IMG/VR virus record: IMGVR_UViG_3300025806_000143
Location: 1 to 28,614 of that record
Length of the DNA stretch: 28,614 bases
Source: a virus
Direction: 5' to 3' (one strand)
Part shown: piece after piece, positions 1-28,614 of the stretch
Numbering within the stretch: the stretch's first letter is position 1
How the letters are laid out: every line of letters starts with the position of its first letter
Made by a program: the position numbers and the translations under genes
The notes under the pieces: generated by a model
Database searches by the model: none
Seen by the model: only the letters and a program-made list of their open reading frames with translations
What the model was told of the DNA's origin: nothing

Positions 1-2
1 CA

Positions 3-1976
3 CAACGCACCTGGGACGACTCGAAGCAGAGTATTCTAGACTATATCAATGATAATAAGCAGGATACCGTTATTACAACGCATAATGCTTGGGGTATTCA
101 AGATACAGCAGAAGCTAATGCCTTCTTCCAAGCTGCCCTCGACTCGCCCACTCCTTATGTCGCACTTGACTCGGAGACTACAGCTCTCTGGCCTCGTGAT
201 GGACACATCCTAGGTCTCTCGCTCTCTTATGAACGGGATCGTGGAGCGTACATTGATACAGAGTGCCTAGATGAAGAGTCTGAGCGTCTATTGCAGGCGA
301 TCTTTGACAGTAAGATAGTAGTATTTCATAATGCTAAGTTCGATTTGGCATTCTTTGAGTACCACTTCAACTTTCAATTTCCTCAGTTTGAAGATACAAT
401 GCTTCTACATTATTTGATTGATGAGAACCCTGGTACTCATGGATTGAAGCAGCTGTCTATGAAGTATACAAAGTACGGCGACTATGAGAAGCCAATGTAT
501 GATTGGATTGCTAACTATCGCAAAGAGCATGGTATTCTCAAAAATGAGTTCAATTGGGGCGATATTCCTTTTGACATTATGAAGCTCTACGCAGGTATGG
601 ATGCTGCGTGTACCTTCTTACTCTACGAGAAATTTGTAAAGATTAAGCAGAATAAACGGTTGTGTAAGGTATATGATAATATCCTTATCCCAGGTTGTAG
701 ATTTCTGACAGATATTCAAGATAATGGCGTACCGTTCGATGTAAATCGTCTTGTAAAGTCTCAGTCCCTAATGCAGGAAGAAATTGACCAAGCAGTAGCG
801 AATTTATACAAGAACCCAGCAATCGCTAAGTTTGAGGAAATAAATGGAAAAGATTTTAACCCTAACAGTACTATGCAACTTAGGAGTCTACTTTTTGACT
901 TCTTGGGCCTCACTCCTACTGGAAAGAAGACTGGTACTGGAGCAAACAGCACAGATGCGGAAGTTCTTGGAGAGCTATCAGAGCAGTCTGAAGTCCCAGG
1001 ACTCATTCTTTCAATACGACAGAAGTCCAAGATTAAGAATACTTATCTGGACAAGATCATACCGCAGCTGGATAGAGATAGCAGACTACGTACGGGTTTC
1101 AACCTCCATAGTACAACTTCTGGCCGTCTCAGCTCTAGTGGCAAACTTAATATGCAGCAGCTTCCTAGGGATAACCCTATTGTAAAAGGCTGTATCAAAG
1201 CTGCTCCAGGACATAAGATTGTTGCAATGGATTTGACAACAGCAGAGGTATATGTTGCTGCAATACTAGCAAAAGATGCGGCATTGATTGACGTCTTCAA
1301 GGCGGGTGGTAACTTCCACTCACAGATTGCAAAGAAAGTATTCAAGTTGCCTTGTGAAGCAGATAAAGTAGCAGAACTGTATGGTATGCAGAGACAGGCA
1401 GCTAAAGCTGTAACCTTTGGTATTATGTACGGTGCTGGTGCAAACAAGATTAGTGAGCAGGTTACTAAAGATAGTGGTAAGCCTTTTACTAGAAACGAGG
1501 CTCAAGAGGTGATCAACGATTACTTTGAAGAGTTCCACAAACTAAAAAGCTGGATCGAAGATAACCAGAAGTTCATCAAACAGAATGGCTTCATTTATAG
1601 TTACTTCGGTCGTAAAAGGAGATTACCAAATGTCGCCTCTACAGATTCGGGTATCCAAAGTCATAGCATTAGGTCTGGTCTTAACTTTCTGGTGCAGTCT
1701 GCTGCTTCTGATATTAACCTCTTAGGTGCTATCGACATGGGCAGTTGGATCAAAGCTAATAAGAAGAAAGCACGTATCTTCGCCTTAGTACACGATTCGA
1801 TCCTAGCAGAAGTGCCAGATGAAGAAGTAGATGAGTACATGGTGCAGTTAGCCAAGTTCATTCAAATGGATCGAGGGCTCTCTATCCCAGGCGTACCAGT
1901 TGGTTGTGACTTCGAGATTATTCACGAAGACTACTCTGGTGGAAAATTCGAGAAGATGTATGGTTCTGACATATAA
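3..1976 (+). CDS. polA: Family A DNA polymerase with 3'-5' exonuclease domain, 5'-partial
   Basis: Replicative polymerase of the phage. The frame is open to the left edge and no in-frame ATG precedes base 291, so the true start lies outside the window; 657 residues are visible. Proofreading motifs are present: Exo I D-S-E (codons at 168-176), Exo II N-A-K-F-D (Asp at 342) and Exo III Y-A-G-M-D (Asp at 600). Polymerase motif A is DLTTAEVY (Asp at 1230), motif B is R-QAA-K-AVT-F-GIM-YG (Phe, equivalent to E. coli 762, at 1416) and motif C is VHDS (Asp at 1794). The catalytic aspartates and the motif B Arg/Lys/Tyr are intact. Motif A is divergent after the Asp (canonical D-Y-S-Q-x-E-x-R) and motif C has Ser where Glu is usual. 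There is no 5' nuclease domain; that activity is encoded separately at 8719. The next gene overlaps the 3' end by 17 bases. The family assignment is firm. Confidence 0.96.
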   Translation, partial: QRTWDDSKQSILDYINDNKQDTVITTHNAWGIQDTAEANAFFQAALDSPTPYVALDSETTALWPRDGHILGLSLSYERDRGAYIDTECLDEESERLLQAIFDSKIVVFHNAKFDLAFFEYHFNFQFPQFEDTMLLHYLIDENPGTHGLKQLSMKYTKYGDYEKPMYDWIANYRKEHGILKNEFNWGDIPFDIMKLYAGMDAACTFLLYEKFVKIKQNKRLCKVYDNILIPGCRFLTDIQDNGVPFDVNRLVKSQSLMQEEIDQAVANLYKNPAIAKFEEINGKDFNPNSTMQLRSLLFDFLGLTPTGKKTGTGANSTDAEVLGELSEQSEVPGLILSIRQKSKIKNTYLDKIIPQLDRDSRLRTGFNLHSTTSGRLSSSGKLNMQQLPRDNPIVKGCIKAAPGHKIVAMDLTTAEVYVAAILAKDAALIDVFKAGGNFHSQIAKKVFKLPCEADKVAELYGMQRQAAKAVTFGIMYGAGANKISEQVTKDSGKPFTRNEAQEVINDYFEEFHKLKSWIEDNQKFIKQNGFIYSYFGRKRRLPNVASTDSGIQSHSIRSGLNFLVQSAASDINLLGAIDMGSWIKANKKKARIFALVHDSILAEVPDEEVDEYMVQLAKFIQMDRGLSIPGVPVGCDFEIIHEDYSGGKFEKMYGSDI

Positions 1977-2454
1977 AGATCTTAATAAAATAGAGTTTCC
2001 TGTTTATAAGATAGGATCAGGTGACTGGACTCGTGCAGACGGATTATTGTTCATTGACGATCAGTTAGTAGACGATACAAACCAGGACGGAGAAACTCTT
2101 GGTGTGCGCAGAATGCAAACACACTTTAAGGATAAGTATCGCTTGAATAAGGCTATCGGATCTCCTAACGGCATACTTAAACAGAGTAACCCCTATTTTA
2201 TTGATTCAAAGGGTGTACCTTTTGCTTATCAGAAAACTTTAATGTGTGCATTGAGATATCTAAAAATTGAAGAGGTAGTACCTAAAGGAACCGCCTCTAT
2301 AATACGTGTGAAGGGTGTGAGAACACCTTTTACCGTACCACGGCCTCCCGCTACAGGTATGGAGTGGGCAGGCGTTTTGCATCTACATGGACTTCCGTGG
2401 ATGCTTTACGAGTATTCGGACACGAAACTCAAAGATACGAGAAGAAAAGTATAA
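1960..2454 (+). CDS. Conserved-looking phage protein of unknown function
   Basis: 164 residues, beginning MVLTYKDLNKIEF. I chose the ATG at 1960, preceded by GAGAAG, over an upstream TTG at 1900 that lies deep inside the polymerase gene. The resulting 17-base overlap with the polymerase suits the compact operon. I recognise no domain. It has no signal peptide, membrane segment or metal-binding cluster. It contains many lysines and arginines, a Gly/Asp-rich N-terminal half and a Pro-rich stretch near residue 135 (PRPPATG). It lies between the polymerase and PhoH genes and is co-oriented with them, so a role in DNA metabolism is possible, but that rests on position alone. The gene ends one base before the PhoH start codon. 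Confidence 0.75.
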   Translation: MVLTYKDLNKIEFPVYKIGSGDWTRADGLLFIDDQLVDDTNQDGETLGVRRMQTHFKDKYRLNKAIGSPNGILKQSNPYFIDSKGVPFAYQKTLMCALRYLKIEEVVPKGTASIIRVKGVRTPFTVPRPPATGMEWAGVLHLHGLPWMLYEYSDTKLKDTRRKV

Positions 2455-2455
2455 T

Positions 2456-3118
2456 ATGGCTAAAAGACAGAGCAAAACACTAGCAGGAGCTAGTTTGACA
2501 CTACATGAGATCGAGCCTTTAACACGTAACCAAGTAAAGGCGTTTGAGTCTAAGAAGAATTTGATTCTACATGGTCTAGCGGGTACAGGCAAGACATTTA
2601 TATCAAGCTATCTGGCTTATGATGATATGTCCAAGGGTGTGTATGACAAGCTAGTTATTATCCGTAGTGCTGTACCTACCAGAGATATGGGGTTCCTTCC
2701 AGGGACGGAAAAAGAAAAGGCTTCAGTATATGAAGAACCTTACAAGGACATTGCAAACGAGCTATTCCAACGTGGTGATGCCTATGGGATTATGAAACAG
2801 AAGAATCTAGTAGAATTTATGACAACCTCGTTTATTCGAGGAATTACACTCAGAGATGCGGTTATTATTATTGATGAGTGCCAAAATATGTCATTCCATG
2901 AGCTAGACTCAATTATTACTCGTATGGGTGAGAATTGCAGGGTTATATTCTGCGGAGATTTCCGTCAGGCTGATCTAAAACAGAATGGCATGAAGGATTT
3001 TATGAAAATCCTCAAACGCATGGATCTTTTCGACTTTATTGACTTCCAGGTAGAAGACATAGTACGATCCGACTTCGTTAAATCATATATTATAGCAAAG
3101 AATAAACTTGGCCTATGA
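2456..3118 (+). CDS. phoH: PhoH-like P-loop ATPase
   Basis: 220 residues. The start at ATG 2456 (MAKRQSK) follows AGAAGAAAAG at good spacing; the frame is open further upstream to 2387, but that would overlap the previous gene and has no better ribosome site. Walker A is GLAGTGKT at residues 40-47, Walker B is VIIIDECQN with D140/E141, and a GDFRQ segment near 167-171 corresponds to the conserved GDxxQ of PhoH proteins. The protein is essentially just the PhoH ATPase core (related to the N-terminal part of SF1 helicases), without extra RNA-binding or PIN domains. PhoH-like genes are very common in marine phages; their role in infection is unsettled, with RNA metabolism or phosphate stress often proposed. 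It overlaps the helicase gene by ATGA, which suggests translational coupling. Confidence 0.93.
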   Translation: MAKRQSKTLAGASLTLHEIEPLTRNQVKAFESKKNLILHGLAGTGKTFISSYLAYDDMSKGVYDKLVIIRSAVPTRDMGFLPGTEKEKASVYEEPYKDIANELFQRGDAYGIMKQKNLVEFMTTSFIRGITLRDAVIIIDECQNMSFHELDSIITRMGENCRVIFCGDFRQADLKQNGMKDFMKILKRMDLFDFIDFQVEDIVRSDFVKSYIIAKNKLGL

Positions 3119-4398
3119 AAGCAGTAATTAGTAACAGAATTTACATGGAATGCACTCCTGAACTGCAGAAGCAGATCGACGACGAGCTTACGTATGCGAT
3201 TCCGACCCACAATCCACTTGATCCTCCCCAGATGATTAAGAATATGGGACTTATTCGCAACGGGTTGATTTCTATGCCCATAGGGCGCATGGATTTGATA
3301 CCAGAGCACTATGAAATTGTTGATAAACGCTTAGAGAAGCCAGTAGAATTTCCTGAGTTTAAGTTCGACTTACGAGCTAGTCAGAAAGACGTATATGATG
3401 AAATCGAAGACAACGCTATAATTAACGCATGGGTCAGTTGGGGCAAGACTTTTACAGGTCTTGCAATAGCCGGTAAGTTGGGTCAAAAAACGCTCATTGT
3501 TACCCACACTGTCCCATTGCGTAATCAGTGGGCAAAAGAGGTAGAGAAAGTCTATGGAATTAAGGCAGGGATCATAGGTAGTGGAAAGTTTGAACTTGAT
3601 GCTCCTATCGTGATTGGCAATACACAGACTTTATACCGAAATATTGATAAGATTCGCAAAGAGTTTGGCACTATCATACTAGATGAAATGCACCATGTTA
3701 GTAGCCCGACCTTTTCTAAGATTCTCGACACAAATTATTGTCGATACAAGATAGGTCTATCAGGCACTATCGAGAGAAAAGACGGAAAGCACGTAGTTTT
3801 TAGAGATTACTTTGGTAGTAAGTTGTTTCAGCCGCCAAAAGAGAACTACATGACACCGACTGTGCATCTAGTACATTCTGAGATACGCTTTATGGATGGA
3901 GCTAAGATACCTTGGGCAAACAGAGTCTCTGCGCTATCAAATAATGAGGAATATAGGCATACTATAGCAATGCTTGCAGCTGGATATGCCGCCAGAGGAC
4001 ATAAAGTCCTAGTGGTCAGCGATCGAGTCAGTTTCCTCAGAGCTTGCGCCGAGCTGACTGGTGAGAAAGCCGTTTGTGTTACAGGTGACGTAGCGCACGA
4101 GGACAGAGAGACACTCGTAGACGAAATTCTCTACGGGGACGCTAATGTTCTCTACGGAACGCAAGCAATTTTCTCAGAGGGTATATCTGTTGATACTCTG
4201 AGCTGCTTAATACTGGCAACCCCAGTAAACAACGAGCCCCTCCTTACACAGTTAGTAGGTCGGGTAATACGAAAGAAAGAAGGTAAGATTAGTCCAGTTG
4301 TTGTAGACATCCACCTTCGAGGCAAGACTGCACAGAGACAAGCCTCGAATAGGGTAGGATTTTACATGAAACAGGATTGGTCGATGAAGTACCTTTAA
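3115..4398 (+). CDS. SF2 DNA helicase, UvsW-like
   Basis: 427 residues. Motif I is A-W-V-S-W-G-K-T (K111), motif II is DEMH (190-193), motif III is SGT (216-218) and motif VI is QLVGRVIR (379-386); the order and spacing are those of superfamily 2 DExH helicases. A Q-motif-like Arg-Ala-Ser-Gln precedes motif I (Q90). Size and motif style match T4 UvsW-type branch-migration helicases, which remodel forks and recombination intermediates and unwind R-loops. UvsW also has an atypical motif I (SAGKS), so the SWGKT form here is not alarming. The start ATG overlaps the PhoH stop (ATGA). The gene sits in the replication/recombination operon with the gp46/gp47-like pair downstream, consistent with recombination-dependent replication. 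An RNA helicase role cannot be excluded. Confidence 0.92.
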   Translation: MKAVISNRIYMECTPELQKQIDDELTYAIPTHNPLDPPQMIKNMGLIRNGLISMPIGRMDLIPEHYEIVDKRLEKPVEFPEFKFDLRASQKDVYDEIEDNAIINAWVSWGKTFTGLAIAGKLGQKTLIVTHTVPLRNQWAKEVEKVYGIKAGIIGSGKFELDAPIVIGNTQTLYRNIDKIRKEFGTIILDEMHHVSSPTFSKILDTNYCRYKIGLSGTIERKDGKHVVFRDYFGSKLFQPPKENYMTPTVHLVHSEIRFMDGAKIPWANRVSALSNNEEYRHTIAMLAAGYAARGHKVLVVSDRVSFLRACAELTGEKAVCVTGDVAHEDRETLVDEILYGDANVLYGTQAIFSEGISVDTLSCLILATPVNNEPLLTQLVGRVIRKKEGKISPVVVDIHLRGKTAQRQASNRVGFYMKQDWSMKYL

Positions 4399-4409
4399 AA
4401 AAATAGTTC

Positions 4410-4438
4410 TTGACAACATACTTAAAAAGGAGTATAAT
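4410..4438 (+). promoter_or_regulatory. Consensus sigma-70 promoter
   Basis: TTGACA at 4410-4415 and TATAAT at 4433-4438 are separated by exactly 17 bases, matching the consensus in all 12 positions. It sits in one of the very few gaps of the left operon, just after the helicase stop. Transcription would begin near 4445, inside the next gene's GTG-start reading frame, so a transcript from here would lack that gene's Shine-Dalgarno and GTG. The TATAAT is also the spacer between the AAAGGAG at 4426-4432 and that GTG. Confidence 0.75.
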
Positions 4439-4440
4439 AC

Positions 4441-4842
4441 GTGTTCTTATTTAGCTGGGAGAAGGTTTTTGACGAGGCAGAGGGTAGCCCGCTTGAATGT
4501 TGCCGTATCATGGAAATGCTTATAGAAAAGCAAATACCAAAAAATAAATACGATCCAATATACAAGTACGCGACCAAGTCCTTTAATGGCACGAGTTTCT
4601 TACTTCATGCAGATGTCATGGCGCTCAACGCTTATAAGTACAGCCACCGGGACGTGGCAATATATTACGCCCTAGCTTCAATTAGAAGCATGGCGGATTA
4701 CATAGCAACACAACAAACCACACTAGATCTATACCATGTACCGGTTGATCTAGAACTAATCGAAGAAAACAGCCTACTTCGTATAGGTGATGGCGTAGTC
4801 CATTTTCTATATGAGGAAGTCACAACGGAGAATTTACACTAA
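4441..4842 (+). CDS. Hypothetical phage protein
   Basis: 133 residues from GTG 4441, which is preceded by AAAGGAG at about 8 bases, a strong ribosome site. An internal ATG at 4510 (residue 24) is an alternative start for transcripts initiated at the adjacent promoter. I do not recognise the family. The protein is rich in aromatic residues and looks soluble and largely helical: FSWEKVFDEAEG at the N-terminus, then KYDPIYKYATKSFNG, a hydrophobic helix with YYALASIRSMADY, and an acidic C-terminus. No metal or nucleotide motif is visible. It directly precedes the ssDNA-binding protein with a TAATG junction, so the two are probably translated together. Its place in a replication operon is the only clue to function. 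Confidence 0.8.
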   Translation: MFLFSWEKVFDEAEGSPLECCRIMEMLIEKQIPKNKYDPIYKYATKSFNGTSFLLHADVMALNAYKYSHRDVAIYYALASIRSMADYIATQQTTLDLYHVPVDLELIEENSLLRIGDGVVHFLYEEVTTENLH

Positions 4843-5474
4843 TGGCATTATCATTTAACAAGCAAACTGGCGGCGCACAAAAATCATCCATCTCTACTTT
4901 TCAGTACAAAGATGGCGACAATAAAATGCGTATCGTCGGTGACATCTTAGCTCGCTACGTCTACTGGATTGAAGGCGAGAACGGCAAGAACATTCCTTTG
5001 GAGTGTCTCTCATTCGATCGCAATGCCGAGCGATTCAATAACAAAGAACAGGATTGGGTTCGTGAATACTTCCCAGACCTCAAGTGTGGCTGGAGCTACG
5101 CTGTACAAGTAATCGACCCTACCGATGGTAAGGTTAAAGTAGCAAACCTTAAGAAGAAGCTGTGGGAGCAAGTAATTACTGCTGCAGAAGATCTGGGCGA
5201 CCCTACTGATCACGCTACTGGCTGGGACGTATGCTTCAAGCGAGTAAAGACTGGCCCACTGCCTTACAATGTTGAGTACCAACTCCAAGCATTGAAGTGC
5301 AAGCCACGTGCTCTGACTGAAGACGAGCTAGCATCTATTGCTGACCTCAAGTCTATGGACGATGTTATGCCTCGCCCAACAGCAGACGCACAGAAAGAAC
5401 TGTTAGACCGCCTACGCAATGCAGGCGCAGAGACCGATGACGAAGCACTGGAAGCTGAGTTCAATATCGGATGA
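4842..5474 (+). CDS. Putative single-stranded DNA-binding protein, gp32-like
   Basis: 210 residues. The layout resembles T4-type gp32: a short basic N-terminus, then an OB-fold-like core with alternating aromatic and basic residues (RIVGDILARYVYW, GWSYAVQVIDP, a VANLKKKLW segment near 105 matching the KYRFGKKIWDK region of gp32), and an acidic tail (ETDDEALEAEF) of the kind that recruits partner proteins. Only a few scattered cysteines are present, so the zinc-binding cluster of T4 gp32 is missing. It would coat single-stranded DNA during replication and recombination. It overlaps the preceding gene by one base (TAATG) and the SbcD-like gene by ATGA, placing it between helicase and recombination nuclease. 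The assignment rests on architecture and local resemblance, so confidence is moderate. Confidence 0.72.
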   Translation: MALSFNKQTGGAQKSSISTFQYKDGDNKMRIVGDILARYVYWIEGENGKNIPLECLSFDRNAERFNNKEQDWVREYFPDLKCGWSYAVQVIDPTDGKVKVANLKKKLWEQVITAAEDLGDPTDHATGWDVCFKRVKTGPLPYNVEYQLQALKCKPRALTEDELASIADLKSMDDVMPRPTADAQKELLDRLRNAGAETDDEALEAEFNIG

Positions 5475-6430
5475 TCTTATATACAGCAGATTGGCACATA
5501 AAGCTGGGACAGAAGAACGTCCCAGTATCGTGGGCTTTAAACCGCTATAATCTATTCTTTGAGCAAGTGTACGAGCTTGAGAAAGAGTGCAGTATGCACA
5601 TTATAGGTGGTGATCTGTTTGATAGACTGCCAAACATGGAAGAGTTGGAACTTTACTTCAAGTTTATTCGTGGAGTAAAGATTCCAACTGTTATCTATGA
5701 TGGAAACCATGAAGCTACTAAGAAGTACAAGACCTTCTTTACACAGTTAAAGCAAGTATCACGGGATATCAACCCTCTGATACACATTGTGGATATTTCT
5801 TACGTTGATGAAGACCTAGGTTATGGCATACTGCCTTATACTGATCTTCATCGTAAGGGTAGCATTGAGCAGTTTAACACAAGTCAACCTCTATTTACTC
5901 ATGTTCGTGGAGAGATACCTCCCCATGTTAAACCAGAAGTAGATTTAGACAGGTTTGAAGACTTTCCTGTAGTATTTTCCGGAGATCTACACTCCCATAG
6001 CAACAGTCAACGTAACATTGTATACCCTGGTAGTCCTATGACTACTTCTTTTCATAGAAGCATAGTTAAAACAGGCTACTTGCTTATCAATGAACAGGAC
6101 TGGAGCTGGATGTGGGAAGAGTTTAGACTACCGCAGTTATTGAGAAAGACAGTATCAAATCAATCTGATATGGTACCAACCGACTACCACCATACAATCT
6201 ATGAAGTAGAAGGCGATATTCAAGAACTTGCAGGTGTTAAGAACTCAGACCTCCTCGATAAGAAAGTAGTTAAACGAAAATCAGAGGCAAGCCTGATTAT
6301 AGATAAAGATATGTCGATACAAGAAGAACTAGCAGAGTATTTGGCATATATTTTAGAATTACCAGAAACCTCAATACCAGAGATAATAGGAACATACAAT
6401 GATTACGCTTCAAAAGTTGAAATGGGATAA
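5471..6430 (+). CDS. sbcD: SbcD/Mre11/gp47-like nuclease subunit
   Basis: 319 residues. Calcineurin-like metallophosphoesterase motifs occur in order: TADWHI (D7, H9) near the N-terminus, GGDLFDR (about 46-52), YDGNHE (about 77-82), FTHVRGE (about 141-147) and SGDLHSH (about 170-176). These bind the two Mn ions of the Mre11 nuclease. The fifth motif is G-D-L-H where the family usually has G-H-x-H. The C-terminal third probably forms the cap and the Rad50-binding region. With the SbcC-like partner it would make the double-strand-end resection complex equivalent to T4 gp46/gp47, feeding recombination-dependent replication. The start ATG overlaps the previous stop (ATGA), and the next gene begins 32 bases before this one ends. 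Confidence 0.93.
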   Translation: MILYTADWHIKLGQKNVPVSWALNRYNLFFEQVYELEKECSMHIIGGDLFDRLPNMEELELYFKFIRGVKIPTVIYDGNHEATKKYKTFFTQLKQVSRDINPLIHIVDISYVDEDLGYGILPYTDLHRKGSIEQFNTSQPLFTHVRGEIPPHVKPEVDLDRFEDFPVVFSGDLHSHSNSQRNIVYPGSPMTTSFHRSIVKTGYLLINEQDWSWMWEEFRLPQLLRKTVSNQSDMVPTDYHHTIYEVEGDIQELAGVKNSDLLDKKVVKRKSEASLIIDKDMSIQEELAEYLAYILELPETSIPEIIGTYNDYASKVEMG

Positions 6431-8189
6431 TTGCTTTAGTTACGGTTCTGGTAACGAGTTAGACTTGGATGATAACACAGTAACACAAATTATTGGTACT
6501 AACGGAATGGGCAAGTCGTCTATTCCGTTAATCATCGAAGAAGCTCTGTACAACAAGAATTCTAAAGGAATTAAAAAAGTTGATATTCCAAACAGGCATA
6601 TCAATGACGGATACAACATATCTCTTACTTTCACTAAAGACGGTTCGACATATGAGATCACCATCAAACGTAAGTCTAGTATCAAAGTAAAACTAGAGAA
6701 AGACGGTGAAGACATTAGTAGTCATACAGCTACTAATACATACAAGACTATTCAAGGTATTATTGGAATAGATTTCAAAACATTCTCGCAGTTGGTATAT
6801 CAAAATACTAACGCGAGCCTGCAGTTTCTTACAGCAACAGACGCTAATCGTAAGAAGTTCTTAATCGACCTTCTTCAGTTAGAGCATTATGTAGAGTTGT
6901 TCGAAGTATTTAAAGCGGCTTCGAAAGAGGCAACCTCAAAGAGTACAAACGTTTCAGGTCAGTTAGCGACCGTAGAAAAATGGTTGGAAAATAACAAACT
7001 TGAGAGTACCGATGTACTACCCCTGCTAAAAGTAGAAAGTTCGTTGGAAGAACACGAGAAAGATCTCCGTCATTGGACGAATGAACTTGATAAGTGGACT
7101 GAAAATTCTGATAAAATTTCTAAGAATAACGGATATAAAAAGCAGCTCGACGCTATAGATATCAACACTCTAAATACAGACAAAGTAGAGTTTATAGATT
7201 CCGAAGACCTTATGTCGGAGATTGGATCAATTAGAGCAGCCGCTGCGGGTGCGAAAACAACCTTAAACAAGCTAGGAAACGTACACGATGAATGCCCTAC
7301 CTGTAAGCAGCCTATCGACAATTCGGTAGAGAAAGCTATGGTCGAAGTAGAGCAGAAGAAATTTGCAGAAGCAAAGGAGAAATTAGATGAACTTACAGAA
7401 CAGCTTAAACAAGTTAAAGCAAATAATGGAAGATTTGAAAGTAACACAAAAGCTATCCGAGATTGGGAAATGCTTTATCAGGCTTATGACAGCTCTATCC
7501 CTGCGGATCATGTGGATAGTGCGGAGCTTGAAGCCAGCGTTAATCACAGCAGTAGAGGCGTACAAGAAGCAAAAGCGCAGGAGTCAAAACTTAGGGCCGA
7601 GAACGAGCGTAGAAACAAACTTAACACAAGACTCCAAGTAATCCAAGAACAGACTGACGACTTCAAAGCGCAGAAAGAAAAACATAAAGCAGACCTCGTT
7701 GAATTACAAAGTAAAGAAACGACTCTGGACATCTTGAAGAAGGCATTTAGTACAAATGGCTTGCTTGCATACAAGATTGAGAATTTAGTAAAAGAGCTAG
7801 AAGAGTTGACAAATACTTATCTAGCCGAACTATCTGATGGTAGGTTTACACTAGAGTTTGTGGTATCGAACGACAAACTTAATGTACAGATTACAGATGC
7901 AGGAAGCATTATTGATATTCTTGCTCTCTCTTCTGGAGAACTTGCCAGAGTTAACACCGCTACTCTACTAGCTATCCGTCAGCTAATGAGTAGTATTTCA
8001 AAGTCAAGAATAAATGTTTTATTTTTAGACGAGGTTATCAATGTACTCGATGAGACAGGAAGAGAGCGTATGGTAGAAGTATTGCTTCGAGAAGATTTAA
8101 ATACTTATATCGTATCACATGGCTGGACTCACCCACTCCTCGAAAAGATTGAAGTCGTCAAGGACGGAAACGTCAGCGTACTGGAGTAG
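6399..8189 (+). CDS. sbcC: SbcC/Rad50/gp46-like SMC-type ATPase
   Basis: 596 residues, much shorter than bacterial SbcC (about 1000) and close to T4 gp46. Walker A is GTNGMGKSS (33-41). A central zinc hook CPTC lies at residues 299-302, flanked by heptad-rich Lys/Glu coiled coils on both sides. The ABC signature is LSSGE (510-514), Walker B is VLFLDE (D544, E545), followed by a D-loop, and the H-loop is VSHGW (H574). All parts of a Rad50-type ATPase are therefore present, with short coiled-coil arms. It would power the SbcD-like nuclease. ATG 6399 follows AGGA at 8 bases and lies inside the sbcD gene, as is common for this pair. Confidence 0.95.
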   Translation: MITLQKLKWDNCFSYGSGNELDLDDNTVTQIIGTNGMGKSSIPLIIEEALYNKNSKGIKKVDIPNRHINDGYNISLTFTKDGSTYEITIKRKSSIKVKLEKDGEDISSHTATNTYKTIQGIIGIDFKTFSQLVYQNTNASLQFLTATDANRKKFLIDLLQLEHYVELFEVFKAASKEATSKSTNVSGQLATVEKWLENNKLESTDVLPLLKVESSLEEHEKDLRHWTNELDKWTENSDKISKNNGYKKQLDAIDINTLNTDKVEFIDSEDLMSEIGSIRAAAAGAKTTLNKLGNVHDECPTCKQPIDNSVEKAMVEVEQKKFAEAKEKLDELTEQLKQVKANNGRFESNTKAIRDWEMLYQAYDSSIPADHVDSAELEASVNHSSRGVQEAKAQESKLRAENERRNKLNTRLQVIQEQTDDFKAQKEKHKADLVELQSKETTLDILKKAFSTNGLLAYKIENLVKELEELTNTYLAELSDGRFTLEFVVSNDKLNVQITDAGSIIDILALSSGELARVNTATLLAIRQLMSSISKSRINVLFLDEVINVLDETGRERMVEVLLREDLNTYIVSHGWTHPLLEKIEVVKDGNVSVLE

Positions 8190-8191
8190 AA

Positions 8192-8359
8192 ATGTCAGCA
8201 GGTAGAAGAAGACTATGGTGGAGACACCTCAAAGCACAAGAAGAACTGGAACTCAAAGAGTCCAAGATAAAAGAGGAAGAAGATGGTAGATTCGAGAGCG
8301 AAGGGAGCGAGAGGCGAGTACCTAGTGAGGGACATGTTGAGGGACTCAACGGGGCTTAA
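8192..8359 (+). CDS. Small charged protein overlapping the next gene
   Basis: 55 residues from ATG 8192, with GGAG 5-8 bases upstream at the end of sbcC. It begins MSAGRRRLWWRHLKAQEELE, followed by a Lys/Glu-rich helix. The N-terminal 30 residues fill the otherwise empty 93-base gap between sbcC and the endonuclease gene, and the remaining 25 residues overlap that gene in another frame. An Arg/Trp-rich start followed by an alternating charged helix looks like a real small phage protein rather than random sequence, and the ribosome site is good. I recognise no family. Coding by the overlapping C-terminal half is uncertain. Confidence 0.5.
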   Translation: MSAGRRRLWWRHLKAQEELELKESKIKEEEDGRFESEGSERRVPSEGHVEGLNGA

Positions 8360-8729
8360 GTTTGAAAGAGTGCCCGCCTCTGGAGCATTAGAGTATCTGA
8401 AAGGGGACTTATATGTCCCTAATCAGCGCAATCATTTTTGTATTGAAGTAAAGAATTATAAAGACTCTGCATTGACAGACAAAATATTCACACAACCTAA
8501 GACAAACAATTTGATTCGTTGGTGGAAGAAAGTAGTAATACAAGCGGCAGGTGGCGATCAGAAGCCAATGCTATTTTTTAAATATGACCGTTCTAAAGTA
8601 TTTGTATGCACAGAACAGAAGCCTGAGAATACACACCAGTATTTGTATATAGCCTTTCTGGATTGTTATGTATTACTTGCAGAGGATTGGTTAGCAGCAG
8701 AAAAAGTGGAGTGGATAGGTGGCTTTTAG
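8283..8729 (+). CDS. PD-(D/E)XK endonuclease, Holliday-junction-resolvase-like
   Basis: 148 residues. The pattern of archaeal Hjc-type and related resolvases is visible: a basic start RAKGARGE with E12, a Gly-Asp (D42) after a strand, and E55-V-K57 in CIEVKNYKD, giving the E...D...ExK active site of the PD-(D/E)XK fold. Such an enzyme would resolve branched recombination intermediates or trim phage DNA before packaging; the flanking sbcCD and 5' nuclease genes fit this. ATG 8283 follows GAGG at 8273-8276. The gene ends 11 bases inside the following exonuclease gene. A restriction-type or VRR-NUC-like nuclease remains possible, since the substrate cannot be read from sequence. Confidence 0.8.
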   Translation: MVDSRAKGARGEYLVRDMLRDSTGLKFERVPASGALEYLKGDLYVPNQRNHFCIEVKNYKDSALTDKIFTQPKTNNLIRWWKKVVIQAAGGDQKPMLFFKYDRSKVFVCTEQKPENTHQYLYIAFLDCYVLLAEDWLAAEKVEWIGGF

Positions 8730-9558
8730 TTTTAATGAAGCAACATCAGGTAAAGAAAGTAAGACTATAGTAATTGATGCCTTGAACTTGGCCTTCCGTT
8801 GGAAGCATCAAGGCAGAACAGACTTTCGAGATGACTATGTACAAACTGTAAAATCCTTAGCCCAGTCATACAAATGTGGTAATATTATTATTACCGCAGA
8901 CTGGGGCTCTTCCAGCTATAGGAAGGGTATCTTACCAGAGTACAAGCAGAATCGAAAAGATAAGTACGAAACACAAACAGATGCAGAGAAGCAGGCATTT
9001 ATAGACTTCTTTGATGAATATGAAGGCACACTAGAACTATTGGCAGAGTCGTTTCCTGTTCTTCGTTATCAAGGTGTAGAGGCAGATGATCTTGCTGCCC
9101 ACCTGGTAAAGCGTAAGAAAGAGTACGGTTTAGAAGAGATTTGGCTAGTATCTAGTGACCGAGATTGGGACTTGTTAATTCAGGATGGCGTAAGTAGATT
9201 TTCTTATGTAACCCGTAAAGAAGTCACAATCAATAATTGGAGTGAGCATTACAATGTAACTCCTGAAGAGTACATCTCCTTTAAATGTTTGACTGGAGAT
9301 AAGGGCGATAACGTACCAGGCATTAACGGTATAGGCCCAAAACGCGCAGAGTCACTAATCAAAGATTATGGCGATGCAATGACCATCTATGACAACATAC
9401 CTTTAGACGGTAAGTATAAGTATATTCAAGAGCTAAATGCAAATGCAGAACTGCTCTTGACAAACTATGAGTTGATGGATTTAGTAACATATTGCGATGA
9501 CGCAATTGGTGCAGACAATGTGTCTGATATACAGCGGAGAATGACAAATGCAGATTGA
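8719..9558 (+). CDS. 5'-3' exonuclease / flap endonuclease (T4 RNase H-like)
   Basis: 279 residues from GTG 8719, with GGAG upstream. FEN-family acidic residues are in order: VIDALN (D20), ITADWG (D61), GVEADD (E121, D123, D124), SSDRDWD (D147, D149) and LTGDKGDN (D194, D197). These are followed by a helix-hairpin-helix VPGINGIGPKRAESL (199-213), the DNA-binding H3TH element. The SYRKGILPEYKQNR segment (66-79) is the conserved basic arch region. It would remove RNA primers and process flaps, supplying the activity absent from the polymerase. It overlaps the endonuclease upstream by 11 bases and nrdA downstream by 11 bases. Confidence 0.94.
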   Translation: MAFSFNEATSGKESKTIVIDALNLAFRWKHQGRTDFRDDYVQTVKSLAQSYKCGNIIITADWGSSSYRKGILPEYKQNRKDKYETQTDAEKQAFIDFFDEYEGTLELLAESFPVLRYQGVEADDLAAHLVKRKKEYGLEEIWLVSSDRDWDLLIQDGVSRFSYVTRKEVTINNWSEHYNVTPEEYISFKCLTGDKGDNVPGINGIGPKRAESLIKDYGDAMTIYDNIPLDGKYKYIQELNANAELLLTNYELMDLVTYCDDAIGADNVSDIQRRMTNAD

Positions 9559-11317
9559 TTATAAGAGAGACAACTATCTATCGGAGTTTAGTATTAAAAC
9601 TTTGGAAGATCGTTATTTAGTAGAAGGGGAAAAGTCTCCCCAGGATGCGTTTGCACGAGCAGCAAGAACCTTCGCTGACGATGAAGCACACGCACAGAGA
9701 TTGTATGACTACGCTAGTAAGCTGTGGTTCATGTTTAGTACCCCTGTTTTGAGCAATGGCGGCACTAGCCGTGGCATGCCTATTAGTTGCTTTCTAAACT
9801 ATGTTGAAGATAGCCGAGAAGGTATCACTGGTCACTATACTGAGAATGCGTTCTTGTCTAGTGTAGGAGGTGGTATTGGCGGTTGTTGGAATGATGTACG
9901 ATCAGTAGGAAGTAAAACCTCTGCGGGGTCAGAGTCAACTGGAGTAATTCCTTTCTTGAAAGTGGTTGATGCAGAAATGCTCGCTTTCTCACAAGGTGTA
10001 ACAAGACGAGGTAGTTATGCAGCATATTTGGAAATGTCTCACCCAGAGATTGAAGAGTTCTTGGACATTCGTAAGCCTACAGGCGGAGACGTTAATCGCA
10101 AGTCTACTAACTTGCATCATGCTGTCACTGTTTCTGACGAGTTTATGAAGCTGATCGAAGGAGCTACAAGAGAAGAAGGTTTCGATGATTCATGGGATTT
10201 AGTAGATCCACACAGTGGTGAAGTTACGAAGACTGTATCAGCTAAGACACTTTGGGTAAAGTTGATCCAAAATCGTGTAGAGACTGGCGAACCATACATT
10301 ATGTTTAAAGATACAGTTCAGGCCGCTTTACCACAATTTCAGAAAGATGCAGGGTTGCAGGTACATCACTCAAATCTTTGTTCTGAAATTACACTGGCTA
10401 CAGATGATCAGCGCACAGCAGTATGTTGTTTGTCAAGTGTAAATCTGGAAGAGTATGACGAGTGGAGCCAGAATGAGCAGTTCATTCCTGATCTAGTACG
10501 AATGTTAGACAATGTACTTGATCACTTTATCGCCAATGCCCCTAACGAGCTATACAGAGCGAAGTTAAGTGCAGAAAAAGAAAGAAGTATTGGCCTGGGT
10601 GCTATGGGTTTCCACGCTTATCTTCAGAGACACAACATTCCGTTTGAGAGCGTGCTTGCAAAAGGTGCAAACAACAGAATGTTTACAAGAATTAAATCGG
10701 AGGCAGTACGTGCAACAAGACAACTTGCAACAGAAAGAGGGGAGTGCCCCGATGGTAAAGGCTACGGCGTACGTAATGCTCACTTGCTTGCCGTTGCTCC
10801 TAATGCTAGTAGTAGTATTATATGTGGTAATACAAGTCCTAGCATTGAGCCTTACCGGGCTAATGCTTTTACGCAGAAAACTAAAAGCGGTAGTAGCCTT
10901 CTTAAAAACGAGTATCTCCAACACGCATTACAAGAGATTGACATGGATACGGACGAAGTTTGGAAAAGCGTTATCACAAATGGTGGATCGGTTCAACAGT
11001 TAGACTTCTTAGATGATTACACTAAGGATGTATTTAAGACAGCCGTAGAGATTGATCAGAAGTGGGTTATTGAGTTTGCAGGAGATCGACAGAAGCACAT
11101 TTGCCAAAGTCAGTCACTAAACGTATTCTTCCCTGCGAATGTTTCAAAGCAGGAACTGCACGCGATACACATGGCGGCATGGAAGCAGAAAGTAAAAACT
11201 CTATATTATCTACGAAGTGAAGCGATGAAGAGAGCCGAGACAGTATCAGATGAAGCACTACGAAAGTATATCTTCGATACTATTGATGAAAATGATTGTT
11301 TAGCGTGTGAGGGTTAA
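9548..11317 (+). CDS. nrdA: Ribonucleotide reductase class I, catalytic alpha subunit
   Basis: 589 residues. It reduces ribonucleoside diphosphates to deoxyribonucleotides for phage DNA synthesis. Active-site motif N276-L-C278-S-E280 matches the E. coli N437/C439/E441 set. The redox pair is C81 (PISCF) with a Cys at 293/294 (AVCCL). The radical-relay tyrosines occur as TLYYLR near residue 550, and the C-terminal swinging tail is CLACEG (C584, C587), which is re-reduced by thioredoxin. It starts directly at the barrel region and lacks the N-terminal ATP-cone of E. coli NrdA (761 residues), so dATP feedback through that domain should be absent. ATG 9548 has GGAG at 8 bases. No intein interrupts the conserved blocks. 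Thioredoxin and nrdB follow immediately. Confidence 0.97.
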   Translation: MQIDYKRDNYLSEFSIKTLEDRYLVEGEKSPQDAFARAARTFADDEAHAQRLYDYASKLWFMFSTPVLSNGGTSRGMPISCFLNYVEDSREGITGHYTENAFLSSVGGGIGGCWNDVRSVGSKTSAGSESTGVIPFLKVVDAEMLAFSQGVTRRGSYAAYLEMSHPEIEEFLDIRKPTGGDVNRKSTNLHHAVTVSDEFMKLIEGATREEGFDDSWDLVDPHSGEVTKTVSAKTLWVKLIQNRVETGEPYIMFKDTVQAALPQFQKDAGLQVHHSNLCSEITLATDDQRTAVCCLSSVNLEEYDEWSQNEQFIPDLVRMLDNVLDHFIANAPNELYRAKLSAEKERSIGLGAMGFHAYLQRHNIPFESVLAKGANNRMFTRIKSEAVRATRQLATERGECPDGKGYGVRNAHLLAVAPNASSSIICGNTSPSIEPYRANAFTQKTKSGSSLLKNEYLQHALQEIDMDTDEVWKSVITNGGSVQQLDFLDDYTKDVFKTAVEIDQKWVIEFAGDRQKHICQSQSLNVFFPANVSKQELHAIHMAAWKQKVKTLYYLRSEAMKRAETVSDEALRKYIFDTIDENDCLACEG

Positions 11318-11318
11318 G

Positions 11319-11564
11319 ATGAGATTACTTAAATTTAGTGCAGAATGGTGTCAACCTTGTAAGATGTTGGCAAAAACGTTGGAGGGGGTTAATCTCCCCT
11401 ATACTATCTCAAGTATTGATATTGATGATAGCCCAAACTTAGCAGCGGACTACAAAGTTCGTGGAGTACCTACAATGATACTTGTAGATGATAATGATAA
11501 AGAAGTAGGCCGCTTAGTCGGAGTTAAGACTAAAGCCCAGATAGAGGAGTTTATAAATGAGTAA
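11319..11564 (+). CDS. Thioredoxin-like reductant for ribonucleotide reductase
   Basis: 81 residues. The ATG at 11319 is preferred to the GTG at 11307 because GAGG sits 6 bases upstream and the nrdA stop ends one base before it. The thioredoxin fold is shown by SAEWCQPCK (C11, C14; Gln replaces the usual Gly of WCGPC) and the cis-proline motif GVPTM (P51). It is shorter than bacterial thioredoxin (about 108) and appears to lack the N-terminal strand and helix. Its place between nrdA and nrdB, overlapping nrdB by 8 bases, strongly suggests it recycles the CLAC tail of NrdA. Whether host thioredoxin reductase or glutathione recharges it cannot be told from sequence. Confidence 0.93.
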   Translation: MRLLKFSAEWCQPCKMLAKTLEGVNLPYTISSIDIDDSPNLAADYKVRGVPTMILVDDNDKEVGRLVGVKTKAQIEEFINE

Positions 11565-12519
11565 TTTGCTAGAAGAAAGAGAATATTACAAGCCGTTCAA
11601 TTACCCTTGGGCATTTGAACATTACAAGTCCCAGCAACATATGCACTGGTTGCCGGACGAAGTGAATCTGGCAGATGATCTAAAAGACTTCCGTGAGAAT
11701 CTTAGTGAAGGCAATAAAATGCTTCTCGCTAACATCTTCCGATTCTTTACACAGGCAGACGTAGATGTATGTTGTGGTTACGCAACACACTACCTGCCAA
11801 CATTTAAGCAGCCTGAAGTACGCATGATGTTGTCTGCGTTTGCAGCGATGGAAGCAGTACACCAGGAAGCATATTCGTTGTTGCTTGAAACTCTTGGTTT
11901 TGGCGACGATGAATACCAGAAGTTCATGGAACACAAAGCTATGATGGATAAGCATGAGCATCTTAGCAACTTCGGTATGGACTCTAAGATGGATATTGCA
12001 AAAACAATGGCTATCTACTCAGGTTTTACCGAAGGAGTACAGTTGTTTAGTAGTTTTGCTATTCTATTGAACTTCCCTCGTCACAACTTGATGAAAGGTA
12101 TGGGACAGATTGTTACTTGGTCTGTTCGAGATGAAAGTCTCCATGTTGAAGGAATGTCACAATTGTTCCGTACATTCATTCAAGAGAACCCAGAATTGTG
12201 GAACGATGATCTGAAGTATGAGATCTATTGTGCCGCAGAGCGATCAGTAGAGCTAGAAGATGCGTTTATTGACTTATGTTTTGAAGGTGCAGATGTCCCA
12301 GACCTCACACCAGAAGACGTTAAGTTATACATTCGTTATATTGCAGATCGCAGACTACTAGGACTAGGCTTGAAAAAGATCTTTGGAAGCGAGAAGAATC
12401 CCTTGGATTGGCTAGACTATATGCTAAATGGCGTTGAACACGCTAACTTTTTTGAAAACAGAGCCACCGAGTATTCTAAAGCGAGTACTACAGGTAATTG
12501 GCAAGACATATTTAAATAG
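11557..12519 (+). CDS. nrdB: Ribonucleotide reductase class I, radical-generating beta subunit
   Basis: 320 residues with the ferritin-like R2 fold. Metal ligands are all present with E. coli spacing: D68, E99, H102, E159, E193 and H196 (equivalent to D84, E115, H118, E204, E238, H241). Y106 matches the radical tyrosine Y122, so this is a canonical tyrosyl-radical, oxygen-dependent subunit rather than a Phe-substituted class Ic type. The C-terminus (NWQDIFK) would dock on NrdA. The start ATG 11557 follows GAGGAG. It is the last large gene of the rightward operon. Manganese versus iron usage cannot be deduced; no nrdI flavodoxin gene is adjacent, which argues against class Ib. Confidence 0.97.
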   Translation: MSNLLEEREYYKPFNYPWAFEHYKSQQHMHWLPDEVNLADDLKDFRENLSEGNKMLLANIFRFFTQADVDVCCGYATHYLPTFKQPEVRMMLSAFAAMEAVHQEAYSLLLETLGFGDDEYQKFMEHKAMMDKHEHLSNFGMDSKMDIAKTMAIYSGFTEGVQLFSSFAILLNFPRHNLMKGMGQIVTWSVRDESLHVEGMSQLFRTFIQENPELWNDDLKYEIYCAAERSVELEDAFIDLCFEGADVPDLTPEDVKLYIRYIADRRLLGLGLKKIFGSEKNPLDWLDYMLNGVEHANFFENRATEYSKASTTGNWQDIFK

Positions 12520-12528
12520 GAATATAAA

Positions 12529-12762
12529 ATGACAGAAGCAGTAAATACAGTAACACTTAATGATACGCAGTACAACGTAGATGATATGAGTGACAAAGGC
12601 AAGTATATAGTGTCTCAACTGAGAGACATCGGAAATGAAGTCCAGAAGGTAAAGTTCCAACTAGACAGGTTGGAGATGGCTAGGACAGGTTTTGTAGAAT
12701 TGTTGCAAGTAGAAGTAGAAGAGCAACCTGCGGAAGCAGAGATCCAAGAAGTAGAAGGGTAA
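12529..12762 (+). CDS. Small coiled-coil protein of unknown function
   Basis: 77 residues. ATG 12529 has AGGA upstream, 9 bases after the nrdB stop. The N-terminus VTLNDTQYNVDDMSD is followed by a heptad-like helix (about 22-60, SQLRDIGNEVQKVKFQLDRL) and a very acidic tail. The pattern of a short beta hairpin with a Tyr-x-hydrophobic-Asp-Asp-(Leu/Met)-Ser and then a coiled coil resembles small proteins of unknown function (DUF6447-like) found in marine phages and bacteria; that resemblance is from memory and unverified. It is the last gene before the terminator and probably co-transcribed with nrdB. Confidence 0.75.
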   Translation: MTEAVNTVTLNDTQYNVDDMSDKGKYIVSQLRDIGNEVQKVKFQLDRLEMARTGFVELLQVEVEEQPAEAEIQEVEG

Positions 12763-12765
12763 AAG

Positions 12766-12793
12766 AAAGGGGGCTATTGCAGCCCCCTTTTTT
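12766..12793. terminator. Bidirectional intrinsic terminator between convergent operons
   Basis: A perfect 10-base-pair stem (AAAGGGGGCT at 12766-12775 with AGCCCCCTTT at 12781-12790) encloses the 5-base loop ATTGC. On the + strand it runs into six Ts (12788-12793); on the - strand the stem is followed by TTTCTTTT. It begins 4 bases after the last rightward gene and ends 5 bases before the stop of the leftward fibre gene, so it can serve both directions. Confidence 0.93.
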
Positions 12794-12798
12794 ATGTC

Positions 12799-15700
12799 TT
12801 ACCAAGTCCCGATTGCGGCTCTCTTCCATGTATTAGTCGCAGTACATATGTAGATATAGTCACCATCCCATGCAATTTGTCCCTGTGTTCCTGCAGCAGT
12901 AGCTGACGCAGGTGTCTCATTAGGAATAACAAGATCCGCATCAATAGTTGTAGTACAAGTACCAACCCCGCCACCAATATTGATATTAGTAGTAGAGCCA
13001 GAAGCTCCCTCTGTACCAATATTAACAGTTGCAGTCTCTCCACTCTCAGTAACTGAGTCATATATACTAACAGTTTGCGTTTTAGTAGATCTACCGACAA
13101 TAATACTATTCGTACCTGAAGTGTGTCCCATCGTGGCGGAAGTGCCTGCCGAATTACCAATAACTGTATTACCCAGTGTAGTCACGCCTTGCAAGGTAGT
13201 AAATCCTCCAACAGAGAAACCTTTATCGCCTCTAATGACACCTGATACGAATAGAGTTTCATCTACAGAAACAGACCCGTCAATAAACAAATTATCAGTA
13301 TCTACAACTGCTGTATTTGCGTCAGTAGTGTACTGTTGAACGGAATTCTCAGTGCTATCTACTACAAGCACGGTTTTATTTGATTCATCTACCCAGAGAC
13401 CTGTAGGAACAGCACCCTCATAGCCTACATAAAAGTTGCTAAACTTCGTTATTGAAGAAGAAGCTATACTATAGGAAGTGGATAAATCATACCTTGTAAT
13501 ATCATCGCCTGATTGATCAAGTACATAAATACGAGTTCCATCAGCACTTACAGATATACCTGTAGGGTTAGTAATGCCATCAGCTGTCATGTCATAAGTA
13601 ACTAGGCTACCTATTGTACTGATATCGAAAGGAGTGCTCATTGTAAACTGGTATATAGAGTCGTTCTGACTTCCTACAATCCATACCTTTGTGCCGTCTG
13701 CCTTAATGTCAAATCCTGTAGGGGTATTATCTGTACTGGTTATATCGACAGCATTCGCAAGACTCCAGCTAGTAATATCATAAGGATCAGCATCTCCTGC
13801 CCCTAAAGTAAAGTGTCTTATAACATCATTTTGAGTACCTAAGACATATGCTTTAGTTCCGCTATCAGCAATAACCAAGTCTTGAGGACTGGTATCTCCT
13901 ACGTTACCCGACACGGTTTTTGTGCCCGCAGTCGTCACGTCATAGGGAGTGCTTAACTCATACCGATCTATAAAGTCGCCGTTACTACCTGTGATGTATA
14001 GCTTTCTACCACTGTCAGCAAGGTATACGCCGTTAGCAACAGGCTGCTCTGTATTGACGTCAAGTGTTTTACCTGTATACGCCCAGCCCGATAGATTTGT
14101 GTCGTTTTTAATAGTAGTTGCAGTGTTGAGGGCCAAACTTGTTTTAATATTCAGCTGAGTACTAGCGGTAGTGCCTACAACATCAAGATCTACAGCAGGA
14201 CTAGCATTATTGATGCCAACTCGGTCTTCAAAGGCGCTTACTTTCAAGATGTTAGTAGTGCCATCGTCTGAAAGCGCAATAAAGTCTCCGTTTGAATTAA
14301 ACTTAAAGACAGCTTTAGCATCTGCTGGAGTCTTGTTTCTGTAAAAAGTCATCGCACCATATGCGCTACCAGTTCCGAAGGAGCTTACATAAGAGTTTCC
14401 TCCCTGGTGAACTATCTTAAATTGCTCATTACCATCTGTATCATTTAAAAGAACTGTAGGAGTACCACTCGCTATATTAACTGCTGAGAAAGTTCCTGCT
14501 GCAGGAGTAGCTCCACCAATAACTGTACCATCAATAGTACCACCATCAATATCTGGAGTATTGATATCAGGGCTAGTAAGAGTCTTGTTAGTAAGAGTCT
14601 GGGTATCGTTCTTAGTCACAACAATGCTAGTATCAACGGCTACGGTTACCGCACCACTAGTACCACCACCACTCAATCCATTACCAGTAATAACATTAGT
14701 AATGTCGCCTACATTTGCAGTCGCATTAGCAGCTACACCATTTAATTTAGTGTGGTCAGCATCTGTAAATACATTTGAGTCTGTAGCGGCCTCAACAGCT
14801 GCTCTGATCTCTGCATTTGACTGGTCTGCTGTTGCACTGGCTTCGATACCGTTTAGTTTTGTTTCGATACCGTCTAGTTTTGTACCGTCGCTAGCTACAT
14901 CTCGTCCGTCAACGGTTCCTCCGACTACTATGTTGCCTGACACATCTAAAACGCCATTAAGATCAACAGTAGTTGCCGCTAGTTGAATTTCTGTGTCTGC
15001 AACAATGTCTAGCTGTCCATCAGTACTAGAGTTAATGTAGATTGCTGTATCACGAAACTGTACTTTGTCATCTGTTGATACAGAAAGATCTGTGCCGCCA
15101 GTAGTATTACTAAGGGCTAGTATCTCTGCGAAGGTATCAACAGTGTCTTGTTGTGCATCTACATACGCTTTGATCGACTCAGAAGTAGAAAGAGTAGTAG
15201 CACTTGCACCAGACATATCATCGGCATCAATAATATCTGTAATTGCAACGCTACCAGTACCGGACAAGGAGTCAAACTCAACTAGTCCAGTTACGTCGAT
15301 ACCGCTAGAAGTAGTCTCGAACTTTTTACTATAGTTATGATATAGAGTGCCTGCACCACCTGGTACAAACGTAGCAGAGAGTGCTGCATTATTTGTGGTA
15401 CTTCCAAGAGTAATGCCCGGACCGTCCGTCTGAATAAATAAGGTGCCCGCGCCTGTATCTCGGACATAGCTATTACCACTTATATGATAAATCTCAAGAT
15501 CTGCATCTGTAAGACTGTTTGCCGCTCCAAAAACAGCTTTTACACCATCATTAAACTTTAACTGATCTGCAGAAGTATCCCATCTTAGGTCCTGTGAGGC
15601 ACCATCGAAGGTAACGTCCCCTGTAAAAGTTCCGCCCGCTAGAGGCATCTTCTCAGTGTCAAGTTCAGTAAGTGCGGCTTGTACGTTGGTAGCAGCGATT

Positions 15701-15840
15701 GCCCCTGTTGCACTATAAACAACAGAGCTGGCAATAGTGGATGCAGTAGCAAGGAGCCCATCACTGGTTAAAGTAATAGGATTCTCGGTGATAGTTAGCC
15801 CATTAACAACTTCGGTAATTTCTAAAGTGATCTTGGCCAT
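12799..15840 (-). CDS. Tail fibre protein with internal beta-propeller-like repeats
   Basis: 1013 residues. The N-terminal part contains tail-fibre modules: AATNVQAALTELDTEKMP near residue 50, an LDGIETKLNGIEASATAD tandem near 320, and the hallmark QTLTNKTLTSP followed by INTPDIDGGTIDGT near 415-440. Residues about 602-836 hold five degenerate repeats of about 50 residues, each with a core like ADGTKVWIVGSQNDSIYQF, resembling NHL/YVTN-type propeller blades. The end has Gly/Thr-rich strands and a compact C-terminal module ending in WDGDYIYICTATNTWKR. No intramolecular chaperone peptidase is obvious. It is probably the host-recognition fibre, hanging from the hub encoded upstream. The start ATG overlaps the previous stop (TAATG); the stop is 5 bases from the terminator. 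Function is inferred from modules and position. Confidence 0.85.
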   Translation of the reverse strand: MAKITLEITEVVNGLTITENPITLTSDGLLATASTIASSVVYSATGAIAATNVQAALTELDTEKMPLAGGTFTGDVTFDGASQDLRWDTSADQLKFNDGVKAVFGAANSLTDADLEIYHISGNSYVRDTGAGTLFIQTDGPGITLGSTTNNAALSATFVPGGAGTLYHNYSKKFETTSSGIDVTGLVEFDSLSGTGSVAITDIIDADDMSGASATTLSTSESIKAYVDAQQDTVDTFAEILALSNTTGGTDLSVSTDDKVQFRDTAIYINSSTDGQLDIVADTEIQLAATTVDLNGVLDVSGNIVVGGTVDGRDVASDGTKLDGIETKLNGIEASATADQSNAEIRAAVEAATDSNVFTDADHTKLNGVAANATANVGDITNVITGNGLSGGGTSGAVTVAVDTSIVVTKNDTQTLTNKTLTSPDINTPDIDGGTIDGTVIGGATPAAGTFSAVNIASGTPTVLLNDTDGNEQFKIVHQGGNSYVSSFGTGSAYGAMTFYRNKTPADAKAVFKFNSNGDFIALSDDGTTNILKVSAFEDRVGINNASPAVDLDVVGTTASTQLNIKTSLALNTATTIKNDTNLSGWAYTGKTLDVNTEQPVANGVYLADSGRKLYITGSNGDFIDRYELSTPYDVTTAGTKTVSGNVGDTSPQDLVIADSGTKAYVLGTQNDVIRHFTLGAGDADPYDITSWSLANAVDITSTDNTPTGFDIKADGTKVWIVGSQNDSIYQFTMSTPFDISTIGSLVTYDMTADGITNPTGISVSADGTRIYVLDQSGDDITRYDLSTSYSIASSSITKFSNFYVGYEGAVPTGLWVDESNKTVLVVDSTENSVQQYTTDANTAVVDTDNLFIDGSVSVDETLFVSGVIRGDKGFSVGGFTTLQGVTTLGNTVIGNSAGTSATMGHTSGTNSIIVGRSTKTQTVSIYDSVTESGETATVNIGTEGASGSTTNINIGGGVGTCTTTIDADLVIPNETPASATAAGTQGQIAWDGDYIYICTATNTWKRAAIGTW
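13330..14037 (-). repeat. Five propeller-blade-like protein repeats within the tail fibre
   Basis: Successive segments share the pattern hydrophobic-x-Ala-Asp-(Ser)-Gly-x-Lys-hydrophobic-Tyr/Trp-hydrophobic-hydrophobic-Gly/Asp, then N/G-D-x-I-x-x-(Y/F), then (S)TPYDI. Examples are LADSGRKLYITG, IADSGTKAYVLG, KADGTKVWIVG, SADGTRIYVLD and the most divergent DESNKTVLVVD. The repetition is at the protein level and the DNA copies are diverged. Confidence 0.75.
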
Positions 15841-16184
15841 TAGCGAGTAACCTCCTGAGTAATAGTAACAGTGCCTTCAAGTAGTCGAGTTACTATTGCT
15901 GTGCCGCCGGTAGTAAACAACTCTAAGTCGTAAAAATATCGTCCGGCAGAAACTGCGCTCGTTTCACTAGAAGTGAGAGCTGCTTTGATTTTACCTGTAA
16001 CACTGCCATCTTGTATAGTGCAAGTAAAAGTTTCTGTAAGTGTTGAGGAGTCCTTCGTAGGTCTAAGCTGCGCTCGCGCGTTATACCCGGAAAGATTCTT
16101 TGCTGTTCCTGACTCCTTTACGATGAATTCCAGGGCAAAGTCGGTCCCTTGGTCGATGATTAGGTTGTAGCGGGCTGCGCTCAT
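15840..16184 (-). CDS. Tail-associated beta-sandwich protein (fibre adaptor candidate)
   Basis: 114 residues. The pattern RYNLIIDQGTDFALEF, then NLSGYNARAQLRP, a G-x-I-x-(A/L) strand, a T-S-S-E-T-S-A-V turn, GRYFYDLEL and finally LLEGTVTITQEVTR is a widespread arrangement in phage tail and baseplate proteins that precede fibres, similar to the N-terminal domain of BppU-type adaptors. It would attach the fibre to the tail tip. The start has an excellent ribosome site (GGAGG at 16192-16196, 7 bases away) and sits about 14 bases downstream of the start point predicted from the promoter at 16205-16233. It overlaps the fibre gene by one base (TAATG), so the two are probably translated as a unit. 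The role is inferred. Confidence 0.78.
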   Translation of the reverse strand: MSAARYNLIIDQGTDFALEFIVKESGTAKNLSGYNARAQLRPTKDSSTLTETFTCTIQDGSVTGKIKAALTSSETSAVSAGRYFYDLELFTTGGTAIVTRLLEGTVTITQEVTR

Positions 16185-16204
16185 ATGATTTCCTCCATTA
16201 CAGA

Positions 16205-16233
16205 ATTATAACTAAGTTGACATTCTATGTCAA
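16205..16233 (-). promoter_or_regulatory. Consensus sigma-70 promoter for the fibre genes
   Basis: Read on the - strand, TTGACA (16233-16228) and TATAAT (16210-16205) are separated by 17 bases and match the consensus at all 12 positions. The predicted start near 16198 leaves a short leader containing the GGAGG of the 114-residue gene. This is the only sizeable non-coding gap in the leftward tail operon. Confidence 0.88.
16217..16233. promoter_or_regulatory. Inverted repeat over the -35 box, candidate operator
   Basis: TTGACAT-TCT-ATGTCAA is a perfect 7-base inverted repeat with a 3-base centre. One arm contains the -35 hexamer of the leftward promoter and the other lies in its spacer. Size and symmetry fit a dimeric repressor or activator site. 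As a hairpin it has no following T-run, so it is not a terminator. Confidence 0.6.
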
Positions 16234-16256
16234 GGTTTATTTTTAAGGGGGTGTGG

Positions 16257-16442
16257 CTAGAGCGGATCTAGCCATGCGTATTCGTTGTTTCCGTCGGATA
16301 AGAAAAAGTCTGTAATACCTACCTCTCCTTCCTTATCTAGACGGACTGCTGCGATAGAACTGTTGGCAGCAGGTGCGCCGCCAACAGTTACTGTTTCATG
16401 AATGATCTTTTCACCATTCTTTGTGTATCCTACTTGTATCAT
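16257..16442 (-). CDS. Small hypothetical tail-operon protein
   Basis: 61 residues, beginning MIQVGYTKNGEKIIHETV and ending DGNNEYAWLDPL. The ATG overlaps the stop of the giant hub gene (ATGA), so it is translationally coupled to it. It has no membrane segment and no recognised domain, and the composition suggests a small beta-rich protein. It is the last gene before the promoter gap; no hairpin terminator separates it from the fibre genes. A role in tail tip assembly is inferred from position only. Confidence 0.7.
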   Translation of the reverse strand: MIQVGYTKNGEKIIHETVTVGGAPAANSSIAAVRLDKEGEVGITDFFLSDGNNEYAWLDPL

Positions 16443-19400
16443 ACAATATGCTCCATTGTTCCTGATATTCTCTGTGCAACAGCAGTAACTCCTGTCGAGT
16501 GTGTTGCACCGTTAAATGCTTTCAACCTAAACTCGGTGGCGCTAGTGGTAGAGCCTAGAGTGGCCTTTACATTATAGCTAGCGAGTTTTGTAGGTTGCAC
16601 TGTAGTTTGCACATAAGCTTGTAGACCTCCATCAAATACGCTAGATGCGGCAATAAAAGTACCTGTCGAGGCAAACGAATCTGGACTGAAATATATAGCC
16701 TCTCCCGAAGCAACTAAATTACCACTGGTGTTAGCAGGCTGTGTGAATAGAATATAAGTCTGATTATCTCCCAGATCATACCAAGCTCCTCGAATAGACC
16801 CCTGCCAGCTACTACCATTTACGGTGTCCGATATACTACCTGCCTGCACTTTTGCTAGTACATTACCTGCGATTTTTATTCGTTCTACTAGAGTAGCCTC
16901 TACGGTGCCATTTGCGGCCGCACTTCCAAGAGTAATTACACCGGTGGAGGCATCTACTGCTCCTTTTGACTTTCTCTCTAAAGTGAAGTTTGTGAAAACA
17001 TTCTGAGCAACATTAGTAGTAGTCACCTTAAAACGCACAGCTATATCTACTTTTGACTTCTTGGCAACACCACCTGTTGGGGCAGGCAAAGAAAACTCGT
17101 GCAAGATTGTAGTTGCTTGTTGCGTACCTGTTATGCTCTTATTTAACAGGTCTATATCGAGAGTATATTCTTCGTTTACGTCGCCAGATAGCTTGCCTAC
17201 AGTGATAGTATTCGCTGCAAAGTTATCTGCGGCTAGAGTACCAAACACACCCGCAGCTGCAGTTACAGTAGTTAGAGCGGCCCAAGCAGAAGCAGAAGAA
17301 CCTCTTTCGTAGGCAGCCGCACCCGTAGGGCTAGCCTGTGTGCCAGTATAAAAACTAACCACATCTCCTTCGATAGCTCCTAAAGGTAGAGGAGCATTTG
17401 ACCCGTTAAACAGTGCTTCAATTTCTGCCGAGCTATCTGCATCGGTCAAAGCACTAACACCAAACACAAAGTTACCAGGAGTTCTAGCTGATTTTGATAC
17501 TGCTGCTAAACCTTCTCCGTCTACATTATAAGGTGCAGGTAACGAATGTACAGTCTTTAGAGCCGATTTGCCCGATTTGGTATTTACAGAAGCCTGCATA
17601 GTTTTAGCCGTAGCCCAGTAGTAGTTAGTGGTATTTGCTGAAACTCCTTGGGTGTCTGTATACTCGTTACCCGACACTTCTGCGATAAGTTTAGTAGTGC
17701 TCGCATAGAGGCTATTTGAAGAACCTCTATGAATCTCAACTTTTTGTGTTATCGGGTCCCAGGTGGAGGGAAGTGCCCAACTAAGTTTAGTGCCTCCCAT
17801 AACAGCTGTTTGTGTAACAGAGGTAACAGGATCCGGAGTAGTCAACACATTTACTTTAGAAGGTCCCTTTTCTGAAAAGGCAGTAGCTTTCGTAGGGGAC
17901 ACTACATAAGCATCATCGTCATGTTCCTGTGCAACTACCCCAACTAGTGAGTTCTCTTTGAAGGTTAAGCTTGATATTCGGAACAGCTTAGAAACGAAAC
18001 CAAATCGAGGGTATGTAATTTCAATAGTGCTGCCCGCTGTTAGCAGAAGTCCTTTAGGCCCCATCTCAAAGCTAATAGATAAAGAGCTTCTGCTCTCATC
18101 TAGTATCTGCTTGATATTGAATCTAGCATTGTAGTAGTTTGTTATACCAGGTGCAGAATAGTTACCCTTCTTAGGAACAGACCTATCTTGTTTCAAGTAG
18201 TCCGAGTTCATGAAGTTAATCTGTCGAGCTTCAAACTGTAGTTGGGGATCTACTATATTTGCACTGATAGAGTTAAATATGCCTTTCTGTCCTCCATCTT
18301 TTAGTGCGATAGCTCCAATTATATCATCTTCTGTTATCTTCTCCGCGGCTGTTGCAGTGCCGTGCTTAGACTTAATATCTAAGCTATACTTACCGTTGCC
18401 ATATCTGAGTATGCCGTTGAACTGTGATAACATTTTATTAACATTATCAAATACGGGATTAGCCGTATCTATTCTCTGGTTCATCTGATGCCTAGTAACA
18501 TTTCTTTGAACGTCTGTAGGCCAGCCTACGTACTTCCAATATCTAACATCTGATGCCTCGTATAAACTATACCCAGAATCATTCCAAGTACCGTCAGACC
18601 TATAGGCTTTAACTACAGGGTTACCCTTGTCTCCCAGCAATGCAGCAGTTATGGTTCCGCTAACCTTGCCAGCGTTTAGACTCAAAGTGTCCTGGCCCGC
18701 TACGTCTCTATATAGAGTTATGTTATTTACATTGGTAATCTCACCACTAGATACGAAACAGGTATCGTCTACTCGTTCTACTGGTATAACTTCAAACGAG
18801 TCATCCGCCTGCCGGAATCTTCTGTGTAGGTGTGGGTCTCCGCTTGTACCTAAAGATACTACTTTAAAGGCGGAGCCTCCAGGGATAGCACCCGCTTTTG
18901 CTATAAACTCCCTACCGGTGGTCTTAGAGCCACTCTGAATCACCGCGGTAGCGTCAGCATCGGCACCGTTGGTTATAACATAGTAAGCCTTTCCAGCTAT
19001 TAACGTATCGCCTGCACCGCGTATCGCGCTTGTAGGCGTTAGGACGCCAAGACCAGCAAATGAAGTAGTACTGCTACTAGTAGTAAAGACGACACCTCTT
19101 TCAAGGGCCGAAGCGCCTAGGGTTCTAAAGTCAAATCCGCCGTAGTTGGGATCATAAACATGAAGAATGGTATAGCTAGTACTTGGCTTTATAGTTGTGA
19201 TAGGGGCCGTGTCTATACCGGCAGGCTCTCGCCAAAAGGCAGTTTTCTCACCTAAATAGTTGTTCTCGTAGTTAAACACAGTACCTACATTATTGTTGGC
19301 TGCACCCATGCAGGTGAGGTCTGTCACCCCGGAAGTAACAATAGTTACTTCGAGACCTTCCGAAACAGTGTTGCCTGGGCCTGTATGAAAGGATGCGCCT

Positions 19401-22400
19401 GATCTAATAAACGCTCTGCCCTCTCCTTCGAGACCCGTAGTTCCTCCAGCAGTATATACCGTACCTGCCGGTATATCAAACTCGCCGTTAGAGTATATAA
19501 GTTGATTCTTGGCAATACTTGTAAAGTTATTAACACGTTTAACTATAGAACCATATACGTCTTCAAACTCCGTTTCCCACAAAGCTTGGCCTGCTACAGT
19601 GACGGTGGCATCTGCTACTGATTTTACTTTACCTCTAAAAAGAAGGTCTCCAGAAACATAACCTGTAGCATTAGTGTCTGGATAAGTGTATATATGCCCT
19701 ACAGTAGGTTTAGTTGTTCCACCAACGCCGATAGCGGCTACTTTAATAGTACTTCTCTCGTCACACTTTAAGGCAGAAGCTTTGAAACTATCTAAGTCTA
19801 TTTCTGTGTCTTTATCTAATCCTGCTCCGTATCTTGTGTTGGTAAGATAGTCTAGCATGTGCATTGCAGGGTTAAGAGTTTGTCTCGTATCTGATATAGT
19901 ATTGTCAGCCGCTGCCGGTACAATTTTATAAGTCCAAGTAATGTTAGGTGTTCCAGGCAAAGCCTTATTTATATCCCAAGGTGCGTCTACTGTGATAACT
20001 TTATTTGTGGAATCATAAGCCTTTACTACGCGGTCTTGCGTACTAAAGGAGGAGTACCCATATCGAGTATGGGCGGCAGTTACGGATACTACATCTCCTG
20101 CAACAGGTGTACCAGAGAAAGAAGCTCCCATATATAAACCATCTGTCATATATACATGGCTATAGATTGAATATATAGGTCTATTACTAGCAACGTTATC
20201 TATGACTGTATCGTTTAGTCTTATGCCTTCTATATGGCTCGCATAATAATTTCTCCAATCACCCGGGTTGCCGATAAAAAACGCTAGTCGGGCAGTCGTG
20301 GTTATTTTGTTAAAACCAGTCTGAATCCCTGTTAGCTTTAGTTTTTTACCGTAAGCCGTGCCCGCCGCATTTGTTACTGAATCACTGTGGTCAATTTGAG
20401 CATATAGAGGACCTCCAACTGTGCCCGTAAGAGTGCCTGGTGCATTATGATTTATAAGGTTCCATGTAGCAGTAAAGTTTATAGTGTCGCCTGAGCCAAT
20501 ATCCTCGGCTATATTTTTATCTAAAACGATACTTACACCATCAACAATCGACGCGATTTTACTATTTGAAGTAATGTTGCTCGCATCAGTAGCACTTGTA
20601 ACTACCATTCCAACCAATAAGCCGCTAGTCTTTGCTAGAGGGATAGTTTTATTGTTAGATCCGGCAGTAGCGGCAGCATCTGTCGCTATTGCAATGGTTC
20701 TCTCCATATAAATGTCGCCACCTACAGGAGTACCCGAATCTACAAGAGTTAGTGTCTCATCAAAAGTAAATACAGCTGCCTCTTGGAAGTTAGATACTTT
20801 TATGCCTGTACTAAACTTATCGGAGATCGTAACAGTCTGGCTATAATTAGTACCAAGTGATTTTACAGCTACCTCATCGCCTGCATTGAAAGCAGAAAAA
20901 AGCGTTAAAGTATTATTTTTTGCAGTCTTAAATAGATCATCATAATGGTGGCACTCTACGCTTCTTCCCTGTACGATATAAGTTACGTCAGGTATTGTAG
21001 TTTCGCCTTCAGAAATTGTGTACATCGCAGTAGTGTAGGCCGTGTCTAAAAGCTTGTGCTCCGCAGTCCAATAGTCATCAGGCGTAGGATAATATTGCTG
21101 CAAGTGGAAGAGCCCCTGATTGGCTACGCCATACAGCATAGGGTCTGCCGATTGGTTTTTTGTTCCTGTGTGTAACTTGAAACGAGCTTTAATAGGTAGA
21201 TCTAATGTGAACGTTTCATTATCTGTCCAGCCAACGCTAGACTGAACACTAGTGAATAGATAGTCTAGCATATCATCATCCGCAGGCTCTGTCTCAGTGT
21301 TGATAATATTAGTACTAGAGAATAGCTCTTCTCCAGCTTCTGTCCCACTTAGTTGGGAGGACCAATCCCATAGAGAGACTGAGTTTGCTGCAGCGGCAGG
21401 CTTAAACCCTTGTAAGCAATCTCCTTGATCTGCTCTACCATAGCATATAGCATCTACGCCCTCTGGTACGGTGAAGCCCTGCGGCTCTCGTCTATTCTGA
21501 TCCTGCTCATCTGTACAGATAAGAGGAGTATCATCTATATGAAGATCAAGGATGCCACCAATTGGACCTTCGCATATCGCATTCGCAGTATAAACAAGAG
21601 CAGAGCTATCTCTATGGGTATCTGCAAATATGGGTATGCTCTTTGTTTTCTGTACGCCATAAATAACTGGTAAGTACTTTGCGGAAAGATTAAAGGCCAG
21701 GTCTACCTGTCTTTGTACTGGTTCCTGATATTCAATATTTGCCCCTGTTCCCATGCCAAAAAAACTTTGGTCTTCTCGGTAGTAGCTACGAGTTTCATAT
21801 GTAGTATATGTTGAGGTAACATTAACAGCGGTTTCTGCGTGAGCAAAACCTTTATCATAGACATATTCAGGTCTTCCTGCAGAAGCAGGGTCAGGCGCGC
21901 CTCTAGGGTCTAAAGCTCTATGTGCGTCATCGCTTGTAAATCTACCAGAGACTCTTTGAAAGTCTCCCCAATGGCTGGTAAGGCTCCATATTATTTTTGA
22001 GTCTTTACTTACGTTCTCTTTAATATCCCCTTTTGAAATCAGACCTTTAAATAGTAAGTAAGGGGCTCCAACAATAACACCCGTCTCTGGGTTTATGTGG
22101 GCTTTCCATATAGATACGCGTCGATTAAGATACCCGTTATAGACAGTACCCCGCCCTCTGACAAGAGCAGTTAATTCCTCAGATTGAATCTCTGTAGTAT
22201 AGCTAACACTGGAGGCATTAACTAAAGCATCCGTAGATATAGGTGTATAGTGTACCGTATTAGAGGCAGCAAACCTTTCTATAATAAAAGATTTACCCTC
22301 ATTTCCACCATTTGAGTTATCTACTAAAAATACTTTATCGCCTTCTTGGTAGTATTCTGACAGGTCTATATTTGAAACAAAAGTTTTTGCACTTGCAACT

Positions 22401-22750
22401 ACTGTGGCAGTTACGGCTACAGAGGTGCTTAAAGTACTACTATCTAAGGTGAGACTCATGCCTCCGATCTTGGCTCTAATATCTTCTTTTACGTCTCCGA
22501 CTTTTAATACTTTATTAGCTATATAAGTTTGTGTCCCCGCTGCATCTCCTGCTGCGGTATATACACCGTCATCAAAGGCTATATTATATGCTGCATCTGT
22601 TAGATACGTATACTCATGGGGGAGCCCTGACTCTTTTTCGTCTCCGTCCCTAAGAATAGGTCTCTCGAATTTTATTAAGTGTGCGTAATTGAACGGGTCA
22701 TTGTTTAATAGTGCCGTTCTTAAATCTGCATGTATACTGCGCTCTGCCAT
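16439..22750 (-). CDS. Giant gpJ-like tail hub/tip protein
   Basis: 2103 residues, about twice lambda gpJ (1132). The N-terminal 290 residues look like a hub/gpL-type domain: LVRGRGTVYNGYLNRRVSIW, LFKGLISKGDIKEN, SLTSHWGDFQRVSGR. gpJ-like landmarks follow: LPVIYGVQK and AICEGPIGGILDLHIDD near 365-410, MLDYLTNTRYGAGLD near 960, FNGILRYGNGKYSLDIKS near 1450, ITEDDIIGAIALKDGG near 1475, and a receptor-proximal FN3-like domain at about 1635-1715. The last 380 residues are Ala/Thr-rich beta modules. Residues about 1130-1290 hold three degenerate copies of a fibre-type module. The protein would close the distal tail tube, contact the tape measure and carry receptor-binding or fibre-attachment parts. 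The start overlaps the previous stop (TAATG) with GAGGAGG upstream. No separate gpK- or gpI-like genes are present. Confidence 0.85.
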   Translation of the reverse strand: MAERSIHADLRTALLNNDPFNYAHLIKFERPILRDGDEKESGLPHEYTYLTDAAYNIAFDDGVYTAAGDAAGTQTYIANKVLKVGDVKEDIRAKIGGMSLTLDSSTLSTSVAVTATVVASAKTFVSNIDLSEYYQEGDKVFLVDNSNGGNEGKSFIIERFAASNTVHYTPISTDALVNASSVSYTTEIQSEELTALVRGRGTVYNGYLNRRVSIWKAHINPETGVIVGAPYLLFKGLISKGDIKENVSKDSKIIWSLTSHWGDFQRVSGRFTSDDAHRALDPRGAPDPASAGRPEYVYDKGFAHAETAVNVTSTYTTYETRSYYREDQSFFGMGTGANIEYQEPVQRQVDLAFNLSAKYLPVIYGVQKTKSIPIFADTHRDSSALVYTANAICEGPIGGILDLHIDDTPLICTDEQDQNRREPQGFTVPEGVDAICYGRADQGDCLQGFKPAAAANSVSLWDWSSQLSGTEAGEELFSSTNIINTETEPADDDMLDYLFTSVQSSVGWTDNETFTLDLPIKARFKLHTGTKNQSADPMLYGVANQGLFHLQQYYPTPDDYWTAEHKLLDTAYTTAMYTISEGETTIPDVTYIVQGRSVECHHYDDLFKTAKNNTLTLFSAFNAGDEVAVKSLGTNYSQTVTISDKFSTGIKVSNFQEAAVFTFDETLTLVDSGTPVGGDIYMERTIAIATDAAATAGSNNKTIPLAKTSGLLVGMVVTSATDASNITSNSKIASIVDGVSIVLDKNIAEDIGSGDTINFTATWNLINHNAPGTLTGTVGGPLYAQIDHSDSVTNAAGTAYGKKLKLTGIQTGFNKITTTARLAFFIGNPGDWRNYYASHIEGIRLNDTVIDNVASNRPIYSIYSHVYMTDGLYMGASFSGTPVAGDVVSVTAAHTRYGYSSFSTQDRVVKAYDSTNKVITVDAPWDINKALPGTPNITWTYKIVPAAADNTISDTRQTLNPAMHMLDYLTNTRYGAGLDKDTEIDLDSFKASALKCDERSTIKVAAIGVGGTTKPTVGHIYTYPDTNATGYVSGDLLFRGKVKSVADATVTVAGQALWETEFEDVYGSIVKRVNNFTSIAKNQLIYSNGEFDIPAGTVYTAGGTTGLEGEGRAFIRSGASFHTGPGNTVSEGLEVTIVTSGVTDLTCMGAANNNVGTVFNYENNYLGEKTAFWREPAGIDTAPITTIKPSTSYTILHVYDPNYGGFDFRTLGASALERGVVFTTSSSTTSFAGLGVLTPTSAIRGAGDTLIAGKAYYVITNGADADATAVIQSGSKTTGREFIAKAGAIPGGSAFKVVSLGTSGDPHLHRRFRQADDSFEVIPVERVDDTCFVSSGEITNVNNITLYRDVAGQDTLSLNAGKVSGTITAALLGDKGNPVVKAYRSDGTWNDSGYSLYEASDVRYWKYVGWPTDVQRNVTRHQMNQRIDTANPVFDNVNKMLSQFNGILRYGNGKYSLDIKSKHGTATAAEKITEDDIIGAIALKDGGQKGIFNSISANIVDPQLQFEARQINFMNSDYLKQDRSVPKKGNYSAPGITNYYNARFNIKQILDESRSSLSISFEMGPKGLLLTAGSTIEITYPRFGFVSKLFRISSLTFKENSLVGVVAQEHDDDAYVVSPTKATAFSEKGPSKVNVLTTPDPVTSVTQTAVMGGTKLSWALPSTWDPITQKVEIHRGSSNSLYASTTKLIAEVSGNEYTDTQGVSANTTNYYWATAKTMQASVNTKSGKSALKTVHSLPAPYNVDGEGLAAVSKSARTPGNFVFGVSALTDADSSAEIEALFNGSNAPLPLGAIEGDVVSFYTGTQASPTGAAAYERGSSASAWAALTTVTAAAGVFGTLAADNFAANTITVGKLSGDVNEEYTLDIDLLNKSITGTQQATTILHEFSLPAPTGGVAKKSKVDIAVRFKVTTTNVAQNVFTNFTLERKSKGAVDASTGVITLGSAAANGTVEATLVERIKIAGNVLAKVQAGSISDTVNGSSWQGSIRGAWYDLGDNQTYILFTQPANTSGNLVASGEAIYFSPDSFASTGTFIAASSVFDGGLQAYVQTTVQPTKLASYNVKATLGSTTSATEFRLKAFNGATHSTGVTAVAQRISGTMEHIV

Positions 22751-23499
22751 TACGGTTGTGCCTCCTCGACCTTTAATGAAAATTTATATAGACCTTTTGA
22801 GTCTAAGCTATAAGACTGTACATCTCCTTTTTGAATAACTCTCATATAAGGGTTATACAATCTCAGTGTTGTTTCTGATGCGTCCACACTCTTCGCAAGT
22901 GGTGGAATGAAGTGAATTCTTTGCTGTGCCGTAGTGGGCTGCGTACTGCCTTCATATTTTGCATTTGTCTCTATACGAGTAACCTTGTACATTTTTGTAT
23001 GGTTTGTATTACTAGTGTCTGTTATTGTAAACATATCACCAGGCTTGCACGTACCTTTAGTAGTAGAGTTATATGCGGTACCTCCACTATTTGTTATAGT
23101 CATCTGTGTTACTCCAGAGACTAGATCCGCTGTAGGAACTATAGTAGTATTTGTAGTTAAGAGATACGCAGCAAACGTACTATCTTGGGGAACTCTATTC
23201 TGTGGAAGCGATATTAAAAAAGGCTTCAAAGAAGTCTGTCTCTGTAGGAGAAAGTTATCTACAGGCTCAAAAGCAGCTCTTGTAAGGGGGTTATAGCTAA
23301 TATTAGCAGTCCAAGTATGAGAAGCACGACTACGGGTAATTACACTGCCCGAGTTAGTACGTGTTCTCATTACAGGAGTCTTTGACTCAAGTGTTACTGT
23401 TTTAAAACCTGCACCTGTTGAGCCTTCGCCGCCCTGGCCTCCGTCTCCGATTTGGTTATTCGGATCTGGTAACGCATCCGTGAACGTAATAGTTCCCAT
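22750..23499 (-). CDS. Minor tail protein (gpM- or distal-tail-like position)
   Basis: 249 residues between tape measure and hub, the place of lambda gpM or the distal tail protein in other siphoviruses. Recognisable pieces are a Gly-rich N-terminus (GDGGQGGEGSTGAG), a strand-rich segment with RTRTNSGSVITRSRASHTW, SYNPLTRAAFEPVDNFLLQR, then KPFLISLPQNR, and a C-terminal VQSYSLDSKGLYKFSLKVEE. The phrase 'KPF...LPQ...D..FAAY' recurs in tail proteins of related phages as I recall; I cannot check it here. It probably forms the ring joining tail tube and hub. The ATG follows AGGAGTATAAT, where AGGAG lies in the last codons of the tape measure gene. Confidence 0.72.
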   Translation of the reverse strand: MGTITFTDALPDPNNQIGDGGQGGEGSTGAGFKTVTLESKTPVMRTRTNSGSVITRSRASHTWTANISYNPLTRAAFEPVDNFLLQRQTSLKPFLISLPQNRVPQDSTFAAYLLTTNTTIVPTADLVSGVTQMTITNSGGTAYNSTTKGTCKPGDMFTITDTSNTNHTKMYKVTRIETNAKYEGSTQPTTAQQRIHFIPPLAKSVDASETTLRLYNPYMRVIQKGDVQSYSLDSKGLYKFSLKVEEAQP

Positions 23500-23510
23500 A
23501 TTATACTCCT
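23500..23510 (-). promoter_or_regulatory. Shine-Dalgarno AGGAGTATAAT before the minor tail protein
   Basis: The string AGGAGTATAAT directly precedes the ATG at 23499 and includes the TAA stop of the tape measure. Near-identical strings precede the starts at 4441 (AAAGGAGTATAATAC), 28597 (AGGAGTATGTAAT) and, in weaker form, 2456 (GAAAAGTATAAT), so this is a recurring ribosome-site style of this phage. Confidence 0.7.
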
Positions 23511-26500
23511 AATCCGTCAGCGTCAATTCCTTCTAGGAATAACTGACCTTGGTCATTTGCGGCCTCTCGTATCATTCCAATTATATTAGAACGTTGTGCC
23601 ATTAGTAAGTCTTCTACACCTGCTGCATCAACAGCCTGAATAGTAAAGTTTACATTAGTTGGTGTCCCACCTGCTGCAGTTTCGCCTGCAGGTACTATGC
23701 TTCCTGGTACTTCTGGTACGAACAGTTCAGGACCCTGCTCTCCTACAACAAACCCCGCAGGGCCTCCTGCAGCTCTATTTTTGTATCCTGTGAAAGCAGG
23801 CTGGAAGCTATTAGCGTTTCCTATGCCTTGCTCTCCTCTCATATAACCAAGCTCTCCACGACCGCCTCTCGACTTAGCAAAGTCTACAGTATTCTGTCTC
23901 TCTCCTACCGACACTTTACTTGGCGCTGCAGGTGCACTGGATCCGCTACCTCCACCTTGGTAAGAAGTCCCAGCAATAGCAGCTAATTGAGCAACACCCA
24001 TGGCAGCCATAATTGCAATACCCGGTACCGCTGCTGGAAACCCTTTCTCAGATTCTTTCATGATAGCCAAGGCCGTAGAAGACACAACCATAGCCATCTT
24101 CATCTTCTTGTCTTTCTCGAAAGCTTTTCGCTGAAAGGCTTCTTTCTTAGCTTCTAGTGCTTTAAGTTTTGCAACACTTTGAGCAGACTGTCCATCCTTT
24201 CTCTTCTCTGCAGCTATCTCAGCATCAAAACCAGCGATCTTCTGCTTGTTCGTTGCAGCCATTATGCTTGATAAGCCTTGGAGAGCTGCTTGAGCCATTT
24301 GTACACCCGCTTGGGCTTTAGAGCCTCCGTCTTCGATACCTTCAAATGCAGAGGTAAATCCTTCCATCATATTGAACGCACCCGTAGCGATTGAAGACAT
24401 CATCTCGCCTTCAGGACTAAGCTGTGCAAGGCTGTCTAACATAGGGCTCATTGCCTCGTTCAAAGCTGAAATACCTTCAGAGCCTCCAGCTTTGATTGTT
24501 TCCATGCTGTCGCCTAGTATTTGCCCTGATTCTACCATGCCAGTGTTATCACCAAAAGCTCTTGAGGCAGTAGAGACTTCGATACCTTGTTTTTCAGTAA
24601 GTGCTTTATCTCCAAGAACTACGCCCTCTCTTTCTAGCCCTTTATTGGAGGCCAGGAGGTTTTCAGTCGCGGCAATTGTTGCGCTGTCCTTTGCAGCTCC
24701 CATAGTTTTTCCAAGGGTATCGTATATTTTAGTATCTTCTCCTAGTCTTCCTGCGATCGCTTTCTCTAGAGCTAACTTTGCTGTGAGAAGATCGTACTCC
24801 ATGTTGATACTGTTCACCTTCATTGTAAACTCAGAGTTAATCATCTCTTGTTTAATAGCTCTTTCTTCATTGATAAATCGAGCAGCCGCATCTTGTGCAG
24901 GAGTTTGTTTCTTTCCAGCTCTCTTAGAAGCTGTTGTATCAATAATTGCCTGATCTGCTATGCCTTTTAGTTTGGCAGCATTTATTTCCTTCTCAGAGGC
25001 TAGTATTTTCTGGTTTAGTGCTCCCAGTCTGTTGGCCTGCTCTACTTTTGCAATGTCTACTATTAAACTATCGTTAGCTGTTGCTCCAATTTGACGAGTA
25101 ATTCTGTCTATCTCCGCCTGAACCTTGAGCATATCATTGGTTACAGCCTTGCCATCGGTTAATGCTGCTAGATTATCATAGTTAGCTTGCGCGCCTGCTA
25201 GAGTAGCTTCGAGGGCTTGCTTAGCGAAGCCCAATTCTTCTTCTTTTGCAGATGCGTTGGTAGAGGAAATTTGACCAAACTCTTTGGCTGTGTCGGTCAA
25301 CTTCTTGCTCTCTATCGCAGAAGTTGCTATAAGAACATTGTTTGCAGCTATTTTTTCTTGAATGACCTTTAACTGGTCGACATAACTTCCTGCAAGAGCC
25401 TCACCGTCCAGCTTTAGGGCCAGCTTTAATCTCTCTACTTGCGCTATAGTATCTTGTGGTACGGGACGTATTTCTGTCTCTCCAGCTTTCTCTGCCGCGT
25501 CAGCTAGGTTTATCAGGCCTGTTCGTAGACCGTTTACAGAGTCAAAAACTTCTCCATACTTTCCTGCTTGTTCATTAGTAGCTTTAGTAGTTTCATTAGC
25601 CATTTTAGTCGTAAGCTCAGTTACTCCAGCTGTTTCTTGCTTAAGAGCGGCCAGAGGTTTGCTTACGCCTTCGAGAGCTGCTGTAAGGGCTGCAGAGGAG
25701 ATATTGCCGTCACCGGACAGAACACCACTCTCTACTAAAGTATTGTATTTGGCTATCTCAATCGAAAGAGCCTCTGTCATACCACTAGCTTTTGCTTTTG
25801 CTTTTGCCTCTGCTAAAAGTGACCTAATGCTTTCTTTACTTACACTATTATTATCCGCTACTATGCTATTATACGTCTTTTCGGCACTTGCCGCGAACTG
25901 GGTAGACCTTGAGAGATCCACTCTTGCATCCCTCGTGAGTACGCCATTGTCCCTCATTTGCTGTGCTGCAGTAGCTTGGGCTTTTGCCAAGCTGGTCTGT
26001 CTTTGGGCCAAAAGAGTGAGAGCATCTGCTTCAGCCTCGAGGTCATCCTCATCTTTGGCCGCTATCATTTTGGCAACGCCTGCGGTAATCTGCTGAGTAA
26101 TACCTACACGAACAGCTAGTGTTGAAGCGAAGGCTTCTTCTGCATCCTTTACAGATCTCAAGTGATCAGCTAGCTGTGCGCTGATTTTTGCAAAACTAGA
26201 AAAGGAGGCGGTTACCTCGTCCGTGGCCTTTGCCAGGCCGCTTTTCTTGAACATGTTTCCAAACAAAGGAAGAAGAAGTGATCCAAAGAAAAGTACTTGT
26301 CCAATAATAGGGACAATGTTTAGCAATGCAGAACCGAAGAGAGCAGCACTAGCACCAGCAGCCTGAAAGCCGACACGCAAAGTATTAAGAGGGCCTGCAG
26401 TTCTGCCTACAGTAGCCATGTGGCCTGTAGCTGCTCTGGCAGCGACTCGGAAGCCTTCTACTGGGCCGGACTGCCCAATCATATCTTGGGCAACACTCTG

Positions 26501-27817
26501 TCTCCGAGCAATGTGAGAAGTGGATCGTGCTCTAGAACCTGCGGAACTTATCTGCCCTCTTCGACCTTCTGTAGCGATTAACTGCTCGGTAGCAATTCTC
26601 AATTCTCTTATCTGGTTAAGCTCTATCTGTCTTTGTGCCCGTGTGGCATCGTTTCCTGTGTTAAGTCGTGCTGCTCTCTGAGACTCTGATCTTTGCAAAG
26701 TCACTAAGTGTGCTCTATACTCAGCCAGACTTAGAGAGCCTGAACGAAACCCAGCTTCAACCGCACGAAGACTTTGTGGTACTGTTCTGAAAGCAGTATT
26801 TACTTGTGCAACTGCATTTACATACTGTGTTGATATTGCTCTACCTGCTCTACTGGCCTCAGCAGCTGCAACAGACGCTATATCTCTATTACGTGCAGAG
26901 AGATCTCCAAGAGCGGGTAATATTTTCTTTGTAACAGAGCTTGCAAGTAGCATAAGCCCTCCGACCATTGCAGTAGGAAAGCTTGATAAAAACTTAACAA
27001 GAGGTATAGCGCCTATATTTAGGAAGGTAGTAAGATCTTTTACCATATCTCTAAATTGAGCGGATAACTGAGCAAAAGGCTCTGCATCTACGTTCTCAAA
27101 AATCATGGAGAATTTTTTCTCACCTTGTTCAAGAGTAGCATTTAGGAATGCTTGCTGCTTTTGAAAACGGGATAAATCACCTACCACAACACCAAGACTA
27201 TCGGCATACTTTTGTGAGGCTTCATCAAGACGTACCATGATACCCAATTCATCAAGAATTTCAGGTTCAAGTTTTGCAGTACCTTTTACAAGACGAGTAA
27301 GTGCATCTCCCATGTCTCTTCCGAGAGCGAGAGAAGCACCTTTTGCGACTCTTGTTAGACCTTCTAATTGACTAGTACTGAATCCCGCACTTGTTGCAAG
27401 CGCGGTTGCTTCCATTGCCTCTTTCAGAGTAATAGCGCCATCAGTTATATTTTGAAGCTCTCGGGCTACAAACGGAAGATTTTGACCTGCGGCATTACCT
27501 ACGGCGATCAAACCCTGTTCGAGTTGATCAAGAGCAGAAGCTCTCTGCAACGCACCAAAAGCGGCAGTAAGAGCAAATGTGTGTGCCATTAAAGTAGCAT
27601 AGGCGGCAACAAGACCACCCGCACCATTTGCTTGAGCAGCAAAAGCTCTAGTAGTGTTTCCTTGCATATTGGAGACACCACGAGTAGATCTGTTCAAGCG
27701 AGTGTTTGCTTCGGAGACTCTATCTACGCCCGCAGCTGCTTGGGTTGCCTGATTTGCTATTTGCTGAAGACTTCCATCTTCAAGGACTCTGAACCGCATG
27801 GTTACTGTATTGGCCAC
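23501..27817 (-). CDS. Tape measure protein
   Basis: 1438 residues. It sets tail length and is probably ejected with the DNA. Long helical, Ala/Gln/Lys-rich stretches alternate with hydrophobic segments: GGLVAAYATLMAHTFAL near 67-83, FPTAMVGGLMLLASSV near 280-295, ALLNIVPIIGQVLFFGSLLL near 500-520 and PAAVPGIAIMAAMGVAQLAA near 1255-1275. The C-terminus has the signature common in tape measures: AAGGPAGFVVGEQGPELFVP, followed by GSIVPAG. A coiled coil with heptads occupies much of 780-1090. No lysozyme or peptidase domain is apparent. The start is GTG 27817, overlapping the upstream stop as TAGTG with only a weak AAGAGA ribosome site. From its length the tail would be roughly 200 nm by the usual 0.15 nm per residue rule, which is an estimate. 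Confidence 0.93.
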   Translation of the reverse strand: MANTVTMRFRVLEDGSLQQIANQATQAAAGVDRVSEANTRLNRSTRGVSNMQGNTTRAFAAQANGAGGLVAAYATLMAHTFALTAAFGALQRASALDQLEQGLIAVGNAAGQNLPFVARELQNITDGAITLKEAMEATALATSAGFSTSQLEGLTRVAKGASLALGRDMGDALTRLVKGTAKLEPEILDELGIMVRLDEASQKYADSLGVVVGDLSRFQKQQAFLNATLEQGEKKFSMIFENVDAEPFAQLSAQFRDMVKDLTTFLNIGAIPLVKFLSSFPTAMVGGLMLLASSVTKKILPALGDLSARNRDIASVAAAEASRAGRAISTQYVNAVAQVNTAFRTVPQSLRAVEAGFRSGSLSLAEYRAHLVTLQRSESQRAARLNTGNDATRAQRQIELNQIRELRIATEQLIATEGRRGQISSAGSRARSTSHIARRQSVAQDMIGQSGPVEGFRVAARAATGHMATVGRTAGPLNTLRVGFQAAGASAALFGSALLNIVPIIGQVLFFGSLLLPLFGNMFKKSGLAKATDEVTASFSSFAKISAQLADHLRSVKDAEEAFASTLAVRVGITQQITAGVAKMIAAKDEDDLEAEADALTLLAQRQTSLAKAQATAAQQMRDNGVLTRDARVDLSRSTQFAASAEKTYNSIVADNNSVSKESIRSLLAEAKAKAKASGMTEALSIEIAKYNTLVESGVLSGDGNISSAALTAALEGVSKPLAALKQETAGVTELTTKMANETTKATNEQAGKYGEVFDSVNGLRTGLINLADAAEKAGETEIRPVPQDTIAQVERLKLALKLDGEALAGSYVDQLKVIQEKIAANNVLIATSAIESKKLTDTAKEFGQISSTNASAKEEELGFAKQALEATLAGAQANYDNLAALTDGKAVTNDMLKVQAEIDRITRQIGATANDSLIVDIAKVEQANRLGALNQKILASEKEINAAKLKGIADQAIIDTTASKRAGKKQTPAQDAAARFINEERAIKQEMINSEFTMKVNSINMEYDLLTAKLALEKAIAGRLGEDTKIYDTLGKTMGAAKDSATIAATENLLASNKGLEREGVVLGDKALTEKQGIEVSTASRAFGDNTGMVESGQILGDSMETIKAGGSEGISALNEAMSPMLDSLAQLSPEGEMMSSIATGAFNMMEGFTSAFEGIEDGGSKAQAGVQMAQAALQGLSSIMAATNKQKIAGFDAEIAAEKRKDGQSAQSVAKLKALEAKKEAFQRKAFEKDKKMKMAMVVSSTALAIMKESEKGFPAAVPGIAIMAAMGVAQLAAIAGTSYQGGGSGSSAPAAPSKVSVGERQNTVDFAKSRGGRGELGYMRGEQGIGNANSFQPAFTGYKNRAAGGPAGFVVGEQGPELFVPEVPGSIVPAGETAAGGTPTNVNFTIQAVDAAGVEDLLMAQRSNIIGMIREAANDQGQLFLEGIDADGLGV

Positions 27818-28137
27818 TATTTTTTTCTCTTTAGCTTATCGTGCTCTCGCTTCATTTGCTCTTGCGAGGTTTGAACAGCTCTTGAGTCTAACCAGGTTAG
27901 AAGCTCTAGGAAGAATTCTTTATCTTCAACATTATATATTTCTAAATAGTAGGAAAGATTAGTATAGTCTTTTCCTATATATCCTATGTCGGGGAGTAGT
28001 CTGTCTCCGAGCATATTAAAAGTGTTCATTGCATTTACTGCTGTTTCTGGAAAGTCTTGCCAGTCGGGAGGTATCTCACTCTCAACTGGCTCCTTTCCTA
28101 ACTGATCGCACATCTCAAGATAACGCTCCCGAGTCAT
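27817..28137 (-). CDS. Tail assembly chaperone, T frame (gpT-like)
   Basis: 106 residues from ATG 28137, but the frame is open upstream to 28212, into the 3' end of the G frame. The extra codons encode a plausible helix (EELTKRLDRYFKNANGK) that continues into MTRERYLEMCDQLGKEP. The ATG has no good Shine-Dalgarno (only GGCAAG adjacent), so expression mainly as a G-T fusion by frameshifting is likely, as in lambda gpGT. The protein has a conserved-looking core (IPPDWQDFP, MLGDRLLPDIGYIGKDYTNL) and a basic coiled C-terminus ending KLKRKK. It lies directly before the tape measure, which it would chaperone during tail assembly. The stop is preceded by an A7 run. Confidence 0.82.
   Translation of the reverse strand: MTRERYLEMCDQLGKEPVESEIPPDWQDFPETAVNAMNTFNMLGDRLLPDIGYIGKDYTNLSYYLEIYNVEDKEFFLELLTWLDSRAVQTSQEQMKREHDKLKRKK
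27820..27826 (-). other. A-AAA-AAA heptamer before the T-frame stop, candidate slippery site
   Basis: Seven consecutive As on the - strand read AGA-AAA-AAA-TAG in the T frame, which fits the X-XXY-YYZ slippery pattern. A -1 slip reads AAA-AAA-ATA-GTG-GCC, which is exactly the tape measure frame. The run could also cause transcriptional slippage. Whether it is used is unknown; termination and restart at TAGTG is the simpler alternative. Confidence 0.4.
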
Positions 28138-28165
28138 CTTGCCATTTGCGTTCTTAAAGTATCTA

Positions 28166-28212
28166 TCAAGCCTCTTTGTCAGTTCCTCTCTTTGGTCCTG
28201 AACGAAAGTTAT
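28166..28212 (-). promoter_or_regulatory. Programmed frameshift window between chaperone frames G and T
   Basis: The T frame is open only from 28212 (after a TAG at 28215-28213), and the G frame stops with TGA at 28168-28166, so any shift must happen within this 47-base interval. T is in the +1 (equivalently -2) frame of G. Two plausible sites are AAG-AGA at 28192-28187, where the AGA codon can re-pair perfectly two bases back, and TTT-C at 28207-28204, where a Phe tRNA can move +1 from TTT to TTC. The fused product would be about 260 residues. Confidence 0.6.
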
Positions 28213-28597
28213 CTAGATCGAAGACTACCTCGTTGAGCCAAGTGTCAAATTCAGTTGATGAACTTACCAAGGTCTCTGCATTGTCTGCTGTAAAAGGCAG
28301 CTCTTGCTCTGGGTCTACACTACCATAGTCTACTAATAGTAGGGTTTCTAGGTGAGCCATGCTCAGGCCTTTCCAGTCTTTAAGTACTGCTGCGCTAAAC
28401 TCAGTTACGAACTTATCTTCGTCAAGGGTTTCTACTACTGCGCGTGTCTTACGATCAAACTTCTGTCCTGTACAACGCTTACGTAAACCGTTTAACTCTT
28501 TACGTGAAAGATTTGCTACTTCTACGGAAAATCCGCTCAAGCCTGGGAAATCTACCCATACGGCTTTGGTGTCGACCATTAACTTCTTTAGGTCCAT
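28166..28597 (-). CDS. Tail assembly chaperone, G frame (gpG-like)
   Basis: 143 residues. The pattern matches the family of phage tail assembly chaperones: GFSVEVANLSRKELNGLRKR near 22-41, a DEDKFVTEF helix, the hallmark VLKDWKGL (about 70-77), then LPFTADNAETLV near 100-111 (the 'pft..n...l' box) and a C-terminal helix EFDTWLNEVVFDLDNF. It would bind the tape measure and recruit tail tube subunits in the cytoplasm, with a minority made as a G-T fusion. ATG 28597 follows AGGAG at 8 bases, a strong site in contrast to the T frame. The major tail tube gene is expected just beyond the right edge of the window. Confidence 0.85.
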   Translation of the reverse strand: MDLKKLMVDTKAVWVDFPGLSGFSVEVANLSRKELNGLRKRCTGQKFDRKTRAVVETLDEDKFVTEFSAAVLKDWKGLSMAHLETLLLVDYGSVDPEQELPFTADNAETLVSSSTEFDTWLNEVVFDLDNFRSGPKRGTDKEA

Positions 28598-28614
28598 ATT
28601 ACATACTCCTGTTA

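Follow-up and report, generated by a model that had tools for sequence, protein, structure and literature searches.

Results

Organization of the tail chaperone locus

The window analysed here is the whole stretch of 28,614 nucleotides of the IMG/VR virus record IMGVR_UViG_3300025806_000143. The minus strand of this 28.6-kb record carries the siphophage tail genes G, T, tape measure, distal tail protein and J-like protein, and the features that concern us are listed in Table 1. As in chaperone pairs of the lambda kind, the tape measure gene is immediately preceded by two chaperone-homologous ORFs, and T is in another frame that is open across the end of G and contains a conserved slip site. 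The tape measure protein is the presumed partner of G and GT. The PHROG matches of both ORFs and the neighbouring tape measure gene bear out the tail chaperone identity that an earlier note had proposed from the letters of this DNA. PHROG 313 covers both the G and the T regions, possibly due to fused entries included in it. In a viral library, T has further matches among the tape measure chaperones of other phages. Among solved structures, no convincing match was found by sequence, nor by fold for G.

Table 1. Features of the chaperone locus and its surroundings in the window
Feature	Position	Strand	Details
G ORF, tail assembly chaperone	28166..28597	-	143 aa, standard-translation product; PHROG 313, E 1.6e-16; upstream SD AGGAG
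T reading frame, open stretch	27820..28212	-	+1 relative to G; PHROG 3914 (tail assembly chaperone), E 1.1e-20
Shift interval (T frame open, G stop still ahead)	28166..28212	-	from stop positions; exactly 47 bases
Candidate slip site TTT_CGT	28202..28207	-	invariant TTT_CGN in 203 +1 loci
GAGGTAGTCTT block	28221..28231	-	synonymous-position conservation, marine clade only; ~13-24 nt 5' of the slip TTT
Tape measure protein, 1438 aa	23501..27817	-	PHROG 3779, E 4.6e-85; GTG start
2103-aa protein	16439..22750	-	PHROG 31 (central tail fibre J) match over part of its length only
Likely ribonucleotide reductase genes	9548..12519	+	589-aa large-subunit candidate (named from sequence), 85-aa thioredoxin-like ORF, small subunit (Pfam Ribonuc_red_sm)

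On the minus strand, G ends at a TGA (28168-28166) with a TAG directly after it, and the T frame is bounded by a TAG at 28215-28213 before it and a TAG at 27819-27817 at its end. Each T codon begins one base 3' of a G codon, so the minus-strand codon positions give the same +1/-2 register that had been noted earlier, and the positions of the stops agree that the T frame is open through the G stop and that the overlap is confined to 47 bases. The predicted GT fusion of 259 aa joins 28597-28205 to 28203-27820, with its C-terminal half in the T frame. The sequence TAGTG at 27815-27819 (minus strand) was also observed, in which the T stop overlaps the GTG start of the tape measure gene; it suggests that the tape measure gene is translationally coupled to T or GT.

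The DNA polymerase of the record is 45% identical to those of T5-like phages, and its G and T are 30-40% identical to theirs. In the G/T tree, the record belongs to a branch separate from the T5-like phages, which we call the marine clade, a label taken from the look of the nearest relatives, all of them metagenomic viral contigs. A match to Arthrobacter phage Hestia lay elsewhere than in the tail genes and was discarded as fortuitous.

Conservation of TTT_CGN in the overlap

Eighty relatives of G were taken from viral contigs, 78 of which also hold T. All 78 are in the +1/-2 register, with a single in-frame TTT_CGN per overlap. When the present record is included, the A-site codon of the 79 sequences is CGT in 69, CGC in nine and CGA in one, and the codon preceding TTT is AAC or AAT, with TAC once. 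No further in-frame TTT_CGN occurs ahead of the site in the 79 G genes. Further relatives were gathered with G of T5 and G of Vibrio phage D252 as queries, and an in-frame TTT_CGN lies within the overlap in 203 of 203 loci of +1 register (some of them duplicates; 75 clusters at <88% identity), including T5 and other Demerecviridae. The conservation of one candidate site in an alignment of homologues had been named beforehand among the checks that could refute the frameshift reading, and TTT_CGN, in frame inside the +1 overlap, proved to be invariant.

The overlap of T5 reads CTA GAT ACT TTT CGT AGC TCA AAA GCG TAA, with a 23-nt interval for the shift. Besides T5, 17 Demerecviridae or T5-like isolates agree on the site and the register, namely Kamaji, My1, PSTCR5, Brizo, Ceto, VAC35, Eps7, KEY, KIT04, D252, poul124, ZJUN2, phiR2-01, KKP3711, Eos, PM135 and AhSzq-1, the last with a noisy record. 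In this record of Aeromonas phage AhSzq-1 (MG676224), many genes are broken and contain in-frame stops, probably because of sequencing errors; T is interrupted, and TTT_CGA is still there.

The conservation is seen at the level of codons. On a tree of the 75 clusters, TTT is present at the site in 75/75 with no parsimony step, compared with 6-19 steps for each of six other conserved Phe columns. The Arg codon at the site is CGN in all 75 clusters and never AGR; elsewhere in these genes AGR makes up more than half of the Arg codons, and the other Arg columns show a mixture of AGR and CGN. Viral contigs were also scanned at the DNA level with a codon-blind pattern that admits every synonymous codon for EVVFDL(D/E)NFR. 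Among the matches listed (76 distinct contexts), TTT was found in 76/76 and CGY (CGT or CGC) in 76/76.

Position and direction of the proposed shift

The comparison of stops among relatives narrows the possible position of the shift. The earliest G stop lies 6 nt after the start of TTT, in My1 (codons TCC TTT CGT TAA) and in Vibrio D252, and the latest opening of the T frame lies 5 nt before TTT, in T5, the present record and others. Taken together, the G stops of My1 and D252 and the T5-type openings leave no more than a few bases around TTT for the shift. In this stretch, TTT moving to TTC is the only full re-pairing, and no re-pairing at -2 is found. The invariance of TTT by itself could also arise if Phe were needed in both frames and the shift occurred upstream; this is discounted because the preceding codon varies and T-frame stops are present just before it. 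From these codon comparisons, we consider that the shift most likely goes in the +1 direction, at TTT_CGT in 28207-28202 (minus strand). This is the TTT-CGT candidate of the earlier note, which had proposed TTT moving to TTC with the junction NF-VQD. Its tentative '+1 or -2' can be narrowed to +1.

The other candidate was a -2 shift at AAG_AGA_GGA with the junction GPKR-EEL, in which AGA would re-pair two bases back, as in phage Mu, where -2 shifting in the tail chaperone is reported (PMC3498833). AGA re-pairs exactly at -2 inside the 47-base overlap of the present locus. The AGAGA sequence differs among close relatives, however, and the G genes of My1, D252 and other phages stop ahead of any AGA-type site; around the invariant TTT_CGN, no P-site codon re-pairs at -2. 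An annotated fusion also bears on this point. A single T5-like record was found to annotate a fusion, that of Salmonella phage Shivani (NC_028754.1, 93207-94038), which gives a chaperone CDS fused from two pieces and a protein entry of 277 aa. A -2 join gives 277 aa and a +1 join 276 aa, so the annotated length counts against +1; the Shivani paper makes no mention of a fused chaperone product. On balance, a -2 shift at AGA is very unlikely. A transcriptional slippage or an assembly error at the overlap has nothing in its favour beyond the frame change itself. The runs of T at the site are just 3-4 bases long, and some 200 assemblies, as well as isolates, share both the register and the site, which leaves this explanation a practically negligible probability.

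A sister clade with the -1 register

Among relatives with both genes, the register of G and T is either +1 (203 loci) or -1 (one sister clade, 26 loci), and in no case are the two genes in the same frame; neither was a naturally in-frame fused G/T relative found. As every relative with two genes is +1 or -1 and never in the same frame, the register is more than chance. The sister lineage (L180, L211-L235) has homologous G and T, with T in the -1 register and TTT_CG absent. All 26 loci carry a canonical -1 heptamer in phase at the homologous codon, G_GGA_AAC in 15 and A_AAT_TTT in 11. The canonical -1 arrangement, a -1 register together with an X_XXY_YYZ heptamer, is thus found in this lineage and is lacking at the present locus.

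The fused proteins of the +1 and -1 sets align through the junction at the same residue. In a 40-row tree drawn with no outgroup, the two sets lie on two sides of one branch with support of 100/96. Since the homologous genes of the sister clade carry -1 heptamers, the direction of the shift would have changed during evolution, and on this tree a single change would be enough for the +1/-1 split.

Translation of T and the frame of constraint

The pairing with the anti-Shine-Dalgarno sequence at the G start has a mean energy of -7.8, and 89% of the starts are strong. At the T Met, the mean is -1.1 with 3% strong, against a background of -2.2 with 10%. The ATG of T at 28137 has no ribosome-binding site, and this pairing, weaker than background, is in line with what had been read from the sequence of the record alone. 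The third-position variability follows the G-frame pattern up to the site and the T-frame pattern after it, including the 22 codons before the T Met.

These data bear on the explanation that T has a start of its own, either ATG 28137 or an upstream TTG in some relatives, and that no fusion is made. In most records, T is annotated as a gene by itself, the Met at T residue 24 is conserved in most marine relatives, and an SD-like GAGG precedes a T-frame TTG in 23/63 of them. In 40/63, however, a T-frame stop lies between the GAGG and the site and no start follows this stop, and the T Met is replaced in relative L071 and in the T of Vibrio Thalassavirus. The pairing at this Met is weaker than background, and the constraint on the T frame sets in at the slip site, 22 codons ahead of it. 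Nor would an own start account for a T that is invariably +1 or -1, has the slip site that fits, and is in no case in frame 0. We therefore give hardly any weight to independent translation of T.

The production of T as part of a GT fusion is consistent with separate AlphaFold2 models of G and of the T frame, the latter starting at the slip site. The T-frame model has a helix at residues 2-21, ahead of the Met, with a pLDDT of ~87. In the G model, the last helix (115-132) ends at the slip site, with a disordered tail beyond it. The two models suggest that an unbroken helix may run across the GT junction.

Regarding stimulatory elements, an internal Shine-Dalgarno sequence like that of prfB is absent just upstream of TTT, and no downstream stimulatory RNA structure was found; the only hairpin is an upstream one of 9 pairs without covariation. 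Rfam and tRNA scans gave no match. As there is neither a downstream structure nor a Shine-Dalgarno sequence just upstream of TTT, the shift rate could be low. In the marine clade, the GAGGTAGTCTTT block lies upstream of the site; it is SD-like, about 20 nt from the P-site codon and partly complementary to the slip site. At the homologous place in L001-L080, GAG is found in 63/63, and GTA and GTC are strongly preferred; in the codon-blind scan, GAG is present in 72/76 among the matches listed. The T5-like isolates are without this block. It may tune the shift rate, but its spacing is, to our knowledge, unlike that of known Shine-Dalgarno stimulators.

Discussion

In this study, we found an invariant TTT_CGN in the G/T overlap of an IMG/VR virus and of its relatives with the +1 register. 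The sequence comparisons suggest that this T5-like siphophage very likely makes two products for tail assembly, the chaperones G and GT, with a common start and a programmed +1 frameshift. In the proposed mechanism, the P-site tRNA-Phe on UUU (28207-28205) would slide to UUC (28206-28204) while CGU is in the A site, and decoding would pick up at GUU (28203-28201) to give ...DLDNF-VQDQ.... Most ribosomes would end at the UGA and yield G, and a minority would yield GT. If lambda is a guide, the tape measure protein would be coated by G and GT, and the tail tube protein would be recruited through the T part.

We also consider it likely that UUU_CGN is the family-wide +1 signal of the T5-type chaperones, T5 included, that the direction flipped between -1 (G_GGA_AAC or A_AAU_UUU) and +1 at the same codon in one lineage, and that bacterial viruses and influenza converged on this shift sequence. 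Chaperone frameshifting in the -1, -2 and +1 directions is already known; the family-wide UUU_CGN and the direction switch are what we could not find published, as no paper in the open-licence literature was found to name either of them.

If these proposals hold, they have several consequences. In the model phage T5, which is reported to be without a signal, a candidate signal has been located, in a form that is missed by searches for -1 heptamers. The site would be an example, conserved in nature, of +1 shifting in bacteria that involves no stop codon and no visible stimulators. The +1 and -1 clades would offer a natural experiment, in which homologous genes shift in opposite directions at the same codon. 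If true throughout, a wrong T start is annotated in the majority of deposited phages that have this chaperone, of which there are roughly 900.

Tail chaperone frameshifting is described as widespread, and as -1, -2 or +1 depending on the phage (PMC5009743). In lambda, as here, two ORFs precede the tape measure gene, gpG and gpGT are made from one start, and the presumed role is the same (PMC5009743). Lambda shifts in the -1 direction, whereas the present locus would shift +1 by a single-tRNA slip at UUU_CGN. Tail chaperones outside the -1 register are also reported in Mu (-2) and in the haloarchaeal virus HSTV-2 (very likely +1) (PMC3498833, PMC5009743). The SEA-PHAGES set used for PRFect contains forward shifts (PMC10885494). 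Taken together, the recoded genes in question are mostly tail chaperones. These cases concern other phages and sites, and in the passages cited none is described as UUU_CGN or T5-like. In SPP1 and Listeria phage Tsh, a siphophage tail gene likewise has a +1 shift, shown there by protein sequencing; unlike here, the extended protein is the tail tube protein and not a chaperone (cited in PMC3498833).

T5 itself is among the closest known systems. T5.143/T5.142 and the tape measure chaperones of Demerecviridae have homologous G and T, the same register and the same site. The report on phage Sugarland describes its tape measure chaperone, like that of T5, as having no predicted frameshift signal (PMC6256483), unlike the site call made here.

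Outside phages, UUU_CGU is the proven +1 site of influenza PA-X (PMC3498833), and UUU_CGN has been proposed for plant amalgaviruses (PMC5052127). In bacteria, UUU_Ynn is prone to +1 shifting, as noted in PMC5009743, where the PA-X site is also described as having no evident stimulatory signal, as is the case here. CGU is rare in human genes and frequent in E. coli (table in PMC3498833). PA-X and the amalgaviruses are RNA viruses with eukaryotic ribosomes and unrelated proteins, and the resemblance to our locus is one of mechanism, not of kinship. The shift sequence and the direction are nevertheless the same, and TCC_TTT_CGT of My1 is identical to the UCC_UUU_CGU of influenza (PMC3498833).
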